Part shown: piece by piece, positions 1-64,000 of the stretch
How the letters are laid out: each line of letters starts with the position of its first letter
Numbering within the stretch: the stretch's first letter is position 1
From: Sipunculus nudus
Taxonomy: Eukaryota > Annelida > Sipuncula > Golfingiida > Sipunculidae
Direction: 5' to 3'
Length of the DNA: 64,000 nucleotides
Assembly (NCBI GenBank): GCA_026874595.1
Contig: CM049315.1
Location: 66,473,916 to 66,537,915 of the forward strand
Program-made: the position numbers and the translations under genes
Notes under the pieces: generated by a model
Seen by the model: the letters and a program-made list of their open reading frames with translations, nothing else
What the model was told of the DNA's origin: nothing
Database searches by the model: none

Positions 1-660
1 GTAGTCGTTACAGCGGTTTTGACCTTGGCTGACCTTGGTTTACTTAAGTTTTGTGCATTGGGATCCCGAAAATCGACCGACTCCAATTCAACTGCGGCGG
101 ATATTGCTGCCTCAAGTGTAGGTGGCCTCAAGAAGTGTACATGCTTTTGCAGCTCTCGGTGGTCTAAGCCCAATACAAACTGTTCTATAACCAGCTCCTG
201 TAATACATCATAGCTGGCTATACTGTAAGCCTGACTGGCTAATCGACACAGCGCATACACGTAATCCCGAAGATTCTCAACGGTTTGTCGCTTTCGCTTA
301 CGGAACTCTTTCGGTCTCGACCCTAACGCCGCTTTAAGTTCACAAAAGTTTTCGCATTGTTCTGTGGGGAGATCTCCCAGTATTCATTGGGCGTGCCCAG
401 TTAAACTGGCCCCAAGCTGTAAAGCTTTTTCATCATCATCCCTGCGATTCCACTTAGCAACTAATTCAAAATGGCGGACATAATCCTCCCAGTCAGTGGT
501 CTCGCCGTCATACTTGTCCGGTTCTTTATGACCTCTTGGTTTCAGGTCATCACTTTTATTCTGTGGTGTCTTAAATGGTCACATTCTCTGTGGGCTAATT
601 TCTGTACCCTGGGGTGACCTTGACCTCTGTGTATCCATTGTCAGGTTTGTCTGATCTCTA
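1..660 (-). pseudogene. Ty3/Gypsy-type Gag remnant, cut by window start
   Basis: Reading the minus strand from about 660 down to 1 gives one largely continuous frame. It starts with a Ser/Gln-rich leader, then a capsid-like segment containing DKYDGETTDWEDYVRHFELV and a following KALQLGASLTGHAQ stretch, then LRDYVYALCRLASQAY. This order (W..Y..HFE.., then L.G.AQ..L.., then an LR..L..L...A run) is what is known of Gag capsids in Ty3/Gypsy-type retrotransposons and their invertebrate relatives. An in-frame TGA at 384-386, just after HAQ, breaks the frame, and a second stop lies in the N-terminal leader near 570. Protease, RT and integrase would lie off the left edge of the window. Called by motif pattern only; a domesticated Gag-like gene is less likely because of the stops. 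Confidence 0.65.
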
Positions 661-1695
661 GGTAAGAGCATATCATCGTCCTCTATCTGTATAATAACGG
701 AATCTGTGCATGAACTAATTCCGTCATTCAACTGACCTTGACCTTTAATACACGGATTACGGAATCTGGCTTGTTGTCCACTTTCCAGTTGACTGCACTG
801 GTAATATGGAGGTCCCCGCGACTGAAGTCCCGAACAAGTCCATAAGTGATGTCTGTTGGTGTGTCATCTTTAACTTTCGTCTCGCCAGCTTCCAACTTAT
901 GTAAACAGTCACAGGGCATGCAGGCAGCAACACAGATCACAAAAAAAACAAAAAAAAAAACAAGAAAGTCAGCTGTAAGTTAAAAGACCTGTTAAAATAA
1001 AAAACGATTACAAATAAGTACAGGCTCCCCTCGAACAACTTAACAGAGAGGGAGTTAGGTCTCTAGACTAGACGTAGACTGCGCCGCCACGATGGTTACG
1101 TATCCAATGTTCAGGGCTGATCTTGGGAGGCCCTAGTTGATCGTTCGGCCCGTCCGGGCCACTTAATAACTGTCCCCCATCTAAACTGACACAAACTTTT
1201 TCTTCACCTCTCGAACAATCCCCCTGCGGTTTCTGCCATGCAATTCTACGCTTCTGATCTCTGGTGTAACCACTTTTATCTCCCTTGCCGGACCCTGCGT
1301 TCTGAATTTTTCTCTCATTGCTCGCTTGTCTCTTCGGCCTCCCCCGGCTCCACTCGGGCGGCCCCGACTCATCCCGGCGCTCCACTATCGGACGACTCCA
1401 GATAACCAGTGTAACTGGTTCTTGTTTAAAATGGGGGAATTTGCATTGTTCATATTCATGTGTACTTGAAAAGTAATGGTCTAGCATTAATGCATTATAC
1501 CTGGCGTATATCCCATTTCACAGGTTCGCATTAGGCCTGTAGGCCTTGTTTTTTATATTTACCATAAAATTTCTCCTATATAGTTATAATGTAGATGTCA
1601 GAAATTAAGTCGGTATCATTTAATTTATAAAAGTTATGGACCAAAATATAGTTCACTTTGTAAAAAATCAGGACAAAAAATATTTACCTACTTAA
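661..1695 (-). other. Leader/candidate LTR region of the Gag element
   Basis: This kilobase lies upstream of the Gag remnant in element orientation. It contains a (A)n/(CA)-like tract at 940-962 and a GC-richer block at 1068-1400 that is open on the minus strand for 139 codons (1068-1487) but shows no recognisable domain and strong Arg/Gly/Pro bias. I treat that ORF as unsupported. Nothing else in the stretch is interpretable. No tRNA primer-binding site or clear TG...CA LTR ends could be fixed by eye. Confidence 0.3.
1441..1556. repeat. Dispersed repeat shared with 39312-39425 (candidate LTR fragment)
   Basis: The two stretches align in the same orientation. Shared blocks include a run beginning cattgttcata, then cttgaaaagtaatggtc, then a near-identical CAGGTTCGCATTAGGCC block followed by tgtaggccttgtt. 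Its place just upstream of a Gag remnant makes an LTR piece possible, but no TG...CA ends or duplication were found. The second copy has the 75-bp TIR element inserted immediately to its left. Confidence 0.6.
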
Positions 1696-1783
1696 CTTGA
1701 TGACTATTGAAGCTAGAGACTTTCAGGGATATAACTTAATTTAATCTAAATTCAATTGTATACCCAAAATTAGATCTGAATTT
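1696..1783. repeat. Left copy of an 88-bp target-site duplication
   Basis: This 88-bp block, beginning cttgatgactattgaagc and ending agatctgaattt, recurs at 5517-5604 with two mismatches and no indel. It abuts the 5'-truncated end of the LINE, and the other copy abuts its A-rich 3' end, which is the geometry of a retrotransposon target-site duplication. Confidence 0.85.
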
Positions 1784-4144
1784 CTTTATCAAGAACTAAA
1801 ATGAAAGAGCTAGAAAAAAGGATTAAGGTAACTTGTTCAAGCCAACCCTATGAACATGAAAATGCAAAAAAGGAAATGGAAAAATACATACAGGAAAAAA
1901 CTGAAGGAGCTATTTTAAGTTGTAAAGTAAGATGGTTAGAAGAAGGTGAAAAATACTAAATACTTTTTTAAATTTAGAAAAGAGAAATTATGCAAGGAAA
2001 ACAATGACCAGATTATATGTGAATGGAAAAATCATCAAAACCCCAACACTTATATCACAAGAACAATGAATTTTTATAGATATATTTATGTTTCAAAATT
2101 AATATGTGAACAAAATGTAATAAATAATGATTTTCTAAAAGGTAACCATTGAAAAATACCCGATGAAATAAAAATACAAATAGATGCCCCAATTACAGTG
2201 GATGAACTACATAACAGTTTAAAATCATTTAAAAACGGTAAAGCCCCAGGCATAGACGGGTTACCAGTGGAGTTCTTTAAGCAATTTTGGAATCCTTTAA
2301 AATTAGTTTTCCATAGAGCTGTTAATGATTCATTTGAAAGCAATATACTCACCTATTCCCAAAGACAGGGAATAGTGACACTTAAACCAAAACATCGGGA
2401 AGACCCTCTTTTATTGATAAAATGGAGACCGATAAGTTTAATGAATACTGATTATAAAATTATCACAAAAAACATTGCTAACCGTCTAAAATTAGCTTTA
2501 CATTCAATAATCAATGAGGATCAAATAGGCTTTTTAAAAATAGATATACCGGAGAAAATATAGTTCGAACACTGTCAATAATGGATTATTGTAAATATAA
2601 AAGAGAAGAAGCATACCTTTTAGTAACTGACTATGAAAAAGCTTTTGACAGCTTAGAATGGAAATTTATCATTCAAGCTTTATATAGAATATTTCAGTTT
2701 TGGTGATCAGATAATTAAATGGATTAAAACCATCTATAAAGATATTTCTAGTTCTATCATTAATAATGGTTGGTTATCATCATTCTTTAACATCTACTGA
2801 GGAATGAGGCAAGTTTGTCCTTTATGACGTTATTTATTTATAATCAGTGCTGAAATATTAGCAAATAACATTAGAAATCAAAAGAAGGTAAAGGGTATTG
2901 AGATAGGTGATCATAATTTTTTTTATATCGTCATATGCTGATGATACTAGTTTTACATTAAAAAATATAGAAAGTGTTAAATTAATATTACAAATATTGA
3001 AGAAATTTGAGCAAATATCAGGTTTAAAGGTGAATATTGAAAAATGCCAAATTATGCCACTTTATCACCATTTTAACAATTTGGAAACTCTGAAAAAATC
3101 GGTATTCAAATTACAGAAGGACCTCTAACAGTGTTAGGTGTAAAGATATCACAAAACATACATGATATTTAAGAAATTAATTATAATACAAGGATAGAGG
3201 AAGTGAGAGAATATTTGAAATTGTGGTCAAAACGATTACTTACCCACTATGGGAAAATACCTTTTTTGAAATCACAGGTTCCTTCGAAATTAATATATCT
3301 TCTATGTGTTTTCCCAACCCCTAATTCTGGATTAAAAATACAGTAACAAAATTGATGCGGGAATTTGTGTGGTCAAAGGGAAGAAAGAGAGTCAAATGGA
3401 TGACACTTATCGGGTCAAAAGAAAATGGAGAACTTGATGTAATAGATATAGATACACAAGAACAAGCTTTAAAAGTGTCCTGGATTAAAAGATTAAAAGT
3501 TGGTACAAAATTACATGTGCTTTTTACTAATGCACTAAAACCAGATTTCATGCTTGAATGCAACCTTAAGACAAAAGATGTGATCAATGTTTTTAAATTT
3601 AAATCCAATTTTTGGATTGATGTTGTAAAAGCATGGTTTAATTTTAATTATGATGAGATCAACAAATATAATGCATTACACCAAAATATATGGTTTAACT
3701 CTCACATCAAAATTGACGGAAAATTTTTTGTATATAAAGATATCAAAATATTAAAATGTAATTATATCAGAGATATAATAAGAAAAGATATAAAAGGGTT
3801 CAGACTTTTAACGCATAAAGAATTGATAAATAAATTTCATGGGAAATGTAATATTTTGCATTATGTTAGCCTACTAGATGCCATTTCAAAAGACTGGAAA
3901 GGCTACTTAGAACAATTAGATACTCAACACTAAGGTAAACCCAAAATTGAGATATTAAGAAATCAGAAGAAGCCATCAAGATTTGTAAACAATTATTTAA
4001 TTAATATGAAGTATATGAAACCATAAAAAAAATAAGTTCAACCTGGAAAAAAGAACTTTCTATTGAGGAAAAGTTGAATTTTAGAGGTTTTACAAATATT
4101 TATAAAAATTCAAACTCAACAAAATTAAGATATTTTCAGTTTTG

Positions 4145-4846
4145 TATAATGCATACGCTCCCGAGGCAGCGGAAATCTTGCGCTTTTAAAGAATCAACTG
4201 ATTTTCACTCTGCCAGTTTTGACCGTTTATGATATATTTAGAGACCAGATGGCGGTTCGTTGTCCGCTGAAATAAACGTGCGTATGATGTGACAAGCAGC
4301 CAATCAGATGCCAATAAACAAAGACTCGACAGGCATCCTGGCTCCGCCCATTGCTGCGCTTCAAGCGCCGCTTGATGAGTTTCCGGTCGAATTTAAATTG
4401 CTCCCTCTGCATTCTCGCATCATCGACCGGTTCCATTTAGACATTATGACTGTGTTAGCGTAGCCATGTATCTGTTGTCTGCAGAACTGAAACCAGCCAG
4501 CGAGGTGTGAACGCAGCCTTTGTTGTTACGTTTCGTTTGAATTACAGCTCACCGGCCGAGCATCCTATGTGCCCAAGGCCCTAAGCAAACCACGTCAGGG
4601 GCAATTCTCTCTGAGCCTGTGGCCTGTTCAGACGGTAACGCGGGGCGATGAGCTGTCACACAAAACGAAATGAACAGGATTGGCTCCGTGTATTCCTCGC
4701 TTGGCTTTGTCTTCCAGCACAAAGTCTCATCTGATTGGACAAAAATACAGTGCTCCCCTCTGGTGTAGCAATTCAGGATACGAGGTCATAACAAACAGGG
4801 CCTTACGATATAGGTAAAGCGCTGTGTAAAGAGCGTATATAATGCA
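4145..4846. mobile_element. 684-bp TIR element with 9-bp target duplication (MULE-like)
   Basis: The element occupies 4154-4837 and is flanked by the direct repeat TATAATGCA at 4145-4153 and 4838-4846. Left terminus TACGCTCCCGAGGCAGCG and right terminus (inverted) TACGCTCTTTACACAGCG match at 14 of 18 positions. A 9-bp duplication with short imperfect TIRs is typical of Mutator-like elements, but Merlin-type (8-9 bp) cannot be excluded. No transposase is evident. A 69-codon minus ORF (4227-4436), starting MEPVDDARMQREQFKFDRKL, is Arg/Lys-rich but unrecognised. It splits the LINE-A ORF2. A 75-bp relative lies at 39221-39295. Confidence 0.85.
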
Positions 4847-5100
4847 TAGATGTTTGACTTTGAATCCATTATTGTATAAAATTGGTATTAAAGAAGATAA
4901 ACATTGTACATTATGTAAGGATGAGGAGGAAACACTTATACATATCATATGGAAATGTATTTTTGTAAAGATGTTACGGTCAGATATATCTGACTCACTT
5001 AAGAAGGAAAGAATATTAAAATTTGAAGCACTTGAATATAAAAATGTTATTTTAGGCACTTATGAACATATAACGCTGAATGCCATTTTACTTATCGCAA

Positions 5101-5145
<45 letters not shown>
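5101..5145. repeat. (TA)n microsatellite
   Basis: Uninterrupted TA repeat inside the 3' part of LINE-A. Confidence 0.95.
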
Positions 5146-5150
<5 letters not shown>

Positions 5151-5516
5151 CTCGGTTTGAGGAGAAAAAAACCTTCCTTTAAAAATTTTAAATGATTTCT
5201 CAGTGATATAATTCATATTGAAGGAAAATCAGCAAAAAGTAATGGTAAATTACATATTCATGAATGAAAATGGAAAAATTGTCATAATATAATTAGTTGA
5301 GAATTCCCTAGTTATATATCTATTATATATAAAACAATAAATAGGACACCTTATTTGTAAGAACCAAAAGTAAAATGAAGTAAAAATTATATAAAGGCAC
5401 TATATATGTATATATTATGTGATTGTGTATATTTATGTAGTATTTGTTTTCTTTTGTATGTAATTGTGTATTCTGTGTATTTTGCATGTTTTCATTTGTA
5501 TTTGTTAATAAAAAAA

Positions 5517-5604
5517 CTTGATGACTATTGAAGCTAGAGACTTTCAGGGATATATCTTAATTTAATCAAAATTCAATTGTATACCCAAAATTAGATCTGA
5601 ATTT
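5517..5604. repeat. Right copy of the 88-bp target-site duplication
   Basis: Matches 1696-1783 with two substitutions (gggatatatctt against gggatataactt, and tcaaaatt against tctaaatt). It follows the A-rich 3' end of LINE-A directly. Confidence 0.85.
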
Positions 5605-6889
5605 TGAAAAAAAAAAGTTACGAGCATTAATATAGAATCAGTACCTTTAATTTTGTCCAACTTTGGCAACGGCACTTTTTTCCTCGTAAGTACATTTAAT
5701 TTTTACAGCATATATAAATAAGGATGTAATATTTTAAGAACTGAAATTTCTTAGGTATTGATTAAAAAGTTTTCATACACTATGTCAAGTGTTGTTTACA
5801 TTAAGCCCACCTATTACAGCCTTCACCTGTTTTATGTTACCCACTCCAGGCAAAATGCCTTGGCTCAGCTTGGCCACTACTGGCAGGCTTCCCCTCTGCC
5901 CTGCAACCCCCCCCCCCCCCCCGATGGTGCATAAACTAGATGAATGTAATAATATTCTGTATTTGATTAATCCTTATTCTAGGCTTTACTACAGTTTAGA
6001 TTTTGTATTGTACCACCAGGGTTACACTGATTAAAGTGCACATCTGTGTCCACAAAGTGCTGTATTGCTAACAAAGTGTGGATGTTGATCAGATAAGGAA
6101 TTCATTACTTCAGAAGAGTGAAAACTTCACCAGGTATGAAATTAAATATTAATTCTAATAATAAATTATAGCTGAGATAGTAATTAGCATAATGATTTGT
6201 CCCTCATTTAACCAACAGCGTGTATACTTTATTTGAAAAGATGTTTTTTTTAACAAATTTACTGTATCTTTTATTTCGGTGAATAAAATTAAGAATGTAC
6301 TGAAAACTCAAATTTGCAAAACTTTTCAATAGTAATTCAAGGAATAATCTTGAAGATGTCATGTTGTGGCATTATTTTCTTTTACATTCAATTTAAACAT
6401 TTGTGATTTTATAATAAACAAATGTACGTGTATGCATAATATGACCTGATGTGAGCTAAACTCTGGATAAATAATGATGCAACTTATAATTCTGATATTT
6501 TAACTTTTATTTTACATTTTATTATTACAAATTTATAAAACTTGTAAATTTAAAAGAAATGAATCTGATAACTATTAAAGGAAAAAAAATGGATATGCTA
6601 AAAAACAGGGTTTAGTGTACACTTTATACATAATCCCCCCTGAAAGTGAACTAAAGGTATTAGTCCATTCTGTCCACTTGCCTGTCCATCTATACATTTT
6701 TCATATGCATCAGATTATCTCAAAACCTTTACTGTTTTTCTTCATGAGTGTCTTGTCAGAGTATTAGTTTTGCAATTATATATTTAGAACTTTACTATAA
6801 CCAAGTAGGTAGGCCATTTCCTATTAGTTTCTCAAATGCTTATTTGTATGAAAACATTACAATAGAAATCAGCATATTTTGCATTTGCT
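5605..6889. other. Non-coding stretch, no gene seen
   Basis: AT-rich sequence with a poly-C tract near 5908-5924 and scattered homopolymers. No ORF has recognisable domains and no mobile-element ends were found. Confidence 0.6.
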
Positions 6890-7640
6890 GAAATTTCAAA
6901 CTTCAGCTGAGCGCCGTGACCCATGGGTCTCTTGTTTTCTCTATTTTTGAGACCTTCAGCGATGCTGTCCTCCATTAACAGGACACAAATCGTAACCATT
7001 ACACCTATAATCCTTTAACATGGCATCCAGGGAGGTCCATGAAAATTCTCCTTGTAAACTTTAAATTAGGTCTCTGTTACTCATATCCCCTGAGCTATGG
7101 TTCAGTTAATGGGAATACCAACTTCAAAATTTGGAATTCAGATAATAAATTTCCTTTTGTGAACGTCTTCCTAGTCAGCTGAGCGTCAAGCCCCATGGGT
7201 CAGTTGTTAAGTCTATTTTGAGAATTTCAAATGAAACCATCGTACATTAACAATGCAGAAAGTGTTTTACCCAGGATCTTCTAATTTGACATCCTGAGTT
7301 CTATGAAAATCTCCTTAAATTAAATCATGGTGACCTATAATTTCAAATTAGGGAAGAAAACATGATTTTAAGCACCAAGTGAGTCAGATGGGGCAAAATT
7401 GTATACATTTGGCCTAAAAGCTTCATACATGACTTTCATGGAGGTCCCTAAAATCTCCTTGGAAACCTGAAATGTCACTCTGACCTATTTTCCGCGAGCT
7501 GTTTGAAAGAACTTGATTTTAACACTCTATTAGTCAGGTGGACACAAATGGTAGCAGCTGCATGTAGAAAAAGGGGTCACCGTAATCTATATCAAAGGGC
7601 TATTGGCAAAGGCATATTTTGAGATTTTGCCCCTTGTTTA
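6890..7640. repeat. Decayed tandem repeats with CAGCTGAGCG...CCATGGG motif
   Basis: About three diverged copies of a ~200-270-bp unit. Shared phrases are a variant of 'ggaggtccatgaaaatctccttg', 'gacctat' and 'gtcag(g/a)tgg(a/g)'. Two copies of CAGCTGAGCG followed by CCATGGGTC (6904-6932 and 7178-7203) lie here and a third at 9643-9670. This motif looks like a dispersed family rather than a gene. Confidence 0.55.
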
Positions 7641-7652
7641 AGGCTCCCCAAT

Positions 7653-9630
7653 ATCCCCATATTTGTTTATATTAGTTTTAGAAATGTTAACACATCAAGT
7701 TCGTATAAATAAAAATATCCAAGGAGTCAATGTTGGTGCATATGAACTAAAAATGACATGTTTTGCAGATGACATAACTTTTTTTCATCAGGAGCACAGC
7801 TTCATTTGAACATTTAATTAGCACCATAAATGGGTTTTCACAATTTTCTTCAATGTCAATTATAATAAATCTGAGGCAGCCTGGATAGGTGCATGTAAAT
7901 ATAGTACACTAGAACCAGTTTCATGTAAATGGGTTAATTTGACAAAAGGGGCAATTAAAACTCTTGGCATGTGGCACTCATATGATAAAGATATCAGTTG
8001 GAAACTTAATTTTGATAATGTGAGAGAACAATTGAAAAAAAATCTTGATTGTGAGGTCAAGCAGAAATTTACATTATTTGGAAGGGCAGAAATTTGTAGA
8101 ACATTAGCTTTATCCAAAGTAATATACGTATACAATATGCATGTAACACCTCAGTCATTCATAGATATTGTTATGTCAATGATGAAACATTTTGTATGGA
8201 GAGAAAAAAAAACAAAGGTCAGATATAGTACACTGATAGGACCATACCATAAAGGTGGTATGAAATTTGAAGACTTAGCAAGCAGACTGAAATCTCAAAG
8301 AATAATTTGGATTAAAAGGCTGATTCTATGTAATAGTGCTTATGCATGGAAAGCTGTACCAATGTTTTATCTTGAGAAAATAGGTGGAGTTGCCAATGTG
8401 TCTTCAAACTTTGAATACCATAGAATACCATCTAAGACACCAGGCTTTTATAAACAATGTTTGGAAGATTGGTCACAATTTGTTTCAAAAGATCCAACCA
8501 TAAAAAATGAGGTAAAACTGCAACCTCTGTGGAACAATAGGTGGATTAGAGTGAATAAAAAGTCAGTGTATTGCAAATATTTGGACTGATGTGGAATAAG
8601 GTTTGCAAAAGACTTGGTTTCAAAGGAAGGAAAAATGCTACAATGGTATGAATTGATTAAAAAATATCCAGATATTAGTACAGGAGTCTATTTCAAATGG
8701 AGATCTGTATTAGCTGCAATACCATGTAACTGGCTAAAATTATTGCGAGACGAGGATATCAAATCTAATGAAGGTATATCAGAGGAGCATATCATAATTA
8801 CAACTAAGGGTATTACAAATATACAATCTTTGTCTTCTAAATATGTTTATGATCTGAACCACCCTCATCATTGGTCAAGTTTAGACATACAATACAGGAT
8901 GATAATATCAACTGGGAGAGTTACTTTGGAGCCATCCAAAAAATCTCATTGGATATGTACTCATGGGAATTCTTATTTAAATTACTCCATAACTATTTAC
9001 CAACGAATAGTTTACTTTACAAATGGAAATTGGTTGATAGTTATCGATGTTCTTATTACTTCATAGAATTAGAGATCAAGGAACACATTTTTTATGAATG
9101 TTTTGTAACAAAAAATCTAAATTTTAGAATTGTGGATTGGATGAAATCAAATACAAAGTATTGTATGGAATGTTTTCAATTAAGAATAACCTTCTAATAA
9201 ATCAGGTGCTCTTACATTTAAAATGTGTGTATATCAAAGTAGAAAGGAAAATAATCAAAACACAAGCAATTTAATGCCAGTTTTTTTAGGAGATTGAAAT
9301 ATATAGAGAAAATTGAATATATAATAGCAAAGCAGAAAAATAAGATTACTGCACATTTAGAAAAATGGAAAGGAAGCATTTTTAACATACAGTAGCATTG
9401 TAGTTTGAGAATTAAAAGAAAAAGCAAGGGGTTAATTGATTCTGCAAAGATTACGTATATACTGCATGTACAAATTACAAGTATTGAAAATTTGAAGTAT
9501 AGTTGTAATAATATCCAGAGAATGTGCTTTGTATATATTTGTATATATTGTATTTGATATGATTGTGTATAGTTATGTGTGTCGTGTATTGTATGATTTT
9601 TCAGCAATAAAAATTATGATTAAAAAAAAA
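7653..9630 (+). mobile_element. LINE-B: 5'-truncated L1/Tx1-like LINE copy
   Basis: Starts abruptly inside RT with SPYLFILVLEMLTHQV (about 7653) and ends at AATTATGATTAAAAAAAAA (9612-9630). A short direct repeat, aaggctcc, at 7640-7647 and 9629-9636 may be its target duplication, but eight bases is weak evidence. The body is a continuous C-terminal ORF2 region in the same style as LINE-A. No ORF1, endonuclease or N-terminal RT is present, so it is a short truncated insertion. Confidence 0.8.
7656..9197 (+). pseudogene. ORF2 C-terminal half of LINE-B (FADD box onward)
   Basis: The RT catalytic box is FADD (frame of TCFADDITFF, near 7755-7785), a Y-to-F variant also known in active LINEs. After a frameshift, 7939-8589 is open for 216 codons and carries HFVWREKKTKVRYSTLIGP and IIWIKRLIL, the usual segment after RT in L1-type proteins. 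8614-9066 continues, and a +1 shift passes to 8871-9197 with FKLLHNYLPTNSLLYKWKL and a decayed terminal Cys/His region. The stop at 8587-8589 is a single in-frame break between two otherwise collinear pieces. Not functional. Confidence 0.8.
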
Positions 9631-11129
9631 GGCTCCTTGATTTCAGCTGAGCGTCATGGCCCATGGGCACCTTGTTGAAACTATCAGATGACCGACACCG
9701 TGTCAGTATTTCAGCTGTGTTTTTCACCTACTGACCTGAAACCTATATTTAGGGGTTGCCCTCTTGTAAGCATCCTGTCCATGACACCTAGTGTCCGTCC
9801 ACTATGTTCATTTCCAGGTGATAACTCCAGTGTGGTTTGACATTGGTTTCAAACTTGATAAATATATGCAGGCCACCCTGTCATCCTACTTTTTCAACAC
9901 CTGTCCTACTTTTCCTATTTGCTGGACATAATTCCTACAAAATGTTTGTCCAATAAAATTAAGACCCGATACTTCCTGAAAAAGTTCTAATTGAAAATCG
10001 AGGGATAATTCCAAGCGTAATCTTATGATACAGGAAACAGTGACATTTTCACAGGTAGCCACCCTCTCCCAGTGCATTTTCTGAGATTACAGAAATTACA
10101 GAGATTCTTGCATCCCAAGAAGCATGTGAGCATCCGGCCTGATTATTGGCATGCTTGCATGTCCAGCCACTTCAGCCAGCTGCTGTGGTCACTTTGATGC
10201 ATGACTGGACTACCCCATTGTCACACAGGGGTGTAATCTCAGGGTCTGTCTAAAACGCGGAGAATCAGCGGAGAGCTGGAGGTACCGCGGATAATTCACT
10301 TTGAAATTTAATTAAGACTAGTGTACTGATTAACAAATTATGTTTTTGAACTCTGCAACATACTACAGCACTATAACATATTCAAATTCTACAAGGTGCA
10401 CATGTGAATTTAAATTTTAGGCGGTGCACATGTGAATCTTAATTATACAAGGTTCACATGATTTTCTGAGATACTGAAATATAGTAGCCTGGTAAACATA
10501 TTATACATTGAGTGCAAAACATGCCAAAAGGGTCAACATCTTTGGTATTAGTCAAGCATGGCACTTCAAAGTCTCTGATAAACAAGTTCAAATGTATATT
10601 TTAAGATAATAAAATTTTTTTCATTGGACAAAATTCTTTCTTGAAGCAACAAAATCATGCTTACAAAACTCTGGAAATGTACATATATGATCAATTCATT
10701 TATATAGGTGCATACTGCACAATTTTAGCATTTCGAAAATGCCTTACTTTCTTTTAATTGAACTGGCCGTTGGATGGCCTGTATTTGGCTCATGAGTGAC
10801 ATGATTCAAGCAAGAACCCTATTGATTTTGGGCTCATGAGGTCAAGGTCACAGGACCCACTTCTGTAAACAGTTTATGGAGGCTTTTTAAGCCAAACTTT
10901 TCCTCCTAAACCTTCCATCTTGCACACACACACACACACACACACATACAAGAAATTTGGGGCGAACACGACAATACATACGGTGGTATCGGAAATCCAC
11001 AAAAAATCATGAGATACGGAAAATCACACAAATAGCGTTACACTATTAATATATAGATCCAATATAAGTATGGTGTTGTGGATAAAAATCTTTCGGAACA
11101 GCGTTCGGAACATGTTTCGGAACAGCGTA
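9631..11129. other. Intergenic repeats: CAGCTGAGCG copy, GTCAAGGTCA unit, (CA)n
   Basis: Contains a third CAGCTGAGCG...CCATGGG copy (9643-9670), one 'ggtcaaggtcac' type repeat unit ending in ccttccatctt (10790-10920, same family as 28395-29095), a (CA)n tract at 10922-10946, and a 70-bp stretch (10966-11036) sharing tacggtggtatc and gagatacggaaaatcaca with 12136-12178 in the array unit. No gene recognised. Confidence 0.6.
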
Positions 11130-11748
11130 CAGTCGCACACGGTCGCCCCAAGCCAGCCCAGCATGTGGTCTGGATCTTTGACAAATAGTCACCTACACAT
11201 GTACCATGTGACATGAGAATCCGATCAACAATATCACATATACATACAAAAGCAACCGCCCATGGAATAGGCCTCGGAAGAAAATGCAAAAATACCGGTT
11301 TAATTTGTGGAAATACTAACAATGATTGCCATGACTTATACGCAATAAGCATACAATTACATACTGATGAAAGAATAAAATGTCTTTCAAAATAAAGAGT
11401 ATTGCATAAATATTATTGAAAATGAGATGGCACCTGCATGTATAAGAAACAAATACCAGTAAAAACATATCAAATTTACATTTTTAAAGAAATTAAACAT
11501 TTGTAACTGCCGTAACGAAAAAAAATGTCGATTTCAAAACATTTTTAGTCAATATTATGTGTTGACAACTTTGTGCATGGTTCCACTCCACACGTGTACA
11601 CATCACACTGTACCAACCACGACGTGAATTTGGTTAACATTTTCTTTACACCTGTTACATAGTAGGCCTTCATGTGTTGGTGAATTTTTTTTCAAGGACC
11701 TCAGTCGCATGCAAGGCCCTGGTCTTCGTGCGACCGTGTGCGACTGTA
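11128..11748. mobile_element. 617-bp TIR element with TA duplication (Tc1/mariner- or pogo-like)
   Basis: Perfect 17-bp inverted termini CAGTCGCACACGGTCGC at 11130-11146 and, inverted, 11730-11746, each flanked by TA (11128-11129, 11747-11748). TA duplication with a CAG... terminus fits the mariner/pogo side of the Tc1/mariner superfamily, but no transposase is present, so it is non-autonomous. The first base of the 3-kb tandem array (11742) lies five bases inside its right end. Internal ORFs (11038-11352, 11670-11880) have no recognisable domains. Confidence 0.75.
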
Positions 11749-12180
11749 TATATCTTACACGGATTGCTGCGACCCGGTACGTGTGCCCTCGAACATATCA
11801 GGTCATGTGAGGGGTATGAAGGAAGGGGCCCTCTTCTTGCGACCGGGGGGTCACAGGAAGCCCTGCATATCAATCTTTAAAAGATCACCCTTTTGAGAAG
11901 GGATCGCCGATTGGATTATTTCGGGCCGATGACCGCGAAATATATGAACACCCCAGATAGGGCCCCCGGAGTGAAACTGTCCCGCCATCACACACTCTTT
12001 GGCCATTGTGTTACCGGGCCCGAAGAAATATCAAAATTATTAATTATGCACGTAATACGCTAATATTGCAAATAAAAGTGTGTGGAATCTCTTCGGACAA
12101 ACCGGGGCATATGTATGTCGAAAATTACGGCAATGTATACGGTGGTATCTGAGGAGATACGGAAAATCACAGAAATTGCC

Positions 12181-12977
12181 TAAAGCTGTGTTTCCATTCA
12201 TCCGTAAATCTCGTACGTCTCGTACGCATAAAATCGGATCCCTCTTTTTAAGATGAACTGTTTCCATATGTACGTTTAACGTGCTCCGCAAAGGTATCCG
12301 CAAAAACGGACAGCATCGAAACGGATCGGTGAGCGAATCATCCGTTTTGCGGACGGCAAAAATGCCTACATTTCCCGACAGTGCCCGGCGCCAGGTGTGA
12401 TGAGACATATTGACCTCCTTCCGGCCTGTCGTCCTTGCAGTTTCAAAAGAGGCACGTGAAAGGGTATCCGCAAGAAAAACGTACGTACTTATGGAAACAG
12501 TTTTTAAGGACTGCGCACTATGGAACGTATGTACGTCTTTTGCGGATACGTTTTTTGCGGATACATGGAAACACAGCTTTAAGCTGTTTTTCCATTCATC
12601 CGTAAATCTCGTACGTCTCATACGCAAAAAATCGGATCCCTCTTTTTAAGATGAACTGTTCCTTATGTACGTTTTACGTGCTATGCATGCGTATCCGCAA
12701 AAACGGACAGCATCGAAACGGATCGGTGAGTGATTCATCCGTTTTGCGGATGGCAAAAATGCCTACATTTCCCGACAGTGCCCGGCGCCAGGTGTGATGA
12801 GACATATTGACCTTCTTCCTGCCTGTCGTCCTTGCAGTTTCAAAAGAGGCACTTGAAAGGGTATCCGCAAGAAAAACGTACGTACTTATGGAAACAGTTT
12901 TCGGGGACTGCGCGCTATGGAACGTACGTACGTCTTTTGCGGATACGTTTTTTGTGGATACATGGAAACACAGCTTA
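12181..12977. mobile_element. Two back-to-back TIR elements (AGCTGTGTTTCCAT ends), unit 1
   Basis: Element 1 is 12183-12579 and element 2 is 12582-12975, each ~395 bp and clearly homologous in the same orientation. Both end in inverted AGCTGTGTTTCCAT/ATGGAAACACAGCT (element 2 has AGCTGTTTTTCCAT on the left). TA dinucleotides sit at 12181-12182, 12580-12581 and 12976-12977, so neighbours share a TA. TA or TWA duplication leaves Tc1/mariner, ISL2EU or PIF/Harbinger possible. No transposase. The open frames through them, including a 195-codon minus ORF at 12040-12627, arise from the inverted repeats and are not credible genes. Confidence 0.75.
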
Positions 12978-13189
12978 AAGGCGGTTTCACACCGGATGCG
13001 TCGGAACGAATATGACACGAACGAATATTTCTGTCGTTCCGACTAAAATCCAGTCGCATCCGAAATTTTATTCACACCAAATCCGAACGTTATTTTTGGT
13101 TTCCGACCGAGGAATTTTCGTCTCCGAATTTCGTATTTGACAGCTATATGAGCAATAAATGGGATGCACGTCAATATAGGCTTTATGGC

Positions 13190-13243
<54 letters not shown>

Positions 13244-14796
13244 CAGAAAAAATGTCGAATATTTCTGAAATTGTAAATTGATTATCTCACTAATTTGTGA
13301 TTAATAGTAATAAATAATAATGTTTATCTCTGAGTGTACTGACTGTATAATTGAAAATCCTTAGGCCTTGCTAGATACCAGCTATAGTCCTGAGTTCACA
13401 GATGAGAGCTATTGTTCAAGATTGGAACAAGAATCCCATTTTAACATGCCATTAAATAATTGCGCAGCCTGTTGCTTTAACAGAACAGATTCCATTGCAA
13501 CTCCAGCATTTCAAGTTAAATTAAAGTTTGAATCACTAGTTTAGTTTGTTTTTATTTGATTTTCAAATCTGCCAATATGACTTAGAACAGTCTGCTCACA
13601 GCTTTGAAAAAACAGCTGTTAATGTGCAAAACGTTGCACTAAAAATAATACTACTATAATAATAAACATGACTCTTGAAAACAGTTCTTTTTCCGTGATT
13701 TTTTTTCTAAATTTATCGCGGAACATTTTATTTTCGGGGGAGGGGTAAGGTTATTAGCACCAAGTCCTGGCAATGTTGCTATTTTGTGTACATATCGCTT
13801 ATACAGCTGACTTATATTGAGGGGCGTCAATATAGGGGTCGGGGGGGGGGGGGGGGTAATCACCCCCTCCCCTTTTCGGAAAATAACTAATATATGTAAA
13901 TAATATATTAAGAATTAGAATTTACCATGAAATATTATATCTTAACCTTCATGGTTTAAAAGTCTAAATGTTTTATCCCCGATTGTAAATTAAAATAAGT
14001 GGCCAAGCGGCGATTGATATCCACTTTGATTAAAATATAATTTCCCCCAGAAAATATACATATTAAAAAAAAAGTCTGATTTAAATGGAAAAAACATTGT
14101 AGCTAAAAATTGTTAAAAACATGTTTAAATCAAATAAATCTGATTGAAATAAGGCGGTTTCACACCGGATGCGTCCGAACGAATTTTACGTCCGAACGAA
14201 AATTTGCTATACGAACGAAAAAATAAAATTCTTTATTTTATGTTGGTGCATACACACCTAATCCGAACGATGCTATCCGAACGAAAAAAAATAGAACATG
14301 TTCTATTTTTTGTCGTTCGCATCGGACAAGAATGGCTTCTTTTCACCTTCAACACAAAAGAGCTGGAACATTTATAACCAGACTGGTTCATTTGTACGTT
14401 ACCTATATTTGATATATAATACTGTACAACAAAGAAATGCTGTTACGTTGTCCACTGTTTTAAAATTATGTGATAAAAAATATAAATACAGGGATCATTT
14501 TTATTTCAATCAAATTTATTTGATTCAAACAGATATTTATAACTTTTTTTAGCTCCAAAGATTTTCCCATTTAAATCAGACTTCTTTTTATTTAATATGT
14601 ATATTTCCTTGGGGATAATTATATTTAATAATGGGATTTCAATCGCCGCTTGGCCATTTGTTTTAGTTTACAACCGGGGACAAAACATTTATACCTTTAA
14701 ACCAGGTTATTATATGATATTTCATGGTGAATTCTAATTCTTAATATATTATTGGCAATATATTAAAGTTATTCTCTGAAGAGTGAAGGGGGTGAT
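12978..14796. mobile_element. Foldback element lacking its outer right end, unit 1
   Basis: Starts AAGGCGGTTTCACACCGGAT. The left arm runs to ~14147. The centre (14148-14512) begins with a second GGCGGTTTCACACCGG terminus at 14154 and contains a 26-bp perfect palindrome at 14286-14311. From ~14513 the sequence returns as the inverse of 13868-14147. The outer inverted arm is missing because the array junction cuts it off. The complete form is seen only at 22163-24915. Confidence 0.75.
13189..13246. repeat. (TA)n microsatellite, unit 1
   Basis: Length differs in each unit: equivalents lie at 16243-16310, 19316-19373 and 22375-22441. This variation accounts for most of the unit-length differences. 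Confidence 0.95.
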
Positions 14797-16243
14797 GACT
14801 GTATATATCTTACACGGATTCCTGCGACCCGGTACGTGTGCCCTCGAACATATCAGGTCATGTGAGGGGTATGAAGGAAGGGGCCCTCTTCTTGCGACCG
14901 GGGGGTCACAGGAAGCCCTGCATATCAATCTTTAAAAGATCACCCTTTTGAGAAGGGATCGCCGATTGGATTATTTCGGGCCGATGACCGCGAAATATAT
15001 GAACACCCCAGATAGGGCCCCCGGAGTGAAACTGTCCCGCCATCACACACTCTTTGGCCATTGTGTTACCGGGCCCGAAGAAATATCAAAATTATTAATT
15101 ATGCACGTAATACGCTAATATTGCAAATTAAAGTGTGTGGAATCTCTTCGGACAAACCGGGGCATATGTATGTCGAAAATTACGGCAATGTATACGGTGG
15201 TATCTGAGGAGATACGGAAAATCACAGAAATTGCCTAAAGCTGTGTTTCCATTCATCCGTAAATCTCGTACGTCTCGTACGCATAAAATCGGATCCCTCT
15301 TTTTAAGATGAACTGTTTCCATATGTACGTTTAACGTGCTCCGCAAAGGTATCCGCAAAAACGGACAGCATCGAAACGGATCGGTGAGCGAATCATCCGT
15401 TTTGCGGACGGCAAAAATGCCTACATTTCCCGACAGTGCCCGGCGCCAGGTGTGATGAGACATATTGACCTCCTTCCGGCCTGTCGTCCTTGCAGTTTCA
15501 AAAGAGGCACGTGAAAGGGTATCCGCAAGAAAAACGTACGTACTTATGGAAACAGTTTTTAAGGACTGCGCACTATGGAACGTATGTACGTCTTTTGCGG
15601 ATACGTTTTTTGCGGATACATGGAAACACAGCTTTAAGCTGTTTTTCCATTCATCCGTAAATCTCGTACGTCTCATACGCAAAAAATCGGATCCCTCTTT
15701 TTAAGATGAACTGTTCCTTATGTACGTTTTACGTGCTATGCATGCGTATCCGCAAAAACGGACAGCATCGAAACGGATCGGTGAGTGATTCATCCGTTTT
15801 GCGGATGGCAAAAATGCCTACATTTCCCGACAGTGCCCGGCGCCAGGTGTGATGAGACATATTGACCTTCTTCCTGCCTGTCGTCCTTGCAGTTTCAAAA
15901 GAGGCACTTGAAAGGGTATCCGCAAGAAAAACGTACGTACTTATGGAAACAGTTTTCGGGGACTGCGCGCTATGGAACGTACGTACGTCTTTTGCGGATA
16001 CGTTTTTTGTGGATACATGGAAACACAGCTTAAAGGCGGTTTCACACCGGATGCGTCGGAACGAATATGACACGAACGAATATTTCTGTCGTTCCGACTA
16101 AAATCCAGTCGCATCCGAAATTTTATTCACACCAAATCCGAACGTTATTTTTGGTTTCCGACCGAGGAATTTTCGTCTCCGAATTTCGTATTTGACAGCT
16201 ATATGAGCAATAAATGGGATGCACGTCAATATAGGCTTTATGG

Positions 16244-16314
<71 letters not shown>

Positions 16315-17867
16315 CAGAAAAAATGTCGAATATTTCTGAAATTGTAAATTGATTATCTCACTAATTTGTGATTAATAGTAATAAATAATAATGTTTATCT
16401 CTGAGTGTACTGACTGTATAATTGAAAATCCTTAGGCCTTGCTAGATACCAGCTATAGTCCTGAGTTCACAGATGAGAGCTATTGTTCAAGATTGGAACA
16501 AGAATCCCATCTTAACATGCCATTAAATAATTGCGCAGCCTGTTGCTTTAACAGAACAGATTCCATTGCAACTCCAGCATTTCAAGTTAAATTAAAGTTT
16601 GAATCACTAGTTTAGTTTGTTTTTATTTGATTTTCAAATCTGCCAATATGACTTAGAACAGTCTGCTCACAGCTTTGAAAAAACAGCTGTTAATGTGCAA
16701 AACGTTGCACTAAAAATAATACTACTATAATAATAAACATGACTCTTGAAAACAGTTCTTTTTCCGTGATTTTTTTTCTAAATTTATCGCGGAACATTTT
16801 ATTTTCGGGGGAGGGGTAAGGTTATTAGCACCAAGTCCTGGCAATGTTGCTATTTTGTGTACATATCGCTTATACAGCTGACTTATATTGAGGGGCGTCA
16901 ATATAGGGGTCGGGGGGGGGGGGGGGGTAATCACCCCCTCCCCTTTTCGGAAAATAACTAATATATGTAAATAATATATTAAGAATTAGAATTTACCATG
17001 AAATATTATATCTTAACCTTCATGGTTTAAAAGTCTAAATGTTTTATCCCCGATTGTAAATTAAAATAAGTGGCCAAGCGGCGATTGATATCCACTTTGA
17101 TTAAAATATAATTTCCCCCAGAAAATATACATATTAAAAAAAAAGTCTGATTTAAATGGAAAAAACATTGTAGCTAAAAATTGTTAAAAACATGTTTAAA
17201 TCAAATAAATCTGATTGAAATAAGGCGGTTTCACACCGGATGCGTCCGAACGAATTTTACGTCCGAACGAAAATTTGCTATACGAACGAAAAAATAAAAT
17301 TCTTTATTTTATGTTGGTGCATACACACCTAATCCGAACGATGCTATCCGAACGAAAAAAAATAGAACATGTTCTATTTTTTGTCGTTCGCATCGGACAA
17401 GAATGGCTTCTTTTCACCTTCAACACAAAAGAGCTGGAACATTTATAACCAGACTGGTTCATTTGTACGTTACCTATATTTGATATATAATACTGTACAA
17501 CAAAGAAATGCTGTTACGTTGTCCACTGTTTTAAAATTATGTGATAAAAAATATAAATACAGGGATCGTTTTTATTTCAATCAAATTTATTTGATTCAAA
17601 CAGATATTTATAACTTTTTTTAGCTCCAAAGATTTTCCCATTTAAATCAGACTTCTTTTTATTTAATATGTATATTTCCTTGGGGATAATTATATTTAAT
17701 AATGGGATTTCAATCGCCGCTTGGCCATTTGTTTTAGTTTACAACCGGGGACAAAACATTTATACCTTTAAACCAGGTTATTATATGATATTTCATGGTG
17801 AATTCTAATTCTTAATATATTATTGGCAATATATTAAAGTTATTCTCTGAAGAGTGAAGGGGGTGAT
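14797..17867. repeat. Array unit 2
   Basis: 3071 bp, longest because of its (TA)n. Shares most bases with unit 1 over the foldback arm (ggttattagc near 16823; gctagatacc near 16440) but shares C and T at the two unit-1 marker sites with units 3-4. Private changes include cccatCttaac near 16511 and gggatcGtttt near 17565. Confidence 0.95.
15236..16032. mobile_element. Two back-to-back TIR elements, unit 2 copy
   Basis: Elements at 15238-15634 and 15637-16030, essentially identical to 12183-12975. The foldback element starts at 16033. Confidence 0.75.
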
Positions 17868-19315
17868 GACTGTATATATCTTACACGGATTCCTGCGACC
17901 CGGTACGTGTGCCCTCGAACATATCAGGTCATGTGAGGGGTATGAAGGAAGGGGCCCTCTTCTTGCGACCGGGGGGTCACAGGAAGCCCTGCATATCAAT
18001 CTTTAAAAGATCACCCTTTTGAGAAGGGATCGCCGATTGGATTATTTCGGGCCGATGACCGCGAAATATATGAACACCCCAGATAGGGCCCCCGGAGTGA
18101 AACTGTCCCGCCATCACACACTCTTTGGCCATTGTGTTACCGGGCCCGAAGAAATATCAAAATTATTAATTATGCACGTAATACGCTAATATTGCAAATT
18201 AAAGTGTGTGGAATCTCTTCGGACAAACCGGGGCATATGTATGTCGAAAATTACGGCAATGTATACGGTGGTATCTGAGGAGATACGGAAAATCACAGAA
18301 ATTGCCTAAAGCTGTGTTTCCATTCATCCGTAAATCTCGTTCGTCTCGTACGCATAAAATCGGATCCCTCTTTTTAAGATGAACTGTTTCCATATGTACG
18401 TTTAACGTGCTCCGCAAAGGTATCCGCAAAAACGGACAGCATCGAAACGGATCGGTGAGCGAATCATCCGTTTTGCGGACGGCAAAAATGCCTACATTTC
18501 CCGACAGTGCCCGGCGCCAGGTGTGATGAGACATATTGACCTCCTTCCGGCCTGTCGTCCTTGCAGTTTCAAAAGAGGCACGTGAAAGGGTATCCGCAAG
18601 AAAAACGTACGTACTTATGGAAACAGTTTTTAAGGACTGCGCACTATGGAACGTATGTACGTCTTTTGCGGATACGTTTTTTGCGGATACATGGAAACAC
18701 AGCTTTAAGCTGTTTTTCCATTCATCCGTAAATCTCGTACGTCTCATACGCAAAAAATCGGATCCCTCTTTTTAAGATGAACTGTTCCTTATGTACGTTT
18801 TACGTGCTATGCATGCGTATCCGCAAAAACGGACAGCATCGAAACGGATCGGTGAGTGATTCATCCGTTTTGCGGATGGCAAAAATGCCTACATTTCCCG
18901 ACAGTGCCCGGCGCCAGGTGTGATGAGACATATTGACCTTCTTCCTGCCTGTCGTCCTTGCAGTTTCAAAAGAGGCACTTGAAAGGGTATCCGCAAGAAA
19001 AACGTACGTACTTATGGAAACAGTTTTCGGGGACTGCGCGCTATGGAACGTACGTACGTCTTTTGCGGATACGTTTTTTGTGGATACATGGAAACACAGC
19101 TTAAAGGCGGTTTCACACCGGATGCGTCGGAACGAATATGACACGAACGAATATTTCTGTCGTTCCGACTAAAATCCAGTCGCATCCGAAATTTTATTCA
19201 CACCAAATCCGAACGTTATTTTTGGTTTCCGACCGAGGAATTTTCGTCTCCGAATTTCGTATTTGACAGCTATATGAGCAATAAATAGGATGCACGTCAA
19301 TATAGGCTTTATGGC

Positions 19316-19375
<60 letters not shown>

Positions 19376-20926
19376 CAGAAAAAATGTCGAATATTTCTGA
19401 AATTGTAAATTGATTATCTCACTAATTTGTGATTAATAGTAATAAATAATAATGTTTATCTCTGAGTGTACTGACTGTATAATTGAAAATCCTTAGGCCT
19501 TGCTGGATACCAGCTATAGTCCTGAGTTCACAGGTGAGAGCTATTGTTCAAGATTGGAACAAGAATCCCATTTTAACATGCCATTAAATAATTGCGCAGC
19601 CTGTTGCTTTAACAGAACAGATTCCATTGCAACTCCAGCATTTCAAGTTAAATTAAAGTTTGAATCACTAGTTTAGTTTGTTTTTATTTGATTTTCAAAT
19701 CTGCCAATATGACTTAGAACAGTCTGCTCACAGCTTTGAAAAAACAGCTGTTAATGTGCAAAACGTTGCACTAAAAATAATACTACTATAATAATAAACA
19801 TGACTCTTGAAAACAGTTCTTTTTCCGTGATTTTTTTTTCTAAATTTATCGCGGAACATTTTATTTTCGGGGGAGGGGTAAGGTAATGAGCACCAAGTCC
19901 TGGCAATGTTGCTATTTTGTGTACATATCGCTTATACAGCTGACTTATATTGAGGGGCGTCAATATAGGGGTGGGGGGGGGGGGGGTAATCACCCCCTCC
20001 CCTTTTCGGAAAATAACTAATATATGTAAATAATATATTAAGAATTAGAATTTACCATGAAATATTATATCTTAACCTTCATGGTTTAAAAGTCTAAATG
20101 TTTTATCCCCGATTGTAAATTAAAATAAGTGGCCAAGCGGCGATTGATATCCACTTTGATTAAAATATAATTTCCCCCAGAAAATATACATATTAAAAAA
20201 AAAGTCTGATTTAAATGGAAAAAACATTGTAGCTAAAAATTGTTAAAAACATGTTTAAATCAAATAAATCTGATTGAAATAAGGCGGTTTCACACCGGAT
20301 GCGTCCGAACGAATTTTACGTCCGAACGAAAATTTGCTATACGAACGAAAAAATAAAATTCTTTATTTTATGTTGGTGCATACACACCTAATCCGAACGA
20401 TGCTATCCGAACGAAAAAAAATAGAACATGTTCTATTTTTTGTCGTTCGCATCGGACAAGAATGGCTTCTTTTCACCTTCAACACAAAAGAGCTGGAACA
20501 TTTATAACCAGACTGGTTCATTTGTACGTTACCTATATTTGATATATAATACTGTACAACAAAGAAATGCTGTTACGTTGTCCACTGTTTTAAAATTATG
20601 TGATAAAAAATATAAATACAGGGATCATTTTTATTTCAATCAAATTTATTTGATTCAAACAGATATTTATAACTTTTTTTAGCTCCAAAGATTTTCCCAT
20701 TTAAATCAGACTTCTTTTTATTTAATATGTATATTTCCTTGGGGATAATTATATTTAATAATGGGATTTCAATCGCCGCTTGGCCATTTGTTTTAGTTTA
20801 CAACCGGGGACAAAACATTTATACCTTTAAACCAGGTTATTATATGATATTTCATGGTGAATTCTAATTCTTAATATATTATTGGCAATATATTAAAGTT
20901 ATTCTCTGAAGAGTGAAGGGGGTGAT
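17868..20926. repeat. Array unit 3
   Basis: 3059 bp. Shares with unit 4 the variants gctGgatacc (near 19505), cacagGtgagag (near 19532) and ggtaAtGagc (near 19884), so units 3 and 4 are sisters. A private change ctcgtTcgtctcg lies near 18341 and taaatAggatgc near 19288. Confidence 0.95.
18307..19103. mobile_element. Two back-to-back TIR elements, unit 3 copy
   Basis: Elements at 18309-18705 and 18708-19101. The foldback element starts at 19104. Confidence 0.75.
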
Positions 20927-22374
20927 GACTGTATATATCTTACACGGATTCCTGCGACCCGGTACGTGTGCCCTCGAACATATCAGGTCATGTGAGGGGT
21001 ATGAAGGAAGGGGCCCTCTTCTTGCGACCGGGGGGTCACAGGAAGCCCTGCATATCAATCTTTAAAAGATCACCCTTTTGAGAAGGGATCGCCGATTGGA
21101 TTATTTCGGGCCGATGACCGCGAAATATATGAACACCCCAGATAGGGCCCCCGGAGTGAAACTGTCCCGCCATCACACACTCTTTGGCCATTGTGTTACC
21201 GGGCCCGAAGAAATATCAAAATTATTAATTATGCACGTAATACGCTAATATTGCAAATTAAAGTGTGTGGAATCTCTTCGGACAAACCGGGGCATATGTA
21301 TGTCGAAAATTACGGCAATGTATACGGTGGTATCTGAGGAGATACGGAAAATCACAGAAATTGCCTAAAGCTGTGTTTCCATTCATCCGTAAATCTCGTA
21401 CGTCTCGTACGCATAAAATCGGATCCCTCTTTTTAAGATGAACTGTTTCCATATGTACGTTTAACGTGCTCCGCAAAGGTATCCGCAAAAACGGACAGCA
21501 TCGAAACGGATCGGTGAGCGAATCATCCGTTTTGCGGACGGCAAAAATGCCTACATTTCCCGACAGTGCCCGGCGCCAGGTGTGATGAGACATATTGACC
21601 TCCTTCCGGCCTGTCGTCCTTGCAGTTTCAAAAGAGGCACGTGAAAGGGTATCCGCAAGAAAAACGTACGTACTTATGGAAACAGTTTTTAAGGACTGCG
21701 CACTATGGAACGTATGTACGTCTTTTGCGGATACGTTTTTTGCGGATACATGGAAACACAGCTTTAAGCTGTTTTTCCATTCATCCGTAAATCTCGTACG
21801 TCTCATACGCAAAAAATCGGATCCCTCTTTTTAAGATGAACTGTTCCTTATGTACGTTTTACGTGCTATGCATGCGTATCCGCAAAAACGGACAGCATCG
21901 AAACGGATCGGTGAGTGATTCATCCGTTTTGCGGATGGCAAAAATGCCTACATTTCCCGACAGTGCCCGGCGCCAGGTGTGATGAGACATATTGACCTTC
22001 TTCCTGCCTGTCGTCCTTGCAGTTTCAAAAGAGGCACTTGAAAGGGTATCCGCAAGAAAAACGTACGTACTTATGGAAACAGTTTTCGGGGACTGCGCGC
22101 TATGGAACGTACGTACGTCTTTTGCGGATACGTTTTTTGTGGATACATGGAAACACAGCTTAAAGGCGGTTTCACACCGGATGCGTCGGAACGAATATGA
22201 CACGAACGAATATTTCTGTCGTTCCGACTAAAATCCAGTCGCATCCGAAATTTTATTCACACCAAATCCGAACGTTATTTTTGGTTTCCGACCGAGGAAT
22301 TTTCGTCTCCGAATTTCGTATTTGACAGCTATATGAGCAATAAATGGGATGCACGTCAATATAGGCTTTATGGC

Positions 22375-22442
<68 letters not shown>

Positions 22443-23990
22443 CAGAAAAAATGTCGAATATTTCTGAAATTGTAAATTGATTATCTCACTAATTTGTGAT
22501 TAATAGTAATAAATAATAATGTTTATCTCTGAGTGTACTGACTGTATAATTGAAAATCCTTAGGCCTTGCTGGATACCAGCTATAGTCCTGAGTTCACAG
22601 GTGAGAGCTATTGTTCAAGATTGGAACAAGAATCCCATTTTAACATGCCATTAAATAATTGCGCAGCCTGTTGCTTTAACAGAACAGATTCCATTGCAAC
22701 TCCAGCATTTCAAGTTAAATTAAAGTTTGAATCACTAGTTTAGTTTGTTTTTATTTGATTTTCAAATCTGCCAATATGACTTAGAACAGTCTGCTCACAG
22801 CTTTGAAAAAACAGCTGTTAATGTGCAAAACGTTGCACTAAAAATAATACTACTATAATAATAAACATGACTCTTGAAAACAGTTCTTTTTCCGTGATTT
22901 TTTTTCTAAATTTATCGCGGAACATTTTATTTTCGGGGGAGGGGTAAGGTAATGAGCACCAAGTCCTGGCAATGTTGCTATTTTGTGTACATATCGCTTA
23001 TACAGCTGACTTATATTGAGGGGCGTCAATATAGGGGTGGGGGGGGGGGTAATCACCCCCTCCCCTTTTCGGAAAATAACTAATATATGTAAATAATATA
23101 TTAAGAATTAGAATTTACCATGAAATATTATATCTTAACCTTCATGGTTTAAAAGTCTAAATGTTTTATCCCCGATTGTAAATTAAAATAAGTGGCCAAG
23201 CGGCGATTGATATCCACTTTGATTAAAATATAATTTCCCCCAGAAAATATACATATTAAAAAAAAAGTCTGATTTAAATGGAAAAAACATTGTAGCTAAA
23301 AATTGTTAAAAACATGTTTAAATCAAATAAATCTGATTGAAATAAGGCGGTTTCACACCGGATGCGTCCGAACGAATTTTACGTCCGAACGAAAATTTGC
23401 TATACGAACGAAAAAATAAAATTCTTTATTTTATGTTGGTGCATACACACCTAATCCGAACGATGCTATCCGAACGAAAAAAAATAGAACATGTTCTATT
23501 TTTTGTCGTTCGCATCGGACAAGAATGGCTTCTTTTCACCTTCAACACAAAAGAGCTGGAACATTTATAACCAGACTGGTTCATTTGTACGTTACCTATA
23601 TTTGATATATAATACTGTACAACAAAGAAATGCTGTTACGTTGTCCACTGTTTTAAAATTATGTGATAAAAAATATAAATACAGGGATCATTTTTATTTC
23701 AATCAAATTTATTTGATTCAAACAGATATTTATAACTTTTTTTAGCTCCAAAGATTTTCCCATTTAAATCAGACTTCTTTTTATTTAATATGTATATTTC
23801 CTTGGGGATAATTATATTTAATAATGGGATTTCAATCGCCGCTTGGCCATTTGTTTTAGTTTACAACCGGGGACAAAACATTTATACCTTTAAACCAGGT
23901 TATTATATGATATTTCATGGTGAATTCTAATTCTTAATATATTATTGGCAATATATTAAAGTTATTCTCTGAAGAGTGAAGGGGGTGATG
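20927..23990. repeat. Array unit 4 (last)
   Basis: 3064 bp. Same diagnostic variants as unit 3, with the shortest poly-G (near 23037-23049). After 23990 the sequence continues into the outer inverted arm of the foldback element instead of restarting the unit. Confidence 0.95.
21366..22162. mobile_element. Two back-to-back TIR elements, unit 4 copy
   Basis: Elements at 21368-21764 and 21767-22160. The complete foldback element starts at 22163. Confidence 0.75.
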
Positions 23991-24009
23991 ATTACATTCA
24001 TCATCCCCC
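23979..24009. other. Short hairpin at the array breakpoint
   Basis: GGGGGTGATGA, loop TTACAT, then TCATCATCCCCC, pairing with a one-base bulge. In the three internal junctions the sequence leaves this motif immediately after GGGGGTGATGA and enters CTGTATATATC, so the tandem breakpoint is at the loop edge. Confidence 0.8.
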
Positions 24010-24606
24010 TACCCCTTCCCTCTATATTGACGCCCCTGAATATAAGTCGAATAAACGATATGAACACAAATTAGCAACATTATCCAGGACTTGGTGTTCC
24101 TTACCCAACCCCTCCCCCAATAATAAAATGTTCCGCGATATAATAAGAGAAAAAATCATGGAACAATAACATTTTTCATGTGTTATATTTATATTATTAT
24201 AGTAGTATTATTGTTAGTTCAGCGTTTTGCAAATAAACAGAAGTTCCAAAGCTGTGGGCAGACTGTTCTAAATCATATTGGCAGATTTGAAAATCAAATA
24301 TAAATCAAACTAAACTAGTGATTAAAACTTTGATTTAACTTGAAATGCAGGAATTGCAATGGAATCTGTTCTGTTGAAACATCAGGTTGTGCAATTATTC
24401 TTAAAGGCACGTTGAAATTGGAATCTTGTCCAGTCAGTGGTAAATATCTGTTACCTGTGAACTCATGACTATAGCTGGTACTTGCAAGGCCCAATAATTT
24501 TCAATAATACAGTCAGTTCACTCAGAGATAAACTTAATTATTATTAATTACAAATTAATGAGAAAATCAATTTACAAGTTCAGAAATATTCGAAATTATT
24601 TTAATA

Positions 24607-24711
<105 letters not shown>

Positions 24712-24915
24712 GCCTATATTGTAGTGCATCCGATAAATTGCTCATATAGCTGTCCAATACGAATTTCGGAGACGACAATTCCTAGGTCGGAAACCAAAAA
24801 TATCGTTCGGATTTGGTGTGAATGAAATTTCGGATGCGACATGATTTTAGTCGGAACGACAGAAATATTCGTTCGTGTCATATTCGTTCGGACGCATCCG
24901 GTGTGAAACCGCCTT

Positions 24916-25085
24916 ATTTTATAAACAAAAAATTCCCCGTTTTTATATTTTTTTCGTTCGGATAGCATCGTTCGGATTAGGTGTGTATGTTCCAACATAA
25001 AATAAAGGATTTTATTTTTTCGTTCGTACAGCAAATTTTCGTTCGGACGTAAAATTCGTTCTGACGCATCCGGTGTGAAACCGCA
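24916..25085 (-). mobile_element. Small TIR fragment, inverted relative to the foldback centre
   Basis: Minus-strand reading starts GCGGTTTCACACCGGATGCGT at 25085-25065, then repeats cgttcggacg/cgaacga phrases. It matches the first ~150 bp of the centre insertion (14154-14290 and its copies). It abuts the outer right end of the foldback element and lacks a clear second terminus. Confidence 0.6.
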
Positions 25086-26125
25086 TTTACACGCTTTTAA
25101 TACATAGATATCGGTATAGCTCATCTGTCAAAAGGGGAAGCATCCTATTGATTTTCGGGTGACAAGGTCGCAAGGTGTAGTTTGCTTACTAATTCTGGGG
25201 GGAAATTGGGGGTTCGCTGCATGCACTTCCATAATTTAAAGAAATAAAACAACCCTGTTTAACTGATATTCAATTTAGATTCCAAATCTTCAATTAATCA
25301 GAACTGCAATATTATTGTTTGAGTTAAAAATGAAATTAAAAGCTACATACCAGACTAGGAAGAATGACTGCTTTTTTTAAGTAGGTGGCTACAACAGTTG
25401 GCAGACACGGTCTAAAGTCGACTCTGATGTATAAAGTCATGGGTCAGCCTTGGGGTTGACCCCATGCGTGCAGTCCCACTGCTCGGATCCAAGAGGCAGA
25501 AAATCTGGGTTACTCTGACTGGCCAAGTTTTATGATAGCTGCAGAAAGATGGATAAAATAATGGAAAGCAGGGAGTACTTCATCTTTCAAACTTTAGGCA
25601 AAATTTTACACTACAGTGGAACATTTTGCGATAACAATCATAATACCTTTAGGAGAGGAGGATTTGTTTTGTATTTTATTTTTGGTTTGTTGTATGGTCA
25701 AAATGGGTCTGGTAGTCTGTGTATAGGCTGTTAGCTGGCTACCTATCCCCACTCCCACGTGGGAAGGGGGTGGTAGGTATATCCAATGCTCGGTATCCCT
25801 GAAGGCGGGATACCTGTTACCAATAGCGGGATCGGGAGTATTCTCTCCCCACACAGTACTACACTGGATTAGGGACTTTGCAGTCTGATATTTTTTTTTC
25901 TTTAAAGTTCTGATATATTTTTTTTTAAGTTCAGGTCAGGTGTAATTTTATCAGATATTCAAAAGACATGACATTCAAAAAGACATCATATTACAATAAA
26001 GTATACACAAGGATATATTTGACAGAGAAGTTTTATTAGCTGTGCATTTCCATTAAAGTCCAACAGGTTGCGCCACATGCCTACTGCATGTTCAGAGGAA
26101 CTGTCACTGACTGTCAAAATGTTAA
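25086..26125. other. Non-coding; dispersed repeat copy at 25442-25540
   Basis: The block from ggtcagccttg... through gcagtcccactgctcggat and gaggcagaaaatct matches 28202-28290 in the same orientation. GTGGGAAGGGGGTGG and ggcgggatacctgttacc (25760-25820) may belong to the same element. No gene recognised. (T)n tracts lie at 25890-25925. Confidence 0.55.
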
Positions 26126-26517
26126 CACAATAATAGGGCTGAAAAGAGTACTCGAGTACTCGAGTCCGGGTAATGCTTACCGAGTACTCGAGTCCAAGTA
26201 CTCGAGTCAAAGATTTGGACTCGAGTACTCTTGTATGTACATGCATATATATGCACTGCAAATTTTAGGACAGTCTGTAGGATTATTTATCCATTGTCGT
26301 AGCCTGGCGTAGGGCTCTAAACATATGCTAGTCAAATTAATCGAGGTCTTGTTATGACATATATCTATTCCTTCGTTGCGATATAGTTAAGCCGTCACTA
26401 GGTCAAATTTATGCATATTTTGCATCGGTAAACAGATGTTCGATTTATCTTCACAGCGTTGCCATGGTCGAGTACTCGAGTCCAAAATTTTGTACCCTTT
26501 TCAGCCCTACACAGTAC
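26126..26517. mobile_element. ~376-bp hAT-like MITE with GAGTACTCGAGT subrepeats
   Basis: Terminal inverted repeat TAGGGCTGAAAAG(A/G)GTAC at 26134-26151 and inverted at 26492-26509. Flanks cacaataa (26126-26133) and cacagtac (26510-26517) agree at six of eight positions, compatible with a decayed 8-bp duplication. Next to both termini are several copies of gagtactcgagtc, so the TIR grades into a subterminal array. TAGGGCTG-type ends with 8-bp duplications are typical of hAT elements. Open frames inside are by-products. Confidence 0.65.
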
Positions 26518-27254
26518 TGTTCATTATTATCAAAATTAAGCTGCTCAGTGTGTTTTAACTGCCTGCATTACTCCTGCCGGCATGTTGCAACAAAGCGTCT
26601 CTTGCTGTGTCAGCATGGCTCGTGGTCTTATTTGGCAGGAGGCTGTACATGTATGTCCACGCAAAATGGAACATCTGAAATGGAAACAACAGCAGCTGTA
26701 TCTGTTCTTGTAATGCAAGTGTCCTTCCTGCGCCTGCAACCTATACATGAATATTCAAGAAAAATAAAAGTCTACACATAATCACACATAAAGGATACCG
26801 AAAAGCAGCCCCTTGATGAATCAGTAAAAAAGGTGAAACAATTGATCTAATGTTTTCAAATACAAATGATAATATCAAGTTGACAAACGAGTAATAAAGG
26901 GGCCCTCTACTAGGATTCATGTGAGGGCATTATCTGGGCTCTTTTTCTCCGTCTCATACGAAGTAAATTAAACTGAGGGCAACTATGGTCCCCAATATTT
27001 TGTACAGCCCGAAGACATCAGGTGGACAAAAGCAACTACCATATCAGATTTAACGGACAGTATTTTTTCTGTGCCGTGTCTGGCCTCACATTTTGGACAG
27101 TATTTATTGGAGGCTCTGACTGGCCCATACATGATCGCTTCACTGGACTAAAAAATTATATGATTGTCAACTAATGCAGCGAGATTCACTCGCACAATGT
27201 AAGATTAGCATAGATAATTACAGATGACCTTCAGCATAGTAATACGTGAAATAA
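26518..27254. other. No gene or element recognised
   Basis: Unremarkable AT-rich sequence. Two ORFs of 105 and 67 codons overlap on opposite strands (26464-26781, 26545-26748) with no recognisable domain. Confidence 0.5.
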
Positions 27255-27435
27255 TACAGTGGAACCCCACAATTACGACCACCTTGGGGACTGACCAAAG
27301 TGGTCGTAATTTGGAGGTGGTCGTATTTGTGAAACTGTAAGTTACGTGAATCGTATATGCGGGACCAAGAAAAGTGGTCGTAATTGTGGGGATGGTCGCA
27401 ATTGCGGGGTGGTCGCAAGGCGGGGTTCCACTGTA
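27255..27435. mobile_element. 177-bp pogo/mariner-like MITE
   Basis: CAGTGGAACCCC at 27257 and GGGGTTCCACTG ending at 27433, each flanked by TA. The interior is built from variants of 'gtggtcgtaatt' on both strands. CAGTGGAACC ends plus a TA duplication are the hallmark of pogo-like Tc1/mariner MITEs in invertebrates. Confidence 0.85.
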
Positions 27436-28394
27436 CTACCAAATTATTCTACCTCACATTAGTTTTAACACTTTAAGGAAAGTCTACACGGTTTACAACA
27501 CCTTCATGTCCTGTTGAGGTAAAATGGGAAGCAGTGCTGCCCAAAAATATGTTAAATCAAAGTTGTAAATAATATGATATTTAAAGTAGATGTCAGGGTT
27601 AATTATTCATGTATTAGTTTGTTTGAACAATAAAAAAAAAACTCTTTCTGCATGCAGTCTTTCCCTGACCTTTGAAATTTTACTGTTTGATTTTACTATA
27701 CCATTATTTTCATCATCATCATTATTATTATTATCATTATTTATTTATTTTTATTAAGCTCTATATATTCAGATTATGTATGATAGCTAACTTGATTTGT
27801 TGTAATAAGATTTATACTATATGGTTCACATTATTTATCTGGAGTCCGCAGTGGAATACCTATTTGGGTGACAAAAAAAAACATATGTACCCCCCACGCA
27901 GCAATGTATGTGGTTTTTTACCTGTATTAAAAAATATCAGCCTTACTCTCAAATGCAATGGAGCTTGTATACATGAACTTTAATTCAACTTTATTTATTC
28001 ACTTCATTCATTTTTTTTTATTATTTACTTATTTAGTATTTTGTTTTGTGCACTGTTGCTTACTTATTAATATTATCGGAAGGATTTCAATGAATTTAAT
28101 GAAATAAACAAATGCAAACCTACAAAATGAGCGCTGCCAGTTTAAACTGGTCTGTACGCACACTGGTCTAAATGGTTTTACTCCCAATACTTGAGACAGG
28201 CTGACAGCCTTGTGGCTGACCCCATGTGTGTAGTCCCACTGCTCGGATGCAGGAGGCAGAAAATCTTGGTTACTCCCAGTTTTATCATAGATACAAGAAG
28301 CAGGATACCTTACCCACACTACCTTATGATTGGCCAACTGGGTCAGGGTATAACTACTGACTGACAGTCAGTGTGGATGCACCGCACCTGGCCG
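27436..28394. other. Non-coding; dispersed repeat copy at 28202-28290
   Basis: AT-rich sequence with ATT-rich low complexity at 27710-27760. 28202-28290 aligns with 25442-25540. No gene recognised. Confidence 0.55.
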
Positions 28395-29095
28395 ACCGGA
28401 GGATGATTACTTTGATAACTGGCAAATTGAGTTCAAACTTGATTTATGTATGACCCACCACTAAAGTAAAAGCTCTAGTGATTTTGGGGTCATGAGGTCA
28501 AAGTTGATGGTCATACCACCTACATATTTAAAAAGATGGATGCATTTCAAGTTAAATTTGTCAACACAAACCTTCCATCTTCCACATATGGCTTACCTGA
28601 CCAAAGTGGTACATCTGTAGATTTTGAGGTCACCAGATTAGAGCTCATTTTCACTGGACACACATTAAAAAATACTTTTGGACACATTTAAAGCTAAACA
28701 TGTGGCACACTTACCAATTTTGAAAGAACGCTATTGATTTTCATGTCCCAAGATCAAAGGTCATGGCACCCACTACTCCAAACAGAATGAGGACACATTT
28801 TAGCCAAAGTTTTCATCCCATCCCTCCATCTTTCTCACATGGCTTCCCTGCCACAAAGGAATTATGTTTAAGTTTAAGCCAGCGAGGTTAAGGTTAAGGT
28901 CACACGACCCACTTCTTGAAAAAACATGTCAACGCATTTTAAACAAAGGTTTTATGCAAAAACTTTCATCTTTCACTTATGCATCGCCTCACAATAAGAG
29001 AAGAACCGTATTGAGTTTGACATTACATGGTCAAAGATCAAGATCAGAGGATCATAAATTGTATGCCGACCAGGCTAAAGTTTCATACATCAAAT
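28395..29095. repeat. Decayed tandem repeats with GGTCAAGGTCA-type core
   Basis: At least three diverged units of roughly 180-230 bp, each with a 'gattttggggtcatgaggtcaaagg' variant, then '(g)acccacttct', then 'ccttccatcttccacatatggctt'. A lone unit of the same family sits at 10790-10920. The type is common in bivalve non-coding DNA as general knowledge. Confidence 0.6.
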
Positions 29096-29339
29096 GTTAA
29101 AAAGCCTCTGTTGCTTCGGTTGCACATCCCACATCTTTATACACGACTATCACTGTTGCAAACTTAACACTTTTGTTCAGTTGATTAAATACTGTTTGAG
29201 TCAAGTTCCCTCTGTCTCCACATGCAATCAGGTCCTACCATATATTTTTAAGCATCACTCAGGCCGCACAGGAAGTCTATTGGCCTCTATTTTTGAGATT
29301 GACCAATTACATCAATGCTATCTGTTCCTTCAAATCTGA

Positions 29340-29905
29340 CACACCAGTTGTTACTGCCATATTCTTGGAGGAGTTTGAAACTTTGATAGCTTGACCTTGA
29401 TTTTCAAGGTCAAATGTGCGGAAATCTAGAATAATTGTGAACCCTATAACATTTGAAGTACAGTACTGAAGTTTTTCTTTTCAAATATGAAGAATATTTT
29501 TATACGAATATTTTTTCTAATGTCATATTCTGGGAGAGGCTTGAAAACTAAAGATCTTGACCTCTTCAAGGTCAAATCTGTGGAAATTTAAAATACTTGT
29601 GATCCATATAATTTGAGAAGTACTGAATAATTCCCCCTTAAAATTGGTGCACAAGTTATTTCCACAATGCTCTTTGACAAGGTAAAACTGGTGACCTTTA
29701 CCTTAATTAACAAGATGAAATCAACCGAATTAAAGATCATCATATTTAGGATTTATTGTGAACGTGATAACCTCAAATTTGATAGGCAAAGTGTTTCAAC
29801 CATGTTCTAACAAGTTTGAAAATTGGTGACCATGACCTTATTCTTCTCTTTACAACCTGTTTAAACCAGTCGTGAATGGATTCAGTCGTTAGACGTGTGA
29901 ATCAC
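29340..29905. repeat. Decayed repeats with CTTCAAGGTCAAAT core
   Basis: Two to three diverged ~180-bp units starting near 29350, 29525 and 29670. Shared phrases are gtcatattct(t/g)gg(a/g)ag, ttgacctt...caaggtcaaat(g/c)tg and tggaaat(t/c)ta. Confidence 0.5.
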
Positions 29906-30597
29906 TGGAGATCCAGGTAGCACATTTTATGCCGGAGACACTGAAGATTCAGGAAGCTCAGGTGATCCCGGAGACACTGTGGATCTGGGGAAAATATTCG
30001 AGGCCCGAGACACTGCAGATCCGGGAAGCACATTTGGTGCCAGAGACACTGGAGATCCGGGAAGCACATTTGATGCCGGAGACACTGCAGATCCAGGAAG
30101 CACATTTGATGCCAGAGACACTAGAGATCCGGGAAGCACATTTAATGCCGGAGACACTGCAGATCCGGGAAGCACATTTGATCCCAGAGACACTGGAGAT
30201 TCGAGACACAGGTGATGCCGGAGACACTGGGGATCCGGGAAGTAAATTTGATGCCGGAGACACCGGGGATCCGGGAAGCACAGGTGTTGCCGGAGACACT
30301 TCAGATCTGGGGAACACAGGTGATGCCGGACAAACTGGATTACAGGGAAACACAGGAAATGCTGAAGACGCTTGGGATCCGGGAAACACAGGTATTGCTG
30401 GAGACACTGTAAATCCGAGAAACACAGGTGATGCCGGATATACTGGAGATCCTTTAGTTGCAGTTGATACCTGGAACACTGGTAATCCCCGAAGCCTGTA
30501 TGACGCTTGGGATCCGGATGATAAAGGGGATCTGGGAGCCACTGGAGATTCAGGAAAGATAGGTGACGAAGTGCCCACTGGTGTCTCTGTGCTCTAG
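29906..30597 (+). repeat. 36-bp minisatellite reading as Gly-X-Y collagen-like repeats
   Basis: About nineteen diverged copies of a 36-bp unit built from gg(a/t)ga(c/t)act, ggagatccg and ggaagcaca. Translated on the plus strand it reads as runs of GDAGDTGDPGST, i.e. four Gly-X-Y triplets per 36 bp. The first half (to ~30195) and second half (to 30597) are both open but in different frames. The shift falls near gattcgagacac (~30196), where two G appear to be missing. In the first half, units read GSTFDAGDTADP and some glycines are lost. There is no start, signal peptide or flanking exon. Either a broken collagen-like exon or a minisatellite that happens to encode GXY. The minus-strand ORFs are shadows. 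Confidence 0.6.
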
Positions 30598-31144
30598 TTA
30601 TTCTCGATTCCGTACAAAATGATGCAAGCAACCGTAGATATGAACAATTAAAAAATATTCACCATGTCCCTATGGATAATGACCGACAGTGAAAATTGGT
30701 AAATTTGGATCAAACAGTCAAACACCTACATCTGAGCCATTTCTATGGTTCCCCGGACCATGTTTGGATATCACAAGGATCTGTAGGAAGAATCCCCTTC
30801 CAATCGCGAGGAGTGTAAAATGATCCCCGTATGCAGTTGGTCTGGACATGTTAGTTGTGTAGTTGTGGAAAGTCTGCTCACGGGGGTGGGGTGGGGTGGG
30901 GTGGGGGGGGATCTGAGTACAGATCTGAGTACAATTCTCTTGAAGATGGTTCACTGCACACATTCACTGTTGTTCCCCAGTACAATAAATGCCAAATGTG
31001 GCAAGTTGATGGGCTATTGCACCAAACTGAGAGTTCCTAAAATAATTTAAACGCCAGGAATAAACTTCACTGCATTTGCTTGTGGGGCAAATTTTAATGT
31101 CATTAATTCTCAGATAATTTTCATTTACCTCATTTTCCCCAAAC
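30598..31144. other. Non-coding with G-rich tract
   Basis: GGGGTGGGGTGGGGTGGGG-type tract at 30881-30909, able in principle to form a quadruplex. Otherwise nothing recognised. Confidence 0.55.
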
Positions 31145-32589
31145 TTAACGTCGGAGGAAGGTTCTGCTACACTTCTCGAGGAGTTCAGCGGTAGACACGC
31201 CTGATCGATACCAATTCCATATAATTTCTTTATATTTTTCTTGTTTACGTTTAAAGTTCCCTATCAATATAGCTTCCGTTTTAGTTTGGTTTAACTCCAT
31301 TCCAGAGATTTCTGTAAATTGCTTAATTTGTCTAAAGCATAATCTGATATCTGCTTGATCTCTCATGAACAAAGAAACATCATCAGCATACAGTACAATT
31401 TTAACATTGTTTACCGAGTAATCAGTCAACGGTAGTTTAATACCTTTTATTTCTGTTGTCTGTCTGATTTTAATTGCCAAAAGTCCCAGGCCCAGAACAA
31501 AAACCAAGGGAGAAAACGGACACCCCTGTCTGACCCGAGACTGAACTTAAAACATTTCAGAAAGCTAGCCGTTGAGTTGTATACAGTTTTCACTGCCATT
31601 GAATAAAACTGACACCCAATACATGAACTACGAACCGAAACCGAATTTCTTTATTCTCTAGCATAAACTCTTTGTTAATCGAATCAAAGGCGCTTTTAAA
31701 ATCTAGCGCTATTATAGCAACAGAAATATTTTCTTTGTTTGCGTGATTTATGACGCCGTTTATTTGTCGGATTATTGTAGAGCTATGTTGCGACCTTTAA
31801 TAAAACCCACCTGGTCTTGATTTACTATATCACTGATTACGAACTACAACCCCATAGCGAGCACCTACGCCAATATTTTATAATCGGTGTTGCATACAGT
31901 GATAGGGACCAAATTACACAATTCATCTTTTGGTAATGTTTTCCTTTTGTGCAGTAAAGTAATAACCCCCCTTTTTTGTTGTGTGGATAACATTCCTGTT
32001 TTATATGCATAGTTAAAAGAATTAACCACTAGTGTTTTCACAGATGGCCAAAATAAAATTTAAAAAATTCCATCTTATCCCAGACTTGAAAAAAGTCCAT
32101 CTTATCCCGGACTTGATCCGTTTTTCATTTTTCCTTAAGGCACTTGCAACTTCAGCCGAGCCAACGAGACCTTCACATTTACCTTTCATTTCTTCATTAA
32201 GCCTGGGAATTATCAGACAATCTTTAAATGAATTAATCTTAGTGAGCATGCATACATCTGAAAACCCGTGTTTGCGTGTCTAGTATATAGATCCCTGCAA
32301 TAAGTCATCTGAGCATATCGGCCTGTTTTGTTAGCACATTACCATCTATAGTTTTGAGATTTGTCATCGTTTTTCCTTGTGCCCTTGATTTCTCTAAACT
32401 AAGGAAATATTTCGTGTTTCTTTCCCCTTGCTCACACCATTTGGCCCTTGCTCTTGTTTGTACGCTTTTTATTTCATGTATATTTAAAATAACAAGTTCC
32501 CGTTGGATCTGAATGATTTAATTTTGTCTCTATTTATCTTTCATGTCATATTTTGCTTCTATCGGTTTAAGTTTATTTAACAATATATA

Positions 32590-32925
32590 TTTTTTTTCTG
32601 GTGGAGGTAACCGCCTACATTTTTAATGCTTTGCTTAACTAAGTTATGTACATCCGCAGAGTTCCATTCCGGTTTCGGACTACGTGACAGGGTTTATATC
32701 CGATTTTTACTGGTGTCAACCAGGTTCAGTAGACCACTCCTGCGGGCCCTGGGTGTGTGTCATCCCCATTACTGGGTCATAACACCGAGGAACCCCAGAT
32801 AGGCGCACTCGTTTGTGAGTGAAAAACGACTGATGGGCACAGTCTCCACATTAAGCCTGCAGATCGCTCACCCTGGGTGGGGGCCGACCTAGCCATGACA
32901 ACATGACACTCAGGCCTTCGGAAAT
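32590..32925. repeat. Dispersed repeat shared with 46160-46480
   Basis: The two loci share, in order: ggaggta(a/g)ccgcct, catttttaatgc, gttccattccggttt variants, actac(g/a)tgacag, ctgcgggtcct variants, catt(a/g)ctggg, accgagga, and gcgcactcgtttgtgagtg variants (acgcactcgtttgtgagtg in the other copy). Inserted in LINE-C. Probably the tail of a SINE or another short element. Confidence 0.7.
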
Positions 32926-33085
32926 AAATCGTTCTTCAGTTCATCTAAAATCGACGTTTGGGGTGACAGGCTGTCGCTAGGGCCGACCGTGAAAAATCTC
33001 ACCGCCTCAGCTTAGATTCGAACTCACGATTCCCCAGGCTTTGAGTCCCGCGCTCTACCCCTGAGCCACAGAAGCCGGTCTATTA
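32926..33085 (-). mobile_element. tRNA-derived SINE head
   Basis: On the minus strand a tRNA-like segment is visible: TGGCTCAGGGGTAGAGC (A-box type) and GAGTTCGAATC (B-box type) about 35 bp apart, then GTGAGATTTTTCACGGTCGG. The acceptor ends do not pair, so it is not a functional tRNA. The tail after the B box is shared with 40255-40390, showing a family. These internal boxes would drive Pol III transcription in an intact SINE. Confidence 0.8.
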
Positions 33086-34299
33086 ACAAGATATTTTTTT
33101 TGTTTTTCTGGATTTTGATTTACCACGACAATAAATCAAAGTATTCTCTTTAATTTTGGCTTTACAAATTTCCCATGACTATCTTTTGTATAACTGTCTA
33201 TAGTGTTATTTATCATTCTGACTAAATCATCTTTTTTAAATACAGAGTTATAAAATTTCCAGAACGATGGGCCTCTTTTCTCCGTGTTTATATGTACTGT
33301 GACGTGAGTGCCTCTATGATCAGGACATGGGAAAGAATTAATTGAGCTGTTTATAACTTTATCCATTAACGTAGTCTATTCTCCTAGCAATAAAAGGATT
33401 ACTCCGACTCTATGTAAAAGCGCCTTCATACCCACGCAATACACACCATATACATCTATAAGCAGGGAATTTCGCACCATGTCATTAAGAGCCCAGACAT
33501 ATCGTTCACTGTAATCTTTGCCTGATACAATGTCCATAGAGTTTGCCATTACTGAGTTAAAATCTCCTAACACTGCTATATAATCAGAGTCATGTCCTGT
33601 GATGCTATTGTATCCTTGTTCTACTGAAGAATTCTACCTTTTCTTTACTTGCACAGGGGGCATATATATCAAATATTTTACATCTTTTATCGTCTATACA
33701 TAAGCTTTTTCCTAGGATTCTCTTATCTTTTGCCTCTGTTATTTCTTACAGATTATCTATCATTGATAAAATATTCTTATCTAGCAAAATTGCAAAGCCG
33801 TTAGTGTAAGTACCACGTTTCACATAGAAAAACTTTACCATTCCATTTGCTTTCTAAATTGTGTATCAGTTTCTCGTCTGCGTATGTTTCTTGTAAGCAT
33901 GCGGTATTTATTTTGCGTTTAAGTTCATTAATAATTGTGTTTCTTCTTATTTGTGACCATAAACCATGACAATTTAAACTTACAATTTTACAATTGAAGT
34001 CGACGTATTTAACAAGTCCGTATAACTTTAATGCAAAGTCCGTGGACAAATCCGTACCAACAGGCAAAGTTAGAGAAACGAAGCGTACCTCCTCTAGGCT
34101 GGAGAAACCTGTCTGTTCATGGTTGTCCACAGGGGAGAAAGCGTTGGCCTTACGTTTCTGGGGGTCTGAGCGGATGTCGGCAAGATAAATGGTAATGGCT
34201 AATTTATTCTTTACCGCTGAGCGTAAAAATGATCTTGAGCGATTTTTGTCTGAATTTCCCTTTGTGTTTTTCTGTTCTCTCTCTCTTCGAGGTTGGCGT

Positions 34300-35169
34300 T
34301 TGTCTTTGTATGTTTGTGTTTTAGGTGTCTCAGTGTCTTGTGTCTGTGAACCGAGTTCTAGTTGCTGAGACGGGTGGGATAGGACTTTCTCTGTTTCTGG
34401 TATCTCACATTCTGGGTCACCAGTCCTGTGTCCATCCTTTCCACAGGTTTTACATTTTATAGGAGCGTCACATTCATGTTTGTAATATCTCACGTTTAGA
34501 CAATTTCTACAAATTATATATATTTTTTCTCCCCCCCCCCCCCCATTTCCTTTTGTACCCGGTGGTACACTTGGGCGTCGAACATTCCCATTGGTGTTTT
34601 CTTAGGGAGGCATTTATTTGGTTTAGATATATAAACAAATCGTCTTCCAGTTTTCCTACGTGTGAGCTGACCATTATCATCACGGTCACATTCATCGTAT
34701 ATTTTTTTTTATCTCAGTTGGTATCCTGAGTTTTCTAGCGCTCGCTTTATTTCGTCATTTGAGTACGAAAGTGGAATGGACCCAGTCGTAACGCGAGTGG
34801 TAGGGTGTTCCTCAGTTCCCTCGGAGTCGGTTTGTTGGCTCACAACATAGGGATCAACAGCATGAGGTGTAATGGTAAGGCCCCTTAGTTGTAAACCCTC
34901 TATAAGCAAGCGAGCCCTTGCGTCACTTGACTTTTGATATAATCTCAAGACGCCCCTGATGCGCTGAGCGCCCTGCATTGTCCCGTATCCCGCGACCACC
35001 TCGCCGCAGCGCACAGCTCTCTTGTTGTTATGTAAACCTGGTTTTGAGCCTCGGCCTTTTCCGAGCCCGGTAAATCGTTGCACCTAATGAATACAGGTTC
35101 AACTTTGGTTGATTGGGTAATGCTAGCAACGCTAGTTGCAGGTTCACTGCATGTATGATTTTCCGCCAT
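34300..35169 (-). pseudogene. ORF1 of LINE-C (RRM-like plus CCHC knuckle)
   Basis: Start ATG at 35169 opens MAENHTCSEPATSVASITQS. A frameshift near 35080 leads to the frame ending at 34709, which carries IRGVLRLYQKSSDARARLLI, typical of the RNA-binding core of L1/Tx1-group ORF1 proteins. After another shift (34507-34695, disrupted by a poly-G/C run near 34534) the frame at 34493-34300 supplies CKTCGKDGHRTGDPEC, a zinc knuckle of the gag type. Known family role: nucleic-acid-binding component of the LINE RNP. At least three frame breaks. Confidence 0.75.
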
Positions 35170-35389
35170 CCTTTTTAGCGAACCTGTGAGCTTATGCGAT
35201 GGTGAGGCGTCGTCCGTCGTGCGTCGTGTGTCGTTCGTCGTGCGTCGTCTGTACGTTCACCATAGCTATATAAAAAACGGCAGGAGATAGCATCACCAAT
35301 TTTTTTGCAAATAATCAGTCATCCAAAAAACTATATCGGATTTTGTTTTTTTTCTAACTGCATTTTCTTAGATTTTATAGGGAAAAAGC
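35170..35389. other. LINE-C upstream sequence with GTCGTC repeats
   Basis: Imperfect (CGTCGTGCGT) repeats at 35206-35252, then AT-rich DNA. May be 5'UTR of LINE-C or an independent low-complexity tract. Confidence 0.4.
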
Positions 35390-36230
35390 TAAAAAAGCTT
35401 TAAAATCTTCTTCTCCGAAACTGTCCAGCCAAATTGTCCAATATTTCACAGAAATGATTCCTGGAACAATCTTTCTCAAGTTATTTCGAATGGTTCGAGT
35501 TTGGAGATTTTTGGCCGAGTTACAGGAGGTTGAACTTTGTTAAATGTGCAAAAAAGCATATTAAAATTTAAATCTCAGAAACAGCTGGAGCTATCATCAC
35601 CAAATTTTATGCTAATGTTTGTCACATAGGTCATATCTGAAACTTAGGTATTGGTGGCGCCACCTGCATCGGCCTTTTTTGTACGGGGTCATCAGTGCCT
35701 GTATCACACTGAGGGCTACAAAAAACTTCTTCTCTGAAAACATATGGCCAAAATGTTTAATATCGCACAGAAATGATCCTAGGGTAGTGCTTTCTGAAGT
35801 TTGTTCAAATGGTCTCTTTTCAGTGACTTTTGGCTAAGTTCTGGGAAGCTCAATTTAGTCATATGCCATAAAAGCCCATTTTAGCTCAGTGGCTACAAAG
35901 ATCTTCTCCTCAAAAACCACTGGGCCAAATTCCTAAATCTCACACATTAATTATCCTCAGATGTTGATAATTCAAGTTTGTTCAAATTGTTTTGGTTTAG
36001 TGCTTTTTGGCTGAGTTACGGGAAGCTGAACTTAGCCAGTTTGCTGTATCTTCCTATATGAGTTATAAACCTGCGAAACGTTTTTCGAGTGATGCCACTG
36101 AAGCCAGTTTGTTAAATATTTTACAAGAATAATCCCTACAATAATTCTTATAAAAATTGTCATTAATGGTTCCACATGAATAATTTTTGGCTGAATTATG
36201 GAGATTTTATTGAGTCATTTTACCATATAT
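35390..36230. repeat. Decayed tandem repeats, ~170-330-bp spacing
   Basis: Four diverged units recognisable by 'cttcttctccgaaac..tggccaaatt', 'atttcacagaaatgatcct', 'caagtttgttcaaatggt' and 'gagttacgggaagctgaac' variants at about 35405, 35735, 35905 and 36085. A single GGTGGCGCCACC (35653-35664) lies inside, the same palindrome as in the satellite at 37.1-39.0 kb. Confidence 0.6.
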
Positions 36231-36719
36231 GTTAGCTGTGTTATGCTGTTACATCTAGCTTGGCACCAGTTTATCAGCATCTATTACATCATGCCACTAG
36301 ACATTTAGATTTCAGGTTATCTTTGGTTAATATTGACAAGAAAGTTTTTTTAAAAGCTTTTAAAAAATTTAGATTTATGATTTAGGTTATTCATCATACC
36401 AGGCAATGTTACAATCAAGGATATTAAGCTCCCTGTGGCTATATAAAGACAACTCTACGTGGATTATAATTTATTGGGATCCCTACTCAACTTAATTCAA
36501 GAATTTGCCATCAATGAGATATATCTGTATTTTAATTTTGCATTCAGTATGCATCCGTAATAATTTTACATATATTCCTGATTTCTTTTTTTTTATCAAG
36601 TAGGGACCGTTTTTGTGTACAGATGGCAGCACTTGGTTTATCATTGGCAAATTGCCAGTGCCTTGATGTTGGCCATTAGTCAAGATGGTGTCAGCTCATA
36701 AATAGTTTTGGCACAGTGC

Positions 36720-36985
36720 CAGGATTGGAAGAAGTGCAGGTATAGGTCAAGAGTTCACTCAGTGCAGTAGCTGCATTCTATTTATAGCTTTGGAAGACTG
36801 CTCATTGCATCATATTTGGCACCAAAGTTAAGCCTGAATCTATTTATAGCTTTGGCAGACTCCCAACTGTGTCAGATTATGCAACAGGTCAAGAGCTCAC
36901 TCAGTGCAGCCAGGTACAGGTCAAAAGTTTACTCAGTCTAGCCAGGTGCAGGTCAAGAGTTCACTCAGTGCAGTAGCTTGAGGCC
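36720..36985. repeat. Short direct repeats GGTCAAGAGTTCACTCAGTGCAG
   Basis: Four copies of a ~23-bp phrase (near 36746, 36888, 36919 and 36949) with variable spacing, plus two copies of 'ctatttatagctttgg(a/c)agact'. A local decayed tandem repeat. Confidence 0.65.
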
Positions 36986-37049
36986 GTAATTTGTCACAGG
37001 TCACTCGGGGGCAACTGCCTTACTCACCTAAGCCTTGTCAGCCCAGTAC

Positions 37050-39010
37050 ATCAAACTCTGGGGAAGTTTGATGTATTGGACTGATATTTTGACCTGTCTA
37101 TGCGTGTTTGATGGAATTCTCATTTAAAAGACAGGTGGTGCCACCAACATTGACTATTGCAGTGTATACGCCTGCTTATTTCAACAGAGGAATTTGATAC
37201 ATCAGCCTAAAATTGGGCATGTTTATACATATTGGGTAGCTTTATAGTGTACAAGACTGGTGGCGCCACCTACAATAATTTTTTCACAGTGTATGTCCCT
37301 GCTTATTTCACAGGAGGGGTTTGGCATATCAGTTTGACATTGGGCAGATTTATATATCTCTTCGTTGTATATAAGACTGGTGGTGCCAGCTACAATCATT
37401 GTATCCCCCCAAAACAGAGTTTTGCGGATACTATGTTTTCGGTCGGACGCCGACGCTGCCGCCATCGCCACATAGGTTTCCGGAGAATTCCTCCATAACC
37501 ACTGGGCAGAATTTTTTAAAATTCAGAATTATGATCGGTCACATGTGGACTGCTGCGCCCTCATTTTTGGTTGACCTTTGACCTTTCCTCTCTGCCCAGC
37601 GTCCATTGGTGCGTCTGTTTTCTAACATTAACCCACATATCTCGGGAACCGTTTGACCGATAAGGCTAAAGATTTTGCACCAATGTAACCCTTGGAAAGC
37701 TTTATAACATACACTAAAAATGGTGGCGCCACCTGCAACCATTTTTGCACAGCCTCCATCTGTTCATCTGCCTTGGGATAATAACACTCATATCTCAGCT
37801 CGGTTTGATTTATCCACCTGAAATTTTGCAGGTTTATACATCCTTGACAGCTTTCTTGTTATATGACAGGTGGCGCCACCTACATTCAAATTTACGCTGC
37901 AGACATCCAAGCTCATATCTCAGGAACCATTTGACCGATTGGCCAAAAATTTTGCATGTTTATAGATCTCACATAGCTCTTTATCACACACGAAACTGGT
38001 GGCGCCACCTGCATTCATTTTTTCACAGCATCCGTCTGTTTGTTTGCCGTGAGATAAAATCACTCATATCTCGGCAGTGGTTCGACATATCTGCCTGAAA
38101 ATTTGCAGGTTTATACATCTTGGATAGCTTTCTTGATTTTGTAGCAGGTAGTGCCACCTACATTTATGTATACGCTGCAGACATTCAGGGTTATATCTCA
38201 GGACATGTTTGACATATCCCCCTGAAATTTTGCATGTGTATAGATCTCACATAGCTCTTAATCATACACAAAATAGGTGGTGCCACCTGCCACCATTTTT
38301 GCACAGCGTCCGTCTGTTTGTCTGCCGTGAGTTAAAATTTCTCATATCTCAGTAGTGGTTTGACTTATCTGCCTTAAATTTTGCATGTTTATACATCTTG
38401 GACAGCTTTCTCGATTTTTTGGTAGGTGCATGCACCACCTATATTTATGTATAAGCTGCAGACATTCAGGCTTATATCTCAGGACTGATTTGACATATCC
38501 CCCTGAAATTTTGCATGTGTATAGATCTCACATAACTTTTAATCATACACAATATTGGTGGCGCCACCTGAAATCATTTTTGCACAGCGTCCGTTTTTTC
38601 ATCTGCCTTGGGCTAAAATCACTCACATCTCAGTATGGTTTGACTTATCTGCCTTAAATTTTGCAGGTTTATACATCTTGGATAGCTTTCTCGATTTTGT
38701 GGCAGGTGGCGCCACCTGTATTTATGTATACGCTGCCCACATTCAGGCTTATATATCAGGACTGGTTTGACATATCCACCTGAAATTTTGCATCTGTATA
38801 GATCTCACATATTTCTTAATCATACACAAAATTGGTGGCGCCACCTTCCACTATTTTTGCACAGTGTCCATCTATTTATCTGCCGTGGGCTAAAATCACT
38901 CATATCTCAGTAGTGGTTTGACTTATCTGCCTAAAATTTTGCATGTTTATACATCTTGGACAGCTTTCTGGATTTTGTGGTAGGTGGCGCAACCTACCTA
39001 CACATTTCGG
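37050..39010. repeat. Dimeric satellite with GGTGGCGCCACC palindrome
   Basis: The palindrome or a close variant starts at 37134, 37259, 37379, 37722, 37869, 37998, 38147, 38276, ~38423, 38557, 38705, 38834 and 38983. From 37722 on, spacings alternate 147/129/149/129/~147/~134/148/129/149, i.e. a dimer of ~277 bp made of two diverged halves. One half carries '(t)gcacagcgtccgtctgttt', the other 'tacgctgcagacattcaggctt'. Both contain 'catatctca' and 'gaaattttgca(t/g)gtttatacatct'. No coding potential; the ORFs here merely read the repeat. Confidence 0.9.
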
Positions 39011-39211
39011 CTGCAGACATCCAGGCTATAATGCAACACACCTCACTCTATTTCCCCTTGCCACTCAATCCATGCCTCACTTCACCTTTCCCACTCTGAT
39101 TTTGGAGGATACACGTAGTCGCTTGTTGACTACCCATATTCAAGTTTTTGTGTTGTGTGCACCCATGTCAGAATTGCAGCAGTGATGTTTGTTTAATTGT
39201 TTCTTGTTCTA

Positions 39212-39304
39212 AGTGTTTAGTACGCTCCCGAGGCAGCGGAAATCTTGCGCTTCTAGGTAGTAGCCCTATAGGTAAAGCGCTGTGTAAAGAGCGTAAGTGT
39301 TTAG
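39212..39304. mobile_element. 75-bp TIR element with 9-bp target duplication
   Basis: The element is 39221-39295, flanked by AGTGTTTAG on both sides (39212-39220, 39296-39304). Its first 32 bp match 4154-4185 and its last ~29 bp match the right end of the 684-bp element. Only ~14 bp in the middle are unrelated. It is an extreme internal-deletion derivative that still carries the terminal sequences and generated a fresh 9-bp duplication. Confidence 0.9.
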
Positions 39305-39600
39305 TACTTACATTGTTCATATACATGTTACACATGTTCTTGAAAAGTAATGGTCCGGCATTGAAGCATTATATCTGGTGTAATCTCATTGCACAGGTTC
39401 GCATTAGGCCTGTAGGCCTTGTTTATAATTCAGCTCTTTTATCCGGCCAAATTAGTCCACAACCTGTAATCACGATGCACGGATAATACACTCGCACAGC
39501 GACAGTCCACCGAGCCACAAATCTTGAAAGCGAGAGCCCTCAAAAGTCCGGACCAGCCAACATCGACCGGAACCGGAAGTCTTGGTAACTGTAGGGTTAG
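39305..39600. repeat. Second copy of the 1441-1556 repeat and adjoining GC-richer DNA
   Basis: 39312-39425 aligns with 1441-1556. The following ~170 bp (cggccaaattagtccac... to ggaagtcttgg) has no partner visible in the window. Confidence 0.55.
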
Positions 39601-39859
39601 GAATTAGGGGTTAGGATCATATGGTCCCGGATATATCGAACAAGAAACAAAACCTGTCGCCTTATGCCTTCCAGGAAAACTGTATAACAAAATGTTATGT
39701 CATGATACTATATTTTTTACGCTAATATGAACCTCTTGTATTAACATAAAGACAACATTAAGCCGTTTTTACAATGAGGTATACACATTTAGAGTAATAC
39801 CCTATGCATGTATATGTGACCTGTACATGCACAGCGGGTTTTCGCCTTGTGAAGCAGGG

Positions 39860-39912
39860 GCATTGCCCGGGGGGGGGGGCCGCAGGGGGCCATGCCCCCC
39901 CCCCCCCCGGTC
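39860..39912. other. Poly-G/poly-C hairpin
   Basis: CCC followed by eleven or more G, a short GC spacer, then a run of about fourteen C ending CCGG. It can fold as a hairpin or form a G-quadruplex on one strand. Run length is prone to sequencing error. Confidence 0.7.
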
Positions 39913-39974
39913 GCATCCAGTCCTCGCCGTTCTTTCGGAATTTGACTTAAGCTAATACTTATAATACTTAGCTA

Positions 39975-39977
<3 letters not shown>

Positions 39978-40026
<49 letters not shown>
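39978..40026. repeat. (TA)n microsatellite
   Basis: Uninterrupted AT repeat. Confidence 0.95.
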
Positions 40027-40029
<3 letters not shown>

Positions 40030-40047
40030 TTAAATGGCCTTTGCTAT

Positions 40048-40092
40048 CAGTGGCGGATCCGGAGGGGGCGCCTTCGGCGCTGCCCCCTCCTG
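40048..40092 (+). mobile_element. Possible hAT-type terminus CAGTGGCGGATCC with hairpin
   Basis: CAGTGGCGGATCC followed by the hairpin GGAGGGGGCGCC-TTC-GGCGCTGCCCCCTCC. CAGTGGCG-type ends are frequent in hAT elements. No inverted partner was found within the next kilobase, so the element is fragmentary or misread. Confidence 0.4.
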
Positions 40093-40254
40093 AGCTGCAA
40101 TATCTCTCCTTTCATCTAATTTCCCAATTTCCGTGATTAATTATCGTTTTTTATATTTCTTTTTATTAATTAGCAATTAGATTTTATCAAAGTTATCTGC
40201 AGTTTATTACTTTCAAATTCATTAGTTGAGGATGAGGATATTAATAAACAGCTG

Positions 40255-40392
40255 CAGAACAACTGCAGAGCACGAGACCCTGGTTGGGGTCGACCGTGAA
40301 CAATCTCACAGCTCCTCTGGTGATATCGGTACTCGAACTCGCGATCTGTGCTCATAGGAGTCTTGTGTACTGTCGAGACCACGGACACCGAT
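40255..40392 (-). mobile_element. tRNA-derived SINE head, second copy
   Basis: Minus-strand reading contains GTGGTCTCGACAGTACAC (A-box-like) and GCGAGTTCGAGTACC (B-box-like), then GTGAGATTGTTCACGGTCGACCCC, which parallels the tail of the 32926-33085 copy. The tRNA part is more decayed, so the two copies are old or from different subfamilies. Confidence 0.7.
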
Positions 40393-41034
40393 AAAATGCA
40401 AAGTTTAAGGCCAAAAAAATAAATAATAAAAGGTATGGTTCTCAGGCAACGCCCGCGTCAATTTTTACTCCCAGCATCAAAATGTTTAATTTTAATTTTT
40501 ATCTTTCAAGAAGATAAAATAATACAATTTTGATAAGATTTCCTTTGTTATGTTGTCCTTTTACCTGTTTAGCAAACATTTCTGTTATTTTCAAGCTTTT
40601 GCCTTATCATATGACATTTTTGTCAAAACATACAAAAAAGGTAAAAAATAAAATATCGCCTGGCCGTGCTGATTTCTGGAAAAAGGTGCCTGAGAACCAA
40701 ACCTTATTTTTTGCCATAACATAAGACTTCAACATATCAGTTTTTTCACTCCGAGCATTACATTTAAAAGATTATGCAAGTTATAAGCGTAAATGCGCCT
40801 TCGCGCCATTGACTTTAAAATGTAAACGATTGAAATTTTATATACTAATTCTGAAGAAATATAAATAGTATAGTAAATATTGAACCTCCCTACAGTTTGA
40901 CTACATAACGGAAAGACATAGGGGAACAGTTTTTCAGGAACAGGAAATCCTCTTTTTTTGGTGAAAATTGCCTCAAAACGTCCTCTTTACATTGCATATT
41001 AAAAAAAAATTCCCAATATGGGTGGGGGATACCT
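40393..41034. other. No gene or element recognised
   Basis: AT-rich. 40957-40995 (gcctcaaaacgtcctctttacattgcata) resembles 47192-47222, so a dispersed repeat is likely. Confidence 0.4.
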
Positions 41035-41130
41035 GGATAGCTTTCTTGATCTTATGATAGGTGGCGCCACCTATATTTACGCTCAGGCTGCAGACATACA
41101 GGCTTATATCTCAAGACTGGTATGACATAT
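41035..41130. repeat. Isolated half-unit of the GGTGGCGCCACC satellite
   Basis: ggatagctttcttgat, the palindrome at 41060-41071, then gctgcagacatacaggcttatatctca: the same half as 38680-38760, two kilobases from the array. Confidence 0.85.
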
Positions 41131-42335
41131 CCTTTTGAAATTTTGGATTGAACATAAACCGATATATTCATGACAGCACTGGTCGGGGAACATATGCACC
41201 AATGAACCTGGGAATATGGGCCAATAAGAGAATGAAAACATGGGTTGCGGAGTACCCCACATTAAGGACCGTCAACATGGCGGAGGCCTGCATTCCTAGG
41301 GTATTATTATTTTTACTTCTTTAATGTTATTGTCAATTCAGATTGGCAAATAGAAATTTCTGAACAGTTTAAGTTCAGCCATCCAATATTTTGCAACGGA
41401 CCATAAACCTAAAAAAAAGTATCCTTCATTCAGCCCTGTATCGCTCTAATATGCAAAGTTTTAAATAAATCAGGGCATCCCTTCTTTACAATACCAATGT
41501 AAAAATTGTTTTAAAAATGGTTTAGAATGGTCTACTATGAGTAACATTCATATATTTTAGTATTCACATCTATTAAATAAATTCTCAATGGGTAGCATAG
41601 ATTGACTTAGATTTTCCAAACATATATAGACCTTTAGTCCAGAGGTTAAGCTCCTATATTAAGAAGTATTTTGCTAAAAGTAAAAGAGCATGAAAGTTGG
41701 CAGGAGTGTTCTTTGGAGCTTTTCAGATATGCCTTAGGCCAAGCTGAAAAAAATATGATATTGGCCAAAATCTAGGATGGTCGCCCGATTGAAAAATGTC
41801 AATTACTAATGTTAAAATGTCCCTAGAAAGGATTGGAAGTACTCTATTTCTATGTTTGGGGGGCTGATAAATGCAATGTTAGAGGTTCAAACCTCTCCAA
41901 GCACTCTTAAGCTGTTTTTAAATAAAGATTTTTTTTTTGTAAAATTGACATTTGTTCACCGGTTAAAAAGCATATTAAGAATGATGCAAAAAATGAAAGA
42001 AGAATTAAACTTGGCATTACAGTTTACCACACCAAACTAAATTTTTACAGATATGGAGCCAAATGAAATTCACCCTATCTTGGTCATAATCCAAGTTTTC
42101 TGCAAGCATGTTGGTCAGTTGCGTATGCATGTTTGTTTGTCACGATGTTTGTCAGTAATCTGCTGGCCACAATTATGCAGTCATCGCTTTTCAACTTTTA
42201 CAGTTGATAGAAAATCATAAGTTCTGAAAGCCTATCGTTTTCGGTCATTATAGGTCAAAGACCAAGGTCATCGAAAAACGTCGAAATTTTATTTTCATCA
42301 AGACTTTGTCAATATTGGTCCTATCTTTACAAACC
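41131..42335. other. No gene recognised
   Basis: AT-rich. The 62-codon ORF at 41852-42040 has no recognisable features. Confidence 0.45.
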
Positions 42336-43330
42336 GAGGTTCATTTTCTTCCCCTGCGTCTTCTTTATATCATGGTCTAGTCATCTTGTCTCAACCTTGT
42401 GTCGCTTTGTCAGTATGTCTGTCAGTTTTCCTCAATTTCGCCTTCTTGCCGGTTCTTGTGTCTTACATATAGCATTCTACACCCTACAGTTTTTGAAGAA
42501 ATCCTTTGAAACTGAACAGCATATATGTCTTGCACTAATGTCTCAATAGTGATTCTTCTTTTTTGGAAAATATTCGCTAGGGGACGCTGCACTCGAAACA
42601 CTACGACATCATTTTTGGCCATATCTCCAAAATTATAAATCTGAATTACATAAAATGTAACTTATTTTCTATCTCTGCGTCTTCTTCATAATTTGGTCAA
42701 GTCATCTGGTCTCACCTTTGTGTCACTTTGTCAGTATGTCTGTCTGTCTGTCAATTGTTCTAAATTTCGCCTGCTTTCTGGTTCTTGCGTCTTACATGTA
42801 GCATACTAGAGGCCATAGTTTTGCAGGAATCCTTTTGAAACTGCTACACCTTATGTCAAACACTGATATCTCGAAGGTAATTTTTTTTTATTTTTCGGAT
42901 ATAGTCGCTAGGGGGCGCTGTAATCAAACCACTACAACATATCATTTTTTGCCATATCTCCAAAATTCTACACTTTAATTACATATATTATAGCTTATAT
43001 TCTTCCTCTCGGTCTTCTTCATAACTTGGTCAAGTCATCTGGTTTCAACGTTATGTCATTTTGTCTGTATGTTTGCCTGTTAAAACACATCAAAATGTTT
43101 TTCCTCTTAACTTTGTGAATTCTTGTCCTATTCTCCACAAACTTTGGCTCATTTTTTTCACCTTTGTCTTCTGCAAAACTAAGTCTAGTCAACTACCTTA
43201 ACTTTGTGTCACTTTGTCAGTATGTCTGCCTGTCTGTCAGCTGTCCTCAAACTCGCCTGCTTGTTGTTTCTTGCGTATAACATATAGCATTCTACGGGCC
43301 ACAGTTCAGCAGGAATCATTCTGTAATTTA
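42336..43330. repeat. Decayed ~310-340-bp tandem repeats
   Basis: Units start with 'cttcttcataacttggt' variants near 42360, 42669, 43013 and 43168 (the third is internally deleted). Shared order: tcaagtcatctggtctcaac, tgtcactttgtcagtatgtctg, tcgcctgcttgctggttcttgcgt, agcattctac, gaatcctttgaaactg, cgctagggggcgctg, catatctccaaaatt. The 'gtctgtctgtc' parts make them look like a microsatellite locally. Confidence 0.75.
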
Positions 43331-43949
43331 CATATATTGTATATCGGAACGATTTCAGGGAGCTGTGTATTTTTAAATAGGTCAAAGTTCAAGGTCAAGG
43401 TCATAAAATCATTAACTGTACCTCATTGCCCTCACTTACTTTGATCCTTGTATAACTGTTTGTCTGAATTTCGACAAGCGCTTGACTTCTGCTCGTCTTG
43501 TTTAGCAGACCATTCAATGGGTTGCCATAGGGTTCTAGAAGAGCATTCGGGGGATTAGTTACTGTGTAAGGGTTTAGCATATCATTCTCTGAATGAACGC
43601 CCCGGTGACTAATCAACAACATACGTCAGTGGCTGGGATCGTGGGACTGTCACAGCAACTTTTGAATGATGAATCCGTCACTGATGAAGCTCCGTTGGGT
43701 GAACAGTTGCGATCATATAGTGTTGAAGCTTTGTGTTTTCGTTAATTCACCGGTTAAATAGAAACTTAATCAATAGATCAATAAATGTCGACGCGAACTT
43801 TTCGAAAAAACCTTGGGCATGAAGAGGGATCACTTGTCAAAGGACAGCACCCGAGGTCAGTGTGGGGAGTCCCGTTAGAGGTAAAACTGGCTAGGGACTG
43901 CTATTCGTTGGTGATATTTCTTAAAGGGGGCCTCTGAAAGATTTCCTTA
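43331..43949. other. No gene recognised
   Basis: Contains 'caaagttcaaggtcaaggtcat' near 43382 and no other recognisable structure. It may be 5' sequence of the LINE-D ORF1 remnant. Confidence 0.4.
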
Positions 43950-44907
43950 GTGTTAAATCAAGACGCACTGAAAGCCTTGCTACACCCAACTGAATGGTCG
44001 AATTACAATTTAATGTTTCAAGACAACACTGCCATTTCTGTAGAGTCTATGATAGATTTGTTCATGGAAGGGCAAAACGTTTACATGACTAAAATAAAAA
44101 TCTTGACAAGTGAACTAAAATATAACAGAAAAAATTTCGAGGGCAGGATTGACGGTATTGTTAAACAATTTCAAGAGCACGTCCAGAAAACTATGAAAAT
44201 TAGAGCTGAGATAGACGAGGTCTGAAGGAGTATAAAGTCTGATATAGCAAATAGTTGCAGAGCATTCGGTACAGTTTGCATCGCTGAAAGCCGAGTTGAT
44301 GCACTCAGCAGAAAAGCTGAGAAGTATAAAGATCTTGTAGTGAAACTTAATCGAAGAAGACTATAAGAAGATTAAGTCAGAAAACAAAAGGCAAAACAAT
44401 CATTAGATTATTGGAGAGCAGTCTGTCTGATGCCTTGTGTAAAAACGAATCTTTGGCAAGATCTATCACAACTCTAGACATTGTCGTCGGATAGATCATA
44501 CCGTCAAACACACACACACACACACACAAAACACACTGTTTAGCGAGGTTGTTCGTTCTCATTCGCCAGCGCCCGTGACACCCACTGGAGGCAGTCCAGC
44601 AGATCAGGTTAGAGATGCCAGTTGGAACAAACTTACCTTGTGAACACACTTTCAACAAAGGAAACTGTACAGTTAAACGATAACGAGATATTACGGTCTT
44701 CGAACCCTGTTCGTTCGAAGAGAACTCCTCGATCTGCCTCAGACTGTTCCTAACATAGAGTTTCATGTATCGACGAGCGTTTTAAGGCAACCAGTCCGGT
44801 GTGTGACCTGACGCCGGAAACAAACTCAGTTCAGCATGTCATGGACGACCAATCTTCGTGGAAATCTCTCGATGCACTATCGGTACCTGAATCAACAACT
44901 GTTAATC
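43950..44907 (+). pseudogene. LINE-D ORF1 remnant, N-terminal part
   Basis: A 91-codon open frame starts MLNQDALKALLHPTEWSNYN and is helical, Lys/Glu-rich and coiled-coil-like. It is followed by a broken frame to about 44905 that still reads VTPTGGSPADQVRDASWN and DDQSSWKSLDALSVPEST. The sequence resumes at 52613 on the other side of a 7.7-kb insertion. The link to ORF1 rests on the downstream part (52613-53250), where an ORF1 C-terminal domain and an endonuclease follow in order. A (CA)n tract lies at 44508-44535. Confidence 0.5.
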
Positions 44908-45029
44908 AGATAGTGTAGACGGGTATTAATTTCCGTAGGAATTTGATGCCCAAATTGCTAAAATGACTGATTTAGCATAAACAGGATATGAACTAATGAA
45001 AAATGTTAGGTAACAAATTTTCAGATCCC

Positions 45030-45430
45030 TCTAACACCGAAAATCCAAGATGGCCGCCTTCAGCCATGAAAAATATTGAGTTTTGGGGATAAAGTGTACT
45101 TGCACGTGTGACAGATCAACGTTTTCTAAGGATTTGAATAAGATAGTGCTTGCTTTCAATTTATTTGCACTTAAAGTGATTAATGAATGCAGGTTATAAT
45201 TTTTTTATGAACCCTATGACCCCAAGGAATCCAAGATGGCCGCCACTGCAGTCTTAACATAGAGATAATGCTATTTTACTGTAGCTGTCGCTTAAAACTT
45301 AATGATATTGGATCAATTAATACGTTTTTGAATGTGTTCTGTGGATTGCGACTAAAAAGAGTTTTTATGAGCCCTGTAACCCCAGGGAATCCAAAAGGGC
45401 GAGATAAAGATAAAATAATGCTGTCGCATA
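45030..45430. repeat. AATCCAAGATGGCCGCC subrepeats
   Basis: Three diverged ~170-bp units, each ending in 'ccctnnaacnccnnggaatccaagatggccgcc', near 45031-45061, 45209-45246 and 45370-45405. The outermost copy is part of the inverted terminal region, so the repeat is internal to the element. Confidence 0.6.
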
Positions 45431-46138
45431 AAACGTAATGATATATGATTATTAGATCGATTTGTACTTTTTTATTGTGTTATGTTTATATCGGAAGCTC
45501 ACAGAGGAAGCTCACAGAGGGTAGGCAAGGTCAAAGTCAAATGCATGTATACAAATATTTTAAAGCATAAAAAAATCTTGGGCACTACAGTGTCATATGT
45601 TTTGTGATATGGTGATCACAAGGAAACAGACCTTTTGAAATTGATGCTCGTGGTCTCTTTTTTTATATTGCTGATTCTCTCATAGTATTACTACATGGTC
45701 TAGGTGCCTACCATATTAAAACAAAACAAATATTTAGAATCAACTTGTGCACATGTGGTTATATGGAAGATTCCATGATTCTTAAAGCCTTGTTGGTGGT
45801 CTTGATAAAGAAATATTCATGTCATATTAAACTATTCCAAGAACCTTGTAGAACAGGGGGATCAGTAGAAACCGTTGTCTGGACATTTTATATTTCTATA
45901 TAATTTATCTCAATATGAGCGGAAACAGGTCTAATTGTTAGGAGTTATAGATAAGGTACTTCCAAAAGTTAAAAAATACAACAAAGCACAAAAATCTAAT
46001 CAGCCATATTTGATCAACAGAAAAGAAGGCACATCTGCTTATGTAAAATGGCATATGAGTACGCATTATTCCTGAAGGAATGTTTGCACATTACGGGAAT
46101 ACAAATATCTCAACGGTACACTTGTTGGATAAAATGGA

Positions 46139-46560
46139 CCACGGATGGAAACTGGTTTTTTTTATAATTTTTTTTGGAGGTAGCCGCCTCCATTTTTAAT
46201 GCAAACTTTACTACATATATGTACATCTGAAGATTTCCATTCCGGTTTGGGACTACATGACAGAGCAGTATGACATGCTTCTTCTTTAATTTTATATCCA
46301 AGCCCAAATGACTACTGCACCTGCGGGTCCTGTGTTCGTAATCAACCCCATTGCTGGGCTATACCACCGAGGATCCCCCGAAATACGCACTCGTTTGTGA
46401 GTGAAACACGGCCGTTGGGCACGACCTTCCCATTACGCCTGGATGGAATCACTGTCGAGTGTGCATCAACCAGGGGATGCAAATGCCATAATAATGTAAA
46501 CCATCTGTTATCAGTGGTGAAAACTGCCCCTTCCCCCGGCCCGTTGAGCGCTCGCACCTT
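46139..46560. repeat. Dispersed repeat shared with 32590-32925
   Basis: Same block order as the copy in LINE-C, with a (T)n run at its left edge. 46725-46830 (cctgcgtggtcatta..ccccaaattgcactcgtgttgtagtgaggcac) is a third, more diverged copy of part of it. Confidence 0.65.
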
Positions 46561-47046
46561 TTATGTTATTTTTTACTTTTTCCATTTATTGGTGATTATT
46601 TATGTTTTCAGATTTCATTTTTATTTACCCAGCAATTAAATTATTAATTGACGTATGTGTGATTTGCTCCGTTAACATAACATCTAATATTTGTATACTT
46701 AGGAAGGGGGTCTTTCCTTAATTGCATCCTGCGTGGTCATTACACCAGGGTATAGATCCCCAAATTGCACTCGTGTTGTAGTGAGGCACAGCCTTCCCGT
46801 TAATCTGCAGGGCGCCCAGTCTGAGTTGGTGTCGGCTGTTACTCTTACATATGCTCTGCCTAGACTGCAGAAGTCATTAAATTTGCAAAGTTTAACATAG
46901 ATTAAAATCAATTATTTGACCTCGAAAATTAAATTTATGTGTTGATATTTTGTGAGTGATTAACTTGGTTGCGCATTTCCACCGATCAATCAACATGTAA
47001 CATACAACTGAATGTATGGACCGTACAGTTTATAACCTTATTTTTA

Positions 47047-47095
<49 letters not shown>

Positions 47096-49155
47096 GCTAA
47101 GCCCCACGAAGGTTTAACCATATTATCCAAAGACATTTGATGGAATAATAGTTGTGGAGCAGAAACCCATATGTTTTTTTATGTGAATAATGCCTCAAAA
47201 TATACCTCTTTAAATTGCATATTTAAAACTTTCTTTCAATACAGGAGGCATTATATATATCAAGGTTTTCATATCGTGGGCACAGAGAAACACTGGGGAG
47301 GAAACGTTTTAGAAATTTATCATGCGATTAGACTACAGGTGTTCTGATTAATGTATTGACAATTGATTTCAACATATTTTTTTTTAATTTCAATGTCTTT
47401 AATCCCCCGATATTACCAACGATATTACCAACATATATAATGGGTATGTAATAAAGAGTGTGATCATGCAGTAGAGTGGTTCCAAATTAAGGAATGAACC
47501 TTTACCAGAGATCTTCCATTGTTTCTCGAATTCAAGAAGAGCGGCGCAGATTGCCCAATTTAACACTAAATTTCTTGCACAGCATCATCGGCCTCCGTAG
47601 CTGCATGGTCAACGGTTTCACCAAATAATTTATAAGTAATAGGACAGTAGCAGAAAAACGAGTATTTCCGATGTTCCCACGCACTGACTGTCTTTCAGGC
47701 ATTGCTGTGCCTTAGGATTTACATTTAATACATAATTTCAACCACGTTCAAGATAAATCCATTGTGCCGTTACCTACATACATATATATATGGTCATTTG
47801 AAACAGTTATTCTTAAATTATATATTCCACTGCCCATCTCAATATCATTCGAATACGTTCTAAGCGTATCTTATAACCATCTGCTGTGGCATTCTGGTTT
47901 TCCTATGCACGCCTCATATTCTGGTCGATGCAGAACTGATAGTACTTTTTTTTATTATCATCCGTGGAAGTGGCATCTAAATCTTGAAGTGCTTGGTCCC
48001 GATTACCCGACATTATGCTACGGGGTTCTTAAAGATACATGTATTTGAATTCGTCAGATGCCATTTACATGTACACACTTATCATTTTTACTGACCGCAC
48101 TAGTATGACCCTGTGCACGTGCAGATGTGTTGTGTCCTTTCGTTGGCCACCCTTCTTTTGACAGGGCAGCATATTTTTCTGTTTAACTCTTTTAATCTTT
48201 TTGTGACAATTACAATTATAGCTTAACTATTCCCGCCCATATTCAGGTAAACTCCAAAGATATTCAGACAAAGGGCTTCTACTGAAGCCCCTCGAAGTGT
48301 ACCAGGCGTCTAGAATAGTTAAATCAGGATCAACAAGGCTGTTTTAATCTTTCTTTTTTTTACTAACCATACAAATTGGTTTCAAAATGTTTTTTTCGCA
48401 TTAATACTGTTGACGATTAATACTAAGCAATAAAGCAGCAGAGAATCAGTAGTATGTGAAATATGTAACACGTACATCAATATCATGTTTAAAGGGGTCC
48501 AATCACCTATATGACCTTTATAAACTTAAGGTAATTCCTTGGAGATTTTAAACAAAATAGTCCAGAAAACGCACACAGGCTGCTTGTTTTGTTTATATCA
48601 TCGTATTTATAATATGTGGTGGTCCGCCAAAATAAAACAACAATTTAACAATGGCATCAGACAGCAAGTCACATAGCCGAGAGTATTGCAAATGGCGTTT
48701 TGCAACAAATAACCTTTCTGCCCCTGCATATATGCCACATACCATGTTAGGTTACATATTTCCCCTTTTGTCATCACTGCTGTGTTTACATACAAGTTGT
48801 TGATCAGCAAATTCATACATCCTTTACAGAGGTATTATTAGAATTAAAAAAACAGAATTAGCTTTAGATCATTAATTTATTCACAGAGAAGCCAGAAATC
48901 CCAACATCTCTTTAAAAAAGGAGGTGAATGGGCACCTTTAAGGTCCATTTGAAACCATATGACAGTATTTTAGTGTTATGTATTTTAATATCGTCCCTAT
49001 GATATCTTATTCTGCCAAGACAATTATTAATACTGTTGACTATTTGAAAACTGTTTTTCATAATATATGACAGCGTAGTACCCAAGATGTCAAATGTTAT
49101 TCTTAAGATTAAAGGTTGGTAAATAAGTTTGACCTTGACCTTGAATACCCACCAA
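46561..49155. other. Non-coding with (TA)n; no gene recognised
   Basis: (TA)n at 47051-47091. 47192-47222 resembles 40957-40990. The 94-codon ORF at 47764-48048 shows no recognisable domain. The rest is AT-rich, with 'gaccttgaccttg' near 49130. Confidence 0.5.
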
Positions 49156-52100
49156 GTAAGTAAGAGTTTATTCAGGAATAGAGGCCTCAGGCCCAAAGTT
49201 CCAACTGTACATTCATTTTGCCATAATATTAACAAACAAATACTTACAAACATGTGCATTCAAAGTTATATCAAATATAAATAAATACTTGTGATTCTGT
49301 AAGATAGAAAGAACATTCCTAAGAGAGAATAAAAAAAAAAACAAAAAAAAACCAAACAAACATAATTAAAAATTCTCCCATGTATTACAAAGTGGTACTA
49401 TAAAAATATCAATTATCTAATATTTTTTGTCTTTTTATAAAACCATAGTGAACAAAGGCTGCTAAATTTGAAATTTCTAACAGATTTTCCAAATTGAAAA
49501 TTCTTTTAAAATTATATTCATCAGGCTGTAGCATATCATTTCTTAAATATTTCACACGTAGATCATTATACAAAGGGCATTCTAACATAAAATGACATTC
49601 ATCAGTATTTGCATATTCTTTCTTCACTATCAATTCCTTTATGTCGACCTGATTCTACTGCTAATTCATGGTTGCTACATCTCAATTTGGCGAGTGCCTT
49701 GTAATATTTTTTACAAGGTACACATAATAAATACTTTTCTACTGTTAACAATGATTTGAAAATTCCATAAAAATACAATTTATTACTGGAGTTAATATCA
49801 TTATGCCAATCTTGTACTGCCATGTCTTTTACTCGTTGCTTAAACTGTTCAATAAAAATATTTATATCTCCCTCATATTCTATCATCCACACATAACCAA
49901 ATCCTGCCTGAAATAGTAATGTTCTAATATAAGTGGCCAAATTAATTTTCCATTGTTGTCCATCTTCCTTAAATACATATATAACTGCTTTGGGTATCTA
50001 TTGTCTTCCATGTGAATAATTTTAAACCAGTATTTTATACAACGAACCACATATGTAACAAAAAGAGGAAATCTGCCACAATCACCTAAAGCTGCTGCAT
50101 TTGGAGTGTTATCACCTACACCAAGAACATACTTACAAAACTTATACTGTACTCTCTCTAGTATTTCAATTTTAGAATGACCCCAGATCTCACTTCATAC
50201 ATTAAAATTGGTGCTACCATACCGTCAAACAAATTAAAAAGATGTTTCACAGATACTTTCTTATACCTTACATTAAAATCCCTGATAATACTTATAGCTT
50301 TATTTGCCTGCATTGCTTGCTGTTGGTGGGTCCTAGTACATGATAATTTTGAAGTTAAAGTGATCCCCAGATATTTATAGTGGGACACTTCATCCAATTT
50401 ATGGTTGAACAAATACCATTTTTCATTATTCCTTAATATACCACCTCTTCTAAACACTATTATTTTTGTTTTGTCCATGTTTATATTTAATCCATATCTT
50501 ATACAAAATTCCTGCAGATGATTAATTTGTTGTTGTAGTCTCCCAACTGAATCTCCAAAATTAACTATATCATCAGCATACATCAAGGTCATAATATTAG
50601 GTAGCTCTTCATTTATGAAAATTCCTTTACAATCAGAGTTGCACAAAGTATTACAGTATTCATCAATAAATATAGAAAAAAGTAGAGGACTTACCATACA
50701 ACCCTGTCTTGTTCCAACTGAACAAGGGAAATAACTTGTGATTCCCTTGTCTGTAATGACACATGATTGCATTTTGGAGTACATTGATCTAATTACTTTA
50801 ACTATCCTACCATTTATGTTTTGTTTTAAAAGTAAATACCACAATACATCATTGAACAGAATCAAAAGCTTTGCTAAAATCTACAAATATAAAATAAAAC
50901 CTTCCCTTCCTTTTGCATAAATACTTATGAGCAAGGCTTGCAGAACAAAAGCATGATCTATGGTGGTATATCCTTTTCTGTATCCAGCTGGTGCTTCTGA
51001 TAATAGATTCTGGGTTTCAACATATTCATTCAACCTGTTATATAAGACTTTTGAGAATATTTTCCCTAGGACATTCAATAAAGAAATACCTCTATAATTT
51101 TCTGGGTGATTCATTGGACCTTTTTTATGTAAGGGCAATATTATTGCTCTGCTCCAATCATCTGGAAATACACCTGAATGTAATATACTATTAAATAATG
51201 TTTCTATTAAGGGTAGAAGGTGAAATAAAATGTCTTTAATTATTTCTAAAGAAAAGCCATCTGGTCCGGGGGATTTTCCCCTTTGCATTTGATCTATAGC
51301 ATTTGTTATTTCAAAATTAGTAATATCAGAGTTTAAAACCTCGCACTCATGTTGTTCAATGTAATTTTTGTTAAAAAAGCTGATAAAGCCATCCATTCTG
51401 TCTCCAGGAATCTCAGTTTTACAGTTATTTAATAGATCTTTGAAGTAAAAGTACCATTGAATAGGTTCTATATTTGACATAGTCTTAGATCTCTTAAAAT
51501 TCTGTACATATTTCCAAATGTCATTATTATTTTTGGATTGTAAGGTTTCCTTTAAAGTATTTTGTTGGTACATTTCCTTTTTTGTATTACACAAACATTT
51601 AAAGGCATGTGTTTTTCTTTTGTAATCATCCAAATCTTCTGTTCTCCCAGATTTTCTGTAATTTGTTAGAGCATCCATTTTTTTTTTTTTTGCAATACCA
51701 CAGTCTTCATCCCACCAGATTGGTTGGGATAATTTAGTGGAATTATTTTGGTATGGCCTGCCAGTAGTTATTGTATAAATTATCCTATTTAAGTTCATAA
51801 CTGCTTCGTTTACATCTAAGGTAGCAGCATTTTTGAAGTCTTGGACATATTTAACACACACATCTTGTCCAAATATGCTATTAATAGCACATAAGTCATT
51901 GGATTTTAGTTTGTACTTGATCCACGGTGCAGTTTCAATTGTCTTACTAAATTTTTTTAAAACCTGCTTTTAACATATAAGTACATTGTACAGGAAAGTG
52001 ATCTGATAATTCCATGTTTAGTACAGAAAATGAACTTGTACTTTTAAATAACTCAGAGCTCACAATTATGTAATCAAACTCTGTCCTGAGTGTGTTACAC

Positions 52101-52310
52101 AAGTATATTCACCTTCTGTGTCTGGAAAAACCTTCCATTAAGAACATGAATCCCTAATTCACAGCATAACTGTTGCAGGCTAAAACCAAACTTATTAACC
52201 TTATTGTCTCTGGAGTTTCTACTCATATTAAATTGGTCTGTTGGATATGCATGATCAAGTCCAATATATTTAAGATCATCAAATTCAATGTAATCTAGCA
52301 TATTTCCCTA
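49156..52310 (-). mobile_element. LINE-E: 5'-truncated APE-type LINE with TTAC-type tail
   Basis: Best preserved element in the window. From 52301 downward: last part of the endonuclease, linker, complete RT, long C-terminal region with a Cys/His motif, stop at 49409, then a 3' region ending in CTGAATAAACTCTTACTTACTT (49177-49156). A TTAC repeat rather than poly-A at the 3' end, together with the protein wording (SPGPDGF, YRGISLLNVLGK, RTHQQQAMQANKA), separates it from the L1/Tx1 copies and points to the CR1/Jockey/I side of LINEs. The exact clade cannot be fixed without a tree. Confidence 0.85.
49409..52301 (-). pseudogene. ORF2 of LINE-E (endonuclease end, RT, C-terminal zinc motif)
   Basis: Order on the minus strand: endonuclease with NKFGFSLQQLCCELGIHVLN (52095-52301) and MELSDHFPVQC (~51990); linker WWDEDCGIAKKKK; RT from GKSPGPDGFSLEIIKD (~51260) through ILPLHKKG and NPxNYRGISLLNVLGK-type blocks (50881-51861, 326 codons open); FVDFSKAFDSV at the frame break (~50870); GTRQGCMVSPLLFSIFIDEY, LMYADDIVNFGD and DKTKIIVFRRGG (50158-50865). 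The C-terminal ERICKYC...HFMLECPLY motif is split between 49602-49940 and 49409-49633. Only about five frame breaks in 2.9 kb, so decay is moderate. Family role is target-primed reverse transcription. Confidence 0.85.
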
Positions 52311-52612
52311 ACCCTAACCTTTGGACAGCTCCTGGAGAAGATGTTAATACCAATGCACATTCAAAATCTTATAAATCGATCCAATATTAAAAATTTTGTT
52401 TCGATAGTTACAATATCAAAGCAGTATCTAAGCATTTTTATTATGATTGCGGCCATCTTGGATTATTTTGGGGGTCAGGGGGTTGATAAAATTTGTTACC
52501 TAACTTTTTCCATCAGCTTACACCTAAATGAAGTGAAAACAAGTGCTATCTCAATTTCGGCATTAAATTCCTACGGGATTGATATTTTGCTACATGAGCG
52601 ACTACACTAAGA

Positions 52613-53250
52613 GGGCTACAGACGTCAATCGTGCATCAGAAGACGACAAAGTGGGATCAGGAATTCAATGTCAGGTCATGTGAATACTATCTTGGGAACA
52701 TCAGGAGCCCAATTGCGACAAGGGCCGTCGCTCATTATTTAAAATCACGGAATGTTAAATGAATATTTGTGAAGATTTAACCAGGCAAAGGCCAGGGAAT
52801 ATGCGGAGCATATATCAAGGTTCCAGAAGATTCTATCGACTGTATATGTAACCGGCATATCTGGCCGAGAGGGATATGTATAAGAAACTGGTATCCTAGA
52901 AAACTTGGTAAAACAAGAATATTTACTGCCTCCTCTTCCAAGAAGCACAGGTCAAGTCATTTAAGTAATATGAATATATCACTAAATATTGCATGTTTTA
53001 ATGCCGAGGCATTATGCCCAGTGTAGCTTTTGTCAGTGAACTTGTGGAAGAACTTAATATTGATATTCTTGGAACAGATCATTGATAGACCATATGTAGG
53101 TGGTAATGATTTTCATCTATTTTAACGAGGTGTTATCTTGAGTGCCATGGAGGATAATGTATCCGATCACTTACCTCTAATGATGAAGATTGACCACAGA
53201 TCAGAATCAACGAGCTGCAATGGGCAGGGGATTGTGACCAGCACAGAATT
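52613..53250 (+). pseudogene. LINE-D ORF1 C-terminus and endonuclease remnant
   Basis: The frame beginning at the insertion edge reads YYLGNIRSPIATRAVAHYLK, then CGAYIKVPEDSID and HIWPRGICIRNWYPRKL, resembling the C-terminal domain of ORF1 proteins of some invertebrate LINEs (general recollection, not a search). It then passes to SLNIACFNAEALCP and VSELVEELNIDILG, the start of an AP-like endonuclease, and after a large internal deletion to the terminal box NVSDHLPLMMKID (~53155-53190). Several stops (e.g. after RNVK). The element stops at 53248 where LINE-F begins. Confidence 0.6.
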
Positions 53251-53439
53251 TTTTATTCATACAAGGAAACCATAATACAGCACACAATACACATCACATT
53301 AATACAATACATGGACATAATACATTTTAAGCATAAGGATATCAAAAACAAACAGAGACGAAACGCAAAAGGATCTAGTATGCTTTGATGTATACTGCAG
53401 TAAAAAAACCATCATACATCAATTAATTTAGGGTTTCTA

Positions 53440-56400
53440 TCAATAATTTCGTTTTATTTCGCTGGAATGAAATCTTGCTTTTCTTTTTTTTTTTGCAATG
53501 AGTTCTTCAGTTTCATATTTGTTGGTCAAGTAAAGTTTAAAGAAGGAGAAGGATTGTTTAGAATTTTTACATCTCAAAACAAAAATGTAATGTTTCGCTA
53601 CGAACAGGATGATATCGTTACTGATATCTCCTGTATCATTGAATATTATGCACTTGGCTATAGCTTGCAGGCCAATAAAGAAAACAGAGAGTAAATTCGA
53701 CCAAAATCTTTTTGTCTCCGTGCAGTACCAAAATAAATTTAGCAGGTATTCCACTTGTTCACCACAAAAGGTGTATAAATCTGTTTCTTTAATACCTAGA
53801 TTATACAGGAAATCGTTCAATGAAAGTCTCCTATGTAATAAGCGGAACTGGAAGTACTTTAGATGAAATTTAGATGCAACTGCTGTAACTGCTGATTGCA
53901 CCATAGAGTCATCGGATAAAACACCATTTCTGTTCTACTATAACACACAGTTGCTTTGAAATATAGCTATTTTATTAATACATAATATTATACTATAATA
54001 ATATTTACTTACGTTTTTAACCTTTACTAATTTATCAATGTTTGGTTCAAGGCCCGTGTTTTAATCGTGTATTTCCATTAATTTATGTTTTCATTTTAAT
54101 GGCAATACACTAAAGACACCTGCTTATTGGGTAGAGGCTGGAACTTATGAATGAAATCTGACCTTTTTTATTTTTAGTAAATTTGAGAGTGTTTTCCATG
54201 TCATATCAGCTATAATCTTGCAATCGACCTTAATCTTGGAGTTGTACCATATAATCTAGTGATCTAAATCTGAATCATTATCTTTAAAACTAAATTTGCT
54301 CAAATTTTCGATAACTTCCTTCCAAAATCACGGCAAATGCAAAGAAATATAGGAAAGAGCTTCTTTGTGCAGATTACTTCTAAACATTTAACCAATTTCT
54401 GGTAAAATGTGAGGTAAAAATGACTGTAAAATTTGTCTCCAGCCAGCCTTTTGAGGTGCAATTAATAGTCTCTTGGCCCATGATATTTTCATAGCTGAGT
54501 GATGTGACGTGATGTATGGTGCATTTAGGCCACCATTATCTCTCTTATTTGTCATTACTTTTCTTTTTATTTTGTCGTCCCTGTTGCCCCATATGAAATT
54601 AATACTGAGACTATCAATTTCCTTTAAAAAATCGTTACCTGGGAGGGAAGCATATCAAAAACATATGTTAAGGGTGATAATGAACTATTTTAAGAAAACA
54701 ATTTTACTTATAGGGAGTTATTTTTTGCTTTGACTATTGATTAATACTTTCTTTGATCATGTGTAATTTTGGAGCATAATTTAAACGATATAAGTCCTCT
54801 GGTTTACAGGTATTAGTTAATGTAAGTCCTGATATAGTTCAGGATTTTTTTTACTATTTCAGTCCCATATCCAAGATTTCCTGTTTTCCTGAATTATGAT
54901 CCCCGATAGGCATAACTATAGTTTTTTTTCAACATTAACTTTAAGTCCGCCTACCATCTCGAACTTTTTTAAAGTCGTTAATGCCGCTGAGATAATTTGG
55001 ACTCCATCAAATATAAAAAAAATATATAAAGAAATATATTATCGTCCGCATATTGCGTGAGCTTATATTTTACCCCACTTGCAAATATACCGGATATATT
55101 ATAGTTTTGTCTTATATTATTGGGAAGTAATTCTGTAGCGATAACATTTAGATAAGGTGAGAGGGGACATCCCTGTCGAACTCCTCTTCTAATTAAAAAT
55201 ATTTTAGTTACTAATATGTAATAGAAACTCAAAAGAGAAATCGGTCTCCAATTTTTAAGTAATTCTTTATCTTTCTTTTTCTTAGGAATTAGGGAAAGAA
55301 TACCCTGACGTTGTGTTATACCAAGGCATCCTTTATTATAGGCTGCATTATATTCTTCAATTCAGTACGTTTTAATATCGTTCCAAAAGGTGATATAAAA
55401 TTCAATGGAAAGTCCGTCCGTTCTTGGTGTTTTGTTTCTAAGACAAGTGTCCAGACACTTTTTAAGTGCAATTTCATGTACAGGTTTGTCTAAAACATAC
55501 GCATCCGTGTCTGAAAGATGTGGAATGCCCGAGCAATCTACGAATTCCGGCGGATTAAGTATTTCATTTAAACTATACAATTTCTGGTAAAAGTCTTTTT
55601 GTGCTTCTAAAATGTCATTTTGATTTGTAATGTTAAGCCCATTAACATTTAATCTGCTTATTTTTTTCAAAAAAATTTCCTTTCTGCATATTTAAGAAGT
55701 ACTTCGTTGGCTTTTCTCCATGTTCATAGTATCTAGATTTAGCCCTAAACATTGCCTCTCTTGCTTTCCGTTCAATTTCTCTTTCTAGTTCATCGTTTAT
55801 TTTAAGAAACTTTTCCTGTAAGGACTGATTCAGTGGATCTAATTCAATTTGTTTCTTTATATATTGCGTGTCTTTTTCTAAATCAGATAATAATGTTTTT
55901 CTTACTTTAATCGCATATGATATGGAGCTACCCAGCATGTTACATTTTACAGCTTACCATCTCAAACTCTTTTCCGCGCTCCTGTTATTCCTTTTAGTAT
56001 TTTCTATGCATTGTTGTATATCAGACACGTAATAAGCGTCTGATAATAACAGACAATTCAGCTTCCAGAATCCTGGTCCTCTTAAATTACCAATACACTT
56101 AATAAACATCGTAATAATTCAATGGTCTATTTTATATCCGGGTTCAATTTAACACTTAGAAACTGTATCGCTTAAAGTTTCGGACACCAAGATAAAATGT
56201 AACGTGCATTTTACTGCAGCTGGGGAAGATCTCGACCATATGAACTGTTTTTCGATTGGGTGTTTCCTTCTCCATATATCAGCTAAACTAGTATCATTCA
56301 TCCATTTTTAACAACAGCTTGCGCTTTAATGTTAGTAGATTTCTTGCCCCAAGTTTTATCATAATCCAAATCTAAGACAAGGTTAAAACCTCCCCTAGAA

Positions 56401-56828
56401 CTCTCTTGTCGTTAGGGATATTTTCAGTTAATTCAAATAAATGTTCAAAAAACGGTGGAGAGTCTTCGTTTGGTGCATATACATTTACCAATGACAGCCG
56501 TAAGTCATTTACTATGATTTCCAGAATAACAAAGCGGCCGTTAGGATCTATTATCTGTTCATTTACATCAACACTTAAGCTATTTGTAACTAATATACTG
56601 CAACACCTAGCATTATTAGTGCCGTGACTAAAAACCCTTGATGTCCCCATTCTGCCGCCCCCCCCCCCCCCCCCAATAAGGCTCTAACTCTGACGTACTG
56701 TGTTTCTTGCATACAGAAAGCTCTTTGTCTACTAAAAATTTATAAAATAATTCCTTTCTCTTTAAAAGGTCCCTCACATTAATATACAGATTTATATTTG
56801 AAGTAACCTTCAGCAGAGCTACTTGCAA
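53440..56828 (-). pseudogene. ORF2 of LINE-F (endonuclease, RT, C-terminal region)
   Basis: Endonuclease start VRDLLKRKELFYKFLVDKEL (56628-56828, broken by a poly-G near 56660) and LSLVNVYAPNEDSPPFF (56372-56650). Linker with AKSRYYEHGEKPTKYFLNM (55642-55938). RT with RTDGLSIEFYITFW (55362-55670), RRGVRQGCPLSPYLNV and QYADDNIFLY (54978-55232). L1-type segment NFIWGNRDDKIKRKV and ISWAKRLLIAPQK (~54450-54600). C-terminal FQFRLLHRRLSLNDFLYNLG and the YTFCGEQVEYLLNLFWYC zinc-type motif (53440-53904). Numerous frameshifts; the 53440-53904 piece remains open for 154 codons. Confidence 0.8.
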
Positions 56829-56849
56829 ACAATTTAAATGTAACGCTTC

Positions 56850-57535
56850 TAAAACTGTCGAAGGACAATCTCAGCTTACGATTAAACTGCTAGAGTATTT
56901 ACTCATATACACTAAAAATACTTATAGTAACAATGGTATTGGGGGCTGCATATATAAAGTATTTGACCACTGCATTATTAAAGTTACTGTGAGAGGTGTG
57001 CTAAAAATCTGATTACAACTATTAGAGTTTAAACCATCCATATTCTGCAGAGATTAAATAGATAAACACATAAATATCAACATCAATATGACATTAAAGC
57101 CTGAAGCTACATAAGAAACAAAACATTAACACAACACGAATTAATGTAGTTCCCGCATTCCACTTCCAGCAATGTTACACAGTGTAATCCAATCAAAAAT
57201 TTAGAATCAGCTGAAGGATCGGGAAGAAAATTAATATATTTAATACCCAAATTATCTAAAGAACATAAACATTACTTTCTGGTCCATATAAATATAACTA
57301 GATGTGGTCGGACAATGGTCCTCAGAGGGCCCCGCGTTTCTGCTAGTGCTGGACTTGTTTACATATGGGTGAAAAAAATAAGTTAAATTTGAAAAATATG
57401 ACAAACAGGAACAGTTTTTTATCCATATGCATGAGGGAAAATATCCTACTGGATCAAATGATATTAAAGAAGATATGTCTGAAATAATATGTGCAATAGA
57501 AAATCACCAAATGTAGTCTGTTAACCATATTTGAT
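56850..57535. other. No gene recognised
   Basis: AT-rich sequence between the LINE-F ORF2 start and the tandem repeats. Confidence 0.4.
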
Positions 57536-58500
57536 TTTGAGCAAGTCTGTAATTCAATAGGTCTGGAGCCCTCATAGGCACCAATGATCCCTGTGAAATT
57601 GGGAAAGCTGCAGTAGGTTGTTGTTGAGTTATTGCGTGCGAAAGAAAATCAACGATTGGGCTCTGGCGTGCATATTGTATTTCCAACAGTTCTGTAATTC
57701 AACAGGTCTGGAGCCCTCATAAGTACCAATCATCCCTGTGAATTTGGGAAATCTGCATTATGTTGTTGTTGAGTTATCACGTGCGAAAGAAAATCAGCGA
57801 TTGGGCTGTTTCGGCCATATTGTAATTCCGACAGGTTTGTAATTCAATAAGTCTGGAGCCCTGATAGGCACAAATCATTCCTGTGAATTTGGGAAAGCTG
57901 CAGTAAGTTGTTGTTGAGTTATTGCGTGCAAAGAAATTCATTGGGCTTTGGTGGCCATATTGGAATTCAGACAGATCTGTAATTCAGTAGATCTGGAGCC
58001 CTCATAGGTACCAATCATCCCTGTGAAATTGGGAAAGCTGCAGTAAGCTGTTGTTGAGTTATCGCGCGCGGATAAAAATCAGCGATCAGGCTGTGGCTGC
58101 CATATTGGAATCCATGGCTGGGTCTCCGCTGCTGGGATCGGTAGAGGGAATGCGGGTTGCTTCTGGCTTTGTGGCTGTGGATGCTGTGGCTTTCTAACAA
58201 GGACAACAACCCAGGAGAGAGGATGGCGCCCTCTACCGCTCCCTGCTTGGCTTGGCGTGACACTGCGACTGTTGGCTCGGAGAACATGCTTAAGGAGCGC
58301 ACAGGGCTGAGGTCTTGACCGCAGCAACCTGTAGCTGCTCGATGAGCGTATACTTCTTTTGGCTGGCTGGAATCCTGTCAGGTCTATTTTTCAATAGGTC
58401 TAAAGCCCTCATTGGTTCCAATCATCCCTCTGAATTTGGGAAAGCTGCAGTATGTTGTTGTTGAATTATCGCGCGCGAAAGAAAGTGTCACTGACGGAAG
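57536..58500. repeat. ~140-bp decayed tandem repeats within LINE-F
   Basis: Five units share 'gtctgtaattcaataggtctggagccctcataggcaccaat(c/g)atccctgtga', 'ttgggaaagctgcagta' and 'gttgttgagttat(t/c)gcg(t/c)gcgaaag', with 'ggccatattgga' spacers. They start near 57544, 57693, 57834, 57975 and 58379. Between units 4 and 5 a ~250-bp GC-richer block (58110-58370) with no partner is inserted. Confidence 0.85.
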
Positions 58501-58535
58501 GACGAACGGACGGAAGTACGGAAGGACGGAAGGAC
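58480..58535. repeat. GGAC/GGAAG low-complexity tract
   Basis: gacggaaggacgaacggacggaagtacgg..., followed by 'caccgcttgtcaagcggggccc'. A similar tract occurs at 61374-61408. Confidence 0.8.
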
Positions 58536-58615
58536 ACGGTGATCACTATAGTGCACCGCTTGTCAAGCGGGGCCCTTATTATTTTTACCGTCCAACTGGA
58601 AAGTCGTTAACGATT

Positions 58616-59657
58616 TTAGGCCTCAAATACCTCCAGAGACACCTCATTTTCGTCGTGTACACACAGTAACGCCTCGGCCCCAATGCTCTCTTGTTCTATG
58701 CTTTCTCTGTCTGTGTTACGCCTGGGTGCTCCTTGCTGCACATCTCTTAATTCTCCTGAATTGGCGCTTTGCGGTTTTTCTTTTGAGGAAAACTCGCTGG
58801 CCTTTGTGTCCTCCATTTAAACCTATCGTCCGTCAATGTAAAGCTTACCCCACCAATAATCGCAATTTCAGGCCGTCTGTGTGTCCGTTGCAATTGCTTT
58901 TGAGCCTTACGTTTGAGTAGAAAATTCTCTTTTGTCAGATCTTAAACTTTCATTGTTTTTTCAAGTTCTTTCAAGCATTTTCTATCAGGGCCTTTCTTTT
59001 GGTCAGCTGTGCAGTCGAACAATAATTTGTTTATTTTGCCTGGTCTCTTTCGTCCTGTCCTCTGCGCATTCTGTATAAGGGTAATAGCCTGTTCTTTATT
59101 TTCAACTAGCAGCAGTCTGTTTTGTGAAATTATGTTACCCACAATATCTATACAACTGTCTCCTTTGTGCTCTCCCACGAAGCTAAACGGACATTGAACT
59201 CTCTGCTGTGCCTCTCCATGTTTACAATCTTTTCCCAAAGCGTAGTCTCTAAGTTTGCCGTTTGTTTCTCCGGGGACCTATTTTCATTTAACAGAAAATC
59301 CATATCCTTCCTCAAATTCTTATTTTCTTGGAACACCTGCTCGAGTTTTTCTAGCTTGCTGCTAGAAAACCCAGCACATTTCTCAAGTTTATTTACAGTA
59401 GATGAAAGTTTGTTAATTGTTCTTTTTAGAGGCACCCCACCTGTTTTAATATGGCTTACTTTTGTCTGGAGAGTTTCTTTAAATGATTCAAAAGCTGCAT
59501 TGATATTGTCATGTAAAGTTTTGCATTCAGCTTCCATGACAGATTTAACAGTTGCCTGAATGTCCATGGCCGCTTGGCCCGCTTGGTCAGCTCCTGCCTG
59601 GTTCGTCTTGCCGACCGTCAAATATTGCTCCAAATTGCCCTGAGACTTTTCAGCCAT
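58616..59657 (-). pseudogene. ORF1 of LINE-F (coiled coil plus RNA-binding core)
   Basis: Start ATG at 59657 (MAEKSQGNLEQYLTVGKTNQ). Residues ~60-150 are a heptad-rich, Leu/Lys/Glu coiled coil ending in VNMERHSREFNVRL, the transition seen in L1-type ORF1 proteins. A frameshift near 59160-59200 leads to the frame of FVGEHKGDSCIDIVGN and ALIxNAQRTGRKRPGK-like sequence (58942-59238). A further frame (58616-58816) may supply the C-terminus. Known role: trimeric RNA chaperone of LINE RNPs. Broken by at least two shifts. Confidence 0.75.
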
Positions 59658-60880
59658 ATCCTTACTTTTATTCTTTTGATGTCTGGTACTGACGGACAGG
59701 TAATGTGTCCCGTGTACACACTTGCCTTTGAAAATGTATTTCTTTTCCTGGAACTTTGGTAAAGCGTGACCTATGCTGCGCCACGCGGAACTTGAAGTCA
59801 GGTGACCAGCGGAGATTAAACTGAAACAGACGTTCAGAATCCCAAACAGCTAATGTTTACACATAACGGTTGAAGGAAAGGTTACACTCTTTGTTTATAC
59901 CGTCAGGACATGGTAGCAACTTTGATGAGGTTGTCAGATATTAAGAATTCATAACCAGTGCAAAGATAAAGATAAAGATAAATATGAGATATTGAATGTT
60001 TGCTCCTTTTTTATTATAAAAGTTAAAATAAAATATAGATTTTTAGTGTGATACTCTCGGAATACGATATGTACAAATAATTTTTTCCTGTTATTTTGTG
60101 GCGCTGTGCTCGTGGCAAAAATCATATCCCGGTATGTTTACCTTGAAGACCTGGTCAGTGACGTTTTACATTGCGAACCGGAATGAGACGCGGAGGCATA
60201 CAGTGTTTCGTTGATATTTGACTGGTTTCTATCGTTGGACGTATAAAGAATAGGTTGATGTGAGGAACACATGAAAGATTAATTAAATGTACGTTGCAAG
60301 GAAACTGTTCCTGAAGAAGGAAACAGAAATATGCATACATCGTAACTAGCAGAAGCGGACCCAGCGGGACTCCATGCAGTGGGTCCGTATCCCACATTCA
60401 GCCACCGCAACCTTTTTTTCATCGTATCAGACAAATTTTGAGGCCTGAAACCGCCGACACCACCCCAGCCCTGTTCCTGAAATTGGGACATTGAATTAGG
60501 TTTTGTCATTAATCCCCCTGGGTTGAACTCTGTATTTCTCCATGTGTTTTTCTCTTTTACTGACCACGCACGTGGATCAAATCCCTCATTGAAAGCAAGC
60601 GTTATTCCTATGAACAATAGTCCTTAGTGTCAGAAGTTAAGTGACCACGACGCACGCATTCCGGTGATTGCCGAAGCCAGTTCGGCTGTGCTCGGTAAAA
60701 AAAAAAGAAAAAAATAACTTAAAATTATATGTATATTTTAAATTATTTATTTTCAAATCGCCTATGTCACTGCGGGGAAAATAACCTTTAAAATGATGTA
60801 TGGCATAATATTGTACACAACGCGGTTTTAGAGAACATTGCGAACAAACGTGAACTGAATTCCTTTTATAAGTATGAGAA
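59658..60880. other. No gene recognised
   Basis: A minus ORF of 112 codons (60279-60617) and others show no recognisable domain. 'gaagccagttcggctgtgctcgg' before an A-run at 60673-60712 might be the tail of a short element. Confidence 0.4.
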
Positions 60881-60883
60881 GAC

Positions 60884-60996
60884 TAGACATGATTAGCTTT
60901 ATAGTTAACTAGTCATGATTAGCTTTATAGGTTACTAGTCATGATTAGCTTTATAGGTTACTGGTCATAATTAGCTTTATAGGTTACTAGTCATGC
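60884..60996. repeat. 26-bp minisatellite, ~4 copies
   Basis: Tandem copies of TAGTCATGATTAGCTTTATAGGTTAC with a few substitutions (first copy agacatg, fourth ggtcataa). Confidence 0.9.
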
Positions 60997-61373
60997 GAAT
61001 GACCCTGTTTTAAGTGGGAGCGATGGGGATGTCATTTGTACACTGTACAGGTTTTAATAAGTGATACAGAGGGACAGGTTATCGAAAGTAGATCCCTGTC
61101 ATGGTTGTGACCAGGAAATATGTCTGTAACATTTTATGCAGAAAGTCGTTAAACAGAGGCTGCGCCATCTGCAGGTTTAAAGTTTACTATCCTTGAATTT
61201 GATTTGGTCTTAATTGTTCTTATATACTGACTTACTGAAGGAAAGTAATTAAAATAGACCATTTTGGGAGTCGCTATACTGAAGTGCGCCACCTGCAGTA
61301 TATAATAACATGCATGTGCTGAATAAGTCTGTAAAATTTGGGTGTTAGAGATATGTGGTAAAAGAATGGGGCG

Positions 61374-61408
61374 TGACAGACAGAAGGACGGACGGACGGA
61401 CAGACGAG
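61374..61408. repeat. GGAC-type low-complexity tract
   Basis: gacagacagaaggacggacgga... run. The sequences at 61157 (ggctgcgccatctgcagg) and 61288 (agtgcgccacctgcag) recall the satellite palindrome but are too diverged to assign. Confidence 0.75.
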
Positions 61409-62490
61409 GGCCATTTTAGTAGTCCTCCCTCCTTACGACGGGGGACTTATAACTCATTTTCATACAGGAAACGTTTCGTGCATTTTTAAGTATTCTTAAG
61501 ACCCCTATCTTTTTTAGTTGATCTAAAAAACGTTTAAATGCATGATAGTACACGTGTCTCTTATTCAGACACACAAAAAATAAAACGTTTCAGTGCATCT
61601 CCCTCTTTAAGTCCATTCCCAAATTTTTTTTTATCAAATACCAGATGGCTTCGGGCTTAAGAGAACACACGGTTGATAAGTTCCGTAAAACTGAATGGGG
61701 ACAATAACAGGGGAGGGGGCCCGGAATCCTCTTTATACCTCCTAAAAAAAAATCCTCTCGGAGGCCCTGATGAAGGCTGATATTTGTAATGATTTAATGA
61801 GGTCAATGACGCATACCATGTACCCTGACTTCTCTAAGCACGAGATAAAGAATTGAAAGTCTATCACAGATAATATGAAGAAATTATACATTATCCGATT
61901 TATTAACCATTTTCTTATTTTTATTATTTCATTATTACTGTATTGTCTCATTACATATATCTTATGGAAATATCTGACATTTGCTGTGCGAAAGGTGAGC
62001 TACTTTGTCCCCTATCTAGAAAAAAAGTGATGGAGACATGTGACTGAATCATTTGTAAACTGATTTATAATGATATCATTAATAATAATAATAAAAAAAT
62101 AATAATAATAATAAAATAATAAATAAATAAATAAGAAAAACAAAAAGATGAAGCAGTAGTAGTCAGAGACACAAAATTAAACCCTGCCCCTTACCCGAGG
62201 AAAATCTTCTTTGCTGTGCATGCCTACCCAGCAGTGATAGTCTGTAGAACTAACCCATTCCAGGTCAGCTTCTTGGTCAGCTTCAGAACAAGGCTCCTAA
62301 TAACGATCCATGATCGAATAGCTCTACTTAATTATTATCATGAAATAGCCGTAATACACATTATAATCATTCGGATAATCTCCTAAACTTAATGGATTGT
62401 TCCGCGGATGTTATCTTAATCCTAGATTAAAATCTGTTTAGAACTTTTTGTGTAAATTGCACAATGATAAAACATAATATCTGGCGGAGG

Positions 62491-62523
<33 letters not shown>

Positions 62524-62660
62524 ATAACCAAAAAATAAATATTGTGCAAACATGCTTATAGGTCTAATCTCGTATAACACCAAATTCTAACGCACACCGC
62601 GCCCACGAACACTGCAACGAAATACAGTCTGCCAGTCATGAAAGGGCAAGTGCCCGCTTG
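61409..62660. other. Non-coding with AAT and ATT microsatellites
   Basis: (AAT)n-like tract at 62084-62135 and (ATT)n at 62491-62522. No gene or element ends recognised. Confidence 0.6.
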
Positions 62661-62679
62661 ACCCCACACCCACGAGATG

Positions 62680-63052
62680 GCAGCAGTAATCCGATATGCA
62701 AGACCGCCCGCGAAAGGGAAAAACGGATGCCCAGCAGGTGTTTGATCATGTGACACTCATTACGGCCGTGATTGGTTTGCGGTCCGTGACAACCACTTGG
62801 CAACTGCGAGGTAAACAGACATGGCGGACGACCTGTAGGTTCAAGCTAATTTGGAAGTTGAGACTCGCCTGGCCATTTGTTGCCGGGGTGACGTGTTTGA
62901 AGTGTTTTAAATTAGGCACAAGTAACCGAGAGATTTCACACCTCGCAGTTTGCCAGCCATTAGGGCAGACATTCAGGATAAAGACAGTACACAGTAGAAT
63001 AACACTGGGATAGCAAGTTCGGCTGAGCAACTGTTAAAACTGGGAAGACATC
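62680..63052 (+). promoter_or_regulatory. Candidate promoter/5'UTR of the gene starting at 63053
   Basis: This ~370-bp stretch is richer in CpG than the surroundings. It contains an inverted CCAAT box (GTGATTGG at 62768-62775) and a CRE-like TGACGTG at 62889-62895. No TATA box. At 62821 an ATG in good context (gacATGG) opens a five-codon upstream ORF ending TAG at 62838, which could lower translation if it lies in the 5'UTR. The transcription start is not determinable from sequence alone. Confidence 0.45.
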
Positions 63053-63107
63053 ATGGCCACAGAGGTTCTGTCATTAGATCCATATAAAATTAACGCATAT
63101 TCAGAAG
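63053..63107 (+). CDS. First coding exon of an unidentified protein gene (partial)
   Basis: ATG in a strong context (catcATGGCC) opens MATEVLSLDPYKINAYSE, then one base of the next codon, and meets AAG|GTAAGG at 63108, a near-consensus splice donor (phase 1 intron). No stop or other ATG intervenes. It sits directly after a CpG-rich, CCAAT-containing stretch, the only place in the window with that layout. I do not recognise the 18 residues and no second exon appears within the remaining 0.9 kb. The alternative is a chance short ORF with a donor. Confidence 0.5.
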
Positions 63108-64000
63108 GTAAGGTATTGACGTCTAATTACGCATTTGATATTATTTGACGACGACATCATTCATACTATTTAAATCTGTGAAGTTGAATAGGGTCTGTCT
63201 ATTGTGCAGTGTGACCAGGTAATTTATTTCCAATAATGGCAATATTTGCAATAGATGCCTGATACATGTGGTGAGTGATACTGATACCAATGCCAGTAAA
63301 GGCAATAGTTCTGCAACAGCCAACTCAGTCATATTTTATGGTCCATTCCATCATTTGTTTCCACCTGTTTTCTTTTCATGATTAGTTTTTTGGTTCTACG
63401 AACTGGCACGACTATAAAACAACTCGCCAGCTCACTGAGACCTGACACAATTGTGGACAGAACACAGTTTTATATTTAGCAGCATACATGTCTCGTGCTT
63501 TTTCCACTTATTTTTACCTGCCTCCTTTATAATATGAATTTTAATGATCATTTCCTCTCTTTACAAGCATATACCTTGACAAGACAGTGCGAGAGTGATT
63601 CTATAGTCGCTTTTTCCAATTTCAGAAACAAAACTTGTATGAATCTGTAATTCTGATTAATATCATGACATCCATATTATAGTCCATTTCACCACCTGCT
63701 GTCCACCTGTTTTTTGTAGATGATTTACTTAAAAGTTTATTATTTCAATATTTTCCAAGTAAACAACATATGGAATGGACAACCTAATATGGCAGTTAAG
63801 AATTTTACAATAAATCCCCCGTTTATGTTTCACAACATTTTAGTCTCTTTATCATGATCTGGCAGATATGGTGTGTCCCTCCATAAGTAGCCATCTTTGT
63901 TTTAGCTTGTTATATTTTTTAGAATGATTACATGAGATCATCCAATCAGCAGCTGTCAGTTGAGGCTGTTTTTGCATGTGACCAATTACCTTGACTGCCA
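63108..64000 (+). other. Putative first intron, continuing past the window
   Basis: AT-rich, with stops in all frames and no convincing acceptor-exon pair. Two similar phrases, 'ggtccattccatcatttgtttccacctgttttctt' and 'agtccatttcaccacctgctgtccacctgttttttg' (63340 and 63681), may be a diverged local duplication. Confidence 0.4.

What the first reader, a model, noticed from the sequence alone, without database searches (positions are those of the whole stretch)
39212..39304. A 75-bp mobile element with intact ends and a fresh 9-bp duplication
Only ~32 bp of the left end and ~29 bp of the right end of the 684-bp element remain, yet the element is flanked by a perfect 9-bp duplication (AGTGTTTAG) distinct from the larger copy's TATAATGCA. 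It is among the shortest plausible DNA transposons and would define the minimal cis sequence for mobility.
Basis: partly seen in the sequence, partly recalled or inferred. Interest (0 to 1): 0.75.

Follow-up and report, generated by a model that had tools for sequence, protein, structure and literature searches.

The report
Collapsed transposon ends, not minimal mobile element
The 75-base insert is real and sits in a clean 9-base duplication, but it looks like one of many one-off collapse scars of a transposon family in this large genome, each joined differently some 40 to 50 bases in from the ends, rather than the smallest element able to jump.

Summary
Confirmed: a 75-bp element at window 39221-39295 between perfect 9-bp duplications (AGTGTTTAG). 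Its arms equal the ends of the family's 699-bp form (left 33-35, right 40-42 bp, 2-bp overlap). The window's 684-bp copy lacks 15 bp that the 75-mer keeps, so it is not the parent. All 40 scored copies of the host repeat are empty at the site.
It does not prove mobility, because junctions mostly differ: 22 of 27 fitted ones are distinct, and 6 coincident pairs compare with 7.8 expected from independent microhomology joining. Short copies form a discrete size class with narrow arm lengths (39.6±5.6 and 44.4±3.9 bp).
A partner with the same ends, 13,046 bp apart between identical 9-bp flanks, lies on contig C3. It holds DUF6589 and helicase ORFs and resembles AcademH. In its subfamily 22 independent copies are short and 3 long (input).
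Best reading: scars of failed gap repair after excision, not propagating mini-transposons. Collapse during insertion, and rare re-mobilisation of a short copy, are not excluded.

The parts
39212..39220 (.). left 9-bp target site duplication AGTGTTTAG
   Evidence: single copy in the empty host repeat
39221..39295 (+). 75-bp collapsed element, ends TACGCTC...GAGCGTA
39221..39255 (+). left arm, identical to the first 33-35 bp of the 699-bp form (type copy L018)
39254..39255 (+). junction overlap (2-bp microhomology TA)
39256..39295 (+). right arm, identical to the last 40-42 bp of the 699-bp form
39296..39304 (.). right 9-bp target site duplication AGTGTTTAG
39091..39434 (+). part of the high-copy host repeat into which the element is inserted (130 bp on each side)
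   Evidence: 2542 first-look candidates, 40 scored, all 40 empty at the site, 96-98% identity
4154..4837 (+). 684-bp member of the same family, lacking 15 bp of the right end; TSD TATAATGCA at 4145-4153 and 4838-4846

Best explanation
The 75-mer is a one-off collapse product of a longer copy of its family: DNA between the two ends was lost and the ends were joined at a short overlap. It is not a propagating mini-transposon. Shown: structure, TSD, empty site, mostly private junctions, a discrete size class, a long element with the same ends. Inferred: the most likely step is abortive gap repair after a transposase excised a copy. Repair synthesis from both flanks restored about 40-45 bp of each end, stopped, and the stubs were end-joined, leaving a scar inside the original TSD. 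Elements of 699 bp are usually restored in full; the 13-kb partner rarely is, so its past sites are mostly scars. The narrow arm length is inferred to reflect either transposase-covered ends or the subterminal palindromes (left 29-42, right 26-44 from the end).
For: Empty site in 40 of 40 scored host-repeat copies of 2542 candidates. Of 99 loci 15 (13 independent) have the right end at 83-107 bp, one at 331, and no other has a recognisable right end between 108 and 400 bp. 57 independent short copies of 68-111 bp; 40 of 57 have a perfect TSD: 33 of 9 bp, 5 of 8, 2 of 10. 27 fitted junctions: mean overlap 1.81 bp against 0.65 for random joins; 22 distinct, 6 coincident pairs, 7.8 expected at the microhomology weight closest to the data. 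The same junction on different parental variants: win75/L100, L101/L146, L102/L104. Long partner: left end C3:42843199, right end 42856244, AATTTTTTA on both sides, DUF6589, Helicase_C. Size dependence: 22 short and 3 long in the partner's subfamily against 11 short and 82 not short in the C1 sample (test). Tan et al. 2021 (PMC8277862; [quoted passage not shown]
Against: Classical abortive gap repair should give a broad spread of deletion sizes; the near absence of copies of 108-400 bp and the narrow arm lengths need an extra stop signal that was not shown. No locus was found where a long and a short form share one site and TSD; for the window site only the short form was found. Six of 57 short copies have no recognisable TSD (L063, L071, L125, L140, L145, L159), which this model does not explain. 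The identical pair L026/L123 could be a transposed short copy.
Confidence: 0.6

Rival explanations
1. Collapse at the target: the transposase inserts two ends whose connecting DNA was broken or degraded. Resection stops at the transposase-covered ends, end joining closes the gap, and a short copy appears at a new site with a fresh TSD.
For: Would explain the narrow arm lengths, the missing intermediate sizes, private junctions, and the excess of short copies in the 13-kb subfamily.
Against: No direct evidence; needs a broken element to integrate. Predicts the same static structure as in-place repair.
Confidence: 0.25
2. The short form is a mobile minimal transposon.
For: Intact ends, perfect TSDs, many copies. 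Identical 95-mers L026/L123 at two sites with different perfect TSDs; one junction at three sites, L040/L140/L141, though L140 has no TSD. Made1, 80 bp, shows that a MITE this short can exist in many copies (passages of PMC1784062, for its length; its copy number is recalled).
Against: Among 57 independent short copies only one pair is identical. Fitted junctions are mostly distinct and coincidences are at the level expected for independent events. In the exact-arm searches (8 and 9 hits, 16 independent) there are 11 junction positions by eye, and 3 of the 4 recurrent ones sit on different parental variants.
Confidence: 0.1
3. Ordinary random in-place deletion (slippage, break repair) unrelated to transposition.
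For: Lengths of 635-690 bp among the long copies show ordinary internal indels. Microhomology fits end joining.
Against: Fitted breakpoints confined to about 26-51 and 36-53 bp from the ends, and almost no intermediate sizes. Strong dependence on subfamily.
Confidence: 0.05

Closest known systems
Abortive or interrupted gap repair derivatives (Ds from Ac, Rubin and Levy 1997; MuDR, Hsia and Schnable 1996; contents recalled, seen only as references)
   Same: Internal deletion with both ends and TSD kept, junctions at short repeats, private events
   Different: Here the remnant is nearly always only 68-111 bp, with narrow arm lengths, in many independent copies
Made1, 80-bp MITE of Hsmar1 (PMC1784062, abstract and passages)
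   Same: End-only derivative of similar length
   Different: Made1 has two 37-bp TIRs and 6 bp between; here copies have many different junctions and imperfect TIRs
AcademH DNA transposons (passages of PMC10045372; Kojima 2020 itself not held)
   Same: 9 or 10 bp TSD, helicase encoded
   Different: The transposase could not be compared; here the main ORF matches Pfam DUF6589, named as of unknown function. 8-bp TSDs also occur
Pack-TIR gap filling (Tan et al. 2021, PMC8277862, abstract, section 8 and passages)
   Same: Single events inside TIR elements, often with microhomology
   Different: Their breakpoints lie internally with small gaps and captured filler; here nearly the whole interior is lost, and I recognised no filler in the fitted junctions

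Membership tests
AcademH | 9 or 10 bp TSD | tested here: met
   Of 57 short copies 33 have a perfect 9-bp, 2 a 10-bp and 5 an 8-bp TSD; 17 are imperfect or lack one. The 13-kb copy has the same 9 bases on both sides
AcademH | helicase encoded between the ends | tested here: met
   Minus-strand ORF within the C3 element, Helicase_C PF00271 E 8e-13; one copy read
AcademH | Academ-type DDD/E transposase | not testable with these tools
   The main ORF is DUF6589 (E 1.5e-39). That the Pfam copy has no Academ model is recalled, not searched. PDB gave only E 0.68 and worse; no paper with DUF6589
MULE (MuDR) | MULE transposase lying between these ends | tested here: inconclusive
   131 PF10551 matches in the genome; 2 of 131 read, without these ends in the 7.0 and 3.5 kb read
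MITE | short, with terminal inverted repeats and TSDs | tested here: met
   699-bp and 75-bp forms; absence of a coding sequence judged by length only
MITE | homogeneous copies amplified from one deleted copy (short class) | tested here: not met
   22 of 27 fitted junctions distinct, coincidences as expected for independent events; one identical pair among 57. The 699-bp class was not tested this way
abortive gap repair derivative | long precursor at the same site with the same TSD | tested here: inconclusive
   No second copy of the host repeat carries an element at this site; no relatives were available

The most novel reading that the evidence does not exclude
A large DUF6589 plus helicase transposon (AcademH-like) seldom leaves partial copies. 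It collapses to some 40-55 bp of each end at nearly every site it has used, by a process whose length scale is set by the transposase-covered ends or subterminal palindromes. The scars then record its past positions and read out the protein footprint, and DUF6589 is the transposase.
Probability: 0.35. Interest if true: 0.75.

Novelty: new variant of a known kind. Interest (0 to 1): 0.58.

Why it matters
Many ultrashort copies with clean TSDs need not mean that an ultrashort element jumps: the junctions must be compared first. The tight arm lengths suggest a footprint or stall point that can be tested, and give a natural set of many independent repair events at one kind of break. The partner also links Pfam DUF6589, named as of unknown function, to an element bounded by matching ends and a TSD.

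Tried and rejected
Rejected: derivation from the window's 684-bp copy (it lacks 15 bp that the 75-mer keeps). Rejected: filler DNA at the window junction, because the apparent filler GGTAGTAGCCC belongs to the 699-bp right end. Not supported but not excluded: a MULE partner (131 matches, 2 read, no shared ends). No sign of length periodicity (vector strength at most 0.09 for the six periods tried between 10 and 11). Viral contigs held no match to peptide patterns of the DUF6589 protein. PDB hits were chance-level. Not done: structure prediction of the DUF6589 protein, because its locus came from the fetch from genomes, which structure prediction does not list as a source. A genome-wide census of short copies was not possible: one search listed only the first 100 of its places. 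A first Fisher test used provisional counts (22/3 against 14/80) and is replaced.

Full report
Observation. The window holds a 75-bp element at 39221-39295 between two copies of AGTGTTTAG. Its end sequences occur twice in the window, in this element and in the 684-bp one, against about 0 in shuffles. The window lies in a 1.43-Gb genome in 153 contigs, where the 18-base left end with up to 3 mismatches occurs 3139 + 3108 times against 45 + 41 for the reversed control.

Anatomy. One search listed 100 exact left ends, all on contig C1. I read 99 as anchored loci; the hundredth lies 71 bp inside L088, where a second left end follows the first. The common full form is 699 bp (type copy L018), with a related form of 455-476 bp. 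The 75-mer equals the first 33-35 and last 40-42 bp of the 699-mer with no mismatch. The 684-bp window copy lacks 15 bp of that right end, so it is not the direct parent.

The site. The 75-mer sits in an abundant repeat. The joined flanks, with one AGTGTTTAG, found 2542 first-look candidates; all 40 that were scored run through the junction at 96-98% identity. The left junction of flank and element occurs once in the genome with up to 3 mismatches. So an insertion happened here after this host-repeat copy arose, and no long-element version of this site was found.

Short copies are a discrete class. Of the 99 loci, 15 have a right end 83-107 bp from the left end (L008, L022, L026, L030, L033, L040, L051, L059, L060, L063, L070, L071, L079, L081, L089; in L079, L081 and L089 the right end has 4 differences from the pattern). 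L059/L060 and L079/L081 share flanks, so 13 are independent. L096 is 331 bp. L015 looks like a short copy with a later insertion (592 bp in all), and L006 is unclear. The other loci have right ends at 423 bp or more, or no recognisable right end within the stretch read; for 29 loci only 520 bp was read.

Junctions. A DNA search with the 93-base query scored 40 of 1425 candidates. I fetched 20 of the 40; all 20 are short, 68-90 bp. Many of the lower-ranked hits match the right arm alone and were not fetched. Further short copies came from gapped patterns (8 and 9 hits; 10 fetched) and from a subfamily search (38 places). These later sets are not random: the DNA search favours copies like the window one, and the subfamily pattern needs about 48 bp of left arm. 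Over all sets I assembled 64 short copies. Dropping 7 co-duplicates leaves 57, of 68-111 bp; L120, L124, L138, L150-L152, L155, L157 and L158 were left out beforehand as long, unclear or disrupted, and L060, L079 and L081 were not entered. 40 of 57 have a perfect TSD: 33 of 9 bp, 5 of 8 bp, 2 of 10 bp. Eleven more are imperfect, and six (L063, L071, L125, L140, L145, L159) have no recognisable one. For 27 of 57 the two arms fit long copies with at most 2 mismatches and one continuous breakpoint range; the other 30 do not, in good part because no long parent of their subfamily was among the parents used. In the 27, left arms average 39.6 (sd 5.6) and right arms 44.4 (sd 3.9) bp, and the joint overlaps by 1.81 bp on average against 0.65 for random joins in the same ranges.

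Do short copies spread? If they did, junctions would be shared beyond chance. 22 of 27 junctions are distinct; there are 6 coincident pairs. Two of the six rest on L144, which has 2 mismatches and may be a different joint, so 4 to 6 is the fair count. Independent joining, weighted so that the mean overlap is 1.87, predicts 7.8; with a weight giving 1.40 it predicts 3.2. This model uses one parent sequence and even breakpoints in the observed ranges. In the exact-arm searches, by eye, 16 independent hits show 11 junction positions; of the four that recur, three sit on different parental variants such as GGTAGTAG and GGAAGTAG, which means separate origins, and one (L040, L140, L141; 4-bp overlap) sits on one variant. 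Among all 57 only L026 and L123 are identical: two 95-mers on C1 and C6 with different perfect TSDs, again at a 4-bp overlap. Rare movement of short forms is therefore not excluded, but there is no sign of a propagating short lineage.

The partner. In the subfamily with left arm GGCAATCTTACGCTTCTACAGAAGCTACCGG, copy L120/L150 on C3 is long. Its first 182-230 bp are about 75-79% identical to copies of the 699-bp family. It carries a 554-codon open frame matching DUF6589 (E 1.5e-39) and, on the other strand, a frame with Helicase_C (8e-13). The right arm matches exactly at C3:42856199. The right end followed by AATTTTTTA matches exactly at C3:42856226-42856253, the same nine bases that precede the left end. 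One search found 15 places within 2 mismatches; one other, on C1, was also exact, a reminder that AT-rich flanks can agree by chance among thousands of ends. Taken together the element is 13,046 bp (42843199-42856244). I did not read its last 2.7 kb. Of 26 DUF6589 matches in the genome this is the only one covering nearly the whole domain in one stop-free frame; two neighbouring matches at C10:71205094-71208568 together cover most of it without stops and may be a second, split copy, which I did not read. A further long copy, on C12, is alike for about 4.15 kb and lies in a tandem repeat. The interior left sequence occurs at 4 places, 3 independent.

Size dependence. Of the 38 places, 33 are resolved by reading or by paired arms: 7 are co-duplicates, leaving 26 independent: 22 short (3 of them judged only by arm distance), 3 long (L120, L138, L155; the last belongs by its interior to the other families) and 1 unclear (L124). 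Five were not read. In the C1 sample without this subfamily, and without L060 and L081, it is 11 short, 82 not short and 2 unclear. The difference is strong (Fisher p 7e-13), though the two sets were drawn with different patterns. Among the 19 short copies of this subfamily whose sequence I read there are 16 distinct junctions by eye.

Mechanism. Loss of the interior with short overlaps at the joint, retention of both ends and mostly of the TSD, mostly private junctions, and a higher share in the 13-kb subfamily all fit excision followed by failed gap repair, in which vacated sites keep only the first restored bases. Tan et al. 2021 (PMC8277862, section 8) expect this route to give larger deletions with breakpoints near the ends. 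In yeast assays of other elements larger size lowered excision and reinsertion (passages of PMC10288884), which could equally favour collapse during insertion. The narrow arm lengths are not explained by failed repair alone. Both arms of the 699-mer contain a palindrome just there (left 29-42, right 26-44 from the end), and a transposase footprint of that size is plausible; either could set the stop, and neither was tested. The 75-mer itself has lost part of both palindromes.

Classification. TSDs of mostly 9 bp and an encoded helicase agree with AcademH, which is said to generate 9 or 10 bp TSDs (passage of PMC10045372). The defining paper is not held and the transposase could not be compared, so I call the partner AcademH-like. 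DUF6589 was found in 0 papers of the open-licence library, so a link between this domain and a bounded transposon may be unreported; that one search is the only support.

Verdict. The claim of a minimal mobile element is not supported: the copy looks like a collapse scar of a discrete, recurrent kind. That recurrence, with its narrow length scale, is the interesting part.

Noticed in passing
G000:C3:42843199-42856244 (L150, L163, L164): A 13-kb element with DUF6589 and helicase ORFs between matching ends and the same 9-bp flank; last 2.7 kb not read.
   Followed up: partly
G000:C10:71205094-71208568: Two adjacent stop-free DUF6589 matches that together cover most of the domain; possibly a second, intron-split copy.
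   Followed up: no
window 39091-39434: The insertion lies in a repeat with at least 40 copies at 96-98% identity (2542 candidates); part of it recurs at window 1457-1551 at 88%.
   Followed up: partly
L160 (C10:17572000-17579000): One copy of a very uniform repeat family (dozens of matches with the same score) with a 607-codon MULE-domain frame, a 500-codon frame and, on the other strand, a 441-codon frame; no long inverted ends in the 7 kb read.
   Followed up: no
L122/L128/L136 and L129/L131/L137: Two different short copies about 16-19 kb apart recur together on C6, C12 and C14 with the same flanks, so a unit of that size has probably been duplicated to three chromosomes.
   Followed up: no
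L088: A second left end starts 71 bp inside another copy, apparently a self-insertion of the family.
   Followed up: no
L157, L158: A short copy with the same junction sits in two copies of another repeat, so the insert seems to have been carried along by that repeat.
   Followed up: no
window 50158-51969, 3325-3933, 7822-8589: Long open frames that look like pieces of reverse-transcriptase retrotransposons (judged by eye, not searched).
   Followed up: no
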